Origin: an uncultured Ignavibacteria bacterium
Lineage (GTDB): Bacteria > Bacteroidota > Ignavibacteria > SZUA-365
Direction of reading: 5' to 3'
Assembly: GCA_913061095.1 (NCBI GenBank)
Contig: CAJXVM010000001.1
Location: 1 to 64,000, forward strand
Length of the DNA: 64,000 nucleotides
Shown: positions 1-64,000 of the stretch, in pieces
Numbering within the stretch: the first letter of the stretch is position 1
How the letters are laid out: each line of letters opens with the position of its first letter
Made by a program: the position numbers and the translations under genes
Notes under the pieces: generated by a model
The model's input: only the letters and a program-made list of their open reading frames with translations
The model's database searches: none
Told to the model about the DNA's origin: nothing

Positions 1-2
1 CG

Positions 3-461
3 ACGGAGAAGGGACGCCCATGGAATTGGGACGTGATCGAAGCAATCGATCCCGCGCATCCGGGCGCGCGTCCGCAGTTCCGCGCGATGACTTTCAGCGA
101 TGCGCAGCACGGCTGGGCCGTCGGCGACTACCGCTCGGGTGTCATCTATCGCACGACGACCGGCGGACTCGTGCACACCGACCGCATTCCGGCAGCAGAA
201 ACGCTCTCGATGTCGCTTTCACCGTCACCACTGCGGTCCGGTCAGCGGGCAACGGTGCGCATCGATCTGCCGTACCTTGATAATGTGCGCATTACTGTCC
301 ATGACATGCTCGGACGCGCGCTGCAGCGCGTCTACGAGGGTGAAATGTCCGCTGGAGCACAGAGCGTACCGTTAAACATGGCCGCGCTTCGTCCTGGGAC
401 GTATGTCCTCGTTATGAGAGGTTCGAACAGCTTCGCATCCTGCGCATTCGTCGTTCTCTGA
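3..461 (+). CDS. C-terminal part of secreted YCF48/BNR-like protein with type IX sorting domain (5' truncated)
   Basis: The reading frame is open to the left window edge, so only the last 152 residues are present. The first part contains DAQHGWAVGDY...IYRTTTGG, which resembles a YCF48/BNR beta-propeller repeat blade. The last ~80 residues (from about LSPSPLRSG, through VRITVHDMLGRALQ, to RPGTYVLVMRG) match the pattern of type A type IX secretion C-terminal sorting domains: VxDxLGR, a turn, then LxPGxYxL. The protein is therefore predicted to cross the outer membrane by the T9SS and to stay on the surface or be released. The family is inferred from short motifs; the N-terminal domains are not visible. 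Confidence 0.8.
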   Translation, partial: TEKGRPWNWDVIEAIDPAHPGARPQFRAMTFSDAQHGWAVGDYRSGVIYRTTTGGLVHTDRIPAAETLSMSLSPSPLRSGQRATVRIDLPYLDNVRITVHDMLGRALQRVYEGEMSAGAQSVPLNMAALRPGTYVLVMRGSNSFASCAFVVL

Positions 462-475
462 TATGCACGGATTAT

Positions 476-615
476 GTGGGATTACGCAGAGGTTTTACCA
501 CAGATTACGCTGATTACACAGAGATTTGAGACTAGCGCAGCACTGAACATGTTGCGCCTGCACTTATCTCCGTGTAATCCGTGGAATCTGTGGTAAGACA
601 TCCGCGCAATCCCAC
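476..615. repeat. Long imperfect palindrome built from CAGATTACAC-type words
   Basis: Two 50-nt arms, 476-525 and 566-615, are reverse complements at 42 of 50 positions, with a 40-nt loop. Both arms share the core TTACCACAGAT and repeat a GATTAC-type word (gattacgc, gattacgc, gattacac). The element starts 15 nt after the stop codon of the preceding gene. It may act as a hairpin terminator or mRNA stabiliser, or be a small dispersed intergenic repeat. It has no intact coding frame. Similar word palindromes, made from different words, lie at 1557-1638, 2815-2875 and 9506-9565. Confidence 0.8.
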
Positions 616-788
616 GGACTTTGACGCTTCGCGAAAAGAATGTAATTTGGGAGAATGAATCGAGCAGTTTTATTGTTTTGTCAGCGTTCGTCCCTTAGAA
701 CCCGCCTGTGACGGCGGGGAACATGCAGGCATGCTCCTACTTTACATAATATTTATTATCAGAAGTTAATACGGTTCACATACGGCAC
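616..788. other. Intergenic stretch with a short GC hairpin
   Basis: With the preceding palindrome this completes a gene-free gap of about 330 nt (462-788). The only structure seen is a perfect 6-bp stem, cccgcc (701-706) with ggcggg (713-718), followed by an imperfect gcaggcatgc palindrome near 725-734. The rest is A/T-rich. No promoter matching the FCB pattern could be placed confidently before the gene at 789, and no clear Shine-Dalgarno is visible there. Confidence 0.4.
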
Positions 789-1556
789 ATGAAAGAATCA
801 ACCAAGAAGAACTGGGACGATTTCTGGGATCAGAAATCAGACACGAAAGAAGTCTACGCGAATACCGATCGCATTCGCCGCAACCTTGCCCGCAACATGG
901 ATCTGCCCGGCAAACGCATTCTTGAAGTTGGGGCCGGCACGGGACGCGACAGTTTCTACATGTCCCAGGACGGCGCCACACTTGTACTTCTCGATTATTC
1001 GATGAATTCGTTGAAAATCATCAGGAATAATCTGCCTTCGACGGAAAATATCGGTGCGGTCGGCGGGGACGCCTTCGCGCTGCCTTTCCCGGATAATTCT
1101 TTCGACGCGGTGTTTCACCAGGGACTCCTCGAGCATTTCCGCAAAGGAATCGCTGAAGATCTGCTTCGTGAGAATATCCGCGTTCTCAAGCCCGGCGGAC
1201 TGCTCATCGTCGATGTTCCGCAGCGCTGGCACATCTATACGGTCATAAAACACATCCTGATCGCTCTCAATGCCTGGTTTGCCGGCTGGGAACGCGAGTT
1301 TTCAGTCACTGAACTACGTAAACTATTGAAAGATCTCGGCTTACAGCCCGTCGACGCATACGGCGAATGGATGTATCCGAGTCTCGTATACCGTACGTTC
1401 CGCGAAGCATTCTACAAGATCGGCGTCAAACTGCCCCTGTATCCGCGCCTGCTGCCGCCCGTCTCGCGCCTGCGCGAGAAAATCCGCAACGGAATGGACG
1501 GGACTGCGGTGAAACTGAATACCGCGCTGTCGATCGGCTTGATTGCCCGAAAATAA
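789..1556 (+). CDS. Class I SAM-dependent methyltransferase
   Basis: This is a 255-aa Rossmann-fold methyltransferase. Motif I is ILEVGAGTGRDSFYM (about residues 44-58), followed by the acidic end of strand beta2 (VLLDYS). The motif II/III region is DNSFDAVFHQGLLEHF and the later strand begins RVLKPGGLLIVDVP. This is the Methyltransf_11/25 pattern and does not reveal the substrate. The next gene is a GT4 glycosyltransferase on the same strand, 98 nt away, so a role in modifying a surface glycan or lipid is possible but only inferred from position. Confidence 0.8.
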   Translation: MKESTKKNWDDFWDQKSDTKEVYANTDRIRRNLARNMDLPGKRILEVGAGTGRDSFYMSQDGATLVLLDYSMNSLKIIRNNLPSTENIGAVGGDAFALPFPDNSFDAVFHQGLLEHFRKGIAEDLLRENIRVLKPGGLLIVDVPQRWHIYTVIKHILIALNAWFAGWEREFSVTELRKLLKDLGLQPVDAYGEWMYPSLVYRTFREAFYKIGVKLPLYPRLLPPVSRLREKIRNGMDGTAVKLNTALSIGLIARK

Positions 1557-1638
1557 CAGATTGCGGATTCCAGATTGCACATTGATGACTGTTTCGAATT
1601 TATCGCCTAGCAATCTGTAATCAGCAATCTTCAATCTG
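1557..1638. repeat. Palindrome built from CAGATTG words
   Basis: Arms 1557-1584 and 1611-1638 (28 nt each) are reverse complements at 22 of 28 positions, with a 26-nt loop. Each arm contains two or three copies of a cagattg/gattgc word. Arm 1 begins immediately after the TAA stop of the methyltransferase. The element fills most of the gap to the next gene and may end or attenuate the first transcript. It belongs structurally with the palindromes at 476-615, 2815-2875 and 9506-9565. Confidence 0.75.
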
Positions 1639-1654
1639 AAATATTATACTTTAA

Positions 1655-2797
1655 ATGACCTCATCTAAACCATTGAAGATTCTGGTATTTAACTGGCAGG
1701 ATATCACAAACCCGCTCGCCGGCGGAGCCGAGGTCCATCTGCATGAGGTGTTTGAACGTCTGGCTGTTCGCGGACATGAAGTTACGCTGTTCTGTCATCA
1801 TTTTGACGACGCGCCGCGCGAAGAAATGCGTAACGGTATCCGCATCATTCGCAAAGGAGGACGCTTCCTCTTCAATTTCCATGTCTTTTTCGAGTACATC
1901 AGGAGATTCAGAAAAGAAGGCTATGACGTTGTTATTGATGACGTTAACAAGATCCCCTTCTACACTCCCCTCTACGTCCGCGAACCCGTCCAGGGTGTAA
2001 CGCATCACCTTTTCGGCAAGAGCATATTCCTCGAGACGATCTTCCCGCTGGCAGCGTACGTGTATCTGGCTGAGCGCCTGATCAAACCGGTATATCGCAA
2101 TATCCATTTCATTATCGGCTCACCGAGCACGGCGAACGAATACCTCGAATGGGGCTTTCCAAAAGATCAGGTATCTGTGGTTAATTACTGTGTTAACAAA
2201 GATATATACTATAGTGATGAAAGTAATATCTATGACATAAACCATATTGCGTATTTCGGCCGGCTGAAAAAGTACAAGTCCGTCGACCACGTGATTCGCG
2301 CGATGGATCGTCTGCGGAACGAGTACCCGGAACTGCATCTCGATATCATCGGCGATGGAGATGACAAGCAGCGACTCGAAGATCTGACAACAGAACTTCA
2401 GCTGAATGACCGCATCACCTTCCATGGCTTCATCGATGAAGATCAGAAAGCCCCGATGCTGCAGAAAACCAATTTCGTGGTCAATACGTCATCCAAGGAA
2501 GGCTGGGGACTGACGGTTGTCGAGGCGAATGCCTGCGGCGCTCCCGTCGTGGCCGCGAATGTGCCCGGACTCCGTGATTCCGTCGTTGACGGCGAAACCG
2601 GACAACTCTACGAATTCGGAAACATCGACGATCTCATCGCCAAAATGAAGGTCTTTCTCGACTCCCCGGAGACGCGCAACACCTTCCGCGAGCGCGCACT
2701 CGAGTGGGCCGCAAAATTCGACTGGGAAGTCGCCGCATCGCAGACCATGGCGCTGATCGAACAGACCATATCGAAAAAGAAACGCCGTACGCACTGA
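1655..2797 (+). CDS. GT4-family glycosyltransferase
   Basis: This 380-aa retaining glycosyltransferase has the GT-B fold. The N-terminal domain contains NPLAGGAEVHLHEVFERLA, typical of GT4 enzymes. The C-terminal donor-binding half has HIAYFGRLKKYKSVDHVI (mid-protein) and the E-x7-E motif in EGWGLTVVEANACGAPVVA. The enzyme is expected to move a sugar from a nucleotide donor to a cell-surface glycan or lipid. The acceptor cannot be told from sequence. The start is an ATG a few bases after an AT-rich tract, with no obvious Shine-Dalgarno. It is the last + strand gene before a 33-kb minus-strand run. Confidence 0.88.
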   Translation: MTSSKPLKILVFNWQDITNPLAGGAEVHLHEVFERLAVRGHEVTLFCHHFDDAPREEMRNGIRIIRKGGRFLFNFHVFFEYIRRFRKEGYDVVIDDVNKIPFYTPLYVREPVQGVTHHLFGKSIFLETIFPLAAYVYLAERLIKPVYRNIHFIIGSPSTANEYLEWGFPKDQVSVVNYCVNKDIYYSDESNIYDINHIAYFGRLKKYKSVDHVIRAMDRLRNEYPELHLDIIGDGDDKQRLEDLTTELQLNDRITFHGFIDEDQKAPMLQKTNFVVNTSSKEGWGLTVVEANACGAPVVAANVPGLRDSVVDGETGQLYEFGNIDDLIAKMKVFLDSPETRNTFRERALEWAAKFDWEVAASQTMALIEQTISKKKRRTH

Positions 2798-2814
2798 TTG
2801 TATTCTTAATGCAA

Positions 2815-2875
2815 GGTGCAAAAAACAAAGTGCAAAACACTGTTCAATGCTGTTTTGTACTTTGTACTTTGCACT
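2815..2875. terminator. Palindrome built from GTGCAAAG/GTACAAAG words at a convergent junction
   Basis: Arms 2815-2839 and 2851-2875 (25 nt) are reverse complements at 21 of 25 positions, with an 11-nt loop. Both arms are made of tgcaaa/acaaag words. The element sits between the convergent glycosyltransferase (+) and riboflavin synthase (-) genes, the place for a bidirectional terminator. The stem is A/T-rich and lacks a GC clamp plus U-tract, so it is not a classical intrinsic terminator. The terminator role is inferred from position. Confidence 0.5.
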
Positions 2876-2914
2876 CTCGATTCGCTGGTCTCTGGATTGA
2901 AATACGATTTGGAA

Positions 2915-3550
2915 TCAATATCCCAACGACTTCAGATACCCCTCCGTAACCCCTTCCCCCCTCGCGTTTTGCAGATAGTTGAGAATGTATTTTCCAAGCA
3001 TGTCAAGCTCGATGTTGACGCGCGTGCCCTTGCGGTAGGTGTGGAAAAGCGTTGCGTCCCAGGTATGTGGAATGACGGAGACGCGGAATGAAGCCTCGCG
3101 CTTCTCTGCCACAGTGAGGCTGACGCCGTCAACACCGATGCTGCCGACGGGAATGATGTTCGGCGAGGCCGATCCCGGATAACTGATCTCGACCATCCAG
3201 CTCTCCTCCCTCCTCTCGATTCCGCGCACCTCGGCGGTGAAATCCACATGTCCCTGCACAAAATGTCCACCGAGACGGCTGTCGGCCCGCAGCGCCCGCT
3301 CGAGATTCAGCGGCACCCCGACATCCAGCAATCCCAGCGTCGATTTCTTCATAGTCTCCTCGACCGCTTCGACGGCGAATCCCCGTTCGTCGAATGCAAT
3401 TACCGTCAGACAGACCCCGTTGACAGCAATGCTGTCGCCCACGGCTGCACCGCCGAGCACCGCGTCTGCCGTGATGTCCAGTCGGCGTCCTCTTCCGAGC
3501 GGACGCATGGATTTCAGCTTCCCGATTTCCTCGATGATACCGGTAAACAT
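2915..3550 (-). CDS. ribE: Riboflavin synthase, alpha chain
   Basis: This 211-aa protein starts with the diagnostic MFTGIIEEIG and consists of two lumazine-binding beta-barrel repeats. The first has NGVCLTVIAFDERGFAVEAV and GGHFVQGHVD; the second has GSIGVDGVSLTVAEK. It dismutates two 6,7-dimethyl-8-ribityllumazine molecules into riboflavin. The frame extends 20 codons upstream, but the MFTG start fits the family and lies 1 nt after the ribD stop, so the two are translated together. GTP cyclohydrolase/DHBP synthase and lumazine synthase are not in this window. No FMN riboswitch lies directly before the pair. Confidence 0.95.
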   Translation of the reverse strand: MFTGIIEEIGKLKSMRPLGRGRRLDITADAVLGGAAVGDSIAVNGVCLTVIAFDERGFAVEAVEETMKKSTLGLLDVGVPLNLERALRADSRLGGHFVQGHVDFTAEVRGIERREESWMVEISYPGSASPNIIPVGSIGVDGVSLTVAEKREASFRVSVIPHTWDATLFHTYRKGTRVNIELDMLGKYILNYLQNARGEGVTEGYLKSLGY

Positions 3551-3551
3551 G

Positions 3552-4661
3552 TCATTCCTCCGGTTGCGGTCTGAGAATCGTGTAGACATCCTCTCCCATG
3601 TGCAGTACATCCTCGACGCGAAAACGCATGGCGTCGCTCAGATGCAGGGGACGAAGAGCGGAAAACGCCGCGCGTCCCTGCCCGATGATCTTCGGCGCGG
3701 TGAAGATGTCGAGACGATCGGCAAACCGCGCGCGCAGAAACGCGGAAAACACCTCCGCGCCGCCTTCCACGAGAATGGACCTGATGCCGAACTCGTCATA
3801 GAGCTGCTTCAGGGCGGATTTCAGCGAGGCGTATTCCATCATGTCGGTCGTGACGTCGAGCACGCGGACTCCGCGCTTGCGCAGTCTGGTGATATGAGAC
3901 GCGTTCGAGCGTGCGCTTTTTTTCGATGTGACGACGATGGTGTTATCGACAAGGTCGTCGCTGAATACCGCTGCGGAAAGCGGCAGATGCCACGACCGTG
4001 TCAGGATGATGCGCTGGGGATCACGGCCTTTCACATGCCGCACGTTCAGCGAGGGATTGTCTTTGCGGACGGTCTCCGCCCCGACAAGCACGGCGTCGTA
4101 AATGGAGCGCAGACGATGCACTTCTGTGCGCGACTCCTCGGATGTGATCCAGTGTGCCGTTCCCTTGAGGGCAGCCACGTGTCCGTCGAGCGTCTGCGCG
4201 ACCTTGAGCAGCACGAAGGGTCGGCGATGCACGGTATTGACGATATAGACCTCGTTGAGTGCCTCGCAGCGCTCGCGTTCCACATCCTCAACGACGGCGA
4301 CACCCGCCTCTCGAAGACGCTGCGCCCCGTTTCCCGTGACGGCGAGATTCGGATCGGGCATTCCGATCACGACTTTTCGAATGCCCGCGTCGATGATGGC
4401 CTCGGTACACGGCGGCGTTTTCCCGAAATGATTGCAGGGTTCGAGCGAAACGTAGAGCGTCGCCCCGCGGGCATTCGCACCTGCATCGCGCAGCGCTTCC
4501 ACCTCTGCATGCGGTCCGCCGTAGCGCTGATGCCATCCCTTGCCGACAATGCGTCCGCCCGCGACGATGACACATCCCACCATGGGATTGGGTTCAACCT
4601 CTCCCCGTCCCTGCTCGGCGAGCTGCAGGCATTTGAGCATGTACTGGCTGTCTTTTTTCAT
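3552..4661 (-). CDS. ribD: Bifunctional riboflavin biosynthesis deaminase/reductase
   Basis: A 369-aa protein with an N-terminal zinc-dependent deaminase (PNPMVGCVIV, HAEVEALRDAG, then SLEPCNHFGKTPPC, giving the His/Cys/Cys ligands) and a C-terminal NADPH-dependent reductase (RPFVLLKVAQTLDGHVA, ILVEGGAEVFSAFL). It carries out the second and third steps of the riboflavin pathway. The start at 4661 (MKKDSQYML) was preferred to one 21 codons upstream because family homology begins there and it leaves a 4-nt gap to the preceding gene. It is followed directly by ribE. Confidence 0.95.
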   Translation of the reverse strand: MKKDSQYMLKCLQLAEQGRGEVEPNPMVGCVIVAGGRIVGKGWHQRYGGPHAEVEALRDAGANARGATLYVSLEPCNHFGKTPPCTEAIIDAGIRKVVIGMPDPNLAVTGNGAQRLREAGVAVVEDVERERCEALNEVYIVNTVHRRPFVLLKVAQTLDGHVAALKGTAHWITSEESRTEVHRLRSIYDAVLVGAETVRKDNPSLNVRHVKGRDPQRIILTRSWHLPLSAAVFSDDLVDNTIVVTSKKSARSNASHITRLRKRGVRVLDVTTDMMEYASLKSALKQLYDEFGIRSILVEGGAEVFSAFLRARFADRLDIFTAPKIIGQGRAAFSALRPLHLSDAMRFRVEDVLHMGEDVYTILRPQPEE

Positions 4662-4665
4662 CGTG

Positions 4666-6087
4666 CTACTCGAGACGCATGATTTTGCGAACCTTGGGAA
4701 AATCCCTGTTTGTAAGAATACCAAGCCGCTCGAAGACCATCAAGGCAGTGGAAATTTTTCTGCTGCCGCGGTTTCCCGCGAGCGGAACGCGGGTCTCCCC
4801 CTCGACAACCATTGTGGCCGAACTGCCTCCGTCAAGGTTCGTACCCTGCCACGCGCCGCGGGCGATCAGGAGTTCCGCCAGCTGCTGCAGAGGCACCCCG
4901 CGTCTGCGATGCCGCCGGTTGTAGGGTTCGACGGTCATCATGATGAGCGTATCGCTGCCCTTGCTGATGCCGAGGGCCGAACGCCCGTAATGACCCTCGA
5001 CGAATCGGATTTTCGTCAGGCCGGCCTCCTCCCACTCGACGCTGACATTCCCGTCACGCACGATGCGCGGTGTTCCTCCGGTCATCTGCACGACCGGCTC
5101 CTCCACAATGGGATCGAGGCGACTGGCAATTGAAAAGGTGTCACCGACAAAAAGCGAGGAGAAGAGCGGAAAGGGGCCCCTGCCGAAGGAAATGACTCCT
5201 CCGTTTTCCGGGATCGCAACAAAGCCCGTATCCAGTGCGGTCACACGACACGGAATGCGCGTGTTTGCAAGCGGCGGATAGATGTACGTGAACTGCATCT
5301 TCAGCGTGCCGCTCTCGCGGCTCACCGACCAGACAGAATCCATATGCGCCATGATAAGCGTATCGATCCGGGATTCGGAGTCATCGGTGATGGTGTCCTG
5401 TGAAGCCTCACGGATGCCGACGGTATCAATAAACGGCACCGACGATCCGGCAAATGTTGTGTAAAGCACCACTTCCGTCGAATCGACGCGGCGGTTCAGG
5501 CGCGATATGGGGATACTGCCGAGCCGTGTATCGAGTGATACGGCGAGGTCGAATGTGTCGATGAGCACCTGTCCGTGGTCCGTGAACGCAACGGAGGGCC
5601 AGTTGCGGTACTTGTCCGCCACAAGCATTTCGCCGTCAATGACCGTCGGACCCATCGGATGCAGTGTCCCGGCTTTCCAGAAATTCGCGTTGATGCCGGC
5701 GAGAACACGTATGGGCGTCACCACGCTGTCGTAGCGATGCATGATGCTGTACGCCTGCTCGAGACCGGACATGTGATCGAGTCCCTTCCCCAGCCGCACA
5801 TCAATCCGTGGATTGCGCAGGTCGACGGTGACGGTGTGTACCGACAGACGTGTTTCGGGAATATACGTGTGGAAGTAATTGACACCGTCGGAGAGCTGCC
5901 GCAGACTGTCGGGCGGCAATGCGGTGCGCGGATCCGGTTCTGGCTTCTCCTCCCCGCCGGTCGCCGCTGTCGAATCCGTCGTCCGGACGAGAGTGGTTTC
6001 GTGCTGTGCGCGCAGGCCCGCGGGCGCTCCCGCGAGCAACCCGATCAGTATCAGCAGCGTAACGAGAGCTGGGATGCGGACAGTCAT
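4666..6087 (-). CDS. Secreted phosphodiester glycosidase domain (NAGPA/DUF2233) protein
   Basis: This 473-aa protein has an N-terminal signal peptide (LVTLLILIGLLAGAPAG, cleaved near AQHE), then a linker rich in Thr, Glu and Pro. The catalytic-type domain has VLAGINANFW, GPTVIDGEMLVAD near the middle and LDGGSSATMVVEG near the C-terminus. These are hallmarks of the phosphodiester glycosidase family, related to the mannose-6-phosphate uncovering enzyme and bacterial exopolysaccharide proteins. It probably acts in the periplasm or at the surface on a sugar-phosphate diester. The substrate is unknown. It lies between dxs (13 nt) and ribD (4 nt) in one direction. Confidence 0.78.
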   Translation of the reverse strand: MTVRIPALVTLLILIGLLAGAPAGLRAQHETTLVRTTDSTAATGGEEKPEPDPRTALPPDSLRQLSDGVNYFHTYIPETRLSVHTVTVDLRNPRIDVRLGKGLDHMSGLEQAYSIMHRYDSVVTPIRVLAGINANFWKAGTLHPMGPTVIDGEMLVADKYRNWPSVAFTDHGQVLIDTFDLAVSLDTRLGSIPISRLNRRVDSTEVVLYTTFAGSSVPFIDTVGIREASQDTITDDSESRIDTLIMAHMDSVWSVSRESGTLKMQFTYIYPPLANTRIPCRVTALDTGFVAIPENGGVISFGRGPFPLFSSLFVGDTFSIASRLDPIVEEPVVQMTGGTPRIVRDGNVSVEWEEAGLTKIRFVEGHYGRSALGISKGSDTLIMMTVEPYNRRHRRRGVPLQQLAELLIARGAWQGTNLDGGSSATMVVEGETRVPLAGNRGSRKISTALMVFERLGILTNRDFPKVRKIMRLE

Positions 6088-6099
6088 TCCTTCCGGGTG

Positions 6100-8031
6100 T
6101 TAGGCGATGTTTTCCACGGTCGCGCTGAGCGTGATGCCGAGCATGTCGCCGGCCATGCGCGCGAGGCCGAGGGGATCAAGGTTGAGGCTGCGATACAGTT
6201 CTTCCTGTTTCCCGTGATCGATAAAGTCGTCGGGAAGACCGTGGATGCGAAGCGTGCATTGCGCGTCCGCGATGGTGGTGAGATGCTCCGCCACGGCGCT
6301 GCCGAATCCACCGACGACGGAATTGTCCTCCACAGTCAGGATGTATTTGAACCGCTGCGCCAGCGCGTCGATCAGTTCGGTATCGAGCGGCTTAATGAAG
6401 CGCATGTTGTATACGGCGGCTGAAATATCGCTGTGGGAGAGCAGCTCCGCCGCTTTGACTGCATGCTGCACCATGTTGCCGACGGCCAGGATGGCGATGT
6501 CATCACCTTCGCGGCGCATTTCCGCCTTGCCGATCGGCAGGCGCTGGAATTCTTCGCGCAACGGCAGACCGATGGCGTTGCCTCGGGGATAGCGGAAGGC
6601 GACGGGACCATCATGCTCCACCGCCGTGTAGAGCATATCACGCAGTTCCTGTTCGTCGGCCGGAGCCATGATGACCATCTTCGGGATATGCCGCAGATAG
6701 GAAAGATCATACGCACCGTGATGTGTCGGACCGTCCGCGCCGACGAGCCCGCCGCGATCCAGGGCAAAAACAACGTGCAGATCCTGGATGGCGACATCAT
6801 GGATAACCTGGTCAAAGGCGCGCTGCAGGAATGTCGAGTAAATGGCGGCCACGGGGATGTATCCTTCCGTTGCCATGCCGGCAGCGAAAGTCACCGCGTG
6901 CTGTTCGGCGATTCCAACATCGAAATATTTCTCCGGAATTTCGCGCTGAAGCTTGTCAAGTCCCGTACCGGATGACATCGCCGCAGTTATGCCGACGACT
7001 TTCGGATTTTTCCTGATGATCTCAATCAGGGCGTCAGCGAACACGGATGTATAACTCGGCATCCCACCGGTTTTCTTCGGCGCCTTGCCGGTGATCTTGT
7101 CAAACGGCGTCACGCCGTGCAGATTCATGTTGTCATTTTCCGCCGGCGCGTATCCCTTACCCTTCTGTGTGACAACATGAACGAGCACCGGACCGGACCA
7201 GTCCTGCACTTCCTCGAAGATCTTGACGAGTGATACGACATTGTGGCCGTTGATCGGACCGAAGTACCGAAATCCGAGTGCTTCGAAGAGCATGCCCGGA
7301 GTCAGAACGGATTTGAGTCCGCCTTCAAGACGCGCCGCGATCTTGCGGAAGCGATCGCCGATATGTTCGAATTTGCCGGCGAGATCCCAGACGTTCGCAC
7401 GGAAGCGGTTGTAGGTCGGGGACGCGATCAGCTCGTTGAAATAATTTGAGATCGCCCAGACGTTTGGCGCGATAGACATGTTGTTGTCGTTGAGTACGAC
7501 TATCATGTTCTTCTTCAGCAGGCCGCAGTTATTCATGGCTTCGTAGGCCATGCCACCGGTCATCGCACCATCGCCGATGACGGCAACGACCTTGTAGTCC
7601 TCTTCGTCGAAATCCCGGGCGGATGCCACACCCAGCGCCGCGGAAATCGACGTTGTCGCGTGACCGGCGCCGAACACGTCGTACGGACTTTCCTTCCGCT
7701 TCAGGAAGCCGCTGATACCACCGTACTGCCGGATGGTATGAAGGCGGTCTTTTCGTCCCGTAAGAATCTTGTGGGGATATGCCTGGTGCCCGACATCCCA
7801 GATGACCTTGTCTTCGGGAGTCTGAAAAGCGTAGTGCAGCGCAACGGCGAGTTCGACGGTACCGAGCCCCGCGCCAAGATGACCACCGGTCCGCGAGACG
7901 GTATCAATAAGGAAATCCCTGATTTCCGAACTGACCTTTCGCAAATCCTTGATATCAAGCCTGCGGAGATCCGCCGGATCGTCGATGCTGCTCAGCAGCG
8001 TGCTTTTTGAGTGTTCAGACATGAAGTCCAT
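6100..8031 (-). CDS. dxs: 1-deoxy-D-xylulose-5-phosphate synthase
   Basis: This 643-aa thiamine-diphosphate enzyme condenses pyruvate and glyceraldehyde-3-phosphate in the first step of the MEP isoprenoid pathway. Visible landmarks are GHQAYPHKILTGR, GAGHATTSISAALG, the ThDP/Mg motif GDGAMTGGMAYEA-MNN, and the transketolase-type region DRGGLVGADGPTHHGAYD. The length is typical. A second in-frame ATG at 8022 is an alternative start. The gene follows xseB by 17 nt, the common xseA-xseB-dxs order. Confidence 0.96.
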   Translation of the reverse strand: MDFMSEHSKSTLLSSIDDPADLRRLDIKDLRKVSSEIRDFLIDTVSRTGGHLGAGLGTVELAVALHYAFQTPEDKVIWDVGHQAYPHKILTGRKDRLHTIRQYGGISGFLKRKESPYDVFGAGHATTSISAALGVASARDFDEEDYKVVAVIGDGAMTGGMAYEAMNNCGLLKKNMIVVLNDNNMSIAPNVWAISNYFNELIASPTYNRFRANVWDLAGKFEHIGDRFRKIAARLEGGLKSVLTPGMLFEALGFRYFGPINGHNVVSLVKIFEEVQDWSGPVLVHVVTQKGKGYAPAENDNMNLHGVTPFDKITGKAPKKTGGMPSYTSVFADALIEIIRKNPKVVGITAAMSSGTGLDKLQREIPEKYFDVGIAEQHAVTFAAGMATEGYIPVAAIYSTFLQRAFDQVIHDVAIQDLHVVFALDRGGLVGADGPTHHGAYDLSYLRHIPKMVIMAPADEQELRDMLYTAVEHDGPVAFRYPRGNAIGLPLREEFQRLPIGKAEMRREGDDIAILAVGNMVQHAVKAAELLSHSDISAAVYNMRFIKPLDTELIDALAQRFKYILTVEDNSVVGGFGSAVAEHLTTIADAQCTLRIHGLPDDFIDHGKQEELYRSLNLDPLGLARMAGDMLGITLSATVENIA

Positions 8032-8048
8032 CCGCAGTTGGAAAACGG

Positions 8049-8282
8049 TTACTCGCCATCGAAGTCCAAGGTCTCAAAAACCCCGTCCGAGCGCTTTCGC
8101 AGGACCTTTATCTTTTTCTGGGCTTCGGACAGATATGTAACACATTTTTCGACGATTTCGATTCCTTCCTCGTATAATTTCATGCTTTCCTCGAGAGGAG
8201 TGCCTTCATCGTCAAGCGTCTGAACGATCTGATTCAGTCGTTCGAGCTGCTGTTCAAAGGTTTCAGTCTTTTTTTTGCTCAT
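8049..8282 (-). CDS. xseB: Exodeoxyribonuclease VII small subunit
   Basis: A 77-aa acidic helical protein. It has the family pattern FEQQLERLNQIVQTLDDEG followed by PLEESMKLYEEGIEIVEKC. It binds XseA to form exonuclease VII, which degrades single-stranded DNA. The start at 8282 (MSKKKTETFEQ) lies inside the 3' end of xseA, giving a 20-nt overlap that suggests coupled synthesis of the two subunits. An upstream in-frame ATG would add 14 residues outside the family. Confidence 0.92.
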   Translation of the reverse strand: MSKKKTETFEQQLERLNQIVQTLDDEGTPLEESMKLYEEGIEIVEKCVTYLSEAQKKIKVLRKRSDGVFETLDFDGE

Positions 8283-9483
8283 GTTCCTTGATCTGCAGAA
8301 TGCTGGCCTCAGCTGAACCGTCACGCAGGGTCAGTGAGACGAAATCACCCGGCTGAAGCTGCTGCACGGAGGTGACCGGGTCGGTTCCGCGGCGCATCAG
8401 CACAGCACCGCGCCGGAAAAAACGATCCGGGGCGTGGGCATCGAGCTGATGGCGCAGCAGGGACACTCGGTGCTGTCGCCGCTCGAAGGCATGCTCGATG
8501 ATGCGCTGCGCGGTCTGATGCCGCTCGTCCACGAACTGCATGAGTCCCTGGAGGCGGCCTTCGAGCCGAGAGAAGGCGCGATCGGAAAGCATCACCCGCA
8601 GGCGCTGCTCATACGCGCGCATGCTGGAATCTACGAATTTCCCCGCAGCCGAAGCAATGCCCTCGAGTCTGCTCAGTAGTTCTTCGCGGGCGGGAACGAC
8701 TATTTCACCGGCAACCGACGGCGTTGCCGCGCGGACGTCAGCGACATAATCGGCGATCGTGACATCCACTTCATGTCCCACGGCGCTGACAACAGGGATG
8801 CGGGATCGAGCGATTGCCCGAGCGACGATCTCTTCGTTGAATGCCCACAGGTCCTCTATCGATCCTCCACCCCGTCCCGTGATGATGACATCGACTGCAC
8901 CGTATTCGTTGCAGTGATCCAATGCCTCGGCAATCTGCTCGGCCGCGCCGGCACCCTGCACCTGGACCGGCATCATGATCAGTTGCACGGAGGGATTCCT
9001 GCGCTGCATGACGCTTATCATATCGCGCACGGCTGCGCCCGTGGATGACGTGACGAGTGCGACGACATCCGGAAAGACGGGGAGCGATTTTTTAAGGGAC
9101 TCATCGAACAGTCCCTCGTCATACAGCTTGCGTTTCAGTTTTTCAAAGGCAACCTGGAGTGCTCCCTCGCCGCGCGGCTGCATGTCGCTGACGACGATCT
9201 GGTAATTCCCGCGGGGCTCATAGACCGTAATCCGTCCCCGGCAAATCACCTCCATTCCGTTTTCCGGACGGAAAAACGTCCCCATCGCGTTGCCGCGAAA
9301 CATCACCGCGGAAAGCTGCGCGCCGGCATCCTTCAGCGTGAAATACAGGTGTCCCGAGGAATGGCGATGGAAATTCGAAATTTCTCCCGTGACCGTGACA
9401 GATCCGATCGCGCGCTCAAGGGTGTCCTTGATCTGGCGCGTCAGCTGGGAGATTGTGAGAATATTTTCTGTAAGCGTTGACAT
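8263..9483 (-). CDS. xseA: Exodeoxyribonuclease VII large subunit
   Basis: A 406-aa protein with an N-terminal OB-fold (residues ~20-115, including GEISNFHRHSSGHLYFTLKD) and the catalytic core with VALVTSSTGAAVRDMISVMQRRNP, then GRGGGSIEDLWAFNEE and GHEVDVTIADYVAD. The C-terminal part is helical and ends in a small domain. Together with XseB it cleaves single-stranded DNA from both ends. The ATG at 9483 (MSTLTENIL) was chosen over one 17 codons upstream because the conserved region begins there. Confidence 0.95.
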   Translation of the reverse strand: MSTLTENILTISQLTRQIKDTLERAIGSVTVTGEISNFHRHSSGHLYFTLKDAGAQLSAVMFRGNAMGTFFRPENGMEVICRGRITVYEPRGNYQIVVSDMQPRGEGALQVAFEKLKRKLYDEGLFDESLKKSLPVFPDVVALVTSSTGAAVRDMISVMQRRNPSVQLIMMPVQVQGAGAAEQIAEALDHCNEYGAVDVIITGRGGGSIEDLWAFNEEIVARAIARSRIPVVSAVGHEVDVTIADYVADVRAATPSVAGEIVVPAREELLSRLEGIASAAGKFVDSSMRAYEQRLRVMLSDRAFSRLEGRLQGLMQFVDERHQTAQRIIEHAFERRQHRVSLLRHQLDAHAPDRFFRRGAVLMRRGTDPVTSVQQLQPGDFVSLTLRDGSAEASILQIKEHEQKKD

Positions 9484-9505
9484 CAGGAGTTCAATGACAG
9501 GATGC

Positions 9506-9565
9506 AAAGATAGAAAGATGTCAAGAGCAAGCACGATCTTGCCATCTTGCCATTTTTCTATCTTT
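9506..9565. repeat. Palindrome of AAAGATAGAAAGATG / CAAGATGGCAAG words overlapping the nadB stop
   Basis: Arms 9506-9526 and 9545-9565 are reverse complements at 19 of 21 positions around an 18-nt loop. The loop side continues the theme with caagagcaag on one side and gccatcttgcc on the other. The second arm covers the nadB stop codon (9558-9560) and its last codons, so the palindrome partly codes for the C-terminus of NadB. It lies between nadB and xseA and may act as a terminator or mRNA 3' end. It belongs to the same structural class as 476-615, 1557-1638 and 2815-2875. Confidence 0.75.
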
Positions 9566-11177
9566 CTATTTCATCAAATACCGAGAGAAGTGTATCCGCC
9601 TGATCCATCCCGGGGTCGGTTTCCGGATAATCGGTCGTGTAATGCAGCCCGCGGCTTTCCCTGCGACGCATCGCGCTCTCGATGATAAGGTGTCCGAGAA
9701 GCGTGATGTTCCGCAGCTGAATCAGGCGTTCGGAAACACGTGTACGCTTGTAAAAATCCTCCACTTCACTGCGAAGCAGGTCGATGCGCCGCTTTGCGCG
9801 TGCAAGGCGTAGGTCGGAGCGGACGATCCCGACGTAGTCCCACATCAGTGTCCGTACTTCCCTGCGGTTGTGGGATATCAGCACCCATTCTTCCGCATTG
9901 TACGTATCAGTATCGTCCCATGGAGCGATGTCTTCCACGGGAGGTTCGGAGTGCGTGTCCTCAAGCGCGGTATCCGCGGCGCGATTCGCGAAGACCAGGG
10001 CCTCGAGTAATGAGTTGCTCGCGAGCCGGTTCGCGCCGTGGAGACCAGTCATCGCCGCCTCGCCTGCGACCATCAATCCGTGTATGGTTGTGTGACCATG
10101 TGCGTCACTGACCACGCCGCCGCAGGTATAATGTGCTGCGGGAACGACCGGGACCAGATCCCTTGTAATATCAATGTTTACCTCACGGCATCTCTTGTAA
10201 ATACTCGGGAATGATTGGCGAACGTCATCCGCATCGAGATGGCGCAGATCGAGAAAAACGCTTTCTTCTCCCCTTCTCTTGAGCTCACTGTCGATGGCGC
10301 GTGCGACGACATCCCGCGGAGCAAGTTCGAGTCGGGAGTCGTACTTCTCCATGAAGCGCTCTCCGGATCTGTTGACCAGATGCGCACCATGGCCGCGTAC
10401 GGCTTCGGAGATGAGGAAGGAACGCGCCTGCGGATGAAACAGCGTGGTCGGGTGAAACTGAATGAACTCCATGTTGGCGATATCGGCTCCCGCGCGATAT
10501 GCCATGGCGATACCGTCCCCCGTGGCGATAGCTGGATTGGTGGTGTGCAGATAAACCTGTCCGCAGCCGCCCGCCGTGATAATCGTGTTCCGTGCGAAAT
10601 AGGGGTGGACCTCGCCGGTCGTTTTATCCAGCACGAATGCGCCCCAGCAGTGAATCTGTCCTCGCGCGAGTGTCGGACGATCGATCAGGTTGTGCTCGGT
10701 AACCAGGTCGATGGCAATATGATCTTCGTATACGGAGATACGCGGGTGGGCTCGGGCACGTTCGACCAGGACTCGCTCGACTTCCCGTCCCGTATAGTCG
10801 CGCGCGTGCACAATGCGGTGACGCGAATGACCGCCCTCCCTTCCGAGATGCAGATGCTTCTCTTCCTCCTGCGTGAAATCCACACCGAGATCCCAGAGCT
10901 GCTGCACGAGGTGGGGTCCCTCATGGACCACGATATCGACAATCTCGGGATGGCAGAGACCGGCGCCCGCCTGAATCGTGTCATCACGATGCAGCTGCAT
11001 CGAATCGTCTGCTGCGAATACTGATGCGATACCTCCCTGCGCGTAATTGGTGTTGGATTCGACGGTCTGCTTTTTGGTGACGAGCGCGACGCTGCCGTGT
11101 TCGGCGACCTTGAGGGAAAAAAACAGTCCGGCGATGCCGCTGCCGATGACGAGGAAATCTGTCTGCGGCGGTTTCAT
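9558..11177 (-). CDS. nadB: L-aspartate oxidase
   Basis: This 539-aa flavoprotein oxidises L-aspartate to iminoaspartate, the first step of de novo NAD synthesis, and belongs to the succinate dehydrogenase flavoprotein family. Seen are the FAD-binding motif DFLVIGSGIAGLFFSLKVAE at the N-terminus, then NYAQGGIASV, EGGHSRHRIVHARD and the substrate region MEFIQFHPTTLF with AHYTCGGVVSDAHG. The C-terminus has the helical domain LISHNRREVRTLMWDYVGIVR. nadA and nadC are not in the window. Its ATG overlaps the coaE stop by 4 nt. Confidence 0.95.
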   Translation of the reverse strand: MKPPQTDFLVIGSGIAGLFFSLKVAEHGSVALVTKKQTVESNTNYAQGGIASVFAADDSMQLHRDDTIQAGAGLCHPEIVDIVVHEGPHLVQQLWDLGVDFTQEEEKHLHLGREGGHSRHRIVHARDYTGREVERVLVERARAHPRISVYEDHIAIDLVTEHNLIDRPTLARGQIHCWGAFVLDKTTGEVHPYFARNTIITAGGCGQVYLHTTNPAIATGDGIAMAYRAGADIANMEFIQFHPTTLFHPQARSFLISEAVRGHGAHLVNRSGERFMEKYDSRLELAPRDVVARAIDSELKRRGEESVFLDLRHLDADDVRQSFPSIYKRCREVNIDITRDLVPVVPAAHYTCGGVVSDAHGHTTIHGLMVAGEAAMTGLHGANRLASNSLLEALVFANRAADTALEDTHSEPPVEDIAPWDDTDTYNAEEWVLISHNRREVRTLMWDYVGIVRSDLRLARAKRRIDLLRSEVEDFYKRTRVSERLIQLRNITLLGHLIIESAMRRRESRGLHYTTDYPETDPGMDQADTLLSVFDEIER

Positions 11178-11797
11178 GGATTCCGGCGCCCGCCGAGTCT
11201 GGTCACAATGCCGACCACCCCTGTCGTGGAACGACGCAGATCCTCCAGCGTGCCGTTGTTGCGAATGGTAAAATCGGCGCGTTCCGCTTTTTCATCGGGC
11301 GGCAGCTGGCTGCGCATGCGTCTGCGGACGTCATGCTCGCTTAGCCCGTCACGCTTCATGATGCGCTCGACGGCTTTGTCCACCGGACAGATGACGGCAA
11401 TGACATAATCGTACAACCCCTGCGTTCCCGCCTCGAAGACCAGTGCGGATTCGATGAAAACGACGTCCGCTCCGTTAGCATGCAGGGCTGCGGCCTGCTC
11501 CATGATGCGGTCGATCGTTGGAGGATGCACGATGCTGTTGAGGAATTCGAGTTTCTGCGGATCATCGAAAACGATTTCCGCAATGAAGCTGCGGTTGAGG
11601 CTGCCGTCTGAGAGATATGTCTGCACACCAAATGCATCGATCAATGCGGAACGGACCGCATCGTCCTGTTCCATGATGTCACGTGCGATGCGGTCCGCTA
11701 TGAGAACGGGGTACTGTTCTGCGATGATCTCCGCAACGGTGCTTTTCCCTGCACCGATGCTGCCGGTCAGTCCGATGAGAAGCGGTTGTTCTGCCAT
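11174..11797 (-). CDS. coaE: Dephospho-CoA kinase
   Basis: This 207-aa P-loop kinase performs the last step of coenzyme A synthesis. It contains the Walker A sequence GLTGSIGAGKST near the N-terminus, then the adenine/CoA region DRIARDIMEQDD and the LID element IMKRDGLSEHDVRRRMRSQL. The stop codon overlaps the nadB start (ATGA), and rny lies 33 nt upstream. The length is normal for the family. Confidence 0.94.
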   Translation of the reverse strand: MAEQPLLIGLTGSIGAGKSTVAEIIAEQYPVLIADRIARDIMEQDDAVRSALIDAFGVQTYLSDGSLNRSFIAEIVFDDPQKLEFLNSIVHPPTIDRIMEQAAALHANGADVVFIESALVFEAGTQGLYDYVIAVICPVDKAVERIMKRDGLSEHDVRRRMRSQLPPDEKAERADFTIRNNGTLEDLRRSTTGVVGIVTRLGGRRNP

Positions 11798-11830
11798 GCC
11801 TGATCTCTGTCGCTGAGGCTGGGTATGCTC

Positions 11831-13399
11831 CTATTTGGCGAATGCGATGGACCGTTTTTCCCGGATCACGGTCACCTTGATCTGACCGGGATATTCCATC
11901 TCGCCCTGGATTTTCTCCGCAATGTCCGTGGCGAGCTGATCTGCCAGTGTGTCGTCGATGCGATCGTGTTCAACCATGACACGGACCTCGCGTCCCGCCT
12001 GGATGGCATAGGTTTTCGCCACGCCCTCGAAGCCGGTGGCGATGTTCTCGAGTTTCTCGAGGCGTTTGACATATCCCTCGAGCGATTCACGGCGCGCACC
12101 CGGACGCGCGCCGCTGATGGCGTCGGCGGCCTGCACCAGCGGTGCATAGGGCGATTCCATCTCGATATCATCGTGATGCGATCCGACTGCGTTGACGATA
12201 ATGGGATGCTCGCGGAATTTCTTCGTGATCTCCATGCCGAGCAGCGCATGCGGTCCTTCGACGTTGCGATCGACACACTTTCCAATGTCGTGGAGGAGTC
12301 CTGCCCGAGTGGCGATCTTGGGATCAAGTCCGAGCTCTGTCGCCATGATTCCGCACAGCCAGGCGACCTCAATGCTATGCTGCAGGAGGTTCTGTCCGTA
12401 GCTGGAGCGGAATTTCATCTTGCCGACGAGGCGTTTGATTTCATTGTGCGCATTGTGGATGCCGACGTCGAGCAGGGTGTTTTCGCCGACGCGGAAAATC
12501 TCTTCTTCGAGATCCTTGCGGACCTTCTCGACAACCTCCTCGATGCGCGCGGGATGAATGCGGCCGTCCGCCATGAGTGTCTCGAGGGCCAGACGCGCCA
12601 CTTCGCGGCGGAACGGATCGAACCCGGAGAGGATGACCGCCTCCGGCGTGTCATCGACGATGACGTCGATACCCGTAGCCGCTTCGAACGCACGAATATT
12701 TCGTCCCTCGCGTCCGATAATGCGGCCTTTCATATCCTCGCTGGCGAGGTTGAGCACGCTGACCGTGGTTTCCACGGAGTGATCCGATGCCGTGCGCTGG
12801 ATTGCCTGGAGGATGACGCGCTGCGCCTCCTTTTTCGCGGTGCCCTTCATCTCATCGCGAATTTCCTTGAGCTGCTGCGCGGCCTGGAGTTTCGCGTCAC
12901 TGGTGAGGTTTTCGATGAGCATGTTCCGGGCGTCATCGCGCGACATACCGGAGACGCGTTCGAGTTTCTCGGTCTGCTCGGCGATGATCTGATTGACGCG
13001 TTCGATGCGCCCATCGAGTTCATCCCTGCGTTCCTGCAATTCCTTCTCGGTTTGCGCTGCGGCGGCCTCTTTCTTATTGAGAACATCAAATTTCGCGTTG
13101 AGGTTTTCTTCACGGTTGGAGAGCTGTTTCTCGCGGGCGTGGAGTTTGTTGCGCTGACGGTTGAGTTCCTTTTCGACGTCCTGTTTCTTGCGGAACCACT
13201 CGTCTTTGACCTCGAGCAGTTTCTCCTTCTTGCTGTTCTCCGCCTCCTTTTCCGCGATCTCAATGATTTCCCGGGCGCGGTCTTCGGCGACGGATATCTT
13301 GTTCTGGCTGACGCGGGCAGCGATATACCAACCGAGAAACAGGAAGGCCGCACACAGGGCGACAACGGTTGGCAGCAGCCAGTATAATTCAACATTCAT
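11831..13399 (-). CDS. rny: Ribonuclease Y
   Basis: This 522-aa membrane-anchored endoribonuclease takes part in mRNA decay. It has an N-terminal transmembrane helix (LLPTVVALCAAFLFLGWYIA), a long charged coiled coil (residues ~30-190), a KH domain (GRIIGREGRNIRAFEAATG) and an HD domain with GLLHDIGKCVDR and SHHDDIEMESPYAP. In many FCB genomes rny is found close to zapA, as here. A 6S-like RNA lies between the two. Confidence 0.96.
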   Translation of the reverse strand: MNVELYWLLPTVVALCAAFLFLGWYIAARVSQNKISVAEDRAREIIEIAEKEAENSKKEKLLEVKDEWFRKKQDVEKELNRQRNKLHAREKQLSNREENLNAKFDVLNKKEAAAAQTEKELQERRDELDGRIERVNQIIAEQTEKLERVSGMSRDDARNMLIENLTSDAKLQAAQQLKEIRDEMKGTAKKEAQRVILQAIQRTASDHSVETTVSVLNLASEDMKGRIIGREGRNIRAFEAATGIDVIVDDTPEAVILSGFDPFRREVARLALETLMADGRIHPARIEEVVEKVRKDLEEEIFRVGENTLLDVGIHNAHNEIKRLVGKMKFRSSYGQNLLQHSIEVAWLCGIMATELGLDPKIATRAGLLHDIGKCVDRNVEGPHALLGMEITKKFREHPIIVNAVGSHHDDIEMESPYAPLVQAADAISGARPGARRESLEGYVKRLEKLENIATGFEGVAKTYAIQAGREVRVMVEHDRIDDTLADQLATDIAEKIQGEMEYPGQIKVTVIREKRSIAFAK

Positions 13400-13424
13400 G
13401 TTTTATTATCCTCCTGAAAATAGA

Positions 13425-13638
13425 TACCGCACTACCCCGATCAGCTGGGGAGGGGTTAAAAAAGAACCCGTCCAAGACACAGTGGGTAAATGCCTTCACA
13501 TCTTTTGCTTCCACTGTCAGCCGCGAACGGCTGAATCTCGAAGGATTGAGGCCTGCAATTGATGTGGAAGAGTCAGATTCCCAGGTAAAAAGTGTTGGTT
13601 CTTTTTAACGTGGCCAGCGATCGGATTGTAGTGCGGTA
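13425..13638 (-). ncRNA. ssrS: 6S-like RNA (SsrS)
   Basis: The 255-nt gap between rny and zapA folds, on the minus strand, into one long rod. The ends pair as taccgcactac (13628-13638) with gtagtgcggta (13425-13435), 11 perfect pairs. Inside are ccgatcgctgg with ccagctgatcgg (one bulge), then gttaaaaagaacc with gggttcttttttaac. Near the tip are cttccac with gtggaag and tcagccg-UUCG-loop-cggctga. Length (~214 nt), paired ends, long rod with internal bubbles and a position next to zapA match 6S RNA, which binds RNA polymerase holoenzyme by mimicking an open promoter. The 5' end lies 17 nt after the zapA stop and no clear own promoter was seen, so it may be processed from the zapA transcript. 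Confidence 0.72.
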
Positions 13639-13654
13639 CGTGCTCTTCCGAATC

Positions 13655-13942
13655 TTATTCTTCGTTCAATGCCCCGTCGATAAGCTGGGTCATTGAGCGA
13701 AGGTCCTGTTCAACCTTTCGGGTAAGCTGAGTTTTGTCTTGTTTTTCGTGATGCAGTTCTTCCGAAACGTTGAGAGCAGAAAGCACGGCAAGTGTCACGG
13801 GAGGTTGATCCGGAATCTGTGCGTGAAGATCGTGCATCATCCGGTCAATGTGTTCGGCGGCACGTTTGGTGAGATCCTCGTCGTCGACCTTGAGAGGATA
13901 TTCCGTACCGTATATTCTTATGCGTATGCTTTTTGCTTCCAT
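13655..13942 (-). CDS. zapA: Cell division protein ZapA
   Basis: A 95-aa protein with the ZapA pattern: an N-terminal beta segment (IRIRIYGTEYPLKVDDEDL), then AAEHIDRMMHDLHAQ and a helical part containing VTLAVLSALNVSEELHHEK. It binds and bundles FtsZ filaments at the division ring. It lies downstream of pheT and a small coiled-coil gene, and upstream of the 6S-like RNA. zapA next to ssrS is seen in many bacteria. Confidence 0.88.
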   Translation of the reverse strand: MEAKSIRIRIYGTEYPLKVDDEDLTKRAAEHIDRMMHDLHAQIPDQPPVTLAVLSALNVSEELHHEKQDKTQLTRKVEQDLRSMTQLIDGALNEE

Positions 13943-14007
13943 TGTTTCGGGTCGTGATGAACTTTGAAAGATGACAATCGATCGTGTTCAGACCATGGAA
14001 AAAAGAC

Positions 14008-14370
14008 TTACCTGTCGTCGGATCCGAGATGCGCGTTGATGCGCGCAATCAGATCTGTAATCTGACGCTCCAAAGCCTCTCTTTCGTCTGGCGAAAGATA
14101 TAAAAGTCCGTCGCCAACATCAACAGACGACGGTGTCGCTGATTTTTCCTGCAGCTCCTTGAGTTTCTGTTCTTTTTCGGTGAGAAGCGCCTCCTGTTCG
14201 CGCACCGTTGCTTCGAGTTCCTCCAGTCGCCCGCGAAGGGATGTATTTTCCTCGCGCAGCTCCCGGATGCGGTCCGCAGCCTGCTGTGCCTTTTGCCAGA
14301 GCCCCTGCAGGGCCGACTGGATGGCGTTCGCGGCGGTGCCGCCCGGTTGAGGCGTGTCGTTCTGCACCAT
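14008..14370 (-). CDS. Small coiled-coil protein between pheT and zapA (ZapB-like)
   Basis: A 120-aa protein. Residues ~20-75 form an uninterrupted heptad-type coiled coil (QQAADRIRELREENTSLRG, then LEELEATVREQEALLTEKE). After a short Ser/Pro linker a second helical segment follows (DEREALERQITDLIARINAHL). No catalytic motif is seen. Its length, coiled coil and place just upstream of zapA suggest a cell-division accessory comparable to ZapB, but this is inferred from architecture and context only. The stop lies 65 nt before zapA. Confidence 0.7.
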   Translation of the reverse strand: MVQNDTPQPGGTAANAIQSALQGLWQKAQQAADRIRELREENTSLRGRLEELEATVREQEALLTEKEQKLKELQEKSATPSSVDVGDGLLYLSPDEREALERQITDLIARINAHLGSDDR

Positions 14371-14399
14371 GGGAAGATCCGACTGTTATGGAACAAGCA

Positions 14400-16778
14400 T
14401 TAGGTGCGCAGTTCGGCGCCGAGATCGCGCTGTACTGCCTGCATAACCTGCTCGACGGCCTGGTTCACCTCACTGTCTTTGAGCGTGTGGTCATCGGACT
14501 GAAACGTCATCGTGAATGCGATGCTCTTTCTGTCCGTGCCGATACTCTCATGCGTGAACACGTCCACGATGCGCACGTCCCGAAGATGACCGGGATCGGC
14601 TTTGCGCACCGTCTCGACAATCCGTCCGGCCCGAACGTCCTTCGAAACAAGAACCGCAAGATCCCGCGTGACGCTGGGATATCGGGCGACGGGTGTGAAG
14701 ATCTGCCGATCCGGCAGCGCATCATGAAGCAGCTGTACGTCGAGCTCCGCGTAAAAGACAGGCTGGTCAATACTGAACTTCGCAAGGATCGTATCAGAAA
14801 TTCCAACAGCTTGACCCGTATATCTGCCTTTGACTTCAAGCATTAGTACATGCTCACTTAAAGTACTGTGCCTATCATACTGAAAGATTATCTCATTGTC
14901 AAGATTCAGGGAGCGAAGGAGCGCCTCCAGCGAGCCTTTCAGATCATGGAAGTCAAACGGACGCTCATCTCCGTACCATCCACGTTCGCGCGCATTTCCG
15001 GTCACCGCGAAGGCCAGCATCTGCTTTTCATCATACGTGCCTCCCTCTTTTCCGCGAAATACCCTGCCGATCTCGAAGATACGCAGTGAGGAGAGTCCGC
15101 TCCTGATATTCACGTCCACCGCTTCAAGAATGGACGGAAGGAGACTGCTGCGGAGACTGGGCCGCTCCTTGCTGACGGGATTCAGGACATCGGCGACGCT
15201 GTCGCCGTCATCCCCGATCCCAGCATGCGCACGCGGCACGAGGCTCGACGAAAGCACTTCGTCATACCCGAGACCGAGAAGAATTTCGCGCAGTCGCGAG
15301 GGGAATTTCTGGTCATCAAACCCGCCGCCGACGTTCATCTCGATACGAGTCGGAAGTGGAATGCTGTCATATCCGTGAATACGGGCGATCTCCTCGACGA
15401 GGTCGATTTCCCGCTCGATGTCGCTGCGGAAACTCGGGACGCCGCAGAGAAAAACACCGTCGCTCTCCTCCTCCACCGCGAAATCCAGCGCTTCGAGAAT
15501 CCGCCGCTGCTCGGCTGCATCAATGTGAATGCCGAGGATACGGTCGGTGAAGGCGGCACGAAGCCGCACACTGCGCTGTTCGATTTCCAGCGCGCTGCTG
15601 TCGTAGATTCCGCGCAGCGTTCCTCCGCAGGTCTCCCGGATGAGCTCGACGGCGCGATGCAGTGCCCAGACGGTGATTGCAGGATCCGAGCCCCGCTCAA
15701 AGCGATAACTCGAATCGGTGGACAACTGCAGATGTTTGGCGGTCTTCCGTACGGAGGACGCGTTGAAATGAGCGCTTTCGAGCAGGATCGACGTGGTTTG
15801 CTCGGTCACCGAAGAGTGCAATCCGCCCATGACACCCGCGATGGCGACCGGTTTGCGCGCATCACAGATGAGCAGATCGGATGTACGTAAATCGCGCTTT
15901 TCCTCATCGAGCGTGATGAAACGCTCGCCTTCGCGTGCGTTGCGAACCACAATGCTCCCCCCTTCGATCTGCGCGAGATCAAAGGCATGCATCGGCTGAC
16001 CGATTTCCATCATAACGTAATTGGTCACATCGACGATATTATTGATCGATCGAATCCCGACCGAGGAGAGTGCGCGCACCAGCCAGGAGGGAGATTCCTG
16101 CACGGTGACGCCCTCGACAATGGCCGCGGAGTAGCGGGGACAGCGGATGGAGTCCTGTATGTCGATACGGAACTCCGGACTGTCTTCGGGAACGCTTCGC
16201 TCCGGCTCGGGGACATGCAGCGGCCTGTTTGTCGCGGCTGCGATGTCGCGCGCGCTGCCAATATGCGAGAGTGCATCACCGCGGTTGGGAGTGATCCCGA
16301 TTCCAAAGACGACATCGTCATATCCGAGATGTCTCGCGAATGGCGTCCCCGGTTCGGCTGACGACTCGAGCACCGCGATGCCTTCGGCGCGGTCGTCAAG
16401 GCCGAGTTCAGCCGTTGAACAGATCATGCCGGCGGACTCAACGCCACGCAGCTTGCGCCGGTCGATCGTGAAACCGAGCTCAGCCATTTCAGCGCCGACA
16501 CGCGCGAAGATGACCTTCTGGCCCACAGCGACATTTGGCGCGCCGCAGACGACTGTATGCTCCCCTTCTCCGTCACGTACGGTGCAGACCGAAAGCTTGT
16601 CGGCATTGGGATGTTTCTCGCAGGTGAGCACTTCACCCACGACAATATTCTTGAATGCATTTCGCCGATCTTCAATGGATTCAACTTCAAGACCGACATT
16701 GGTTAAGAGTGTTTCGAGCTCCTGCGTGTCTTCAGGAAGCTCCACGTATTTCGATAGCCAGGATGTGGAGAGCAGCAT
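14400..16778 (-). CDS. pheT: Phenylalanine-tRNA ligase beta subunit
   Basis: This 792-aa subunit starts with the tRNA-binding EMAP-like domain (residues ~40-150; CEKHPNADKLSVCTV). The B3/B4 domain has GITPNRGDALSHIGSARDIA, and DSSYRFERGSDPAITVWALH is also visible. The B5 region and a catalytic-like B6-B7 part follow (EIARIHGYDSIPLPTRIEMN), and the C-terminus is an anticodon-binding FDX-ACB domain (ARYPSVTRDLAVLVSKD). It pairs with PheS as alpha2beta2. It begins 2 nt after the pheS stop. Confidence 0.97.
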   Translation of the reverse strand: MLLSTSWLSKYVELPEDTQELETLLTNVGLEVESIEDRRNAFKNIVVGEVLTCEKHPNADKLSVCTVRDGEGEHTVVCGAPNVAVGQKVIFARVGAEMAELGFTIDRRKLRGVESAGMICSTAELGLDDRAEGIAVLESSAEPGTPFARHLGYDDVVFGIGITPNRGDALSHIGSARDIAAATNRPLHVPEPERSVPEDSPEFRIDIQDSIRCPRYSAAIVEGVTVQESPSWLVRALSSVGIRSINNIVDVTNYVMMEIGQPMHAFDLAQIEGGSIVVRNAREGERFITLDEEKRDLRTSDLLICDARKPVAIAGVMGGLHSSVTEQTTSILLESAHFNASSVRKTAKHLQLSTDSSYRFERGSDPAITVWALHRAVELIRETCGGTLRGIYDSSALEIEQRSVRLRAAFTDRILGIHIDAAEQRRILEALDFAVEEESDGVFLCGVPSFRSDIEREIDLVEEIARIHGYDSIPLPTRIEMNVGGGFDDQKFPSRLREILLGLGYDEVLSSSLVPRAHAGIGDDGDSVADVLNPVSKERPSLRSSLLPSILEAVDVNIRSGLSSLRIFEIGRVFRGKEGGTYDEKQMLAFAVTGNARERGWYGDERPFDFHDLKGSLEALLRSLNLDNEIIFQYDRHSTLSEHVLMLEVKGRYTGQAVGISDTILAKFSIDQPVFYAELDVQLLHDALPDRQIFTPVARYPSVTRDLAVLVSKDVRAGRIVETVRKADPGHLRDVRIVDVFTHESIGTDRKSIAFTMTFQSDDHTLKDSEVNQAVEQVMQAVQRDLGAELRT

Positions 16779-16780
16779 GA

Positions 16781-17797
16781 TCAGTTGAACTGGTGATTGA
16801 CGCGCATGTCGTTTTCGAAAAGAAGTCGAATATCATCGAGTCCGTGTCTCAGCATGGCGGTACGTTCGATTCCGATACCGAACGCATATCCGCTGTATTC
16901 TTCAGGATCGATCCCGATGTTCACAAAAATGTTGGGATCGACCATGCCGCAGCCGAGGATCTCGAGCCAGCCGGTGTACTTGCACACGCGGCATCCCTTC
17001 GCGCCGCAGAGATAGCAGCTGATATCCATCTCGGCCGAGGGCTCGGTGAACGGGAAAAAGCTGGGCCGGAAACGGTACTTCAACGAAGATCCGTAAAACA
17101 TCCGGGCAAAGCTGACGAGCGTACCCTTGAGATCCGCGAAGGTGACGTTTCTGTCAACGAACAGACCATCGACCTGGTGGAACTGCACGTGGCTGCGCGC
17201 GGAAATAACCTCATTCCTGTAAACCTTTCCCGGAAAAATGGCCCGGATCGGCGGTTCGTATTTTTCCATGAGACGAACCTGCACGGGAGTCGTGTGCGTT
17301 CGCAACAGCCAGGTGTCGTCGAGGAAAAACGTATCCTGCATGTCTCGCGCGGGATGATCCGGGGGAAAATTCAGCGCTTCGAAGTTGTAGTAGTCCGATT
17401 CAATTTCCGGCCCGTCGGCGATGCTGAATCCCATGCGGCGAAAGATGTCACTGATCTCCTCTATCGTCCTGGAGACGATATGCTGATGCCCTCTTCGCTG
17501 CATTCGTCCGGGAAGGGTCAGGTCAATGGCGTCGTCGGCTGACGCTGACGCCGTCTTCAGTTGATTCGCGGCTTCGTCCATCGCCTGCTGGGCGAACTGC
17601 CGGAGGGCATTGAGCGCCTTGCCCATTGCCGGTTTGTCTTCGGGGGGCACATGCTTCATCTCATCGAAGAGCTGTGCGATACTTCCCTTTCGCGACAGAT
17701 GCCTGATGCGAAACTGATCGACGGCCTCGGTGTCCGTCAGCTGCGGCAGTTCCTTCTGGATTTCCTGCTTCAGGGCCTCGATACGTTCGGCTGCCAT
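16781..17797 (-). CDS. pheS: Phenylalanine-tRNA ligase alpha subunit
   Basis: This 338-aa class II synthetase subunit attaches phenylalanine to tRNA-Phe. An N-terminal coiled coil (residues 1-90) precedes the catalytic domain. Motif 2 is visible as HTTPVQVRLMEKYEPP with AIFPGKVYRNEVISARSHVQF, followed by the substrate region RFRPSFFPFTEPSAEMD, a CxxC-like stretch (CYLCGAKGCRVCKYTGW) and motif 3 GIGIERTAMLRHGLDDIR. A strong terminator lies between rplT and this gene, so pheST probably has its own promoter or depends on read-through. Confidence 0.97.
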   Translation of the reverse strand: MAAERIEALKQEIQKELPQLTDTEAVDQFRIRHLSRKGSIAQLFDEMKHVPPEDKPAMGKALNALRQFAQQAMDEAANQLKTASASADDAIDLTLPGRMQRRGHQHIVSRTIEEISDIFRRMGFSIADGPEIESDYYNFEALNFPPDHPARDMQDTFFLDDTWLLRTHTTPVQVRLMEKYEPPIRAIFPGKVYRNEVISARSHVQFHQVDGLFVDRNVTFADLKGTLVSFARMFYGSSLKYRFRPSFFPFTEPSAEMDISCYLCGAKGCRVCKYTGWLEILGCGMVDPNIFVNIGIDPEEYSGYAFGIGIERTAMLRHGLDDIRLLFENDMRVNHQFN

Positions 17798-17822
17798 GAT
17801 GTTCCTGTATAACTTAAAGTCG

Positions 17823-17871
17823 AAAAAAAAACGGGCACGACATGTGAGATCGACTCACAATGCAATGCCCG
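17823..17871 (-). terminator. Intrinsic terminator after rplT
   Basis: On the minus strand a GC-rich hairpin ends in a run of nine U. The outer stem pairs cgggca with tgcccg (17832-17837 with 17866-17871) and an inner stem pairs gtgag with ctcac (17844-17848 with 17854-17858). The A tract at 17823-17831 gives the U-tail. It lies 23 nt after the rplT stop and 26 nt before pheS, so it should end or attenuate the thrS-infC-rpmI-rplT transcript. Confidence 0.85.
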
Positions 17872-17894
17872 CGAATAAACCGTCGAGTATTGTG

Positions 17895-18242
17895 TTACTG
17901 AGTCGCCAGTTTCACGATCTCAGCAAACGCATTGCTGTCGCTGACCGCGATTTCAGCCAGCATTTTGCGATTGATGTCGATGTTTTTCTTGTTCAGGCCG
18001 TCGATCAGACGTGAATAAGAAACGCCGTGCTCGCGCGATGCCGCGTTGATACGGGTAATCCACAGTCCGCGCATCGTGCGCTTCTTAACGCGGCGGTCAC
18101 GATAGGCATACTGCAGTCCCTTGTCGACGCGGTGCTTGGCGACGGTAATCAGCTTGCTGCTGGCACCGTACATTCCCTTCGCGCGCTTGAGCGTTTTCTT
18201 GGTGCGGCGATGCGAAGCGACCTTGTTCGTTGCTCGGGGCAT
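17895..18242 (-). CDS. rplT: 50S ribosomal protein L20
   Basis: A 115-aa, very basic protein with the L20 pattern: [20 protein letters not shown] at the start, then [40 protein letters not shown] and [20 protein letters not shown]20 binds 23S rRNA early in 50S assembly, and in several bacteria represses its own operon by binding the mRNA. It follows rpmI by 22 nt, the standard order, and is followed by a terminator. Confidence 0.98.
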
Positions 18243-18264
18243 TGTTCACCTGTTGCTCTATTGT

Positions 18265-18453
18265 TCAGATAATTTTCTTGATCCGCTTGACGTCAACGGG
18301 ATCCACCATCGTCGCCGAACGCAGATTGCGTTTCCGCTTGGTGGATTTCTTCGTCAGAATATGGCTGCGATATGCCTTCACGCGCTTGACCTTGCCCGTG
18401 GCGGTCAACTTGAACCGCTTTTTCGCGCCGGATTTGCCTTTCATCTTCGGCAT
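18265..18453 (-). CDS. rpmI: 50S ribosomal protein L35
   Basis: A 62-aa basic ribosomal protein that matches L35: [20 protein letters not shown] at the N-terminus and a Lys/Arg-rich middle ([20 protein letters not shown]). It lies between infC and rplT, the order found in most bacteria. The gap to infC is 73 nt and is A/T-rich. No clear promoter was found there. Confidence 0.97.
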
Positions 18454-18526
18454 GAGAAACTGCTCCTTGTCGTTTCAATCAATAGATACAGCTGGGAAAT
18501 ATACGAATTTCTTTTTACCCGATCCA

Positions 18527-19126
18527 CTACTCCTCGCCTTCTTCCTCATCGTCTTCGCTGAGTTTTTTGGCGAGTTCTTTGATTTTCCTCTTGTCGGGCG
18601 CGAAGATCGCGATCATCTGGCGGCCTTCCATGTTGGCTTCCTTCTCCACCAGCGCGATGTCATCGAGCGCATCCTGCAGCTTTTGCAACAGTTCGAGACC
18701 GAGTTCCTGATGTGCCATCTGGCGGCCACGGAATACGACGGACGCTTTCACCTTATTTCCGTCGAGAAGAAACTGGCGGGCATGCCGCAGTTTGAAATCG
18801 AAATCGTGTGTATCCGTCGTCGGATGGTAGCGCACTTCCTTGACGGATACGGTCTGCTGTTTCTTCTTCAGGGCCTTTTCTTTTTTCTGCTGCTCATAAC
18901 GATACTTGCCGTAATCCATGATTTTGCAGACAGGCGGCTTCGCCTGCGGCGCAATTTCAACGAGATCAAGCTCCTTCTCCTCGGCGATCGCGAGCGCTTT
19001 CTTCGGTGAGACGATGCCCACCTGGCTTCCATCTTCATCGATCAGGCGAATTTCCTTCGCCGTGATATCCTCATTGATACGAGTCTTTTTCTGCGGTGTC
19101 CGCTGGGGACGATTGAACGTAGCCGT
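18527..19126 (-). CDS. infC: Translation initiation factor IF-3 (non-canonical start codon)
   Basis: The C-terminal and central parts are clearly IF-3: GIVSPKKALAIAEEKELDLV, APQAKPPVCKIMDYGKYRYE, then VKEVRYHPTTDTHDFDFKL. The first ATG, GTG or TTG (a GTG at 19021) lies inside the conserved domain and would delete TRINEDITAKEIRLIDEDGS, which belongs to the N-domain. The frame continues upstream to the thrS stop (19142-19144) with no ATG, GTG or TTG. A GGAGG lies at 19131-19135, so initiation is probably on ACG at 19126, or on another ACG at 19120. This gives ~199 aa (ATFNRPQRTPQKKTRINED as N-terminus). A rare start codon would fit IF-3 autoregulation, as with the AUU start in E. coli. Confidence 0.88.
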   Translation of the reverse strand, partial: TATFNRPQRTPQKKTRINEDITAKEIRLIDEDGSQVGIVSPKKALAIAEEKELDLVEIAPQAKPPVCKIMDYGKYRYEQQKKEKALKKKQQTVSVKEVRYHPTTDTHDFDFKLRHARQFLLDGNKVKASVVFRGRQMAHQELGLELLQKLQDALDDIALVEKEANMEGRQMIAIFAPDKRKIKELAKKLSEDDEEEGEE

Positions 19127-19130
19127 GGTG

Positions 19131-19135
19131 CCTCC
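19131..19135 (-). promoter_or_regulatory. Shine-Dalgarno GGAGG for infC
   Basis: Minus-strand GGAGG lies 6 nt after the thrS stop codon and 4 nt before an ACG codon in the infC frame (10 nt before a second ACG). It places IF-3 initiation upstream of every standard start codon in the frame. The spacing is short for one candidate and long for the other. Confidence 0.65.
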
Positions 19136-19141
19136 GGTCTG

Positions 19142-21064
19142 TTAAAGTGTCTTATCGTTGATTTCCTGAAGAATCATTTCCGTGAACGCGTCGATGGACT
19201 GCGCACCGAGATCTCCTTCCCGGTGACGCCGTACCGAAACGGAACGCACGTCCTTCTCTTTTTCGCCGACGATGAGCATGTACGGCACTTTGTGCACTTC
19301 CCAGTCACGAATTTTGTATCCCACCTTCTCGTTGCGGTCATCGAGTTCGCAGCGGATGCCGCGTTCACGAAGTGACGACGCAACCTCGGCCGCGTAGTCC
19401 ATGAACTGGTCGCTGATCGGAAGCACCGCGGCTTGCACGGGCGACAGCCAGGTCGGGAACGCACCGGCGAAATGCTCAATCAGCACGCCTATGAAGCGCT
19501 CCATCGATCCCATGATGGCGCGGTGAATCATCACCGGCCGGCGGCGTTCATTGTTTTCATCGATGTACTCGAGCTCGAAGCGCTCCGGCATCTGGAAATC
19601 GAGCTGAATGGTTGCAAGCTGCCACGAGCGCTTGAGTGCGTCGCGCACGCTGATGTCGATCTTGGGTCCGTAAAACGCGCCGTCGCCCGGGTTGAGCTTG
19701 TAATCGATATCATTCGCGGCAAGTGATTGCGCGAGGCTGTCTTCCGCAGTCGACCACAGCGCGGGATCACCCATCGCATCTTCGGGACGAGTGGAAAGCG
19801 CATAATCGGTTTCAAATCCGAAGATACGGTAAAACCTGTCGACCAGTCCCAGAAGCGCGGTAATCTCCTCCTGAATCTGATCGGGTCGCACGTAGAGATG
19901 CGCGTCGTCCATGTGAAACTGACGCACGCGGAACATGCCGTTGAGCGCTCCGCTGAGTTCGTTGCGGTGATTCGTACCGATCTCCGAGTAGCGCAGCGGA
20001 AGATCACGGTAGCTGCGCACCCTGTGACGATACACATAGGTGCTCTCGGGACAGTTCATCGGCTTGAGACTGTAGATCTCATCCTCGCTGTCCTCGATGA
20101 GGAACATGTTTTCCTTGTAGTGCTGCCAGTGGCCGGACTGCTCCCAGAGCTCCTTTTTCACCAGGATCGGGGTTAGGATCTCCTCGTAACCGGCGGAGTC
20201 AAGCAGCCCGCGGATGAGCTTCTGCAGCTCACGAAACAGGACCATCCCGCGCGGCAGCCAGAATGGCGCGCCCGGCGAGACTTCGTGAAAGGCGAAGAGA
20301 TCCAGTTCACGGCCCAGCCTGCGGTGATCGCGCTTGCGGGCTTCCTCGAGTCGTTCGAGGTATTCCTCAAGCTCTTTTTTCTTCGGGAAGGAAATTCCGT
20401 AAATGCGCTGCAGCTGCTTGTTCTTCGCGTCCCCCTTCCAGTAGGAGCCTGACACGTTGAGCAGCTTGACATACTTGATCTTCCCGGCGGACGGCAGATG
20501 CGGTCCGCGGCACAGATCGGTAAACGCCCCTTCGCGATAGCAGCTGATCTCCTCTTCGTTTTCATCAAAGCCGTCGATCAGCTCCAGCTTGTATTCGTCA
20601 CCCTGTTTCGTCCACATCTCGATGGCATCCTGCTTACTGATTACCTCCCGTTCGAAGGGGCGATCCTCCTTCGCAAGCTCGGCCATTTTCTTCTCGATGC
20701 GCTCGAGATCTTCCGGGGTCAGCACATGGTCGATGTCAATGTCGTAATAGAATCCTTCGTCGATTGCCGGACCGACACCGAATTTCGCGCCGGGGAAAAG
20801 TTCGGCGACAGCATGAGCCATGAGGTGACTGGAACTGTGCCAGTAAACCTCTTTCCCGTCGTCATCCTTCCATGTAAGAATCTGTACCGTCGCGTCAGCA
20901 TTGATGTGAGCATCAAGATCACGGACGGTGTCATCGACTTTCACCGCCAGTGCCTCCCGCGCGAGTCCACCGGAGATGCTTTCGGCCACGGCCCTGCCGG
21001 TGATACCCGCGGGGTATTCCCGGCTGTCACCGTTCGGAAATGTGATTGTGATCGTCTGCTCCAT
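19142..21064 (-). CDS. thrS: Threonine-tRNA ligase
   Basis: This 640-aa class II synthetase has an N-terminal TGS domain (residues ~1-62, ITITFPNGDSREYPAGITG) and an editing domain with the HxxxH metal site (HSSSHLMAHAVAELFP). The catalytic core has REVISKQDAIEMW, LLNVSGSYWKGDAKNKQL, MILFREL-type motif 1, PMNCPESTYVYRHRVRSYRD and motif 3 HRAIMGSMERFIGVLIEHFA. The C-terminus is an anticodon-binding domain (AAVLPISDQFMDYAAEVA). It opens the thrS-infC-rpmI-rplT unit. A terminator for the upstream tRNA-Val lies before it. No T-box-like leader fits in the 60-nt gap. Confidence 0.98.
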   Translation of the reverse strand: MEQTITITFPNGDSREYPAGITGRAVAESISGGLAREALAVKVDDTVRDLDAHINADATVQILTWKDDDGKEVYWHSSSHLMAHAVAELFPGAKFGVGPAIDEGFYYDIDIDHVLTPEDLERIEKKMAELAKEDRPFEREVISKQDAIEMWTKQGDEYKLELIDGFDENEEEISCYREGAFTDLCRGPHLPSAGKIKYVKLLNVSGSYWKGDAKNKQLQRIYGISFPKKKELEEYLERLEEARKRDHRRLGRELDLFAFHEVSPGAPFWLPRGMVLFRELQKLIRGLLDSAGYEEILTPILVKKELWEQSGHWQHYKENMFLIEDSEDEIYSLKPMNCPESTYVYRHRVRSYRDLPLRYSEIGTNHRNELSGALNGMFRVRQFHMDDAHLYVRPDQIQEEITALLGLVDRFYRIFGFETDYALSTRPEDAMGDPALWSTAEDSLAQSLAANDIDYKLNPGDGAFYGPKIDISVRDALKRSWQLATIQLDFQMPERFELEYIDENNERRRPVMIHRAIMGSMERFIGVLIEHFAGAFPTWLSPVQAAVLPISDQFMDYAAEVASSLRERGIRCELDDRNEKVGYKIRDWEVHKVPYMLIVGEKEKDVRSVSVRRHREGDLGAQSIDAFTEMILQEINDKTL

Positions 21065-21091
21065 ACTGCCGTCTTACGTTGAGTAAATAAC

Positions 21092-21118
21092 GAAAAAATC
21101 GGATTCGCTCCGATTTTT
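21092..21118 (-). terminator. Intrinsic terminator of the tRNA-Val gene
   Basis: Minus-strand hairpin with a 10-bp stem: tccgattttt (21109-21118) and aaaaatcgga (21094-21103) with a 5-nt loop, ending in six U. It follows the tRNA 3' end by 2 nt and precedes thrS by 27 nt, so thrS needs its own promoter or read-through. Confidence 0.7.
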
Positions 21119-21120
21119 CC

Positions 21121-21197
<77 letters not shown>

Positions 21198-21209
21198 GAC
21201 AAAGGTCTT

Positions 21210-21240
21210 CAAATATATGACGTTGTGAGACATAATACAA
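21210..21240 (-). promoter_or_regulatory. Promoter of tRNA-Val with perfect FCB -33/-7 consensus
   Basis: On the minus strand TTG (21238-21240) is followed by exactly 20 nt and TATATTTG (21210-21217). This matches the Bacteroidota-type sigma-A pattern TTG then TAnnTTTG. It lies 12 nt before the first base of the tRNA. The match shows which kind of primary sigma factor the organism uses. Confidence 0.85.
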
Positions 21241-21269
21241 GCGCACTTAAAGAAAATTATGAGAAACCT

Positions 21270-22028
21270 TCACTTTTTCTCGGCATAGCCGAGATATCCG
21301 ACCGCCGTACTCTCTGTCAGTGTAAAGGAAAAGCCCGGATCAAGCCTGCGCGTCAGCAGGGATCGCACTGCCGCCCACGTCAGCAGGCGCGGGCGAAGTC
21401 CGGTGATCTCGCGGACCTCCAGGCCTGCGGCTGCGCAGTAGGATTCGAGTTCATCCGGCGTAATGAAAAAGGAATACACATGGAGATCATCCGGACACTC
21501 CGGCACGATGATCCGCATGCCGTGTATGGCAAGAAGACGCGCCGCGAATGTGCGATTGAACGTATGAAAGAACAGTCGCCCGCCGGGGCGCAGCGTCCGT
21601 GCGGCTTCCCTGATCATCTCCGCAGGACGATCGACATGTTCGAGAACGTCCATCAGAAGAGCGACATCGAACGAGGAATTTTCGATTGGCAGTGCGAAGG
21701 CATCTCCCTGCACAGCGACAGGACCCGCGGCAGCCGCGTTAGAGCGCCCGGCGTCTGCCCTCCTGCTCGCGGCCCTGAGACTGCTGAGAGAAAAATCCAC
21801 CATCATGACATCCCTCCCGCTTTCGTGCAGAGGCAGTGCCAGGAATCCCGCCCCCGCGCCGATGTCCGCAATGCGGTCTCCTTTGCGTGTCCGACGGCCG
21901 ACATATTCCGCGCGCACGGCCGATTCCGCGCGCAGCAACGCGATGGCATGGCGGTCATCGTCATGCCAGCGGTCTCCGAGTTCATCGTAGAAATCGTTAT
22001 TAACCTGCCGGCGCTTCGCGGATGACAT
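21270..22028 (-). CDS. UbiG-like O-methyltransferase in type III polyketide operon
   Basis: A 252-aa class I methyltransferase close to UbiG. It has NNDFYDELGDRWHDDDRHAI at the N-terminus, motif I RIADIGAGAGFLALPL, the acidic VDFSLSSL, DVALLMDVLEHVDRPAEMI, then LRPGGRLFFHTFNRTFAA and a UbiG-type tail (FFITPDELESYCAAAGLEVR, ITGLRP). UbiG enzymes methylate phenolic hydroxyls. The start at 22028 overlaps the end of the membrane-protein gene by 29 nt, and that gene overlaps the PKS by 8 nt, so the product of the PKS is a likely substrate. A ubiquinone role is less likely in this group and is not supported by neighbours. Confidence 0.75.
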   Translation of the reverse strand: MSSAKRRQVNNDFYDELGDRWHDDDRHAIALLRAESAVRAEYVGRRTRKGDRIADIGAGAGFLALPLHESGRDVMMVDFSLSSLRAASRRADAGRSNAAAAGPVAVQGDAFALPIENSSFDVALLMDVLEHVDRPAEMIREAARTLRPGGRLFFHTFNRTFAARLLAIHGMRIIVPECPDDLHVYSFFITPDELESYCAAAGLEVREITGLRPRLLTWAAVRSLLTRRLDPGFSFTLTESTAVGYLGYAEKK

Positions 22029-22446
22029 TCCAGTAGATGAGCTGATGAAGAAACATGCCTGCCGCCGCGATGACGAACACATACTGCAGGATGTGCCCTC
22101 CGCCGGTCCACAGCTGGAAGAGCATCCAGAGGGTGACGGGATGGATCACGAAGAGCACCGCATGCAGCCACTGTTCGGCTGCGGGACAGAGTGCATGATG
22201 CTGCCATTCATCCTTTGTGATGAACAGGGAACTGATCACGGCAAGGACGATGTAAACGGTGCGAGCTGTTCCCGTCGGATCGAACAGCAGCGTCAGACCC
22301 GCGGGCAGAAGAAAGGTCAGCGTATCGAGCGGATGGCCGATGCGTTCCCAGCGCTTGAGGATCCGACGCCGGTGATAAAACATCTCGTCACTGACCAGCA
22401 GACCGGAATGCGCAGCGAAAATCCCCCATGCGATCCACTCAGGCAT
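22000..22446 (-). CDS. His/acid-rich small membrane protein coupled to type III PKS
   Basis: A 148-aa protein with about four to five hydrophobic segments (residues ~4-18, ~43-55, ~64-77, ~96-112 and a C-terminal one). No family was recognised. Acidic and His residues cluster near membrane edges: D20-E21-M-F-Y-H25, H38-P-L-D41, D79-E80-W-Q-H83-H84, E91-Q-W-L-H95 and H102. The spacing recalls metal-binding ExxH-type sites, which might suggest an oxidation role; this is speculation. It does not look like the isoprenylcysteine methyltransferase-type protein found with some type III PKSs. The start at 22446 overlaps the PKS stop by 8 nt. Another ATG 11 codons upstream is possible. Confidence 0.6.
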   Translation of the reverse strand: MPEWIAWGIFAAHSGLLVSDEMFYHRRRILKRWERIGHPLDTLTFLLPAGLTLLFDPTGTARTVYIVLAVISSLFITKDEWQHHALCPAAEQWLHAVLFVIHPVTLWMLFQLWTGGGHILQYVFVIAAAGMFLHQLIYWNVIREAPAG

Positions 22447-23626
22447 TGCCGTTCCCCCGGCCGGACGGCGCGTTCCCATGAACGGTTTTTTCCATCAGAT
22501 TCATTACCAGCGTGAGTCCCGGCCCGAAAGCCATCGAGAGAACGATTGCGCCGTCAGGTATGCTGTCGTCTTCGAGCATGCGCTTCCAGATATGCGGCAC
22601 GGTGGCACTTGACATGTTGCCGTGATCCGAAAGGACCGCCCGAGAATGCGCGATGCGGTCTTCCTCCAGATCCAGCAGTTCGGCAATCGTGTCGATGATG
22701 CGCGGTCCGCCCGGATGGATGGCGACCTGCATCACATCATCAAGCGTCATTCCCCGCCGGCGAAGGAATGCGCCCACCGCTTTTTCAACCGCGCCGCGGA
22801 GATGGACCGGAACGGCTCTGCTCAGAGTCATGAAAAAACCCTGTTCGGACAGATGCCAGGTCATGTCCTCCTCTGTTCCCTGCAGCAGCACTTCGTCGTG
22901 CCCGAGGATGCGCAGGGCGGAACCCGTGCCGGCATCTCCCCTGCAGTGAAGGCGCACCGCGCCGTCGGCGAAGAGTGTCTGGACAACGAGCTGCTCCCTG
23001 CGGGTGTCCGCGGGACGAAAATGTAGTGTACAGAGTTCGGTATGCAGGATGTCGGCCGTGGAGGATGCGCCGGAGCGCACGTGCGCCTCGGCGAGACGGA
23101 GGGCCGGGAAGGCGGCGTAACATCCCATGTGACCAATCTGGTAGTGCTTTGTGTTCGTCCAGCCTCGCGCGCTCAGCATGCGCTGCACGGGATTGGGCGA
23201 GTCGTAGCCGGTGCATGTGACATTGAAAACCGTGTCCGGAGCGATGTCGTCCGGGAACAGTTCACGGGCGATGGTGTTTGCTGCAACAGCATGGTGATGC
23301 ATGCGTGCCTCCAGCGCGGCATCCGCAACGGACTCCGTGCCGTTGGCAAAGAGGGTCAGATGATCGAGGCGCGCTGCGCTGAAATCCCTGAGAACCGAGC
23401 CACGCGAGGCAATTGCACTGTTTTCGCGGAGCCGGTCGAGAAACGCGATTGCATCGGGCTGCGCATCCTCGGGTGCGGAAGACTTCGACACCGCCCACTG
23501 CAGCCAGTCGATGGTTTGCGACTGCGGTACGCGGTGCGGCATGCCATGGGAATCAATACGTGTAATGTACACCTCGCGGGTGTCTGCCGGATTTTGCACG
23601 AATGCTCTCCTGATCGTTGTCGTCAT
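22439..23626 (-). CDS. Type III polyketide synthase (chalcone synthase-like)
   Basis: A 395-aa ketosynthase of the chalcone/stilbene synthase family. The Cys-His-Asn triad is intact: C169 in YQIGHMGCYAAFPALRLAEA, H304 in VAIHPGGPRIIDTI and N337 in SDHGNMSSATVP. The gatekeeper-type FGPGLTLVMNL motif is near the C-terminus. Bacterial members extend acyl-CoA or acyl-ACP starters with malonyl-CoA to give alkylresorcinols, alkylpyrones or naphthol-type phenols. The starter cannot be read from sequence. It is the first gene of a coupled trio with a membrane protein and a UbiG-like methyltransferase. pdxJ lies 75 nt upstream and is unrelated. Confidence 0.92.
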   Translation of the reverse strand: MTTTIRRAFVQNPADTREVYITRIDSHGMPHRVPQSQTIDWLQWAVSKSSAPEDAQPDAIAFLDRLRENSAIASRGSVLRDFSAARLDHLTLFANGTESVADAALEARMHHHAVAANTIARELFPDDIAPDTVFNVTCTGYDSPNPVQRMLSARGWTNTKHYQIGHMGCYAAFPALRLAEAHVRSGASSTADILHTELCTLHFRPADTRREQLVVQTLFADGAVRLHCRGDAGTGSALRILGHDEVLLQGTEEDMTWHLSEQGFFMTLSRAVPVHLRGAVEKAVGAFLRRRGMTLDDVMQVAIHPGGPRIIDTIAELLDLEEDRIAHSRAVLSDHGNMSSATVPHIWKRMLEDDSIPDGAIVLSMAFGPGLTLVMNLMEKTVHGNAPSGRGNGNA

Positions 23627-23701
23627 TACAACATTCGGAGCGTCGGCAAAGTTCTGATCGCCGTGGTTGAGGCCGCGTGTGCAGCGCGCGGAGGAAGGTC
23701 G

Positions 23702-24412
23702 TCAGCGCACGGCCGCGACCATGTCTTCGACCGCCTTCGGCAGTCCGACAAAGATGGCCCGCGCGACGAGGGCATGGCCGATGCTGACTTCTTCGATCTC
23801 ACGGATACCGCGAATGTATTTCATATTGGCATAGTTGAGACCATGTCCGGCATTCACGCCGAGTCCGAGAGTGCGGGCGTAGGCCGCGGCTTTTTTGATT
23901 CGTTCGAGCTGCTCGAGCATCTCCTCTTCGCTGCGCGCGTTGGCGAATTCACCGGTGTGGATTTCGATGACGTCTGCCTCGGATTCCGCTGCGGCTTCGA
24001 TCTGTGCATCGACGGGATCGACGAAGAGGCTGACCTCAATATCATGCTGATGCATCATGCGCACCGCACCCGCCACCTTTTCGGCTTCCTTGACCACATC
24101 AAGACCGGCCTCGGTAGTGAGTTCCTTGCGCTTCTCCGGTACGAAGGTGACGAGTTCAGGGAGCGTCTCCACCGCGATCTGCAGGATTTCATCCGTGATC
24201 GCCATTTCCAGATCGAGCTTGGTCTTTACCATCTCCCGAAGGAGGCGGAGATCGCGATCATTGATGTGACGGCGATCCTCGCGGAGATGACAGACAATAC
24301 CCTCGGCCCCGTGCAGTTCACAGATCTGCGCGGCGGTAACGGGATCGGGCTCCAGTCCTCCGCGGGCCTCGCGCAGCGTGGCAAAGTGATCAATGTTGAC
24401 GCAGAGTCGCAT
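23702..24412 (-). CDS. pdxJ: Pyridoxine 5'-phosphate synthase
   Basis: A 236-aa TIM-barrel enzyme that joins 1-deoxyxylulose-5-phosphate and aminoacetone phosphate into pyridoxine 5'-phosphate, the final ring-forming step of vitamin B6 synthesis. It begins MRLCVNIDHFATLREARG, and contains EGIVCHLREDRRHINDRDL, TFVPEKRKELTTEAGLDV and GVNAGHGLNYANM. The start at 24412 was chosen because the family begins with LxVNIDHxATLR; the frame has 21 more codons upstream. It shares DXP as a substrate source with dxs elsewhere in the window. Confidence 0.96.
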   Translation of the reverse strand: MRLCVNIDHFATLREARGGLEPDPVTAAQICELHGAEGIVCHLREDRRHINDRDLRLLREMVKTKLDLEMAITDEILQIAVETLPELVTFVPEKRKELTTEAGLDVVKEAEKVAGAVRMMHQHDIEVSLFVDPVDAQIEAAAESEADVIEIHTGEFANARSEEEMLEQLERIKKAAAYARTLGLGVNAGHGLNYANMKYIRGIREIEEVSIGHALVARAIFVGLPKAVEDMVAAVR

Positions 24413-24485
24413 GTGCTTTCCTGCCGTTTCTGTTGCAAATATCCGCTCAATGCCGGCTCCCCTGCATCCGGCCAATGCAATATAG

Positions 24486-25310
24486 TCAGCGCAGGAGTGC
24501 GGCGAAAATGTCGAACAGGGCTTCAGGACCGATCCCGTCGACGCCGCCTCGAAAACGCAGCGTGGAAATGAGGTCGATGGTCAGCATGACGCTCCAGTGG
24601 ATGAGCACGGCATACCAGAACGAGCGTGCTCGCACGGAAAGTGCCCCCAGTGCGATGCCCGCCGCGATGGCGCCGAACGTCTCGGGCAGCGGTTTGCCGA
24701 AATGCATGATGACAAACGGCAGCATCTGCACGAGCACGGCTACCACGGCACCGGTGTGCCTCAGAAGACCGAACAGAACGTAGCCGCGCCAGATGAATTC
24801 CCACCCGATGAAGTAGAGAATGAAGCAGAGTTCGTAGATGACGAACAGCGTCCAGTCTCCGCGCACGACGCGGGCATGCGGATAGACCTCCTGAAATGCG
24901 GGCGACGCGCTGACGATCCACAGCACCGGCAGCATGATCGCGTAGAACAGCAGCGAGATCTTCAGCCCGAAGCGCCAGTCACCCGCACCGAGGCCGAAAT
25001 CCCTCAGGCGCGCGCGGTGCAAAAATCGCACGGCGAGCAGGAGCAGCACGAAGTACAGGAAAAATTCACTGCTGAACCAGTATACATACTGGTACAGATC
25101 GTAGAGCGGATCCCGTCCCAGCACATCGTACCACTGCTCGAAAAAGAATCGCTTGCTGCCGAAGCGCGCCGAGAGGATCCCGACAACCGCCGTGACCAGG
25201 AACACGAGCACGACGTCACGGGGAGCGCTGCGTGCTTCCGCGAGAAAACTGCGAAGAGCGCTCCGAATGGAACGCTCTTCGTCATTTCGCTGCGGGCCTG
25301 TCTTCCCCAT
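24486..25310 (-). CDS. CPBP-family intramembrane protein (CAAX protease-like)
   Basis: A 274-aa protein with about seven hydrophobic segments. It shows the CPBP (Abi) signature in altered form: GWEFIWRGYVLFGLLR for EExxxR, so the first Glu is Trp, then FVIMHFGKPLPE for FxxxH and WYAVLIHWSVML for the last His region, lacking the usual Asn. Active members are glutamic-type intramembrane proteases or bacteriocin self-immunity proteins. The missing Glu may mean a divergent or inactive member; related proteins with W-E at this place exist as far as I recall. It lies between porQ and pdxJ with small gaps. Confidence 0.72.
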   Translation of the reverse strand: MGKTGPQRNDEERSIRSALRSFLAEARSAPRDVVLVFLVTAVVGILSARFGSKRFFFEQWYDVLGRDPLYDLYQYVYWFSSEFFLYFVLLLLAVRFLHRARLRDFGLGAGDWRFGLKISLLFYAIMLPVLWIVSASPAFQEVYPHARVVRGDWTLFVIYELCFILYFIGWEFIWRGYVLFGLLRHTGAVVAVLVQMLPFVIMHFGKPLPETFGAIAAGIALGALSVRARSFWYAVLIHWSVMLTIDLISTLRFRGGVDGIGPEALFDIFAALLR

Positions 25311-25323
25311 GGAAGCGTCCGCC

Positions 25324-26274
25324 TCAGAAACTCGTGGTTATCGCGAAGCGGTGGAGCGCGCCGATCTCTCCGAGCGATGTGTACGCGTAATCCACCATGT
25401 ACCCGGCGATGCGCAGTCCGAACCCACCGGAGAAACCGGCGAGCTTCGCGGTGTTGCCGATCTTTAGTTCACGACGCATTTCATTGTAATAGCCTACGCG
25501 CGCCTTGAACGAATCGCTCAGATCGAATTCGCCGCCGAGGGAAAAATTGGTAAAGCGATCGAAGAAATCCGCGTCTTCGTTGAGTTTGTGGAAGTTGAGC
25601 ATGATGTTGAGCGGCAGATGCTCGAGCTGCTTGCCGATGCCGATGCGCACATCGAGCGGCAGATCCTCGCGTTCGCCTCCGTAGGAACTGAGCTGCGCAC
25701 CCGCGTTCAGAACGCCGGCGGCCAGCACCATGTCCTGGTCGGGGATGTAGTATGAAACGCCGGCATCCAGCGCCAGTCCGCTCGCACTGTACTCCTCGAT
25801 GTAGGAGTAGATGACTTTCAGCGCTGCCCCGTAATGCAGATTTCCTGCGCGATTGCCGTACCCGAGACTCAGTGCGAGATCGGATGCACCGAACGTCGAT
25901 CCGGTCATGTTGCCGAACTTGTCGGTTTCATCGAAGGAGCCGTAGTTGAGATACGTGATGCCGGCCCCGACCCAGCCGAGATTCTCCCATTTCTGGCTGT
26001 ACACGGCATACCCCGCGTTGACGTCAAGCAGATGCTTCAGGAATCCGACGGAAGCCGACGGCCCGGAAATCGAGCTCAGAGCACCGGGATTGGTGAAGAG
26101 AATTGAAGGGTCGTCGCGCATCGTGAGAAAAGTATTCCCCAGTGCCGCGGCACGCGCGTTCATGGGAATGCGGAGGAAATCGAACGCCGAGTAATTCTGT
26201 GCGCGCAGCGGGATGGCCTGTGCCATCATCGCGAGGAGGAGCAGGACAAGCGCTGCGGAAAATTTTCTGATCAT
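25324..26274 (-). CDS. porQ: Type IX secretion outer-membrane protein, PorV/PorQ family (PorQ-like)
   Basis: A 316-aa outer-membrane beta-barrel with a signal peptide (FSAALVLLLLAMMAQAIPLR, cleaved after AQ). The mature N-terminus has SAFDFLRIPMNARAAALGNT, DDPSILFTNPGALSSIS and then repeating amphipathic strands. It ends in FAITTSF, a C-terminal aromatic typical of OMPs. This pattern fits the PorV/PorQ group of FadL-like barrels. PorQ works with PorZ in the attachment of T9SS cargo to the surface. The left-edge protein here carries the matching sorting domain. PorQ rather than PorV is inferred from length and motifs. Confidence 0.8.
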   Translation of the reverse strand: MIRKFSAALVLLLLAMMAQAIPLRAQNYSAFDFLRIPMNARAAALGNTFLTMRDDPSILFTNPGALSSISGPSASVGFLKHLLDVNAGYAVYSQKWENLGWVGAGITYLNYGSFDETDKFGNMTGSTFGASDLALSLGYGNRAGNLHYGAALKVIYSYIEEYSASGLALDAGVSYYIPDQDMVLAAGVLNAGAQLSSYGGEREDLPLDVRIGIGKQLEHLPLNIMLNFHKLNEDADFFDRFTNFSLGGEFDLSDSFKARVGYYNEMRRELKIGNTAKLAGFSGGFGLRIAGYMVDYAYTSLGEIGALHRFAITTSF

Positions 26275-26345
26275 GGATGCACATCCTCTGTAACGAACAA
26301 CTGCGGAAATCTACGCCTTCTGCAGAACTGCATGCAAGGGGAAAA

Positions 26346-27308
26346 TTACCGGGGACGAAACACGTCGCTCAGCCCGGTGAGGGAGTCGGTCGCTGCCGCG
26401 CATTCCTCCAGCAGGGCGCGAAGGACGTCAGCGGCAGGACGGATTTCTCGAACCAGGGCACTGCTCTGGCCCGCTTCGAATTCGCCTTCGTCATTGTCGC
26501 CTTCGAACATCCCCCGCATCTCGCGCTTTTGGCCGAGCAGTTCGCGCAGTTCCTCCTCCCCGGCACCGCGCGCCTCAGCGTCGACGGCGCGCAGGGCGAA
26601 CGGAGTGCGAAGCAGCCGCACCGGAGCAATTTTCTTCATAGTCAGCACTGTGCCTCCCTCCTGCGCATCCACGATATGCTGCTTGAACAACGGGTGTCCC
26701 GATGATTCCTCGGTTGCGGCGAAGCGGGTTCCGATCTGCACCCCCTCGGCACCGAGTGCGAATGCGGCAGCCATCTGCCTGCCGTCGGCAATGCCGCCGG
26801 CGGCGATGACGGGAATGGCAACCGCATCGGCAACCTGTGGAATCAGGCTCAGTGTCGTAGTTTCCTCGAAGCCGTTGTGACCGCCAGCTTCGAATCCCTC
26901 CGCGACTACTGCGTCACAGCCGACACTCTCGACCTTGCGCGCATGCTTGACCGAGGGCACGACATGGGCAACCGTGCAGCCGCCGTCCTTGAGCATCGGC
27001 AGGTACTTCCCGGGATGTCCGGCAGAGGTGAACACGATGCGGATGTTCTCTTCGAGCACGACACGGATGAGATCCTCGGCATCCCTGCGCAGCAGCGGGA
27101 TGTTGATGCCGAACGGAGAAGCGGTCGCGGTGCGCGCCCTGCGGATATGCTCGCGCAGCAGCTCGGGCTTCATCGACCCCGCGCCAATCAGGCCGAGACC
27201 GCCAGCGTCCGATACCGCAGCGGCCAGCCGCCATCCCGACACCCAGACCATACCGGCCTGGATGACGGGATAACGGATGCCGAAGATTTCAGTGACGCGT
27301 GACCGCAT
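26346..27308 (-). CDS. Nitronate monooxygenase / FabK-type flavoprotein
   Basis: A 320-aa FMN-dependent TIM-barrel. It begins RVTEIFGIRYPVIQAGMVW and has AVSDAGGLGLIGAGSMKPE, VFTSAGHPGKYLPML, then VVAEGFEAGGHNGFEETTT with the catalytic-type His, IPVIAAGGIADGRQMAAAFA and GVQIGTRFAATEES. Both nitronate monooxygenases and the enoyl-ACP reductase FabK share these motifs. acpS four genes away would fit a fatty-acid role, but the two cannot be separated by eye. It begins 1 nt after the stop of the lipoprotein gene. Confidence 0.85.
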   Translation of the reverse strand: MRSRVTEIFGIRYPVIQAGMVWVSGWRLAAAVSDAGGLGLIGAGSMKPELLREHIRRARTATASPFGINIPLLRRDAEDLIRVVLEENIRIVFTSAGHPGKYLPMLKDGGCTVAHVVPSVKHARKVESVGCDAVVAEGFEAGGHNGFEETTTLSLIPQVADAVAIPVIAAGGIADGRQMAAAFALGAEGVQIGTRFAATEESSGHPLFKQHIVDAQEGGTVLTMKKIAPVRLLRTPFALRAVDAEARGAGEEELRELLGQKREMRGMFEGDNDEGEFEAGQSSALVREIRPAADVLRALLEECAAATDSLTGLSDVFRPR

Positions 27309-27309
27309 A

Positions 27310-28809
27310 TCAGTACTCGAAATGAATCAGCGAGAAACCGCCGTTGCTCGCACCGAGTCCGCCGTTTGAGGCGAAGTTCTGCGCGCCTATGGTGCGGCCA
27401 TTGAGTGTTATCCGGGTCTGATGATTCGTGGGTTTGCCCGCCAGATAGGCATCGAAGGAATTGATGCCGAAGGTATTGAGCCCGGAAGCCTGAATCGGCC
27501 CCGTGCCGTCCTGCTGATTCTGATCGTAATCGAGCACCGCAAGCATGAAGGTGTTGCCTGCCGCGCCGCCGGCACCTGCGGCGGGAGCGTTGCCGGGCGT
27601 CAGCAGATCGACATCGCCCATCGATTCGTACTCGGGATCAAAACGCGCCATCACAAGATTATCGTCGCCGTCTTCAAGCACGGTGTTCTGGGAGAACACG
27701 AAGTAGATGGAATGATCACCGGTGCGCATCGCCGCGCTGAAATCCGTGAGCAGAGCGCTGCCGCCCGATTTGGGAATCAGGCGCAGACGCAGTGTGCCAA
27801 CATCCGTGCGCCAGGGCTGCACATAAATGTGCATGTCGAAATAATCGCCGGTGAGGCTGCGGATCCAGAATTCCGTGAAGTGATCCGGCCCCAGCGAGGC
27901 ATCATACGTGAAGTAGCCGTCCTGGTCGGTGGTAAAGGACTCTGCGCCGGACTGCCGCTGAATTTCACCGCTGGAAAGCTCACGCACATTGACGACGGTC
28001 ACATTGATGCCCGCGACGGGCGTGTTGTCTATGAAGCTGATGACACGGGCGCGCACGCTGTAGGTGTCACCCGGACGGGGATTCGGGAAGGATGTGACCT
28101 CAGGCTGCGATCCCGTGAAAAAGGCATGCACTCTCTCAAAGGCGTCCGGATGCGTCACCAGTTCAAGATTGTCGAAACCGGCAAGGACTTCATTCGTCGC
28201 ACCCTGCAGTTCTCCGTATCCGGGATTACCGTTCTGCAGGTCATCGGCTCCATCACTGCGCAGCGTCATGTATTTGCAGGGATCGGGAGTGACATCCCCC
28301 GAAACCGTGAGACCGAGGTCATATTTTCCTCCCGCAAAAACAACGTGCGCGAGTTTCTCGGTGCCGTTCATGTTAACGAGATAATGCTGCAGTGCTTCGA
28401 CACCCGCGCCGTGCGCCACGATATCCACACGGTCCTCCGAAGTGCCTGCCAGCACCTCGTCGACTTTTGCGGCAATCTGCGAGGCCATCGCAGAAACGTC
28501 CGGCTCTGAAGCGCTGAGATAACTCTCGAGATCGAATGCATTGATCTGATCATCGGTGTATCCATTCAGGGCGAAGAGCTGCGTCATCTGCGTGTAGACA
28601 TCCGCTGCCTCAACGAAACCATGCACGAAGACGACCGGACGCACCTTGTCATCGATCGTACTGTGGCCGGTGGTATCGTTGTTGCCGGTCGTGTCTGTCG
28701 GATTCGGGTCCGCCGGATTGTCATCATCCGAACAGCCCGTCACGGTGAACAGCGCTGCAACAAACAGAATGGTAAACAGTGACAAAGAGACTCTGAAAAA
28801 GCGCTCCAT
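27310..28809 (-). CDS. Lipoprotein with alpha/beta-hydrolase domain lacking the nucleophile Ser
   Basis: A 499-aa protein with a lipobox (TVTGC, Cys26) followed by an Asp/Pro/Thr-rich linker, so it should be anchored in a membrane. Residues ~58-220 resemble a lipase-type alpha/beta hydrolase: RPVVFVHGFVEAADVYTQM supplies the oxyanion HG, and VDIVAHGAGVEALQHYLV is the nucleophile elbow. In the elbow the usual GHSxG is AHGAG, with Gly134 (codon GGC) at the Ser place. A beta-sandwich-like region follows (SVRARVISFIDNTPVAGINV) and the C-terminus is LxGRTIGAQNFASNG. It may bind rather than cleave. It starts 27 nt after acpS. Confidence 0.65.
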   Translation of the reverse strand: MERFFRVSLSLFTILFVAALFTVTGCSDDDNPADPNPTDTTGNNDTTGHSTIDDKVRPVVFVHGFVEAADVYTQMTQLFALNGYTDDQINAFDLESYLSASEPDVSAMASQIAAKVDEVLAGTSEDRVDIVAHGAGVEALQHYLVNMNGTEKLAHVVFAGGKYDLGLTVSGDVTPDPCKYMTLRSDGADDLQNGNPGYGELQGATNEVLAGFDNLELVTHPDAFERVHAFFTGSQPEVTSFPNPRPGDTYSVRARVISFIDNTPVAGINVTVVNVRELSSGEIQRQSGAESFTTDQDGYFTYDASLGPDHFTEFWIRSLTGDYFDMHIYVQPWRTDVGTLRLRLIPKSGGSALLTDFSAAMRTGDHSIYFVFSQNTVLEDGDDNLVMARFDPEYESMGDVDLLTPGNAPAAGAGGAAGNTFMLAVLDYDQNQQDGTGPIQASGLNTFGINSFDAYLAGKPTNHQTRITLNGRTIGAQNFASNGGLGASNGGFSLIHFEY

Positions 28810-28836
28810 AAACTCCTCCGAAAACTGAAAAAAAAC

Positions 28837-29220
28837 TTACTCATCACGATCCGCCAGGACGACCATGGCCGTCACATAGGCGTTGCTGTGCGAGAGAGAA
28901 ACATGTATGTCGAGATGGCCAAAGCGACTCCGAAGAGTGTCGTGAAGAATCAGCAGGGGCCTGCCGTTCGCATCATTGCGTACCTCCACGTCTTTCCATC
29001 GAAATGCGCCGGTCCATCCGGTGCCGATTGCTTTCGCGAAGGCCTCTTTTGCGGCAAAGCGCGCCGCGAAATGCTGTGACGGACGCGCCTTCTGCCTGCA
29101 GTACTCAATTTCGTTTTCCGTGAACAGCCGCTGTTCGAAGCGGCGCCCCCACTGCCCCGTCAGATCTTCGAAGCGCTGGATTTCCTCGATATCGATCCCG
29201 ATGCCGAAGACGGGGCTCAT
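28837..29220 (-). CDS. acpS: Holo-[acyl-carrier-protein] synthase
   Basis: A 127-aa enzyme that attaches phosphopantetheine from CoA to acyl carrier protein. It has the Mg-binding Asp in FGIGIDIEEIQRFEDL, the Glu in FAARFAAKEAFAKAIGTGW and HVSLSHSNAYVTAMVVL near the end. These are the AcpS landmarks. The start overlaps the stop of the upstream HAD gene by 4 nt (ATGA), the first of three such junctions in a row. Confidence 0.95.
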   Translation of the reverse strand: MSPVFGIGIDIEEIQRFEDLTGQWGRRFEQRLFTENEIEYCRQKARPSQHFAARFAAKEAFAKAIGTGWTGAFRWKDVEVRNDANGRPLLILHDTLRSRFGHLDIHVSLSHSNAYVTAMVVLADRDE

Positions 29221-29906
29221 CCGCCCTTCCGGTTGAGGTTCTGAATGATATCGACAAGGTCACGGATATCATTGAGTTCGAAATCCGCACTGCTCGAACC
29301 GGTATTAAACGTATCGCCGTAACGCGCGAACGCCGTGTACATCCCGATATTGCGCGCCCCGAGAATGTCACGCTGCTCCCAGTCACCGACCATGATCGAC
29401 CGTGACGGAGAGATACCCATCATGCCGAGCACGCGCTGGAACGGTACGGGACTCGGCTTGCGTTCACCGGTGTCCTCGAAAGTCACGACCGCGTCAAATA
29501 TATGATGCAGGTTGAGGTAACACAGCCGCAGCCATGCCTCGAGCTTGGGCGCATCCGATACGACGCCGAGCCTGAGACCCATGCGCGCCAGCGTGAACAG
29601 GGTCATGTGCACGTGGGGATACGGCACCAGTGTCGCCTCGCGCGCCCGCCGGTACCCGATGATACCTGCGGCGAGGATCTTGTGATCGTCCTCGCCCGTG
29701 AGCTCTGTGAGCACCTGGTTGAACACCCGCTGATACTCAATCCCCTGTTCCTCGTAAACGCGGCTGATGACGGCATCCACTTCCTCGAAGGAATACGAAA
29801 GCCCGGCGTCGATCATGGCACGGATGCCTGCCTCGACGGCATTTCGCTTCATGAGCATGAAGTCGACGAGGGTGTTGTCAAGGTCAAATACGACGGCGTC
29901 GATCAT
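29217..29906 (-). CDS. HAD-family hydrolase
   Basis: A 229-aa HAD hydrolase of subfamily IA type. Motif I is VVFDLDNTLVD near the N-terminus, motif II is GVVSDAP, motif III is the ERKPSPVPF Lys region and motif IV is IMVGDWEQRDILGARNIGMY. It probably removes phosphate from a small molecule; the substrate is not predictable. It overlaps both its upstream MBL gene and its downstream acpS by 4 nt, so it belongs to a tightly coupled block. Confidence 0.85.
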   Translation of the reverse strand: MIDAVVFDLDNTLVDFMLMKRNAVEAGIRAMIDAGLSYSFEEVDAVISRVYEEQGIEYQRVFNQVLTELTGEDDHKILAAGIIGYRRAREATLVPYPHVHMTLFTLARMGLRLGVVSDAPKLEAWLRLCYLNLHHIFDAVVTFEDTGERKPSPVPFQRVLGMMGISPSRSIMVGDWEQRDILGARNIGMYTAFARYGDTFNTGSSSADFELNDIRDLVDIIQNLNRKGG

Positions 29907-30691
29907 GGCGAGTGCTGCATGGATGTTATCATCATTCCATCATACAAAAATTCCATCTCATCCGGAAGCAGCGCACTGTCGCGCTCATGATGAATGTTGT
30001 GCGCGATATGCGTGAACAGCGTACGGCGGGCACCGATACGCCGGGCAGCCTCGACAGCTTCCTCGAGTGAATAATGCGTCGGGTGGGCGCGATGCCGCAG
30101 GGCGTCGAGTACCAGGACGTCGAGGTTTTCGAGCAAGGGATAAGAGTCCGCCGGTATCGCATTGAGATCAGTCAGATAGGCAATATCACCGATTCGATAA
30201 CCGAGTATCGGCAGCACACCGTGCATGACAGGAATCGGCATGACGGGGATGCCGCCCGCGGTGAACGTCTCCCCTCCTAGGACAGGATGCATATGCGCGC
30301 TCGGGAGGCCGCCTCCCGACTGCCGGGCTCCTCCGAATGCATAGCGGAACGTGAGGCGGATTTCTTCCAGGGTTTCCTCGAGACCATAGAGCTGCATCGC
30401 CTGTTTCTGAAGGAAATTATACTGGCGGAGATCGTCAAATCCACCGATGTGGTCAAAATGATGATGTGTGTAGAGGACGGCATCGATTCGCGTCACTCCA
30501 TATCGCAGCATCTGCTGACGGAAATCCGATGACGTGTCGATCAGGATGTTGATGCCGTCGACCGAAAGCAGCACCGACGGACGCAGCCGGTTGTCGCGGG
30601 GATCCGACGAGCGGCAGGTATCACATCTGCACCCGATCGCGGGAACCCCCTGTGATGTTCCGGAACCGAGAACGAGAAGCGTAACTGTCAT
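29903..30691 (-). CDS. MBL-fold metallo-hydrolase (PhnP-like)
   Basis: A 262-aa metallo-beta-lactamase fold protein. It starts TLLVLGSGTSQGVPAIGCRCDTC, where two Cys may bind a structural metal as in PhnP. The active-site motif is YTHHHFDHIGGFDDLR (HxHxDH), with HGVLPILGYRIG and a late TLFTHIAHNIHHE. Relatives are cyclic phosphodiesterases and tRNase Z-like enzymes. The role here is unknown. Its start overlaps the 91-aa gene stop by 4 nt. Confidence 0.85.
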   Translation of the reverse strand: MTVTLLVLGSGTSQGVPAIGCRCDTCRSSDPRDNRLRPSVLLSVDGINILIDTSSDFRQQMLRYGVTRIDAVLYTHHHFDHIGGFDDLRQYNFLQKQAMQLYGLEETLEEIRLTFRYAFGGARQSGGGLPSAHMHPVLGGETFTAGGIPVMPIPVMHGVLPILGYRIGDIAYLTDLNAIPADSYPLLENLDVLVLDALRHRAHPTHYSLEEAVEAARRIGARRTLFTHIAHNIHHERDSALLPDEMEFLYDGMMITSMQHSP

Positions 30692-30963
30692 GATCCCGCA
30701 GCTTTTTCGCGTTCTGCGTCAATCAACTCGCGCACTGCCGGTTTCACATAGATGGCATCAACTCCCAGCTCTCCGAGTGCGCGGGCGACGATGGCAATCT
30801 TTCGCTCGATGGTGAATTTCCTGTTGACCACGAGAAGACGCTGCTCCTTGAGTATGCAGTGCCCTCCGCCGAAATCCCCTTTCTCGTAGCGGATACTGTA
30901 ACCGAGCTGTTCGCATGTTTCGCGCAGTTCTTCGAGCAGCGTCTCCTTGTCCATTGCAGCCAT
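30688..30963 (-). CDS. Conserved-type 91-aa protein of unknown function
   Basis: A 91-aa protein, not recognised. It is a compact alpha/beta sequence: a helical N-terminus (DKETLLEELRETCEQLGYSI), a strand-loop segment (EKGDFGGGHCILKEQRLLVV), then two helices (IERKIAIVARALGELGVDAI and VRELIDAEREKA). No transmembrane segment or signal peptide is seen. It is translationally coupled to the MBL gene (4-nt overlap), and its start is 2 nt after the membrane-protein stop. It therefore belongs to the acpS-HAD-MBL block. Confidence 0.75.
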   Translation of the reverse strand: MAAMDKETLLEELRETCEQLGYSIRYEKGDFGGGHCILKEQRLLVVNRKFTIERKIAIVARALGELGVDAIYVKPAVRELIDAEREKAAGS

Positions 30964-30965
30964 GC

Positions 30966-31679
30966 TTATTCAGTTGTCCTTGCTTTTGCGGTTTCGATGG
31001 ATTCAGCCTCTAAGCCGTCATCCCGTTTCTGTGTGCTGTCTCCGCCCGATACCCCGCCTGCCTCCACAGTCGCGGTGACCGAAGACGACACGGGGACACC
31101 GTGTGCATTCTTCCGACGCATCGGCTGCCAGATGATGACAACGACCGCGGTGACGTAGCAGAACATGGCCATCACCGGAAGGCCGCTCAGTGCACCGATA
31201 CGATGGGAAATCGTCGCGCGCAACTCGCTGCGTGCCTCGATGAATGCATCCAGCCCGCGGGACGCAATCATGTCTTTTGTGCCTTCCCAGAGCAGCACGA
31301 ATGTGATGTCGAGATATGCCGTGAACACTTCGACGGGAACAAACATGAAAAACAGGATCGCCGCCATGAGCAGCCAGCCGTGATCCTTGAAGCGGAGAGG
31401 AATCGCGCGGAGGACGAGAACCGCGCTGACAAACACGACGACGTAGGCGATGTTGACGACCAGTGTGGATACGGAGATCAACTGGTACAGCATGCTCTCC
31501 TGCGCGGGCAGAACGGCGGGATCAAAGTTCAGCGTTCCCGCGATGAACAGTTCGTTGGCCATCAGAGCCCGGAATACGAGACCGCCAAGCCACGCCACGG
31601 CACTGATGACAAACAGCATCAAGCTCAGACGAAATGAGACTGAGCGCCAGGCGCTGGAATCAGGGGATGCATCCGACAT
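30966..31679 (-). CDS. Four-helix membrane protein of unknown function
   Basis: A 237-aa integral membrane protein with about four hydrophobic segments: LSLMLFVISAVAWLGGLVF, a stretch around LISVSTLVVNIAYVVVFVSA, LLMAAILFFMFVPVEVFTAY and LPVMAMFCYVTAVVVIIW. A soluble segment between helices 3 and 4 contains DAFIEARSELRATISHRIGA. The C-terminal tail is polar, rich in Ser, Thr and Glu. No family was recognised. It lies 7 nt after hslU and 2 nt before the 91-aa gene. Confidence 0.7.
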   Translation of the reverse strand: MSDASPDSSAWRSVSFRLSLMLFVISAVAWLGGLVFRALMANELFIAGTLNFDPAVLPAQESMLYQLISVSTLVVNIAYVVVFVSAVLVLRAIPLRFKDHGWLLMAAILFFMFVPVEVFTAYLDITFVLLWEGTKDMIASRGLDAFIEARSELRATISHRIGALSGLPVMAMFCYVTAVVVIIWQPMRRKNAHGVPVSSSVTATVEAGGVSGGDSTQKRDDGLEAESIETAKARTTE

Positions 31680-31686
31680 GGAATTC

Positions 31687-33057
31687 CTATAAGATGTACT
31701 GACTTAAGTCTCTGTCTTTCACAATACTGGCCAGCTTTTTCTCAACCAGTTCCGGTGTGATATTCACCCTGCGTTCGGTAATGACATCAGGGACATCGAA
31801 GAGGATCTGATCGAGCAGCGTCGTGAGAATCGTGTGCAGTCTGCGCGCCCCGATATTCTCCACACGATCATTGACTTCAGCGGCAATGCGGGCGATCTCA
31901 CCGATGGCGGCGTCTTCGAACGTAAGCTCGACCCCTTCGGCCTCCAGCATCGCCGAGTACTGCTTCAGCAAAGCGTTCTTCGGTGTGGTGAGAATCTTGA
32001 CGAAGTCTTCCTCCGTGAGACTGTCAAGTTCCACCCGAATCGGGAAGCGCCCCTGCATTTCCGGGATGAGATCACTGGGTTTCGATACGTGAAATGCGCC
32101 GCTGGCGATAAAGAGGATGTGATCGGTCCGTACAACGCCGTACTTTGTGTTCACGCTGCTTCCCTCAACGATGGGAAGAAGGTCCCGCTGCACGCCCTCG
32201 CGTGACACATCGACTCCGGAGCCCGTGTTCTTCGAGCCGGCGATCTTATCGATTTCATCGAGAAAGACGATGCCGGCGTTCTGAACGCGTTCCAGGGCGA
32301 GACGCGAAACAGCGTCGGGATCGATCAGTTTCTGGGCCTCCTCCTGCCGCAGAAGTTCACGCGCTTCGGCGATACTCACCTTCCTGCGTTTCTTCTTTTT
32401 GGGAATCATGTTGCTGAGCAGGTTCTGGATATCCACCCCCATATCCTCGAGTCCCATTGGCCCGAAGACCTGCATGTTCGAGGAGGAACTGACGGTGGTG
32501 TCGATCTCCACCATGCGCTTGTCGAGGTTGCCGGCGCGCAGCTGTTCGCGGAGCTTCTCGCGCGTCTGTGACTGCACGGCCTCTTCTCCTTCCTCGCCCG
32601 TCGACTGCCCCTGCGGCTGAGGGAAAATGATGTCGAGAATCCGCTCCTCGGCCAAGTCACCGGCGCGCTCCTGCACCTCGACGGTTTTCTCGGCGCGGAC
32701 CTGGTTGACCGCGATCTCGACAAGGTCGCGGATCATGGATTCCACATCACGGCCAACATACCCGACTTCGGTGAATTTCGAGGCTTCCACTTTGATGAAC
32801 GGAGCCCCCGCAAGCTTCGAAAGCCGACGTGCGATTTCGGTTTTCCCGACTCCGGTCGGTCCGATGAGAATGATATTATTGGGCATGATCTCGTCACGCA
32901 GCGACTCCGGCACATTCTGCCGACGCCAGCGGTTGCGTAGCGCGATGGCCACGGATCGCTTCGCGTTGTCCTGCCCGATGATGTATTTGTCCAGCTCCTC
33001 GACGATACGCCGGGGTGTCAGACTGTCCTGCAAAAAGTGAAACGAATCTTCAGTCAT
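31687..33057 (-). CDS. hslU: ATP-dependent protease ATPase subunit HslU
   Basis: A 456-aa AAA+ unfoldase that feeds proteins to HslV. It begins with [20 protein letters not shown] and has Walker [35 protein letters not shown] (pore-loop GYVG), an I-domain insertion of about 130 residues, Walker [14 protein letters not shown] and the C-terminal [20 protein letters not shown]. The ATG at 33057 (MTEDSFHFL) was chosen; a start 58 codons upstream would lie inside hslV. It overlaps the hslV stop by 8 nt. Confidence 0.96.
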
Positions 33058-33604
33058 GTTGATCCAGTTCTTCAATGACAATGTTACTGTTCGTGTAAAT
33101 GCAGATTTCCGCCGCCGTTTTGAGCGCTTCCTCCACGATATCCCTTGCGTCCAGGTCACTGTGCTTGACGAGCATACGCGCCGCTGCGAGCGCGTAACTC
33201 CCGCCGGAACCGATGGCAACGATGCCATCATCCGGCTCGATCACATCGCCACTGCCGGAGATGATAAGCGCCTTGTCTTTGTTGAGCACGGCGAGAAGGG
33301 CTTCAAGGCGATGCAGATATTTGTCGGTGCGCCATTCGCGCGCGAGTTCCACGGCCGCACGCTCGAAGTTACCTCGAAATTCCTCCAGCTTCGATTCGAA
33401 TTTCTCCGACAGCGTGAAGGCGTCCGCGGCAGAGCCGGCGAAACCAACAAGTACGTTGCCATGATACATATGTCGAATCTTCCGCGACTGATGCTTCATG
33501 ACGGTCTGCCCGACCGTTACCTGTCCGTCGGCGCCGAGAACCGCTTTTCCGTTCCGGATGAGTCCGAGGACGGTCGTCGATCGTATCTTCTGTGTATTGC
33601 TCAC
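33050..33604 (-). CDS. hslV: ATP-dependent protease peptidase subunit HslV
   Basis: A 184-aa proteasome-like threonine peptidase. The mature N-terminus is the Thr in [20 protein letters not shown], after a short propeptide (MSNTQKIRS). Also seen are [20 protein letters not shown] and [20 protein letters not shown], both conserved in HslV. The start codon is GTG. The stop codon overlaps hslU by 8 nt. HslVU degrades misfolded and regulatory proteins in the cytoplasm. Confidence 0.96.
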
Positions 33605-33622
33605 GTCTGGTCTCTGCTGAGA

Positions 33623-35131
33623 TTAAACAAGCTGTTTTCGAAGGCGTGAAACGGGAATATCCATCGACTCGCGGTATTTCGCCACGGTGCGGCGCGCGAT
33701 GTTGAATCCGCGCTCCGTCAGGATCTTGGTCAGCACCTGATCGCTGAACGGCTTACGGGGATTTTCACCTTCGATGATTTCCCTGATAATGGCTTTCACT
33801 TCCATATTCGCCACCTCTTCACCCGACTCCGTGGAGATACCCTCGTTGAAGAAGTACCGCAGTTCAAACACACCCCACTCGGTCTGTACGTACTTGCCGT
33901 TCACCACGCGCGAAATCGTGGAAATATCCATTTCGATTTCATCGGCGATATCCTTGTAAATCATGGGTTTGAGATGTCCCTTGCCGTGCTCGAACCATTC
34001 GCGCTGCCGTTCGATGATGCTGCTCATTACCGAGTACATGGTATTGCGCCGCTGGTGGATGGACTGGATAAACCACTTGGCCGATTCCATTTTCTGGCGG
34101 AGAAACTGCTTGGTTTCGCTCGAAAGCTTTCTCCGCTGGTTGAGCAGCATGTTCCGGTACGCTTTGTTGACGCGCAGCGGAGGAACACCACGTTCATTGA
34201 GGGTGATGACGAACTCTCCATCCTCGCGCGTCACAAAAAAATCGGGGATGATATAATTGGTGGATTCAAGCGTGTCGCCCTCCCCCGGCTTCGGATTCAG
34301 CGTGCGGATAAGCTCGAACGCACGTTTGAGCAGGTCCTCACTGATATGCAGGTCCTGCCGGATCTTTTCGAAATGCTTGCGTTCGAAGTGATTCCATGCC
34401 TCGCGAAGGATGCGCATGGCGATAATGCGCTCCACCGAAGTATTCGGCATCAACTCCAGCTGCACGAGCAGGCATTCGCGCAGATTGCGTGCGGCGATCC
34501 CCGGCGGATCGAGCCGCTGGATCCGCCGCAGCACCTCCTCCGCATCTTCCTTCGAGAGTTCGTGTTCATGCTGAAGATTGAAATCCCGCACGAGATCCCC
34601 GAAATCGGTGTGCAGGTAGCCGTCATCGTCAATATTCCAGATGATGGCATCCGCGAACAATTCCTGCCCTTCATCAAAATCGAGCATATGGATCTGGTCG
34701 GTGAGCAGCTCACGCAGTGTTGTGCGGGCCGGTGTGGGGGATTCACGGTCATCTTCCCCGTCCCAGTACTGGTTGAAGCTCGATGAGGACTCATTGTTCT
34801 CGAAAAAGTCCTCCCAGGAGTATTCGTCATCCGAATGCTCCCGGATTTCCTTCTCGAGATGTTCATCTTCCCCGTTGATACTGTCACGATCCGCAGTGGA
34901 CTCCCGATCACTTCCATCCTCTGAATCGGATTCGTCCTCCTGCTGCAGCTCCATTCGTTCCTCCTGCTCTTCCTCCATCTCCATACCCTCTTCGAGAAGA
35001 GGATTCATCTCGAGTTCATCCTTAATCTTCTGCTCGAGCTGAAGGGCCGGAAGTTGCAGTATTTTTAGGTATTGAACCTGCGCAGGTGAGAGTTTTTGTT
35101 GCAGGCGCTGCGATTGCGTCAAATGGAGCAT
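33623..35131 (-). CDS. rpoN: RNA polymerase sigma-54 factor
   Basis: A 502-aa sigma factor. Region I is Gln/Leu-rich (LHLTQSQRLQQKLSPAQVQY, LQLPALQLEQKIKDELEMN). It is followed by an acidic linker (residues ~45-110), a core-binding domain with LDPPGIAARNLRECLLVQLE, a DNA-binding region with IADEIEMDISTISRVVNGKY, and the RpoN box in ILTERGFNIARRTVAKYRES (seen as ARRTVAKYR). It recognises -24/-12 promoters and needs enhancer-binding ATPases, none of which is in this window. Confidence 0.96.
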   Translation of the reverse strand: MLHLTQSQRLQQKLSPAQVQYLKILQLPALQLEQKIKDELEMNPLLEEGMEMEEEQEERMELQQEDESDSEDGSDRESTADRDSINGEDEHLEKEIREHSDDEYSWEDFFENNESSSSFNQYWDGEDDRESPTPARTTLRELLTDQIHMLDFDEGQELFADAIIWNIDDDGYLHTDFGDLVRDFNLQHEHELSKEDAEEVLRRIQRLDPPGIAARNLRECLLVQLELMPNTSVERIIAMRILREAWNHFERKHFEKIRQDLHISEDLLKRAFELIRTLNPKPGEGDTLESTNYIIPDFFVTREDGEFVITLNERGVPPLRVNKAYRNMLLNQRRKLSSETKQFLRQKMESAKWFIQSIHQRRNTMYSVMSSIIERQREWFEHGKGHLKPMIYKDIADEIEMDISTISRVVNGKYVQTEWGVFELRYFFNEGISTESGEEVANMEVKAIIREIIEGENPRKPFSDQVLTKILTERGFNIARRTVAKYRESMDIPVSRLRKQLV

Positions 35132-35134
35132 ATG

Positions 35135-35695
35135 TCAGGCTTCCTCCTCCCGCGACAGCAATTCCTGACTTCGACGATCGAGTTCGTCATAGAATGAAGA
35201 ACCGAACACCCGCGTGATAGCTTCCCCGAGAAAACGCACGAGCGGGATGCGCTGCTGTTCGCCGGCGATGAGTGCGGGTGCGCATTCCGAAAAGCGTTCG
35301 AAACGAAGCTGATCCCGCCTTTTGCCTCTGATTCGCAGCGGAAAGAGGTGGCAGGACTGCGGTTTGGGCCATGAGAACCGGTCCTGCATGTAAAGATGCT
35401 GGATGGAACACTTCGCGATCTCCCCATCGTACATGACAAAGACGCAGGCGCGCTCGTCGAGGCAGCGTATGGTCAGTTCCTCCCCGTCGTGAACGATGAT
35501 GCCATTCCCGTCTCCTTCCTGGCGATGCGACTCCGGGATGAGGCCGCGGACGGCCTTCCAGGCTGTCTCGAGCATCGGTACTTCTTCCTCGAGCACAGGT
35601 GGACCACTGCCTCCGGGAAACGTGCAGCAGGCTCCCTTGCAGGCGCTCAGATCGCATGCAAAACGGGTCGTTATGATCTTTCTGTCAATGCGCAA
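35135..35695 (-). CDS. DUF3109 family cysteine-rich protein
   Basis: A 186-aa protein with the DUF3109 pattern: FACDLSACKGACCTFPGGSG at the N-terminus, then ERACVFVMYDGEIAKCSIQH and LYMQDRFSWPKPQSCHLFPL. Several Cys (AC-K-GACC, ACVF, KCS, SCH) suggest a metal or Fe-S site, as in YkgJ-type proteins. The biochemical role of the family is not established as far as I know. The start codon is TTG (35693-35695). It lies 3 nt before rpoN and is divergent from dprA, with 153 nt between. Confidence 0.78.
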   Translation of the reverse strand: MRIDRKIITTRFACDLSACKGACCTFPGGSGPPVLEEEVPMLETAWKAVRGLIPESHRQEGDGNGIIVHDGEELTIRCLDERACVFVMYDGEIAKCSIQHLYMQDRFSWPKPQSCHLFPLRIRGKRRDQLRFERFSECAPALIAGEQQRIPLVRFLGEAITRVFGSSFYDELDRRSQELLSREEEA

Positions 35696-35848
35696 CGATT
35701 ATGGCACGATTTTTATTCATCATTTTTCAACTTATCGAAAAGAACCGCACAGCGCAACATTGATTTTCTCCCCATTTCTCCCTTGCGGCGTGTATGATTT
35801 CCATACTATCATCATGCCTGATATCGGGGGTAACAGCATGGGAAGCAC

Positions 35849-36976
35849 ATGAACGATCCATTTGATTTCTTTCGCGTCTCTCTCCTGCCGAACATCGGTT
35901 CAAAACGCGGGAGGGCGCTTCTGTCCGCCTTCGGTTCCTTTGCGGAACTGTTGCGCGCCACGGAGAGTGATCTTATCCGTATTGACGGTATCAACCGCCT
36001 GACGGCTCGAAAACTGCGTTCTGCGTTCCGGAGTGAGCGTCACGAAGGTGCCATTGAGCGCATGACGGAGAAAAACCGCAGCGCTGCGGCCGCACGAGGA
36101 TTTTCATTCCTCCATGTCGGACACGCGTCGTATCCTGTCCCGTTGCGCAATATTTATGATCCTCCCCTTTTTCTTTTCTGCTGGGGAGAACTCACCGATG
36201 AAGACCAGGCGGGGATCGCCGTCGTTGGAACGCGCAGGCCGAGCGACTATGGACGGCGGGTCACCGAGGAATTCTGCCGGACGTTCGCGGAACACGGCAT
36301 CACGATCGTCAGCGGGCTGGCGTTCGGCATTGACACGGTGGCACATCGCACGGCTCTGCGCTCCGGTGGACGCACGCTTGCCGTTCTTGGCAGCGGGCTT
36401 CTGCGGATTTATCCCTCCGTCAACAGAGGCATTGCCGAGGAGACGGCCGGACAGGGCTGCGTGCTGTCTGAACTGCCGCTGGAGGCCAAACCGGATGCGG
36501 TGAATTTTCCCCGGCGAAATCGCATTATCAGTGGTCTCTGCCGTGGATTGATTGTCGTTGAAAGTGCGGTTACGGGAGGTGCGATGATCAGCGCCAGTGT
36601 TGCGCTCGATCAGAATCGAGACGTGTTCGTCGTCCCGGGCAGCATCTACAATGCCATGAGCGCGGGACCACACTCGCTTCTGCGGCGGAGCATGGCGCAG
36701 CTTGCCACGTCACCGGAACAGGTCATGGAAGAACTCGCGCTGCAGCCGGCAGCGTCACCAAAGCAGCAACCGAAACCGGTGGTGCAGCTCTCTCTCGTCG
36801 AGCAGCAGATTCTCGCTCAGCTCAGTGAAGAACCACTGCATATCGACGACCTGGCCGCCCGCAGCGGACAGCCGCTTTCGTCATTGCTGACTGATCTACT
36901 GCAGATGGAGTTCAAGGGAATTATCCGGCAGCTCCCGGGAAAATATTTCCAGCGGGGATCGACGCACGCAAATTAG
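35849..36976 (+). CDS. dprA: DNA-processing protein DprA
   Basis: A 375-aa protein that loads RecA on incoming single-stranded DNA during natural transformation. It has an N-terminal helix-hairpin-helix part (residues ~10-65, ADLLRATESD-like, GINRLTARKLRSAF). The Rossmann DprA core follows with GIAVVGTRRPSDYGRRVTEE, ITIVSGLAFGIDTVAHR, LAVLGSGLLRIYP and FPRRNRIISGLCRGLIVVES. The C-terminus is a winged helix (QQILAQLSEEPLHIDDLAAR). It starts the + strand run and has its own upstream region. Confidence 0.95.
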   Translation: MNDPFDFFRVSLLPNIGSKRGRALLSAFGSFAELLRATESDLIRIDGINRLTARKLRSAFRSERHEGAIERMTEKNRSAAAARGFSFLHVGHASYPVPLRNIYDPPLFLFCWGELTDEDQAGIAVVGTRRPSDYGRRVTEEFCRTFAEHGITIVSGLAFGIDTVAHRTALRSGGRTLAVLGSGLLRIYPSVNRGIAEETAGQGCVLSELPLEAKPDAVNFPRRNRIISGLCRGLIVVESAVTGGAMISASVALDQNRDVFVVPGSIYNAMSAGPHSLLRRSMAQLATSPEQVMEELALQPAASPKQQPKPVVQLSLVEQQILAQLSEEPLHIDDLAARSGQPLSSLLTDLLQMEFKGIIRQLPGKYFQRGSTHAN

Positions 36977-37034
36977 CCGTATATTTCAATTCACTGGCGG
37001 CACAACGCTGAATCAATAAACCTACAGCTCATCC

Positions 37035-38315
37035 ATGTCAGTCAAGAACACATCACTCTCCATCGGCGCAATCGTCATTGTATTGCTGCTTGTCTGGCTC
37101 CTCTGGCCGGCAGGACCGGCCGACGTACCGAGTTACACCGTAACCCCTGGTGATTTCGAAATGTATGTCATCGAAAGCGGTTCTGTTCGCGCGAAAAATT
37201 CCGTTACCATTACCGCTCCGCGCATCATTTCCGGTGGAAATCTGCAGGTGGTGTCTCTCGCTTCCGAGGGAACCACTGCAAGCGAAGGAGACGTGCTGGC
37301 GCGCTTTGATCCCAGCACGGCGATGAAACGTATTCAGGACAAACAGACGGAATTGAAAACCGCGCTCGCCGATCTCGCGAAACTGAAGGCGCAGCAGTCC
37401 GCCGACGAATCCCAGGCACAGACGGAGTATGAAACGGCCAAACTGAATTTCCAGCTCGCCGAGCTGGCGCGTGACAAAATGCAGTTCGAGCCCGAGGCGC
37501 GAAAGCGCGAGGCGGAAATCGAGTTCGAGCGCGCTCGCCTCACCTTCGAACAGGCGAAGCTCAATCTTGAAAACAAAAGCATCGTCCGGAAATCCGAACT
37601 CGGCAATCTTCAGCTGCGCATCGCGCAGATTCGCAGCGATATCGCTTCCTCGCAGGAGGAAATGGAGAAGCTTACCCTGCGTGCACCGATCAGCGGACTG
37701 ATCGTCTATGAAAACAACTGGGCAACCGGACGGAAAATCGCCGTCGGAGACCAGCCATGGCCGGGCATGCCGATTATCAGCCTCCCCGACCTCTCGGCCA
37801 TGGAGGCCGAAGTCAGCATCAATGAAATGGACATCGCGAAAGTGGACACCGGCCAGCGCGTCCTCATCATTCCCGATGCTTTTCCGGACAGGACGTTCCA
37901 TGGAACGATCAGCAGCGTTTCGCAGATCGGACGCCAGAAGGGACAGGGATCGAATATCAAGGTGTTCGATATCGTGGTCGATATTGATGAAACCGACGAA
38001 GTACTCAAGCCCGGCATCACCACGACGACAAAAATCATCATCGACCGTGTTGAAGACGTCCTCTCCATTCCCATCATCAGCGTCTTCGAGGAAGAAAAGA
38101 AAACCTATGCCTATGTCAGTGATGGTGGATCCTATGACAAGCGCGAGGTTGAGCTCGGACAGCGGAACGATAATTTTGTCATAGTCGAACAGGGTATCCG
38201 AGAGGGAGAACGCGTCGCCCTGAGGAATCCGGATCTGAGTCTCGAGGAGGAAGCACAGAACGAAGCGGTGCAGTCTCCCGTGAACGGTTCACCCGCCGGC
38301 AACGGAGGCGAGTGA
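37035..38315 (+). CDS. Periplasmic adaptor of ABC-type efflux system (MacA/HlyD-like)
   Basis: A 426-aa membrane-fusion protein. Residues ~9-25 form a transmembrane segment (LSIGAIVIVLLLVWLLWPAG). A lipoyl-like half follows (FEMYVIESGSVRAKNSVTIT), then a long coiled coil (residues ~90-205, rich in Lys, Gln and Glu), the second lipoyl half (LRAPISGLIVYENNWATGRK) and a beta-barrel domain (PGITTTTKIIIDRVEDVLSI). It should connect the inner-membrane permease to TolC. It is followed at 1 nt by the permease and then a TolC gene. Confidence 0.9.
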   Translation: MSVKNTSLSIGAIVIVLLLVWLLWPAGPADVPSYTVTPGDFEMYVIESGSVRAKNSVTITAPRIISGGNLQVVSLASEGTTASEGDVLARFDPSTAMKRIQDKQTELKTALADLAKLKAQQSADESQAQTEYETAKLNFQLAELARDKMQFEPEARKREAEIEFERARLTFEQAKLNLENKSIVRKSELGNLQLRIAQIRSDIASSQEEMEKLTLRAPISGLIVYENNWATGRKIAVGDQPWPGMPIISLPDLSAMEAEVSINEMDIAKVDTGQRVLIIPDAFPDRTFHGTISSVSQIGRQKGQGSNIKVFDIVVDIDETDEVLKPGITTTTKIIIDRVEDVLSIPIISVFEEEKKTYAYVSDGGSYDKREVELGQRNDNFVIVEQGIREGERVALRNPDLSLEEEAQNEAVQSPVNGSPAGNGGE

Positions 38316-38316
38316 C

Positions 38317-39624
38317 GTGCGCGAAATCATCGCTCAGTTCCGCGAATCGTTCAGCATTGCCGTCGAGAGCCTTGCGCTGCACAAAATGCGCAGTTTTCTC
38401 ACCATGCTCGGTATCGTCTTCGGCGTCGGAGCCGTGATCGCCATGCTGTCGATCGGAGAAGGCGCGCGTCAGGAATCCCTCGAGCAGATCGAAGTGCTCG
38501 GGGTGCGAAACATCATTGTCCGTTCAATGCCGCAGCCGGACACCGACGATGAAGTGAACGACGCCGTGCGACCGTTCGGTATCACCTTAAAGGATGCTGA
38601 CGCAATACGCCGTGTCTGCAGTTTCACCGAACGGCATACGGTCAACTGGGAAACCGACGTCGAGGCGCGCACGTATCAGGGCGACGCCCGCGTGACGCTT
38701 ATCGGCACGACCCCCGCGCACGCGGCTATCTTCAATGTGCGTCTGTCGCAGGGAAATTTCATCATTCCCCATCATAGCGAGCAGACGGCCAATGTCTGCG
38801 TAATCGGCAGTGATGTGAGAAAAGCGCTTTTCGGATTCCAGGATCCGATCAATCGGCTCGTGAAGCTGCAGGACCAGTGGTTCCGTGTGATCGGGGTCAT
38901 GGTGAGCAAGAAGGAAGCGATTTCATCGGATGCGGCACTGCCAGCGGCAAATTCAAGTGTAATCATTCCCCTGACGACAGCCATGGCAAAATTCCCGCGG
39001 CAGGATGCCGGCAGCTCGCGCAGTTCACGCCGCCGCCGTTTTCGAAACAGGGACGACAATACATATCTCGATCGTAACACCATTGACCAGATCGCCGTGC
39101 AGGTGCGTCAGGAGACCGACATTACCGAAGCCGCAGCGGTGATTACCCGTCTTCTCCGGCAGCGTCACAACAACCAGGTTGATTTCACCGTCACGATCCC
39201 GGAACAGCTGATCGAACAGAGCCAGAAAACACAGAGCATCTTCAACATTGTCATGGGGGCCATTGCAGGTATTTCCCTTCTCGTCGGCGGGATCGGCATC
39301 ATGAACATTATGCTTGCGAGCGTTCTCGAGCGTACGCGCGAGATCGGCGTGCGCCGTGCCATCGGAGCCACGCGCGCCATGATTATCGCACAGTTCCTGA
39401 CGGAAGCAGCACTGCTTTCCGTGGTGGGCGGGGTGATGGGCATCGCACTTGGCTGGATCCTGACAGAACTGATAACCGCCTATGCCGACTGGCGCACGAT
39501 CGTCAGCGCCTGGTCGGTGTTTCTTGCATTCACGGTCGCCGTTGCCACGGGAATCATCTTCGGATATTACCCCGCCCGCCGCGCGGCCTCCAGAGACGTG
39601 ATCGAAGCACTTCGCTATGAGTAA
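38317..39624 (+). CDS. MacB-like ABC transporter permease without ATPase domain
   Basis: A 435-aa FtsX/MacB-type permease. It has an N-terminal transmembrane helix (SFLTMLGIVFGVGAVIAML), a periplasmic MacB domain (residues ~50-300) and three C-terminal helices with VGGIGIMNIMLASVLERTRE, typical of MacB. The P-loop domain fused to MacB is absent and no ATPase gene lies next to it. A polybasic insertion (SSRSSRRRRFRNRDD, residues ~233-247) interrupts the periplasmic domain. The start is GTG, 1 nt after the adaptor stop. The stop overlaps the TolC gene by 8 nt. Confidence 0.88.
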   Translation: MREIIAQFRESFSIAVESLALHKMRSFLTMLGIVFGVGAVIAMLSIGEGARQESLEQIEVLGVRNIIVRSMPQPDTDDEVNDAVRPFGITLKDADAIRRVCSFTERHTVNWETDVEARTYQGDARVTLIGTTPAHAAIFNVRLSQGNFIIPHHSEQTANVCVIGSDVRKALFGFQDPINRLVKLQDQWFRVIGVMVSKKEAISSDAALPAANSSVIIPLTTAMAKFPRQDAGSSRSSRRRRFRNRDDNTYLDRNTIDQIAVQVRQETDITEAAAVITRLLRQRHNNQVDFTVTIPEQLIEQSQKTQSIFNIVMGAIAGISLLVGGIGIMNIMLASVLERTREIGVRRAIGATRAMIIAQFLTEAALLSVVGGVMGIALGWILTELITAYADWRTIVSAWSVFLAFTVAVATGIIFGYYPARRAASRDVIEALRYE

Positions 39625-41131
39625 ACACCCAACCCCGCATCTTCGCGGCGCGACCGCGCTCCTGATCGCTTGTTTCAGTGTTCTCTGCGCACCCGGGGTC
39701 ATGCCCGCGCAACATGTCCTCGACCTCGAGGAAGCGACGGCTCTCGCGTTTGAGCAGAGCTACACTGCACGCAACGCCCGGCAGCAGCTGCACGCATCGG
39801 AAGCGGCCGCGGAGGCTGCCCGGCTTGCCCTGTATTCCACCGTCGACCTCGAGTTTGACGTCCCCGATTACAGCCGCACTCTGCTCTCGCAGTTCAACAC
39901 GACCACACGCCGCTATGAGTTTTTCCCCTTCGAGCAGCTGCAGTGGAGCGGACGGCTGGATATCCGTCAGCCGTTGATCTGGACGAACAGCACGTTCACT
40001 CTTTCTGGACTGCTCTATCGTATGGATCAGAAAGATCAGGGACCCGATGGCGCATTCGAGCGAAATTTTTACACGGATGTCGCCCTCCAGCTGCGCCAGC
40101 CGCTCTTTGTGCCGAACACGCAGCGCATCGCCCTGCGCCGTGCGGAAATTGACTATGAGGAAGCGCTCGCCGACTACGTCCGCAGCACGCTGGAGCTGCG
40201 CTTTACCGTGACGGAACGTTTCTACCGGCTGTACGCCGCGCAGGAGCGTGTTCGCATCCAGCAGGACCGCGTGCAACAGGAAGAGGCCTCTTTCGCGACC
40301 GCACAGCGGAAATTCCGCGCCGGGCTCATTGCCGAAGTGGAGGCGCTGCAGTTCGAAGTCGATCTCGCAGCTGCCCGGAACGATCTGCTTTCCGCCACCA
40401 ACGCCCTTGTCTCGGGTGCAAATCAATTCAAAATCCTTCTTGGGATGCCGCTTCGGGATTCCATTGTCTGTGTGCTGCGTGACACGACAGTCGCTCCGGT
40501 TGATATCGACACCGATGAAGCCATCGCACGCGCGAAACAGACCCGGGTCGATCTGCAGCGCGCACGCAACAATATCGAGCGCAGTGAACTGTCGCTCGAA
40601 CAGGTCGAGGCCGAACGCAGCATTCGCGGAGACCTATTCCTCAGCTACGGTCTCAACAACGAGGAACCGGAATTCCGCGGTCTCTACAACGATCTGCGCG
40701 ACACGCGCCGTGCCGTGCTGACGGTCAGCATTCCCGTGTTCGACTGGGGAAAACACTCACACGATATCGAGGCCGCCAGAGCCCGCCTGCGGTCGGCGAC
40801 ACTCACCGCCGAGGATCTCGAGCTCAACATCGAACGTGAAATCTCGGATCTTATCCGCAGTATTTCCTCTTCCGCCCGACGTGCCGAGGTGCTGCAGAAA
40901 TCACGCGTCATTGCCGAAATCGCCAACGATATCAGTACCAAACGCTACGAGGTCGGAACCATCGGATCAACCGAACTCGCGCAGGCCCGTTCACGCCTTC
41001 TGCAGGCCCGGCTCTCGTCACTGGAGGCCGCAATCGATTATTACCTCGCGCTCGCGGATCTCGCACGACGCACGGCCTACGACTACCGGTACAACCGGAC
41101 GCTCGAGGTCCCCGAGACCACCGGATTCTGA
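39617..41131 (+). CDS. TolC-family outer membrane efflux protein
   Basis: A 504-aa protein with a signal peptide (ATALLIACFSVLCAPGVMPA), then two OEP repeats rich in long helices: VLDLEEATALAFEQSYTARN, LELRFTVTERFYRLYAAQER, QRKFRAGLIAEVEALQFEVD and, in the second half, RYEVGTIGSTELAQARSRLL. These match the TolC fold, which makes an outer-membrane channel and periplasmic tunnel. It overlaps the permease gene by 8 nt, so the three proteins form one export unit. Confidence 0.92.
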   Translation: MSKHPTPHLRGATALLIACFSVLCAPGVMPAQHVLDLEEATALAFEQSYTARNARQQLHASEAAAEAARLALYSTVDLEFDVPDYSRTLLSQFNTTTRRYEFFPFEQLQWSGRLDIRQPLIWTNSTFTLSGLLYRMDQKDQGPDGAFERNFYTDVALQLRQPLFVPNTQRIALRRAEIDYEEALADYVRSTLELRFTVTERFYRLYAAQERVRIQQDRVQQEEASFATAQRKFRAGLIAEVEALQFEVDLAAARNDLLSATNALVSGANQFKILLGMPLRDSIVCVLRDTTVAPVDIDTDEAIARAKQTRVDLQRARNNIERSELSLEQVEAERSIRGDLFLSYGLNNEEPEFRGLYNDLRDTRRAVLTVSIPVFDWGKHSHDIEAARARLRSATLTAEDLELNIEREISDLIRSISSSARRAEVLQKSRVIAEIANDISTKRYEVGTIGSTELAQARSRLLQARLSSLEAAIDYYLALADLARRTAYDYRYNRTLEVPETTGF

Positions 41132-41162
41132 TCATCGCGGCACCCGCGACCTGCCGTCTCCC

Positions 41163-41193
41163 TTGCATTTACTTGGAGCGCGGACTAACTTTT
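41163..41193 (+). promoter_or_regulatory. Candidate FCB-type promoter upstream of rodZ
   Basis: TTG (41163-41165), exactly 20 nt, then TAACTTTT (41186-41193), close to the TAnnTTTG -7 element. It lies about 53 nt before the rodZ start in the 114-nt gap after the TolC gene. The match differs from the consensus in the last base. Confidence 0.45.
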
Positions 41194-41245
41194 CAAATGG
41201 ACCTACGCCCCTTCTCCCCACTCGCAAGGAAGTGACGTCTACTTC

Positions 41246-45019
<3,774 letters not shown>

Positions 45020-45088
45020 TCGCAAGGCACACGCGCAATGCGCTGCCAGTAAGGAAGCGCCAGCCATCACGGAACACTCCGGCCGCCT

Positions 45089-46582
45089 ATGACCTTTTCG
45101 CTCATTGACGGAATCGTCGTCATCCTCTACCTCACCGGCATTGCCCTGTTCGGTGTTTTCATGGGTGGCAAACAGCGATCCGCGCACGACTATTTCATCA
45201 GCGACCGCGCCATTCCCTGGTGGGCGGTCACTGCCACCATCGTCGCCACCGAGACAAGCGCCCTCACCTTCCTTTCCCTTCCCGGCGTGGCCTACGCGGG
45301 ATCGCTTGTCTTTCTGCAGCTCGCCATGGGATACGTCATCGGACGCATTGCGGTGGCCGCATTCCTGATTCCCCGATATTTCGAGGGTGAACTTTCCACC
45401 GCGTACGCCGTCATCGAACGGCGTTTCAGTCCCGCCCTGCGCCGTACCGCCTCGGCAGTATTCATGGGAACCCGTCTTTTCGCCGACGGGGTCCGTCTCT
45501 ACACGACAGCAATTCCGCTGGCGCTGATCATGGAGGGATTCGGCCTCTTCCCCGGTGCGGACATATTCGAGGTCTACCTCATCGCAATGGCGGTGCTTAC
45601 AGTGCTGACGCTGCTGTACGTGTACTTCGGCGGCATCCGTGCTGTGATCTGGACGGATGTGGTCCAGTGGGGCATTTACATCTTCGGCGCGGTTGTTTCC
45701 CTTTCCGTTCTCAGTTCACTGCTGCCGGGAGGTCTGTTCGAACAGCTTTCGTCGCTGGCGGATGCGGGGAAGCTGCGCGTTGTAGAATTGCTTCCGGCTG
45801 CCGGATGGGAATCTTTCTTTAAGGAGCCGTACACGCTCGCCGGCGGACTCATCGGAGGCGCGGTGCTCTCGATGGCATCACACGGCACCGACCAGCTCAT
45901 CGTGCAGCGCGTCCTCACAGCCGGAAGTCCACGGCCGGCACGCCGCGCGATGGTGCTTTCCGGTGTCGTGGTGTTTGTGCAGTTCGGACTGTTCCTGCTG
46001 ATCGGCGCGATGCTCACACAGTACCTCGGCGATGCCCGGTACACAGCCAACGAAGTGTTCGCCGTGTTCATTCTGCGTGAGCTTCCGCCCGGTATCACAG
46101 GACTGATCGTCGCCGGCATCCTGGCCGCCGCCATGTCAACGCTTTCGAGTTCCATCAGTGCACTGAGTTCTTCATCCATGCTCGATTTTGTCATCCCCCT
46201 TCGCGGTACACCGCTTTCCGGGGAGCGGGCACTCAAATGGTCACGCGTGCTCGCACTGTTCTGGAGTATCATTCTTCTGCTCGTCGCACTGCTATTCATC
46301 CGCACGCCGCAGACCGTCGTCGAACTCGCGCTGAGTATCGCCTCGTATACCTATGGCGGACTGCTGGGTCTGTTTATCCTGACCCTTCTTCCCCGCCGTT
46401 TCAGCTCCCGCGCCGCTGCCATCGGTTTTATCGCAGGGATCGTTGGCAACGGCGCGGTGATCCTGTTCACTCCGCTGGCATGGACCTGGTACACCATCAG
46501 CGGCTGCATCCTGACCCTCGTCGCTGCATTCATCACGGACCATCTGTTCCGCGGCACATCCGGGAGGGCGCAGTCCGCATGA
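45089..46582 (+). CDS. Sodium:solute symporter family protein (first of tandem pair)
   Basis: A 497-aa transporter of the SSS family with about 13 hydrophobic helices. Visible landmarks are YFISDRAIPWWAVTATIVAT with ETSALTFLSLPGVAYAG, the family motif GGIRAVIWTDVVQWGIYIFG and GLIVAGILAAAMSTLSSSIS near the sodium site. Solute cannot be read from sequence. The stop overlaps the ATG of a second SSS gene by 4 nt, so the two are coupled. Confidence 0.9.
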   Translation: MTFSLIDGIVVILYLTGIALFGVFMGGKQRSAHDYFISDRAIPWWAVTATIVATETSALTFLSLPGVAYAGSLVFLQLAMGYVIGRIAVAAFLIPRYFEGELSTAYAVIERRFSPALRRTASAVFMGTRLFADGVRLYTTAIPLALIMEGFGLFPGADIFEVYLIAMAVLTVLTLLYVYFGGIRAVIWTDVVQWGIYIFGAVVSLSVLSSLLPGGLFEQLSSLADAGKLRVVELLPAAGWESFFKEPYTLAGGLIGGAVLSMASHGTDQLIVQRVLTAGSPRPARRAMVLSGVVVFVQFGLFLLIGAMLTQYLGDARYTANEVFAVFILRELPPGITGLIVAGILAAAMSTLSSSISALSSSSMLDFVIPLRGTPLSGERALKWSRVLALFWSIILLLVALLFIRTPQTVVELALSIASYTYGGLLGLFILTLLPRRFSSRAAAIGFIAGIVGNGAVILFTPLAWTWYTISGCILTLVAAFITDHLFRGTSGRAQSA

Positions 46583-48357
46583 GTTCGATCGACTGGGTCA
46601 TCCTCGCTGCATACTTCCTTTTCACCATTGTCATCGGCGGATACTACGCCCGGCGCGCGGGAAAGAACACCGAGGAGTTCTTCCTGAGCGGCAGAAATCT
46701 GCCCTGGTGGCTGGCCGGGCTCTCCATGGTCGCCACGACCTTCGCCGCGGACACGCCGCTTGCGGTCACCGAACTGGTGGCGGAAAACGGCATTGCCGGG
46801 AACTGGCTCTGGTGGAACATGGCGATTGGCGGGATGCTCACTGTGTTTTTCTTCGCCCATCTCTGGCGTCGCGCCGGCATTATGACGGATCTCGAATTCA
46901 TCGAGCTGCGGTATTCCGGGAAACCGGCGGCTTTCCTCCGCGGATTCCGCGCCGTCTATCTCGGATTGTTCATGAATGCGATCATCATGGGATGGGTCAA
47001 TGTTGCGATGACGACCATCCTCGAAGGCATGTTCGGCGTTGCGCCCGAAGACGTGTTCTGGTATATCGGCGCCGCGATGCTGTTTACCGCCATCTATTCC
47101 TCCCTCTCCGGACTCTGGGGCGTGGCGGTGACCGACGCCGTCCAGTTTTTCATTGCAATGGCCGGCTGCATCATCCTCGCGATACTCGTGCTCGACGCGC
47201 CAACGGTCGGCGGCGTCGCAGGCATGAAAGCGGCTCTGCCGGAAGGGACGTTGCGCGTTCTGCCGGTCATCGGTTCCGTCGAGGAAGGTGCGGGCGGAAT
47301 ACTTGCTCTTTCCGCAGGTGCATTCATCGCATACATCGGTGTCCAGTGGTGGGCATCCTGGTATCCCGGAGCTGAACCGGGCGGCGGCGGCTACGTCGCA
47401 CAGCGCATGATGAGTACCAAGAATGAACGTCACTCCTTCTTCTCCGTCCTCTTTTTTCAGATCGCCTTTTTCTGCATTCGTCCCTGGCCATGGATTCTCG
47501 TCGGACTCGCCGCGCTGCTTCTTTATCCTCAGCTGACGGAAGTGAATCCGAAGATGGGGTACATCTATGCGATGAATGATTTCCTGCCTGCAGGATTGAA
47601 GGGGCTGATGGTTGCGGCCTTCTTCGCAGCATACATGTCGACCATCGCCACGCATTTGAACTGGGGAACGTCGTATCTCATTCATGATTTCTGGCGGCGG
47701 TTTGTCGCCCGTGGAAAAAATGAGAAAAGCTATGTGCTTGCCTCCCGTGTCACGACCGTGCTTCTGATGGCCTTTTCCCTCGTCCTTACGCTGTTCATCG
47801 ACAGCATTGCCGGGGCATGGCGCTTTATTCTCGAAAGTGGTGCCGGACTCGGACTCGTGCTTCTGCTGCGCTGGTACTGGTGGCGCATCAATGCATGGAG
47901 CGAACTTGCCGCGACCATCATTCCCGCCCTGGTGTACGCCGGCATCCTGGTGTTCAACATCTTCAATCCAACAGCGACGATTGACTTCCCCGCCTCCATG
48001 TTCACTATTGTCGGCATCACCACAGTCGCATGGGTGCTGATTACCGCAGTGACACGTCCGACGGAGACGCATGTCCTTTCCGCATTCTACCGTCGCGTGC
48101 GACCCTCGGGACTGTGGGGACCGCTTCGCACGCTGCATCCGGAAATCGGTATTGACCGGACCATGGGATACCGGTTTCTCAGCTGGATTCTTGGGGTAAT
48201 TCTCATCTATTCCGTACTTTTCCTTTCATCTGAGATCTTTTTCGGAGAAGCAATCGATATACTTCTCTGGGCCATGGTCGCGGGTACGACAGCGCCGTTG
48301 ATATGGTACCTGCTGATCCGCATGGAGAAAAAAGCACATCATGATTCGCCTGTTTGA
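46579..48357 (+). CDS. Sodium:solute symporter family protein (second of tandem pair)
   Basis: A 592-aa SSS-family transporter, longer than its neighbour. It starts SSIDWVILAAYFLFTIVIGG, has RNLPWWLAGLSMVATTFAAD, GLWGVAVTDAVQFFIAMAG and GLKGLMVAAFFAAYMSTIAT, and includes about 14 hydrophobic segments plus extra C-terminal helices. The frame is open ~340 nt upstream inside the previous gene, but family homology begins at the ATG at 46579. Sequence in common with the upstream SSS is only at family motifs, so the pair is not a recent duplication. Confidence 0.9.
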   Translation: MSSIDWVILAAYFLFTIVIGGYYARRAGKNTEEFFLSGRNLPWWLAGLSMVATTFAADTPLAVTELVAENGIAGNWLWWNMAIGGMLTVFFFAHLWRRAGIMTDLEFIELRYSGKPAAFLRGFRAVYLGLFMNAIIMGWVNVAMTTILEGMFGVAPEDVFWYIGAAMLFTAIYSSLSGLWGVAVTDAVQFFIAMAGCIILAILVLDAPTVGGVAGMKAALPEGTLRVLPVIGSVEEGAGGILALSAGAFIAYIGVQWWASWYPGAEPGGGGYVAQRMMSTKNERHSFFSVLFFQIAFFCIRPWPWILVGLAALLLYPQLTEVNPKMGYIYAMNDFLPAGLKGLMVAAFFAAYMSTIATHLNWGTSYLIHDFWRRFVARGKNEKSYVLASRVTTVLLMAFSLVLTLFIDSIAGAWRFILESGAGLGLVLLLRWYWWRINAWSELAATIIPALVYAGILVFNIFNPTATIDFPASMFTIVGITTVAWVLITAVTRPTETHVLSAFYRRVRPSGLWGPLRTLHPEIGIDRTMGYRFLSWILGVILIYSVLFLSSEIFFGEAIDILLWAMVAGTTAPLIWYLLIRMEKKAHHDSPV

Positions 48358-49222
48358 AAACCGAAGCTCTCGCAGGAAACGTCTTTCTTCTGTCCGCTGT
48401 GTATTCTGTGATCTCGATGGAACTCTGCTCACCAATCAAAACGAAATCCATCCTGCCGTCACAGAGCATGCGCAGGCGCTGCGGCGTCGCGGAATCCGGC
48501 TGATTCTTGCATCGGGACGCACCGATGGCTTCACCAGACAGTACGCGAGAGTTCTCGATCCCGATGCACCGGTCATCTCCCTGAATGGTTCCCTCGTCAG
48601 GCGCGTTGACGGTACCGTACTCGATCAGCACCCTCTGCCTTCCAGTGTCTTCAAGGTCATGGAACAACTGCAGCATACGGTGGAGGGGGCCTCGCTGAGC
48701 TGGACGCTGTTTACCGCAGAAGGAACGATGAGCCTGGATGAAGTCCCGGTGCTCCCGCGATATCTCCGCGCGCGTGAAGAAGAGATCCATCGCGTACAAT
48801 CGCTGCAACCCTATGCCGAGCATGCGGTCGCCCTCTGTGCCGGCGGCCCATACCGATCGATTCAGAAACTGTCCGTGACTCTGGCACGTAAATATGGTCC
48901 CCGCTTGCAGCGCGTCACGTATCAGAGTGGCAGCGGAACAGACCGGTATTACATCGAAGTGCGGCTTCGCCATGTCACGAAGGCAACCGGAGTTCGCGCG
49001 GTTCTCTCCGAGCTTCACCTGAACAGAAAACAGTCTGCTTCGATTGGTGACTACACAAACGATCTGGAAATGTGTAAATTCACTGGAGTGTCCGCCGCCA
49101 TGCGAAACGGCAATGATGCCATCCGCGCCGAAGCGGATTTTATCATGCAGAAAAACAACGATGAAGGCGGCGCCGCGGAATTCTTCCGGATGATATTGCG
49201 TCGAGATCCACGGACCCGCTGA
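48341..49222 (+). CDS. Cof-type HAD-family phosphatase
   Basis: A 293-aa HAD IIB hydrolase. Motif I is VFCDLDGTLLT, motif II LILASGRTD, then PVISLNGSLVRR, and motif III/IV VTKATGVRAVLSELHLNRKQ with SIGDYTNDLEMCKFTGVSAA. The Cof/YbiV group dephosphorylates small sugar phosphates or flavin mononucleotide. The target is not known. It overlaps the end of the second SSS gene by 17 nt. Confidence 0.88.
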   Translation: MIRLFENRSSRRKRLSSVRCVFCDLDGTLLTNQNEIHPAVTEHAQALRRRGIRLILASGRTDGFTRQYARVLDPDAPVISLNGSLVRRVDGTVLDQHPLPSSVFKVMEQLQHTVEGASLSWTLFTAEGTMSLDEVPVLPRYLRAREEEIHRVQSLQPYAEHAVALCAGGPYRSIQKLSVTLARKYGPRLQRVTYQSGSGTDRYYIEVRLRHVTKATGVRAVLSELHLNRKQSASIGDYTNDLEMCKFTGVSAAMRNGNDAIRAEADFIMQKNNDEGGAAEFFRMILRRDPRTR

Positions 49223-49235
49223 TTTGAGACGAGAG

Positions 49236-51590
49236 ATGGAAGAAACAACCGAGAAAAAGCAGTCCAGCACAGCGCGTATTGGACAGTTCCTGAAGACGAG
49301 CATGACCGCCAAGATCGCGCTCGCGGTGGTGCTTGTGGGCGTGATATCCCTCCTTTTCCCGCGAGGTCTTGCCTATCAGTACGAGTACAAAGAAGGCGAT
49401 ATCTGGATCGAGGATGACCTGATCGCACCGTTCTCGTTCTCCATTTACCGTGATCCCGCCATCGTGGAGAAGGAACGTCGCGAAGCGGCGATGAATACGC
49501 CGCCGAGCTTCGACCGGTATCCCGGCATCGAAGCAGCGGTTGCGGATTCTCTTGAACGGATGCTCAGCATGTTGACGCGGAATGCGCAGCGCGTGACGGA
49601 GGTACTTCCGCGGAGAGGTCGTGCCACCGCCATCAGGCAACTCGCCGACAGCCTCAGCCGCGTCAATGCGCGCAGTGCACGCTACCCTGTCCTTCTCTCC
49701 AATCGGCACTGGCGTTTCTGGCTGGAATTGCAGAGCAATGAGCGCAGCGGTCCCTCCGTGGGCCGGATCAGGGACGTTCTCTTTGCGGCTGTACGGCACG
49801 TGTATCAGAAGGGATTTCTCGACCGTGAGAAGGACGATTTCCAGCAGGACGTTCTCGCGATCAGAATCGACAGCACGACGGAATTGCGAAAGCCGATGAA
49901 GGAATTCTATGACCGCGGACAGGTTGTCGAGGTCATGGAGGAACGGTTCGGGAACGCATTCGGTGCCGACAGCGCTCTTGTCGATTTTCTCGAAGCCCTG
50001 ACGTTTCCCCTGATGCGACCCGACATCATCTACAACCATGCGCAAACGCAGTTCGCCATTCAGGCCGCGATGAACAACGTGATGCGCACGACGGGTATTG
50101 TCAAGGAAAACGAGCGCATCATCAGCCGGCATGAGCCGGTCACGCCCGAGATAAAGGCAAAGCTCGACTCCTATATGCGCGTGAAAGCGGAAAAATCCGA
50201 AGACACGAACGAGGTACTCCAGTACATCGGACGCATTGGACACACGATCGCCATTCTGTTTCTGCCGGTGATATACCTGTCGCTTTTCCGGAAACGTATC
50301 ATCGGTGATAATTCGAGACTGCTGCTGATCAGCGTCATTATTCTACTGATCGCCTTCCTGGCCTATCTGACGCTGACGCTGCCGGTGAGCGGCCCTGTTC
50401 AATACCTGATTATCGTGCCCGCCGCCGCAATGCTTCTGACTGTCATCTTCGATTCGCGTGTGGCGTTTTACACGACGGTTGCAATATCTTTCCTTGTCGG
50501 CGCACTCCGCGGCAATGAATACTCCATCATTCTGGCATCCATCGTCGCCGGTTCTCTCGCCATCTATACGGTCCGCGATATAAAAAACCGAACGCAGATT
50601 TTCCGCTCACTGGCCTTTATTTTCCTCGGCTACGCATTCACGATCCTGATCTATGGCCTTCAACGGTCCGTCCCTCCCCTGGACATGGTCGTCGAGGCGG
50701 GTTACGCGCTGGCAAATTCCGTCCTCTCGCCCGTTATCACTTTCGGACTGCTTATTTTCTTCGAGAAGGTGTTTCGTATCACGACGGACCTGACACTGCT
50801 CGAACTGTCGGATTTCAATCACCCGCTGCTGCGAGATCTTTCTTCGCGCGCACCGGGTACGTTTCACCACAGCATCGTGATGGGCACACTCGCCGAGGCG
50901 GCGGCGACATCCATTGGCGCAAACGCGACACTCGCACGCGTGGGTGCCTATTATCACGACATCGGAAAGATGCTCGAACCGGAATATTTTGTCGAGAATC
51001 AGATCAGCAATCAGAACGTTCATGACCAGCTGAAACCGCGCGAAAGTGCAAGAAAGATCATTGACCATGTCCTCCGCGGCATTGAACTTGCGAAAGAGTA
51101 CGACCTGCCCGATCGCGTCATCGACTTCATTCCCGCCCATCATGGAACGACGCTTGTATCGTATTTTTACGAGAAGGAAAAATCATCCTCGGAAAAGGAC
51201 GTACCGCCGGAGCTTTACCAGTACGAGGGACCGAAGCCGACCTCAAAGGAGACCGGCATTGTCATGCTGGCGGATACCATCGAGGCCGCGACGCGTGCAA
51301 TCGACGAGCCCACGATTGACAAGATCCGCGACCTCATCGACAATATCGTCGCGAAGCGTCTGGCAGACGGTGAATTGGAAAACTGCGATCTGACATTCCG
51401 CGAACTGACCGTGGTAAAACAGAGCTTCCTCAACATCCTCACGGGCATTCATCACAGCCGCATCAAGTACCCGAGTGAAGAGGAGGCCGCGGCGGCAAAG
51501 AAAGTCGCCGAACGCACATCCAAGCTGCTGAACCTTCCGTCCACGACAGAGGCTCTTCTGCAGCGGATCAAGAAGCTGGATTCCTTCTGA
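49236..51590 (+). CDS. 7TM-HD phosphohydrolase (PgpH-like cyclic di-AMP phosphodiesterase)
   Basis: A 784-aa membrane protein. After an N-terminal helix (KIALAVVLVGVISLLFPRGL) comes a large extracytoplasmic 7TMR-HDED domain to about residue 320, then seven helices (about 340-500), and a cytoplasmic HD domain with GTFHHSIVMGTLAEAAATS, YYHDIGKM (H574-D575) and FIPAHHGTTLVSYFYEKEK. This matches PgpH, which degrades cyclic di-AMP to pApA. The ATG at 49236 was chosen; a TTG at 49224 is an alternative. The stop overlaps xerD by 1 nt. Confidence 0.88.
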   Translation: MEETTEKKQSSTARIGQFLKTSMTAKIALAVVLVGVISLLFPRGLAYQYEYKEGDIWIEDDLIAPFSFSIYRDPAIVEKERREAAMNTPPSFDRYPGIEAAVADSLERMLSMLTRNAQRVTEVLPRRGRATAIRQLADSLSRVNARSARYPVLLSNRHWRFWLELQSNERSGPSVGRIRDVLFAAVRHVYQKGFLDREKDDFQQDVLAIRIDSTTELRKPMKEFYDRGQVVEVMEERFGNAFGADSALVDFLEALTFPLMRPDIIYNHAQTQFAIQAAMNNVMRTTGIVKENERIISRHEPVTPEIKAKLDSYMRVKAEKSEDTNEVLQYIGRIGHTIAILFLPVIYLSLFRKRIIGDNSRLLLISVIILLIAFLAYLTLTLPVSGPVQYLIIVPAAAMLLTVIFDSRVAFYTTVAISFLVGALRGNEYSIILASIVAGSLAIYTVRDIKNRTQIFRSLAFIFLGYAFTILIYGLQRSVPPLDMVVEAGYALANSVLSPVITFGLLIFFEKVFRITTDLTLLELSDFNHPLLRDLSSRAPGTFHHSIVMGTLAEAAATSIGANATLARVGAYYHDIGKMLEPEYFVENQISNQNVHDQLKPRESARKIIDHVLRGIELAKEYDLPDRVIDFIPAHHGTTLVSYFYEKEKSSSEKDVPPELYQYEGPKPTSKETGIVMLADTIEAATRAIDEPTIDKIRDLIDNIVAKRLADGELENCDLTFRELTVVKQSFLNILTGIHHSRIKYPSEEEAAAAKKVAERTSKLLNLPSTTEALLQRIKKLDSF

Positions 51591-52495
51591 TGCATCCGGG
51601 GATGAAGACCGCCCTTTCGGGCTTCAAAACCTACCTGACGATAGAGCGCGGCTTTTCCGACCATTCCATTCATGCCTACGTGCTTGATGTCCGGCGCTAC
51701 GCGGAATGGCTGCATGAAAAACGCGGCATTGAGCGCCCCGCGGAAATCAGTCTGGACGACATCACGGGCTTTCTCGCCAGCCTGAAGAAGGCGAGCCTGG
51801 CCGCGGCCTCGATGGCGCGGGCAATTTCAGCGATTCGGCACTTCCACCGCTTTCTTCTCGGCGAAGGTCTTGCGGCATCGAATCCGAGCGAACATCTCGA
51901 TGCTCCTTCACTGACAAGAAACCTGCCGCTCGTTCTGACGCAGGATGAAGTGGCACTGATACTGGAACAGCCCGACACCGCGGCAAAGCTCGGACTCCGC
52001 GACAGGGCCATTCTCGAAACACTCTATGCAACGGGAATGCGCGTCAGTGAACTAACGTCACTCCGGGTGGATCAACTGCTGTTCGAGCAGGGACTCGTGC
52101 GTATCTTCGGGAAAGGCAGCAAGGAACGCATCGTACCTCTTGGCTCCGAGGCAGCCCACTGGGCACTGGAATATCTCACGCTTGTACGTCCGCAGCTGCA
52201 GCGCCGCGATCGTCCCACCCCGGTGCTTTTTCTCAATCACCGCGGCGGCGGACTCAGCCGCATGAGCATACTGACCATCACGAAAAAATATGCCGCGGCA
52301 GCCGGAATCGCGATGGATGTGCATCCTCACACCTTTCGTCATTCCTTCGCAACCCACCTGCTCGAAGGCGGGGCGGATCTGCGCTCGGTTCAGGAAATGC
52401 TTGGCCACGCGGATATCAGCACAACACAGATCTATACACATGTTGATCGTGAGTATCTCAAGGAAGTTCATCGTACATTTCACCCTCGATCCTGA
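51590..52495 (+). CDS. xerD: Tyrosine recombinase XerD
   Basis: A 301-aa site-specific recombinase that resolves chromosome dimers at dif with XerC. An N-terminal SAM-like domain (TYLTIERGFSDHSIHAYVLD) precedes the catalytic domain. The active residues are Arg in YATGMRVSELTSLRVDQL, Lys in IFGKGSKERIVPLG, His-x-x-Arg in HTFRHSFATHLLEGGADL, then HADIST and the Tyr of TQIYTHVDREYL. No attached element or integron structure was seen, so this is the housekeeping enzyme; XerC versus XerD is not fully resolved. Confidence 0.92.
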   Translation: MHPGMKTALSGFKTYLTIERGFSDHSIHAYVLDVRRYAEWLHEKRGIERPAEISLDDITGFLASLKKASLAAASMARAISAIRHFHRFLLGEGLAASNPSEHLDAPSLTRNLPLVLTQDEVALILEQPDTAAKLGLRDRAILETLYATGMRVSELTSLRVDQLLFEQGLVRIFGKGSKERIVPLGSEAAHWALEYLTLVRPQLQRRDRPTPVLFLNHRGGGLSRMSILTITKKYAAAAGIAMDVHPHTFRHSFATHLLEGGADLRSVQEMLGHADISTTQIYTHVDREYLKEVHRTFHPRS

Positions 52496-52515
52496 TCGGA
52501 CACCGAAAGAGTAGT

Positions 52516-53157
52516 ATGTTCATTACGTTTGAAGGCATCGATTTTTCCGGCAAATCCACGCAGATCCGTCTGCTGGAAACGCGTCTGCGCACGAATGGCG
52601 AACGTGTGCGGCTGGTGCGTGAACCGGGCGGCACGGAGATCTCGGAAAAAATCCGCTCCATCCTCCTCGACCGCGCCCACGACGCCATGGACGACGTCAC
52701 AGAGTTTCTGCTGTTTTCCGCATCACGCTCCCAGCTCGTACAGGAGGAAATTCTTCCTGCGCTCGCATCCGGAGTTCATGTCATCGCCGACCGCTTCCAC
52801 GATTCCTCCACGGCCTATCAGGGATTCGGTCGCGGTCTCGACATTGAAGCGATCAAAGCCGTCCACCGCATTGCGACGCACGGACTTGTTCCCGATCTCA
52901 CGTTCTTCATCGATATTCCCGTCGATGCGAGTTTCGAGCGCCGAAGCAAGCCCGACCGCACCATTGACCGAATGGAGGCCGCTGACCGAGCCTTTTTCGA
53001 ACGCATCCGTGACGGTTATCTGCGACTCGCCGAGGAACATGCCTTCCGCTTCATTCGTATCGACGGCATGCTCGCGGTCGACGTCATTGCGGATATGATC
53101 TGGACTGCCGTCAGCAACCGTCTTTCCTCCACCGACGCAACGAACGCAACACCATGA
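52516..53157 (+). CDS. tmk: Thymidylate kinase
   Basis: A 213-aa P-loop kinase converting dTMP to dTDP. It has FITFEGIDFSGKSTQIRLLE (Walker A with Phe/Asp), RLVREPGGTEISEKIRSILL (the DR[E/P]GG-type motif), VIADRFHDSSTAYQGFGRGL and a LID region (ERRSKPDRTIDRMEAADRAF). Its stop overlaps the ctpA start (ATGA). Confidence 0.96.
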   Translation: MFITFEGIDFSGKSTQIRLLETRLRTNGERVRLVREPGGTEISEKIRSILLDRAHDAMDDVTEFLLFSASRSQLVQEEILPALASGVHVIADRFHDSSTAYQGFGRGLDIEAIKAVHRIATHGLVPDLTFFIDIPVDASFERRSKPDRTIDRMEAADRAFFERIRDGYLRLAEEHAFRFIRIDGMLAVDVIADMIWTAVSNRLSSTDATNATP

Positions 53158-54803
53158 AACAGACACGTTCCGCATATCGCCGACGCCTGCTGCTTCTTGT
53201 TCCGGCCGCCCTGCTGCTTATCGGCGCGGTCAGTGATACGACACAGAGCATTCTGCGCGGATTCGATCTCATCGGCTCGGTCTATCGCCAGATTCTGACG
53301 GAATACGTTGAGGAAGTTTCCGCCGATGAGCTTTTGCGCGCCGGAGTCAAGGGAATGCTCAGCACGCTTGATCCCTATGCGGAATTCATCGAGCAACGCG
53401 AGAACAGTGAGGTCGATGCGCTTTCACGCGGCAGCTATGGAGGGCTGGGAATCAAGGTACGTCAGAGAAACGGGACGCATGTTGTCAGTTATATCTATGA
53501 GGAAGTGCGACCGCTCACCAATCTCAGGATCGGCGATGTTATTCTGCGTGTCGACGGGGTATCCCTGGCCGATGAAGCGGTAACAGACCTTCGTCCCCTG
53601 CTGCGCGGTGAGCCCGGGACGACGGTCCATCTGGTGGTACGCAGGCCCTGGGTCAGCGATTCCCTTGATCTTGTCGTGCGGCGAAGAAAGGTGCTGCTCG
53701 ACCCGCTCCCATTTGCAGCGCGCTTCAATGATGAGATCCTCTACCTGCGCGTCAGCCGGTTCACGAAAAGCAGTGCCGACAGTGTGCGATCGTACCTGCA
53801 GCAGGCCTTTCGCGAGGGAGATGTGCGTGGGGTGATCATCGATCTGCGGGACAATCCCGGTGGCCTTCTGGAGGCGGCGGTCGGACTCGTCGACCAGTTC
53901 GTCGCTCCCGGCACGCCGATTGTATCGATGCGAGGGCGGCAACCCGCATACGCCCGCTCATACCGGAGCAGTCAACCGGCGATCAGCGAGGATGTCCCTC
54001 TCGCCGTGCTCGTAAACAGGCGCAGCGCGAGCGCGTCGGAAATCGTTGCGGGCGCCCTGCAGGACCTGGACCGCGCGGTGATCATCGGCGATCGCACATA
54101 CGGCAAGGGGCTCGTTCAGACACTCGTGCCGCTCAGCCATAATGCCACGCTCAAACTGACAACCTCGCGGTACTACATCCCTTCCGGACGATGCATCCAG
54201 CGGCTTGAATACCGCAATGGAGCAACGGTTACACCCGAGAACACGTCTGACAGTGAAATTTTTTATTCCCAGCGGCTGTCACGCCCTCTGCTGCAGTCCA
54301 ACGGCATCCGACCGGACATTCACGTGCGCAATGATACACTTCCCGCTGCACTGCGTTGTATTGACGAACAGGACGCCATTTTTCATTTCGTCGTACAGCA
54401 GATCAACCGTCACGGTCACACTGCCGTGCCCGAGATCTCCGAAGCGGTGAAGCGATCGTTCCGTGAATTCTATGACTCGGCCTCGATCTGTTCGGAATCA
54501 GCGCTTGCGGCAGAACTGAATCGGCTCGAGAAGCATGCGCATCAGTATGGTCTTCCCGCGGAAGCCATGCGCAGTATCGACGAATTTCGCGGCGCGTTCC
54601 GGCGTTCCATCGCGGCAGAGTTCACGCGCAGCTGGGATCTTCTGCATCGCATGCTGCGGCAGGAGTTCATCTATCAGCTCTCCGGCGAGCGCGCCGGTAT
54701 TCAGGACGCCATCGCGGATGATGATGCCATCCGGACTGCGCGAACCCTGCTTACCGATCCGGAGGCGCTTGAAAACGTCCTTCTTGAAAGCACTTCTCAT
54801 TGA
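53154..54803 (+). CDS. S41-family carboxyl-terminal processing peptidase
   Basis: A 549-aa protease with an N-terminal membrane or signal segment (LLLLVPAALLLIGAVSD), a helical pro-region, a PDZ domain (residues ~95-185; GLGIKVRQRNGTHVVSYIY, LRIGDVILRVDGVSLADEA) and the S41 catalytic domain (FTKSSADSVRSYLQQAFREG, RGVIIDLRDNPGGLLEAAVG). The Ser is in RRSASASEIVAGALQDLDRA and the Lys in RTYGKGLVQTLVPL. A helical C-terminal part of ~150 residues follows. It acts in the periplasm on C-termini. Confidence 0.93.
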   Translation: MKQTRSAYRRRLLLLVPAALLLIGAVSDTTQSILRGFDLIGSVYRQILTEYVEEVSADELLRAGVKGMLSTLDPYAEFIEQRENSEVDALSRGSYGGLGIKVRQRNGTHVVSYIYEEVRPLTNLRIGDVILRVDGVSLADEAVTDLRPLLRGEPGTTVHLVVRRPWVSDSLDLVVRRRKVLLDPLPFAARFNDEILYLRVSRFTKSSADSVRSYLQQAFREGDVRGVIIDLRDNPGGLLEAAVGLVDQFVAPGTPIVSMRGRQPAYARSYRSSQPAISEDVPLAVLVNRRSASASEIVAGALQDLDRAVIIGDRTYGKGLVQTLVPLSHNATLKLTTSRYYIPSGRCIQRLEYRNGATVTPENTSDSEIFYSQRLSRPLLQSNGIRPDIHVRNDTLPAALRCIDEQDAIFHFVVQQINRHGHTAVPEISEAVKRSFREFYDSASICSESALAAELNRLEKHAHQYGLPAEAMRSIDEFRGAFRRSIAAEFTRSWDLLHRMLRQEFIYQLSGERAGIQDAIADDDAIRTARTLLTDPEALENVLLESTSH

Positions 54804-54811
54804 GCCGGCAC

Positions 54812-54846
54812 AAAAAAAACGTATCCCGTTTCTGCGGGATACGTTT
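54812..54846 (-). terminator. Intrinsic terminator of the superoxide dismutase gene
   Basis: A 12-bp perfect stem pairs aaacgtatcccg (54817-54828) with cgggatacgttt (54835-54846), with a 6-nt loop. The A tract to its left gives a run of U on the minus strand, 28 nt after the sod stop. It may also act on the convergent protease transcript, which lacks its own U-tail. Confidence 0.85.
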
Positions 54847-54873
54847 CAACATTCATCCGGATCTGGAAGACGA

Positions 54874-55500
54874 TTATTTCGCGAATTTCTTGAAACGCTC
54901 GTTGATGCGTCCCCAGTGCAGGGAATTCAGGAAGTTGTCGATATAGGCAGCGCGTCCAGGACCATCCTTATGGTAGTACGCATGCTCGAACACGTCACAG
55001 GCAATCAGGGGAATGCCACCCCAGATCGCGCCGTACTGGTGTTCGTCGACCAGCACGTTCAGCAGACGGCCGGAATACAGCTGATCCCACACCAGCAACC
55101 CCCAGCCGCTGAGTTTTGCGGAGAAGGCTGCCGCCTTGAAATCCTCTTTCCAGGCGTCGAATGAACCAAAATTCTCCTCGATCGCCTTCTTGATTTCGGG
55201 TGCGGCATCGATATTGCCGTCACCGCCCATATTGTCCCAGTAAATATCGTGCAGCAGGGCACCGGAATGATTCCAGGTGAGCCGGCGCTTGAGTTCGCCG
55301 ATCTCGCTGTAATTGCCATTCGCAGCCGAACGGTCAGCTTTTTCGAGCCCTGATTCGATGGTGTTCAGTGCCGCGACATAGCCCTTGTGATGCTTGTTGT
55401 AATGCCAGTCCGAAGTCTCCGGGGAGACGACATCTTTCAGCAGCGATTTTGCCTCTTCATCGGAATAGGGACGGGGATTGAATTTCCACTCGTAAGACAT
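54874..55500 (-). CDS. sodA: Fe/Mn superoxide dismutase
   Basis: A 208-aa enzyme that removes superoxide. The metal ligands are visible: His in DWHYNKHHKGYVAALNT, His in TWNHSGALLHDIYWDNMGG, and Asp and His in CDVFEHAYYHKDGPG. The Q146-type position and metal choice cannot be decided by eye. A Shine-Dalgarno AGAAGGAG precedes the ATG at a good distance. It is followed by a strong terminator. The gene symbol is only a family label; it could equally be sodB. Confidence 0.94.
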   Translation of the reverse strand: MSYEWKFNPRPYSDEEAKSLLKDVVSPETSDWHYNKHHKGYVAALNTIESGLEKADRSAANGNYSEIGELKRRLTWNHSGALLHDIYWDNMGGDGNIDAAPEIKKAIEENFGSFDAWKEDFKAAAFSAKLSGWGLLVWDQLYSGRLLNVLVDEHQYGAIWGGIPLIACDVFEHAYYHKDGPGRAAYIDNFLNSLHWGRINERFKKFAK

Positions 55501-55601
55501 GTATGCTCCTTCTGATGAGTAACGGTTATATGTATGTTCGATTTACCTCCCTGTACCATCAGAACAACACACATCTTCATCAATAAGTTTAGCTATCGGA
55601 C

Positions 55602-55633
55602 AAAAAAAGCGCCATGCTACAAAAACATGGCGC
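55602..55633 (-). terminator. Intrinsic terminator of erpA
   Basis: An 8-bp GC-rich stem pairs gcgccatg (55609-55616) with catggcgc (55626-55633), with a 9-nt loop. The A run at 55602-55608 gives seven U on the minus strand. It lies 31 nt after the erpA stop and separates the gene from sod. Confidence 0.85.
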
Positions 55634-55664
55634 CCGGTTCATGACGACGGATATGTGCCTGCGA

Positions 55665-56021
55665 TCAAACGCCGAATGATGAACCGCAGCCACAGGTTCG
55701 AACGGCATTCGGGTTGTTGAAAACAAAGCCCTTTCCGTTCAGTCCATCCGTATAGTCAAGTTCAGTGCCGTCGAGGTAGAAGAGGCTCTTTCCGTCGACG
55801 ATGATGTCAACACCGTTGAGAACCAGCGTTTCGTCATTGTCACGCTTCTCTCCGTCGAAGCCGAGGGAATAGGTCAGACCGGAACATCCGCCCCCCTTGA
55901 CACCGATTCGGAGAAAATACTCATCGGGAATACTGTTTTCACTGCGGATCTTCGCAATCTCGGCTGCTGCCTTGTCAGTCAGCGTGATTTCACCGATTGT
56001 ATCTGCAGTCTGCTCGCTCAT
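55665..56021 (-). CDS. erpA: A-type iron-sulfur carrier protein (ErpA/IscA family)
   Basis: A 118-aa protein that delivers Fe-S clusters. The three conserved Cys are in RIGVKGGGCSGLTYSLGFDG and RTCGCGSSFGV. The middle has VLNGVDIIVDGKSLFYLDGT. It has its own promoter and terminator and stands apart from suf or isc genes. The exact member (ErpA, IscA or SufA) is not decided by sequence; context does not help. Confidence 0.9.
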   Translation of the reverse strand: MSEQTADTIGEITLTDKAAAEIAKIRSENSIPDEYFLRIGVKGGGCSGLTYSLGFDGEKRDNDETLVLNGVDIIVDGKSLFYLDGTELDYTDGLNGKGFVFNNPNAVRTCGCGSSFGV

Positions 56022-56057
56022 AATTCAACTCCTGATGTATCGTCCAACGTTCATATT

Positions 56058-56089
56058 TAAACTTAATATAAATAACAGATAAACTCCAA
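56058..56089 (-). promoter_or_regulatory. Candidate FCB-type promoter of erpA
   Basis: On the minus strand TTG (56087-56089), 21 nt, then TAAGTTTA (56058-56065), close to TAnnTTTG. It lies 37-68 nt before the erpA ATG. The spacing is 1 nt longer than for the other promoters seen here. Confidence 0.5.
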
Positions 56090-56118
56090 ATGCCATCCAG
56101 AACAGGCGAATGCGGAAA

Positions 56119-56445
56119 TCAGGCATTCGTCTCTTCTTTCTCCGTCGCAGCCTCGCTATCTTCCTGTTCTTTCTGGGATGGCAAGCGGTATCGCTCATCG
56201 TAAAGCACCCAGGTTTTCTCAGCCTGTCTGCGCAAAATCTCACGTTTTTCAAGGTCGTCAACGAGTTCTCGCGCGATACGATCGGATGCGCGGGTACCGA
56301 TATCCTTCCGCTCATGCACACGATGATAATCCCGCACGGCGTACTGAATATCCCGCAGGAACACATTACTCAGGTGGTAGAGTCCATAGCCCTGGTCACG
56401 CATGAAATCAAACAGTTCTGTTTCACGACCGACGAAGGATTTCAT
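56119..56445 (-). CDS. 108-aa protein of unknown function, divergent from purN
   Basis: A 108-aa polar protein. Its N-terminal part is MKSFVGRETELFDFMRDQGY, then a helix-rich section GLYHLSNVFLRDIQYAVRDY with HERKDIGTRASDRIARELVD and ILRRQAEKTWVLYDERYRLP, ending in an acidic tail (EDSEAATEKEETNA). No family was recognised. The helix-turn-strand order could be a winged helix but no diagnostic motif is present. The start at 56445 is the first ATG consistent with the coding pattern; the frame is open further upstream with a poor composition. It may be co-transcribed with erpA. Confidence 0.55.
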   Translation of the reverse strand: MKSFVGRETELFDFMRDQGYGLYHLSNVFLRDIQYAVRDYHRVHERKDIGTRASDRIARELVDDLEKREILRRQAEKTWVLYDERYRLPSQKEQEDSEAATEKEETNA

Positions 56446-56522
56446 AAATACTCCGAATAAACATGACTGTACAATCCGACAGTAGAACAGCAGAACGTAC
56501 CTCGACGGTTCCCCCTCGCGCG

Positions 56523-56553
56523 TTGACTGAGATGGCCATTTTCCGTAACTTGA
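56523..56553 (+). promoter_or_regulatory. Candidate FCB-type promoter of purN
   Basis: TTG (56523-56525), 20 nt, then TAACTTGA (56546-56553), similar to TAnnTTTG. It is placed 24 nt before the purN ATG at 56577. The spacing equals that of the tRNA-Val promoter. Confidence 0.5.
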
Positions 56554-56576
56554 ATATTCTGCGAGGACAGGAACAT

Positions 56577-57182
56577 ATGCTGAATATCGCTGTATTTGTA
56601 TCGGGAAAAGGATCAAATCTCCGTGCCATCCATGACGCCATCGTGCAGGGCACGCTGGATGCCCGCATCTGTCTGGTGCTTGGCTCCCGCCCGGATGCTC
56701 CGGCTCTCGACTGGGCGGCCTCTGAGGGTATTCCCACAGGCGTCATTTCCCATCGATCCGATGACACGGACTCAGCCATCCTCGGACTTCTCGAAGAGCA
56801 CGGAGCTGACAGCATCGCCCTGGCAGGCTATCTCAAACTCGTTCCGCCCGCCGTTGTACGTGCATTCCAACATCGCATGCTGAATATCCACCCTGCCCTC
56901 CTGCCCGCATTCGGCGGTTCGGGGATGTATGGACGTCACGTGCACGAGGCCGTACTCGCGGCAGGAGTCAAAGTTTCAGGCGCTACGGTGCATGTGGTCG
57001 ATGAAGAATACGATCGCGGACCAATCGTTATGCAGGAGTGTGTTCCCGTCCTTGAGGATGACACCGCTTCAACCCTTGCCAGTCGCGTGCTTGAAGTCGA
57101 GCATCGTCTCTTTCCCCGTGCCCTCCAACTCTTCGCCGAGAACCGGGTCAACATCGAAAATGGCAAGGCCATCATTCAATAA
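56577..57182 (+). CDS. purN: Phosphoribosylglycinamide formyltransferase
   Basis: A 201-aa enzyme of purine synthesis that transfers a formyl group from 10-formyl-THF to GAR. It begins LNIAVFVSGKGSNLRAIHDA, and has ADSIALAGYLKLVPPAVVRA, RMLNIHPALLPAFGGSGMYG with the catalytic Asn-His, and ATVHVVDEEYDRGPIVMQEC with the catalytic Asp region. The start at 56577 has AGGACAGGA upstream; the frame extends 38 codons upstream without homology. purH follows 10 nt later. Confidence 0.95.
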   Translation: MLNIAVFVSGKGSNLRAIHDAIVQGTLDARICLVLGSRPDAPALDWAASEGIPTGVISHRSDDTDSAILGLLEEHGADSIALAGYLKLVPPAVVRAFQHRMLNIHPALLPAFGGSGMYGRHVHEAVLAAGVKVSGATVHVVDEEYDRGPIVMQECVPVLEDDTASTLASRVLEVEHRLFPRALQLFAENRVNIENGKAIIQ

Positions 57183-57192
57183 TCGAGGAAGT

Positions 57193-58728
57193 ATGCAGCA
57201 CATCAGGCGTGCTCTGCTGAGCGTCTACGACAAAACAGGCATCATCGATTTCGCTCGATTTCTCGCCGAGCAGAACGTCGAACTGATTTCCACCGGCGGA
57301 ACCTGGTCCGTGCTCAGCAAGGCAGGACTGCCCGTCAGACAGGTACAGGAGATCACCGGTTTCCCGGAAATGCTCGACGGCAGGGTCAAAACCCTCCATC
57401 CCGCCGTGCACGGCGGACTGCTCGCCCGCCGGGATCAGGAGAGTCATCTCCGTCAGATCGAGGAGCAGGGCATTCAGCCGATCGATATCATCGTCATCAA
57501 TCTGTACCCGTTCGAGAATACCGTCAACGCGGGTGCCTCGCGCAGCGAGTGCATCGAGCAGATTGATATCGGCGGTCCCGCAATGCTGCGATCTGCCGCG
57601 AAAAATCATGACGCGGTTGTCGTTGTCAGTGATCCGGCGGATTATGATGCAGTGGCGGCGGAAATCCGCGATACGGGCACCACCTCGCTGGAAACCCGCC
57701 AGCGGCTCGCCGCGAAAGTGTTCGCACTGACATCGCATTACGATCACGCCATCGCCATGTACCTTGCCGGCGATGCAGACGCGGCCGCATCGCTCCCGGA
57801 TCATCTTCTGATCTCCGAATCGATGCGGGGACAGCTGCGTTATGGTGAAAATCCCCACCAATCAGCGGCCCTGTACGGTGACTTCTTCTCCGATTTCGAA
57901 AAATTGCACGGCAAGGAACTCTCCTACAACAACATTGTGGACATCGACGCCGCCGCGGCGCTGATTGCAGAGTTCTCCGCACCCGCCGCCGCGATCATCA
58001 AGCACACCAACCCCTGCGGATGTGCGACAGGAGAAGACCTGGTTGCGGCCTATGAGCAGGCCCTTGCAACTGATACGATGTCCGCATTCGGCGGTATCAT
58101 TGCCTTCAACCGCGAGATTGACATTCGCCTCGCGGAAAAGCTCAACGACATGTTTTCCGAAGTCATCATGGCACCGTCCTTTGCCGACGATGCAATGGAC
58201 ATCCTTCGGCGGAAGAAAAACCGCCGTCTGATACGCATCCGCCGCGGAGGAGGAACGCCTGCGAGAATGCAGATGAAATCCATTGGAAATGGTTATCTTT
58301 GTCAGATGGCCGATTCTGCGGAAGAGCAGGTCTCCTCGTGGAAGGTGGTCACCAGACGCCAACCGGGTGATGCGGAAATGAACGCGATGCGGTTCGCCTG
58401 GAGCGTTGCCAAGCACGTGAAGTCCAACGCCATCGTCTACACAGACGATCATCGGACACTCGGCATCGGTGCCGGACAGATGTCACGCGTCGACTCGAGC
58501 GTCATCGCCGTGATGAAAGCCGGAAATGCCGGCCTCTCCCTCGATGGTTCGGTGGTAGCATCAGATGCTTTCTTCCCCTTCGCGGACGGCCTTCTCGAAG
58601 CCGTCCGCGCCGGCGCAACCGCCGTCATTCAGCCCGGAGGTTCCGTACGTGATGAGGAAGTGATTGCTGCTGCGGATGAACACAACATCGCGATGGTCTT
58701 CACCGGCACCCGACATTTCAAGCACTGA
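57193..58728 (+). CDS. purH: Bifunctional AICAR transformylase / IMP cyclohydrolase
   Basis: A 511-aa enzyme for the last two steps of IMP synthesis. The cyclohydrolase half has [40 protein letters not shown] and [20 protein letters not shown]. The transformylase half has [38 protein letters not shown] (conserved Lys-His), [20 protein letters not shown] and [20 protein letters not shown]. The start has a good Shine-Dalgarno (gaggaa). Confidence 0.97.
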
Positions 58729-58743
58729 CGAATACGAGCATTT

Positions 58744-59769
58744 ATGGGTCTGTTCAGTCTCTTCACAAATGATATCGCCATCGACCTCGGGACGGCGAAC
58801 ACACTGATGTGGGTCAAGGGGAAAGGCGTTGTGCTCAGCGAGCCTTCCATCGTGGCCTTTGACAAAAACACAAAAAAAATCATTGCCATCGGGAATGACG
58901 CCCGGGAGATGCAGGGCAAGACGCACCGTGATCTGCAGGTCGTCCGGCCCATGCGAGACGGTGTCATCGCTGACTTCGAGATTGCCGAGGGCATGCTCCG
59001 CGCCTTCATCAAGAAAATCATGAACAGCTGGATTCCCAGCCGGCGCATCGTCATTTCCGTCCCGAGCGGCATCACCGAAGTGGAAAAACGTGCAGTGCGC
59101 GATGCCGCCGAGCATGCAGGCGCGAAGGAAGTGTATCTCGTCGCCGAACCCATGGCCGCCGCCATCGGCATCGGGCTTTCCGTTGACGCGGCGGTCGGTG
59201 ATATGATCATCGATATCGGCGGCGGAACTACCGAGATCGCCGTCATCGCCCTGAACGGTATCGTACAGGAAGAGTCGATCCGCATCGCGGGTGATGAGTT
59301 GAACAGCGCCATCATGCAGCACTTCAAGAAAAGTCACAACCTGCTCATTGGCGAGCGTACTGCGGAAATCATCAAATGTGAAGTCGGCAGCGCGGTCGCC
59401 CTCAAGCAGGAGCTCGTCGTGCGCGTCAAGGGACGCGACCTGGTCGGCGGACTCCCCACTACCGTCGAGGCCTCGAGTGTGGAAATTCGCGAAGCGCTCG
59501 AAGAGCCGATCAACGCAATCGTCGAGGCCGTCAAGACCACGCTCGAACGCACACCGCCCGAACTCGCCGCGGACATCCTTGATCGCGGCATCATGCTGAC
59601 AGGCGGCGGAGCGCTGCTCAAGGGCCTGAACGCCCGCATTCGCAAGGAAACCAACCTCCCTGTTCACGTCGCAGAGGATCCGCTGACCGCAGTCGTGCGT
59701 GGCACCGGTGCCATCATGGAAAATCTGCACCATTATGGAGAGGTCATCATGAAAGGCAAGAAGTATTGA
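58744..59769 (+). CDS. mreB: Rod shape-determining protein MreB
   Basis: A 341-aa actin-like protein. It has [20 protein letters not shown], the phosphate loops [20 protein letters not shown] and [36 protein letters not shown] and [20 protein letters not shown]. It polymerises beneath the inner membrane to direct lateral wall synthesis. The cluster mreB-mreC-mreD-mrdA-rodA follows in the usual order. Confidence 0.98.
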
Positions 59770-59794
59770 GCCAGGAATCGTCGAGTGATGTCCC

Positions 59795-60637
59795 GTGCGA
59801 ACACTTCTCGGATTATTACAGCTCTTCCGCGACTATATCGTCCTGACGATCCTGTCCGGTTTTTCCATCCTGCTCATCGCGCAGAGTGACAGCGCTGCCG
59901 TCCAGGTTCTGCGCTCCTTTTCCATCGTGACGCTCGCATCTGTCCAGGCTTCCTCGAGCTGGGCAGCCGGATTGTTTACGACCGCGCAGGACGCCGAAGC
60001 ACTGCGGGATGTCAATGTGTCGCTGATGGAGGAAGTCATGCAGCTGCGCCGTCTCCGGCAGGAAAACCTCGAGCTGCGTCGAAAAATCGGTTTCCGTGAA
60101 CGCCAATCCTACCCGCTCGTCCCGGCGGAAATCGTCGGGAAGAATCTTGCACTGGGCCAGAACATGATCACGCTCGATGCGGGGAGCGATGACAGCATCG
60201 CCGTCAATATGCCCGTCATCAACGAACAGGGGCTCGTCGGGAAAATTGTTGCGACGAGTCCGGGGTACGCGGTTGCCCAGCTGGCGCTGCACCGCGATTT
60301 CCGCGCCACTGCAAAGGTCAAGCGTTCGCGCATTGACGGATTCATTGCCTGGCGTGGCGGCGAACATCTCATGCTGCAGCATGTTTCCAGGACCGCCGAC
60401 ATCATTCCCGGAGACACAGTCGTCACGTCGGAATACAGCAATATCTTTCCTCCCGAAGTCATGATCGGCGTAGTCCGTTCAATCGGACCTGGCGACGGTG
60501 GCCAGTTCAGCGAAATTGAAGTCGAGCCCCGGGTAAATTTCGCCGCTCTCGAACGCGTATTCGTCGTGCGCTACCGTGAGGATCCCGGTCGCATGCAGCT
60601 TGAAAAACGCGTCTATCCCTCGTCGGTGGAGAATTGA
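59795..60637 (+). CDS. mreC: Rod shape-determining protein MreC
   Basis: A 280-aa protein with an N-terminal transmembrane helix (FRDYIVLTILSGFSILLIAQ), a coiled coil (LMEEVMQLRRLRQENLELRR) and the periplasmic beta-rich MreC domain (NMITLDAGSDDSIAVNMPVI, GLVGKIVATSPGYAVAQLAL, GDTVVTSEYSNIFPPEVMIG). MreC links MreB, MreD and PBP2. The start is GTG, 25 nt after mreB. The stop overlaps the mreD start by 1 nt. Confidence 0.93.
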   Translation: MRTLLGLLQLFRDYIVLTILSGFSILLIAQSDSAAVQVLRSFSIVTLASVQASSSWAAGLFTTAQDAEALRDVNVSLMEEVMQLRRLRQENLELRRKIGFRERQSYPLVPAEIVGKNLALGQNMITLDAGSDDSIAVNMPVINEQGLVGKIVATSPGYAVAQLALHRDFRATAKVKRSRIDGFIAWRGGEHLMLQHVSRTADIIPGDTVVTSEYSNIFPPEVMIGVVRSIGPGDGGQFSEIEVEPRVNFAALERVFVVRYREDPGRMQLEKRVYPSSVEN

Positions 60638-61143
60638 TGCAGCTGAATGTCCGCACATACGTGCTGTACGCACTGCTGATTCTCGTGACGGTGATTCTTC
60701 AGATCAGCATCGTACCGCTCATTCGTGTCATGGAGGTCGCTCCCTCCATCCCGCTGATCGGTATTGCGTTGATCAGCCTGCGGGAGGGACCGACGCCCGC
60801 CATGCTGTACGGATTCCCCGCGGGACTTCTGATCGATGGGTATGCCGGTGAAGTCGTCGGTATTTCATCACTCGCGCTGACGATCGCCGGCTTCGCAATG
60901 AGTTTTTTCCGGGATCCGGAAAAGTCTGCACTGCTGATCCGCAGTGGCAAAGCGGTGACAATCGTGCTCTTCGGCGCGGTGATTTACAGCATCGTATACG
61001 CCCTCGCATATTTTCGCACCCTCGATGTCGATATCGCCGCCATAGTGCTGCGCCATGTCATTGGCACCTCTGTGTACACGGCTGTCGTGAGCACGATTCC
61101 TGTCTTGATTCTTGCCCGCACAGGCTCGAGATTGCGTGTGTAG
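60637..61143 (+). CDS. mreD: Rod shape-determining protein MreD
   Basis: A 168-aa polytopic protein with about five hydrophobic helices (TYVLYALLILVTVILQISIV, IPLIGIALISLREGPTPAML, GISSLALTIAGFAMSFF, AVTIVLFGAVIYSIVYALAY). The motif YGFPAGLLIDGYAGEVVGIS, with G-x3-D, is typical of MreD. The ATG at 60637 overlaps the mreC stop (TGATG); a TTG one codon earlier is also possible. It should join the elongasome in the inner membrane. Confidence 0.88.
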   Translation: MQLNVRTYVLYALLILVTVILQISIVPLIRVMEVAPSIPLIGIALISLREGPTPAMLYGFPAGLLIDGYAGEVVGISSLALTIAGFAMSFFRDPEKSALLIRSGKAVTIVLFGAVIYSIVYALAYFRTLDVDIAAIVLRHVIGTSVYTAVVSTIPVLILARTGSRLRV

Positions 61144-61158
61144 TACGTGGAGTGACAG

Positions 61159-62997
61159 ATGGAACGCAGTTCGTTCGGAAGCAGAAAACGCGCTTACATT
61201 CTTGGAACCATATTCCTTGGCCTGATTGCGGTCCTTCTCATCCGCATGTATGATCTGCAGTTTCTGCAGTTCGATCGTTTCCGTGGCAAAGCCGAGGAAA
61301 ATTCCGTGCGGCGCATTTCCAAGGATCCGCTGCGTGGTTTGATTTATGACCGTGAAGGCAGGCTTGTCGTCGACAACAATCCCAGCTATACACTGACGGT
61401 GACACCGTTCGAATTTGACTGGAACAGCCTCCCCCTCCTTGTACGGCTTTTCGCCATCGACTCCAACGTCGTCCGATACCGTGTCAGCCGCGCGGGACTC
61501 AACTCTTTTGAACCCGTCAAAATCGCACGCGACCTCCGCTTCGAACAGCTCTCACTTCTCGAGGAATACCGCACGCTGCTTCCCGGTGTGAACTACGTCA
61601 TCGAGAGCCGCCGTGTGTATAAGATGAAGCCGCGCCTCTCCCACCTCCTCGGCTACACAAAGGAAATTTCACCGCGCCTGCTGAAGTCGCTCGGCGAGTA
61701 CTATCAACCAGGAGACATTGTCGGGTTCAATGGTATCGAGGCACATTACGAGGATGTGCTTCGCGGTGAAAAAGGCTACGGATATTATACGGTAAACGCG
61801 CTCGGAAAAGTTGTAGAGAGTTTTGAGCACGGGCAATCCGATATCAATGCGCGCGAGGGCGCGGATCTCGTACTGACGGTGGATATGGACCTGCAGGATT
61901 ACGGGGAGCGCCTGATGGAGGGAAAACGCGGAGCCATTGTCGCCATGGATCCTCGCAACGGTGAAATACTTGCCTTCGTAAGTGCACCGGATTACAATCT
62001 TCAGGATTTCAGCGGCCGCATTCCCGTCGACGTGTGGAACAACCTGCGCGAGGATCCGGCGTCCCCGCTGTTCAACCGATGCTCGATGGCAGCATACCCT
62101 CCGGGTTCCACATTCAAAATGCTCGTCGCAGCCGCGGCACTCCAGGAAGACATCATCAACCTCGACACGCGCATTCAGTGTCCGGGATCATACATGCTGG
62201 CCGGTCAGGAGTTCGGCTGTCACGGTGCGCACGGATCGATCAATGTCGTCAGCGCCATCGAGCATTCCTGCAACGTCTTTTTCTACAAGCTTATTTTCAA
62301 GCTGGGATTTGACAACCTCAAAAAGTATGGACAGATGTTTCACTTCGGCCAGCCGACCGGGATCGACATCAGCAACGAGAGTCCGGGCATTCTCCCGACC
62401 GAAGAATATTATAACAGGCGTTACGGCACGCGCTGGAACATTGGTTACCTGGTCAACCTCGGTATCGGACAGGGTGAGATCAACACCACCCCACTGCAGA
62501 TCGCCGCGTACACCGCCGCGATTGCCAACGGGGGCATGTACTATCGTCCGCACGCCGTCCGCACGATCCGCGACCGGGTGACCGGCGATGAGCAGCCAGT
62601 GGATCCCCGCGGCAAAAACCTTCCCATCGACGGTCGTGTCATCGATATTATCAAACGCGGCATGTATCGAGTGGTGAATGGATCGGGCACCGGCTGGGCC
62701 GCACGGGTCGGCGGCGTGCGTGTCGCCGGGAAAACAGGGACAGCCGAAAATCCTCCCAATCCCGACCACGCATGGTTTACCGCGTTCGCTCCATTCGAAA
62801 ACCCCACCATCGCCATTACCGTCATCGTCGAGAACGGCGGTTTCGGCGGAACAGCGGCAGCGCCGATCGCCGGAGCCATGATCCGCAGGCATCTCTACGG
62901 TCCGCTTCCACGATCGACGCCCCCTGACAGCACTTCTGAAGAAGCTCCTGCCGGCCAGACGTTCACCGAGGCGGAGAGAACGGCAGGCAGCCAATGA
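61159..62997 (+). CDS. mrdA: Penicillin-binding protein 2
   Basis: A 612-aa class B transpeptidase. It has an N-terminal transmembrane helix (YILGTIFLGLIAVLLIRMYD), the non-catalytic dimerisation domain (GLIYDREGRLVVDNNPSYTL) and the transpeptidase domain. Its active Ser-x-x-Lys is in YPPGSTFKMLVAAAALQE, the SxN motif in EHSCNVFFYKLIFKLGFD and the KTG motif in RVAGKTGTAENPPNPDHAWF. It cross-links peptidoglycan in the lateral wall together with RodA, which follows with a 4-nt overlap. Confidence 0.97.
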   Translation: MERSSFGSRKRAYILGTIFLGLIAVLLIRMYDLQFLQFDRFRGKAEENSVRRISKDPLRGLIYDREGRLVVDNNPSYTLTVTPFEFDWNSLPLLVRLFAIDSNVVRYRVSRAGLNSFEPVKIARDLRFEQLSLLEEYRTLLPGVNYVIESRRVYKMKPRLSHLLGYTKEISPRLLKSLGEYYQPGDIVGFNGIEAHYEDVLRGEKGYGYYTVNALGKVVESFEHGQSDINAREGADLVLTVDMDLQDYGERLMEGKRGAIVAMDPRNGEILAFVSAPDYNLQDFSGRIPVDVWNNLREDPASPLFNRCSMAAYPPGSTFKMLVAAAALQEDIINLDTRIQCPGSYMLAGQEFGCHGAHGSINVVSAIEHSCNVFFYKLIFKLGFDNLKKYGQMFHFGQPTGIDISNESPGILPTEEYYNRRYGTRWNIGYLVNLGIGQGEINTTPLQIAAYTAAIANGGMYYRPHAVRTIRDRVTGDEQPVDPRGKNLPIDGRVIDIIKRGMYRVVNGSGTGWAARVGGVRVAGKTGTAENPPNPDHAWFTAFAPFENPTIAITVIVENGGFGGTAAAPIAGAMIRRHLYGPLPRSTPPDSTSEEAPAGQTFTEAERTAGSQ

Positions 62998-64000
62998 TCG
63001 GACAATTCTTCGCACAGCTGTTCCGTCGCATCGATCTTGCCGTTCTGATCCCCGTACTGCTGCTTATTGCCGCCGGACTTCTCTCGCTCTACAGCGCGAC
63101 ACACAACGCGGCGATTTTCATCAAGTTTCAGAAGCAGATTTTCTGGGTGATTCTGGGTATGATCGTCATCGCCCTGGTTCTGCTCGCTCCGCCCCGTTTC
63201 TTTCATTTCAGTGCGTACATCTTTTACGGTGGGGCGATCCTGCTGCTGGTACTGGTGCTGCTCTTCGGCAAAACCATCGCAGGAAATGCCGGATGGTTCG
63301 GGATCGGCAGTTATGGCATCCAGCCGTCCGAGTTCGCGAAGATCGCCGCAATTTTCGCCCTTGCGCGTTTCCTGAGCGACAGCACGACGAGCATGAGCTC
63401 CTTCGCCGACCTTTCAAAAGCCGTCGGCATCGTTGCCCTTCCATGGGCGCTGATCATTCTGCAACCCGATTTCGGAACCGGACTGGTATACTGGGCGGTG
63501 TTCCTGGCCATGCTTTTCTGGGCCGGTGCGGAAATGGTGCTGCTGCTGACCCTGCTCTCTCCCGTGCTCGTCGTCATTCTGTCCGTTCTGAACATCTGGT
63601 ACTTCCTCGTCGCAGCCCTCGTCGTGTCGGTGCTCTTCTACGTGATGAAGCGGAATCTCGGTGTCGCGCTGATGTTCCTCGCCCTGAATCTCTCCATCGG
63701 ATTCGGAGTGCAATATCTGTTCGATCATCTTCCGGAGTACCAGCAAAACCGCATCGCGGTGTACTTCGATCCGTCGGCGTCGCCGCTCGCCGCCGGGTGG
63801 AACGTGATCCAGTCGAAGGTCGCCATCGGTGCGGGCGGTCTGGACGGACAGGGCTACCTGCAGGGATCCCAGACACAGCTGCGTTTCGTGCCGGAACAGT
63901 GGACGGATTTCATTTTCTGCGTTCCCGCCGAGGAGTTCGGATTCATTGGCGGCGGACTTATCCTCCTGCTTTTCGCGCTGCTCATCGTCCGCGGCATTGT
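62994..64000 (+). CDS. rodA: Rod shape-determining protein RodA (3' truncated)
   Basis: The first 335 residues of a SEDS-family peptidoglycan polymerase; the right window edge cuts the gene. Hydrophobic helices start at LAVLIPVLLLIAAGLLSLYS, and IGSYGIQPSEFAKIAAIFAL and VIQSKVAIGAGGLDGQGYLQ are the RodA/FtsW motifs. The start ATG overlaps the mrdA stop (ATGA at 62994-62997). RodA makes glycan strands that PBP2 cross-links. Confidence 0.95.
   Translation, partial: MIGQFFAQLFRRIDLAVLIPVLLLIAAGLLSLYSATHNAAIFIKFQKQIFWVILGMIVIALVLLAPPRFFHFSAYIFYGGAILLLVLVLLFGKTIAGNAGWFGIGSYGIQPSEFAKIAAIFALARFLSDSTTSMSSFADLSKAVGIVALPWALIILQPDFGTGLVYWAVFLAMLFWAGAEMVLLLTLLSPVLVVILSVLNIWYFLVAALVVSVLFYVMKRNLGVALMFLALNLSIGFGVQYLFDHLPEYQQNRIAVYFDPSASPLAAGWNVIQSKVAIGAGGLDGQGYLQGSQTQLRFVPEQWTDFIFCVPAEEFGFIGGGLILLLFALLIVRGI

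Follow-up and report, generated by a model that had tools for sequence, protein, structure and literature searches.

In this study, we describe a large and apparently unnamed class of intergenic elements, in which tandem arrays of a 7-9-nt word are paired and point inward between genes. In one genus, every species sampled retains the palindromic design in the same gap, while the sequence is exchanged as a whole, the exchanged words being drawn from a repertoire that is also found in other genera of the family; at least one word is common to at least 16 phyla. This pattern is explained neither by simple mutation nor by any known mobile element. Bacterial intergenic DNA is usually read as promoters, terminators or debris; word slots provide a concrete, testable system for the spread of short repeats across phyla and for the rewriting of intergenic gaps.

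Four inward word pairs in the window

The window, that is, the whole stretch of DNA analysed, comprises the first 64,000 nt of a 384-kb contig belonging to a genome of 4.61 Mb (G000). It holds four inward pairs:

476-615, no strand assigned: member 1, inward pair of 9-nt CRCNGATTN words, loop at 526-565
476-525, no strand assigned: left arm of member 1, words GATTACGC.. / CAGATTACGCTGATTACAC
566-615, no strand assigned: right arm of member 1, with inward-reading words on the minus strand
1557-1638, no strand assigned: member 2, inward pair of the words CAGATTG/CAGATTGC, best inverted repeat at 1558-1630
2816-2874, no strand assigned: member 3, inward GTGCAAA pair between convergent genes
9506-9565, no strand assigned: member 4, inward pair of AAAGATAG/AAGATGGC, overlapping the 3' end of a nadB-like gene

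The 50-nt arms of member 1 are complementary at 42 of 50 positions (84%) around a loop of 40 nt, exactly as claimed in an earlier note on this DNA, and the three further places to which that note ascribed the same design do share it: the inverted-repeat scores of members 1 to 4, from an inside-out local alignment scan, are 60, 32, 33 and 32, and the word periods in their arms are 9, 7, 7 and 8. Member 2 has one additional word beyond the right side of its best inverted repeat, and member 3 matches a GTGCAAA family dispersed in G000. Folding as RNA is strong (z against shuffles of -10.7, -4.5, -7.2 and -4.2 for members 1 to 4), and all four lie at gene 3' ends, members 1, 2 and 3 at 14, 1 and 18 nt after a stop codon and member 4 overlapping its gene by 8 nt. 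A simple scan for intrinsic terminators (GC-rich stem plus direct T run) called none of the four, Rfam gave no gathering-level match within positions 1-12000 of the window, and plasmid BLAST with its first 2.9 kb returned no match. A fifth inverted repeat of the window, at 13425-13638 in the gap between two minus-strand genes, scores 30 with a 128-nt loop and is devoid of word structure.

Abundance, placement and polarity

These palindromes are not as rare as in shuffled DNA, the outcome that the earlier note had set against the reality of the class: across 450 kb of G000, partly chosen around GATTAC matches, 33 inverted repeats score 30 or more compared with 1.0 in local dinucleotide shuffles, a count that takes in terminators and REP-like repeats. 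The same design recurs elsewhere in the genome with other words (ACACAGAGGACCCAGAGG, GGGAACGAAGG, CACGAAGACACAAAA and GTAAAGGGTAAAG). Altogether, the statistics from G000 itself cover about 660 kb plus 3-kb stretches, partly picked around word matches.

The position at gene 3' ends, which the earlier note had claimed for each element, holds for the window members and not genome-wide: the 19 word-only pairs of G000 lie 28 nt from the nearer gene, against 22 nt for random placement in the same gap (P 0.85). Among these pairs, convergent gaps are over-represented (6/19, P 0.02) and divergent gaps under-represented (2/19, P 0.04). A seemingly strong genome-wide preference for 3' ends (median of 16 nt from the stop codon, 51 expected) was discarded, since it arose from mixing terminators and REP-like repeats with word elements and was gone with the word elements alone.

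In G000 there are 19 inward pairs, one mixed cluster and no outward pair; in GATTAC-word loci from many phyla, about 35 clusters are inward, two are mixed and none is outward, the bidirectional clusters running +++---. Single-armed arrays are nevertheless frequent in G000 (22 of 42 clusters). The two arms agree at the degenerate positions of the 9-nt word in 0.84 (0.74 by chance) and 0.70 (0.56 by chance), that is, only slightly above chance, so the feature being kept is the word in each arm and not strict base pairing.

Dispersed word families and a word shared across phyla

A query containing the GTGCAAA pair has many dispersed matches to the pair in G000 and its sister species G004; in G001-G003 the same query matched in its other parts only, so that the copy burst is lineage-specific. 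The GTGCAAA elements share their arms and have a loop unique to each, and single arrays of the word are also present. When the gaps of the window are compared in sister species (about 76-80% DNA identity), the elements persist in part. Thus, the CAGATTG gap of member 2 has the same word in G001, a decayed form of it in G004 and a different word in G008 (GTTAAACG, GATTAACGATTCTC); several relatives, G003 and G006 among them, have nothing there. The methyltransferase-glycosyltransferase-ribE/ribD cluster found at 789-4661 of the window has a second copy at G000:C10:153907-155964 (L091), with 75-78% DNA identity and reaching a contig end; either the cluster is truly duplicated or the assembly includes a contig of a related species.

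The GATTAC word has a much wider range. The exact word pair CCACAGATTACACNGATTACAC occurs in at least 120 genome stretches from at least 16 named phyla, one of them archaeal, most of these stretches being metagenome bins, in which misbinning could inflate the list of phyla. With 21 fixed bases in the query, our arithmetic gives about 0.1 chance matches in 257 Gb. Four phyla are represented by cultured organisms: Asticcacaulis species, Bacteroides sp. 224, Herpetosiphon llansteffanensis and Laspinema olomoucense. In GATTAC loci and in loci of relatives, palindromes of the same type are formed by further words, namely CACGGAGAA, CGCAGAGGC, CGCAAAGGC, GTTTCAG, TGAGATT and GGTTCTA. No linked gene family was found among 465 proteins neighbouring the words across phyla, and none of 5,426 E. 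coli genomes contains a perfect GATTAC palindrome. Among IMG/VR viral contigs, the word pair is found in seven stretches (L222-L228), two of which have near-identical surroundings. In the planctomycete OFTM393 (L110, L136, L142, L177, L187), GATTAC palindromes form a family whose loop, about 80 nt long, is conserved, in contrast to the GTGCAAA loops of G000, each of which is unique.

Period 7 is that of GTGCAAA and of the words in the two slots described below; as the GATTAC word has period 9 and AAAGATAG period 8, the class is wider than heptamer repeats. The earlier note had attributed the shared design to a general mechanism rather than to descent from a single mobile element. The class is indeed real, its words are unrelated, and the architecture is shared and kept apart from sequence; as an account, however, this was incomplete, because each word is a dispersed family and GATTAC is common to many phyla, so that the inheritance of words and their spread belong in it as well.

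Fixed slots with exchanged words

The comparison of the same gaps in relatives, which the earlier note had proposed, was made for orthologous gaps in 30 species of a genus (g123) of the same phylum as G000. Two gaps are filled in every species. The era-der gap holds a heptamer palindrome in 30/30, made of TGAGATT, TCAAGAA, AGTCTTA, TTTACGA, ATGAGTT or TAGTATC depending on the species. The gap between a SAM riboswitch and metH likewise holds a word palindrome in 30/30, made of TGAGATT, CAGTTTG, TAGTATC, GATTACAC (spaced) or GTTGCGG-like words. We take the genes to be era, der and metH from their sequences; among these locus assignments the riboswitch is the one that was checked, as a match to RF00162, which is the sole Rfam match at the metH locus and leaves the element itself without one.

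Lag-7 autocorrelation is +0.16 in the era-der gap and +0.15 in the metH gap, compared with +0.016 in a control gap, and both slots show sharp maxima at lags 7 and 14 that the control lacks. A significant inverted repeat is present in 29/30 era-der gaps and 26/30 metH gaps, against 5/28 for the control. On the tree of the flanking genes, a minimum of 14 word changes is required for era-der and 13 for metH, with means of 13.5 and 13.8 for shuffled labels; the word therefore has no phylogenetic signal, though the slot is always filled. These word types were assigned by eye, a weakness of the count, and whole-allele alignments of the metH slot between species support them, as the median z is 14.5 for alleles of the same word and -0.1 for alleles of different words. 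Among 46 comparisons of metH alleles with the same word, clear homology of the loops was seen in only 4.

Outside g123, in the rest of the family, about half of the metH slots that could be read are filled with the same words; the remainder are short, empty or different, so a filled slot is not obligatory. The g123 elements also fill a 5' leader, that of the riboswitch, and divergent gaps, and the strict position at gene 3' ends does not hold in this genus either.

Word exchange in a close species pair

The exchange can be followed in the species pair G442 and G459 (93.8% gene identity), of which 194 paired gaps were compared. Clear word exchanges are seen in three gaps, that of metH, gap 8 (GCAGTT vs GTTCATA) and gap 86 (GTTCATA vs GGTTGATTGGGTGAAT), and the 150 bp flanking the exchanged gaps are intact, with 83-99% identity. 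In other slots the word is kept, with rearrangement, and in the era-der gap the copy number differs by about one word. In this comparison between species, no clean presence or absence of a heptamer word pair was found in the 194 paired gaps, and for most swaps no donor element or intermediate was seen. About 18 of 111 gaps are matched at 0.64 or less, and many gaps also differ by other palindromic families, so intergenic turnover in the genus is broad. Other dispersed palindromes turning over between these species (L293-L312, L343-L362) are TCATTGCGAGGNACGAAGCAATC, CCCCTCTTGAGAGGGG, CCGTTGACTTTAGTCAACGG, CACTCGGCTGGAGCCGAG and CCTTCGACAGGCTCAGCATGACA, and one gap (reg1 gap 129) shows a clean insertion with the repeat AGGATGACAA at its edges.

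Origin and replacement of the word pairs

The data need the spreading of words, a reason for the fixed slots and the joint replacement of both arms. We tentatively favour an explanation in which word arrays spread as repeats into gaps that tolerate or use a border hairpin. Discrete families of 7-9-nt words, together a repertoire, would spread as repeats within genomes and between lineages, and a complete pair would settle in a given gap, where its arms could fold into a long hairpin, as DNA or as RNA. The paired architecture would persist because the gap tolerates a border stem or benefits from one, perhaps through transcript-end protection, processing or insulation rather than canonical intrinsic termination. 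Once a pair had decayed or been overwritten, the pair of another word would replace both arms and the loop together, and thus the word would change and the slot remain filled. We infer that selection holds the stem and that replacement copies in a whole pair rather than writing it in place; some pairs may be supplied by DNA from other strains. Against this explanation stand the near-chance agreement of the arms at degenerate positions, the frequent single-armed arrays, the metH slots left unfilled in other genera, the rarity of clearly homologous loops and the many swaps for which no donor or intermediate was seen.

The main rival is the exchange of intergenic alleles, whereby homologous recombination, with the conserved genes on either side as anchors, swaps whole gaps with different word palindromes between species, the words being passengers. 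The switching of intergenic regions is already a published phenomenon, as far as the accessible text of the two reports goes (PMC5890482, PMC9944727). Direct support comes from the metH slot, where G442 and G456 have TGAGATT alleles with homologous loops (z 18), contrary to the species tree, on which the sister of G442 is G459, a carrier of CAGTTTG like G446; moreover, the flanking genes are unbroken right up to the gap edges and many other G442/G459 gaps are unalike too. Such exchange, however, leaves the origin of different word types at one slot unexplained, as well as the fact that nearly every alternative is a heptamer palindrome, and most same-word alleles share their arms and no detectable loop, although the loops may be saturated. 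We consider it rather unlikely.

Transposition of a MITE or REPIN-like kind, with a transposase recognising the word arrays as ends and moving non-autonomous palindromes, appears distinctly unlikely. The two-sided inward polarity recalls the transposase-binding repeats at transposon ends, copy bursts are limited to lineages, families with conserved loops exist in some genomes (planctomycete OFTM393, Bacteroidales), and Y1_Tnp-like proteins were found in 6/6 genomes tested, five of them above the family cut-off. On the other hand, the GTGCAAA elements are not conserved as whole elements including their interior, single arms are common, no gene family accompanies the words across phyla and the G442/G459 gaps offer no clean empty site for a heptamer pair. 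The full-length Y1_Tnp gene examined in G000 is flanked by CCCCACCCGTGAGGGTGGGG repeats and not by words; other palindromes likewise flank Y1_Tnp in G143 and G459, and a single word-like pair is found about 1 kb from the gene in G442.

Quite improbably, the arrays could instead be the product of a dedicated activity that uses a template, such as a reverse transcriptase or an end-adding polymerase that, in the fashion of telomerase, adds a short word to each side of a break. If true, this would give the inward polarity, the period of 7-9, one word in both arms, unique loops and free exchange of words at a fixed slot.

Growth in place without any mobility, in which the arrays lengthen through slipped-strand replication and one arm is copied to the other when the template switches across the hairpin, fits the tandem words within arms and the one-word difference in the era-der gap of G442 and G459, and slippage is proposed for heptamers in the accessible text of PMC4692102. 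It is very improbable, as by itself it cannot explain why an identical word pair occurs in at least 16 phyla, why different slots and genera reuse one repertoire or why both arms change together between close species. Convergence of ordinary terminators or mRNA 3'-end hairpins on similar sequences, in line with the strong folding, the 3'-end position of all four window members and the enrichment of convergent gaps, is more improbable still, given that the terminator scan calls none of the four, that elements also occupy a riboswitch leader and divergent gaps, and that unrelated phyla share exact words.

Relation to known repeats

Single heptamer repeats (TAACTGA, GGGAATC and the cyanobacterial STRR) are the nearest known relatives of the word pairs. 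TAACTGA heptamers are found as direct repeats between genes in marine Beggiatoaceae, Cyanobacteria and Bacteroidetes (MacGregor 2015, PMC4679880); as with our words, they form intergenic tandem arrays common to distant phyla, with horizontal spread suspected and no mechanism known. They occur mostly as direct sets oriented towards start codons, with one indirect repeat (PMC4679880), whereas the arrays described here are inward pairs and thus palindromes, with many words per genome and exchange of words at conserved slots. The GGGAATC or GGGGA(T/C)T heptamers of Xanthomonas and Nostoc (PMC4692102) are also intergenic, lie between the same genes in two related species and show extensive variation in length and sequence, including inverted cases; in the accessible text of that report, which also mentions three Calothrix heptanucleotides, each clade has one G-rich quadruplex word and no replacement by another word is reported, in contrast to the exchange of words seen here.

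The 7-nt head-to-tail intergenic unit typical of LSSR, STRR, TAACTGA and GGGAATC repeats is found in GTGCAAA and in the era-der and metH slot words; the direct array of those repeats is replaced here by words facing each other in two-orientation clusters, with single arrays also occurring. The STRR heptanucleotides of heterocystous cyanobacteria are intergenic tandem repeats with several words per genome, described as direct; they resemble our elements in their tandem heptamers and their several words, and are not known to show the inward pairing or the slot exchange. DNA uptake sequence dyads of Neisseria and Pasteurellaceae are also short words in inverted pairs after genes, with one word per lineage and one copy per arm, whereas here there are many words and several copies per arm; the presence of several words per genome makes a single genome-wide word driving DNA uptake unlikely here.

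The literature searched, which covered sources other than subscription journals, contained no account of inward pairs with word exchange at a fixed slot; searches for the literal word sequences returned unrelated papers only, and searches for the class by phrase returned nothing. The statement of the earlier note that the class has no name is thus borne out for the paired, swappable form and has to be qualified for single heptamer repeats, which are published (PMC4679880, PMC4692102).

REP and REPIN sequences, like the word pairs, are extragenic palindromes in inverted pairs at gene borders. A REP is, however, a single conserved palindrome of 20-40 bp, present in high copy and linked to a RAYT, whereas the arms here are variable tandem words of several families per genome, and the REP-like family around the Y1_Tnp gene of G000 differs in sequence from the words. 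That family, CCCCACGCGTAAGCGTGGGG / CCCCACCCGTGAGGGTGGGG, is found at L101 1971-3154 (G000:C16) and also at L032 and L035, and together with the Y1_Tnp gene it is likely a REP/RAYT system of this genome. A further set of palindromes, TTTTTACCCGGGTAAAAA (L027, L033, L097), often stands in tandem with a spacing of 22 nt in divergent or wide gaps, and possibly represents an operator.
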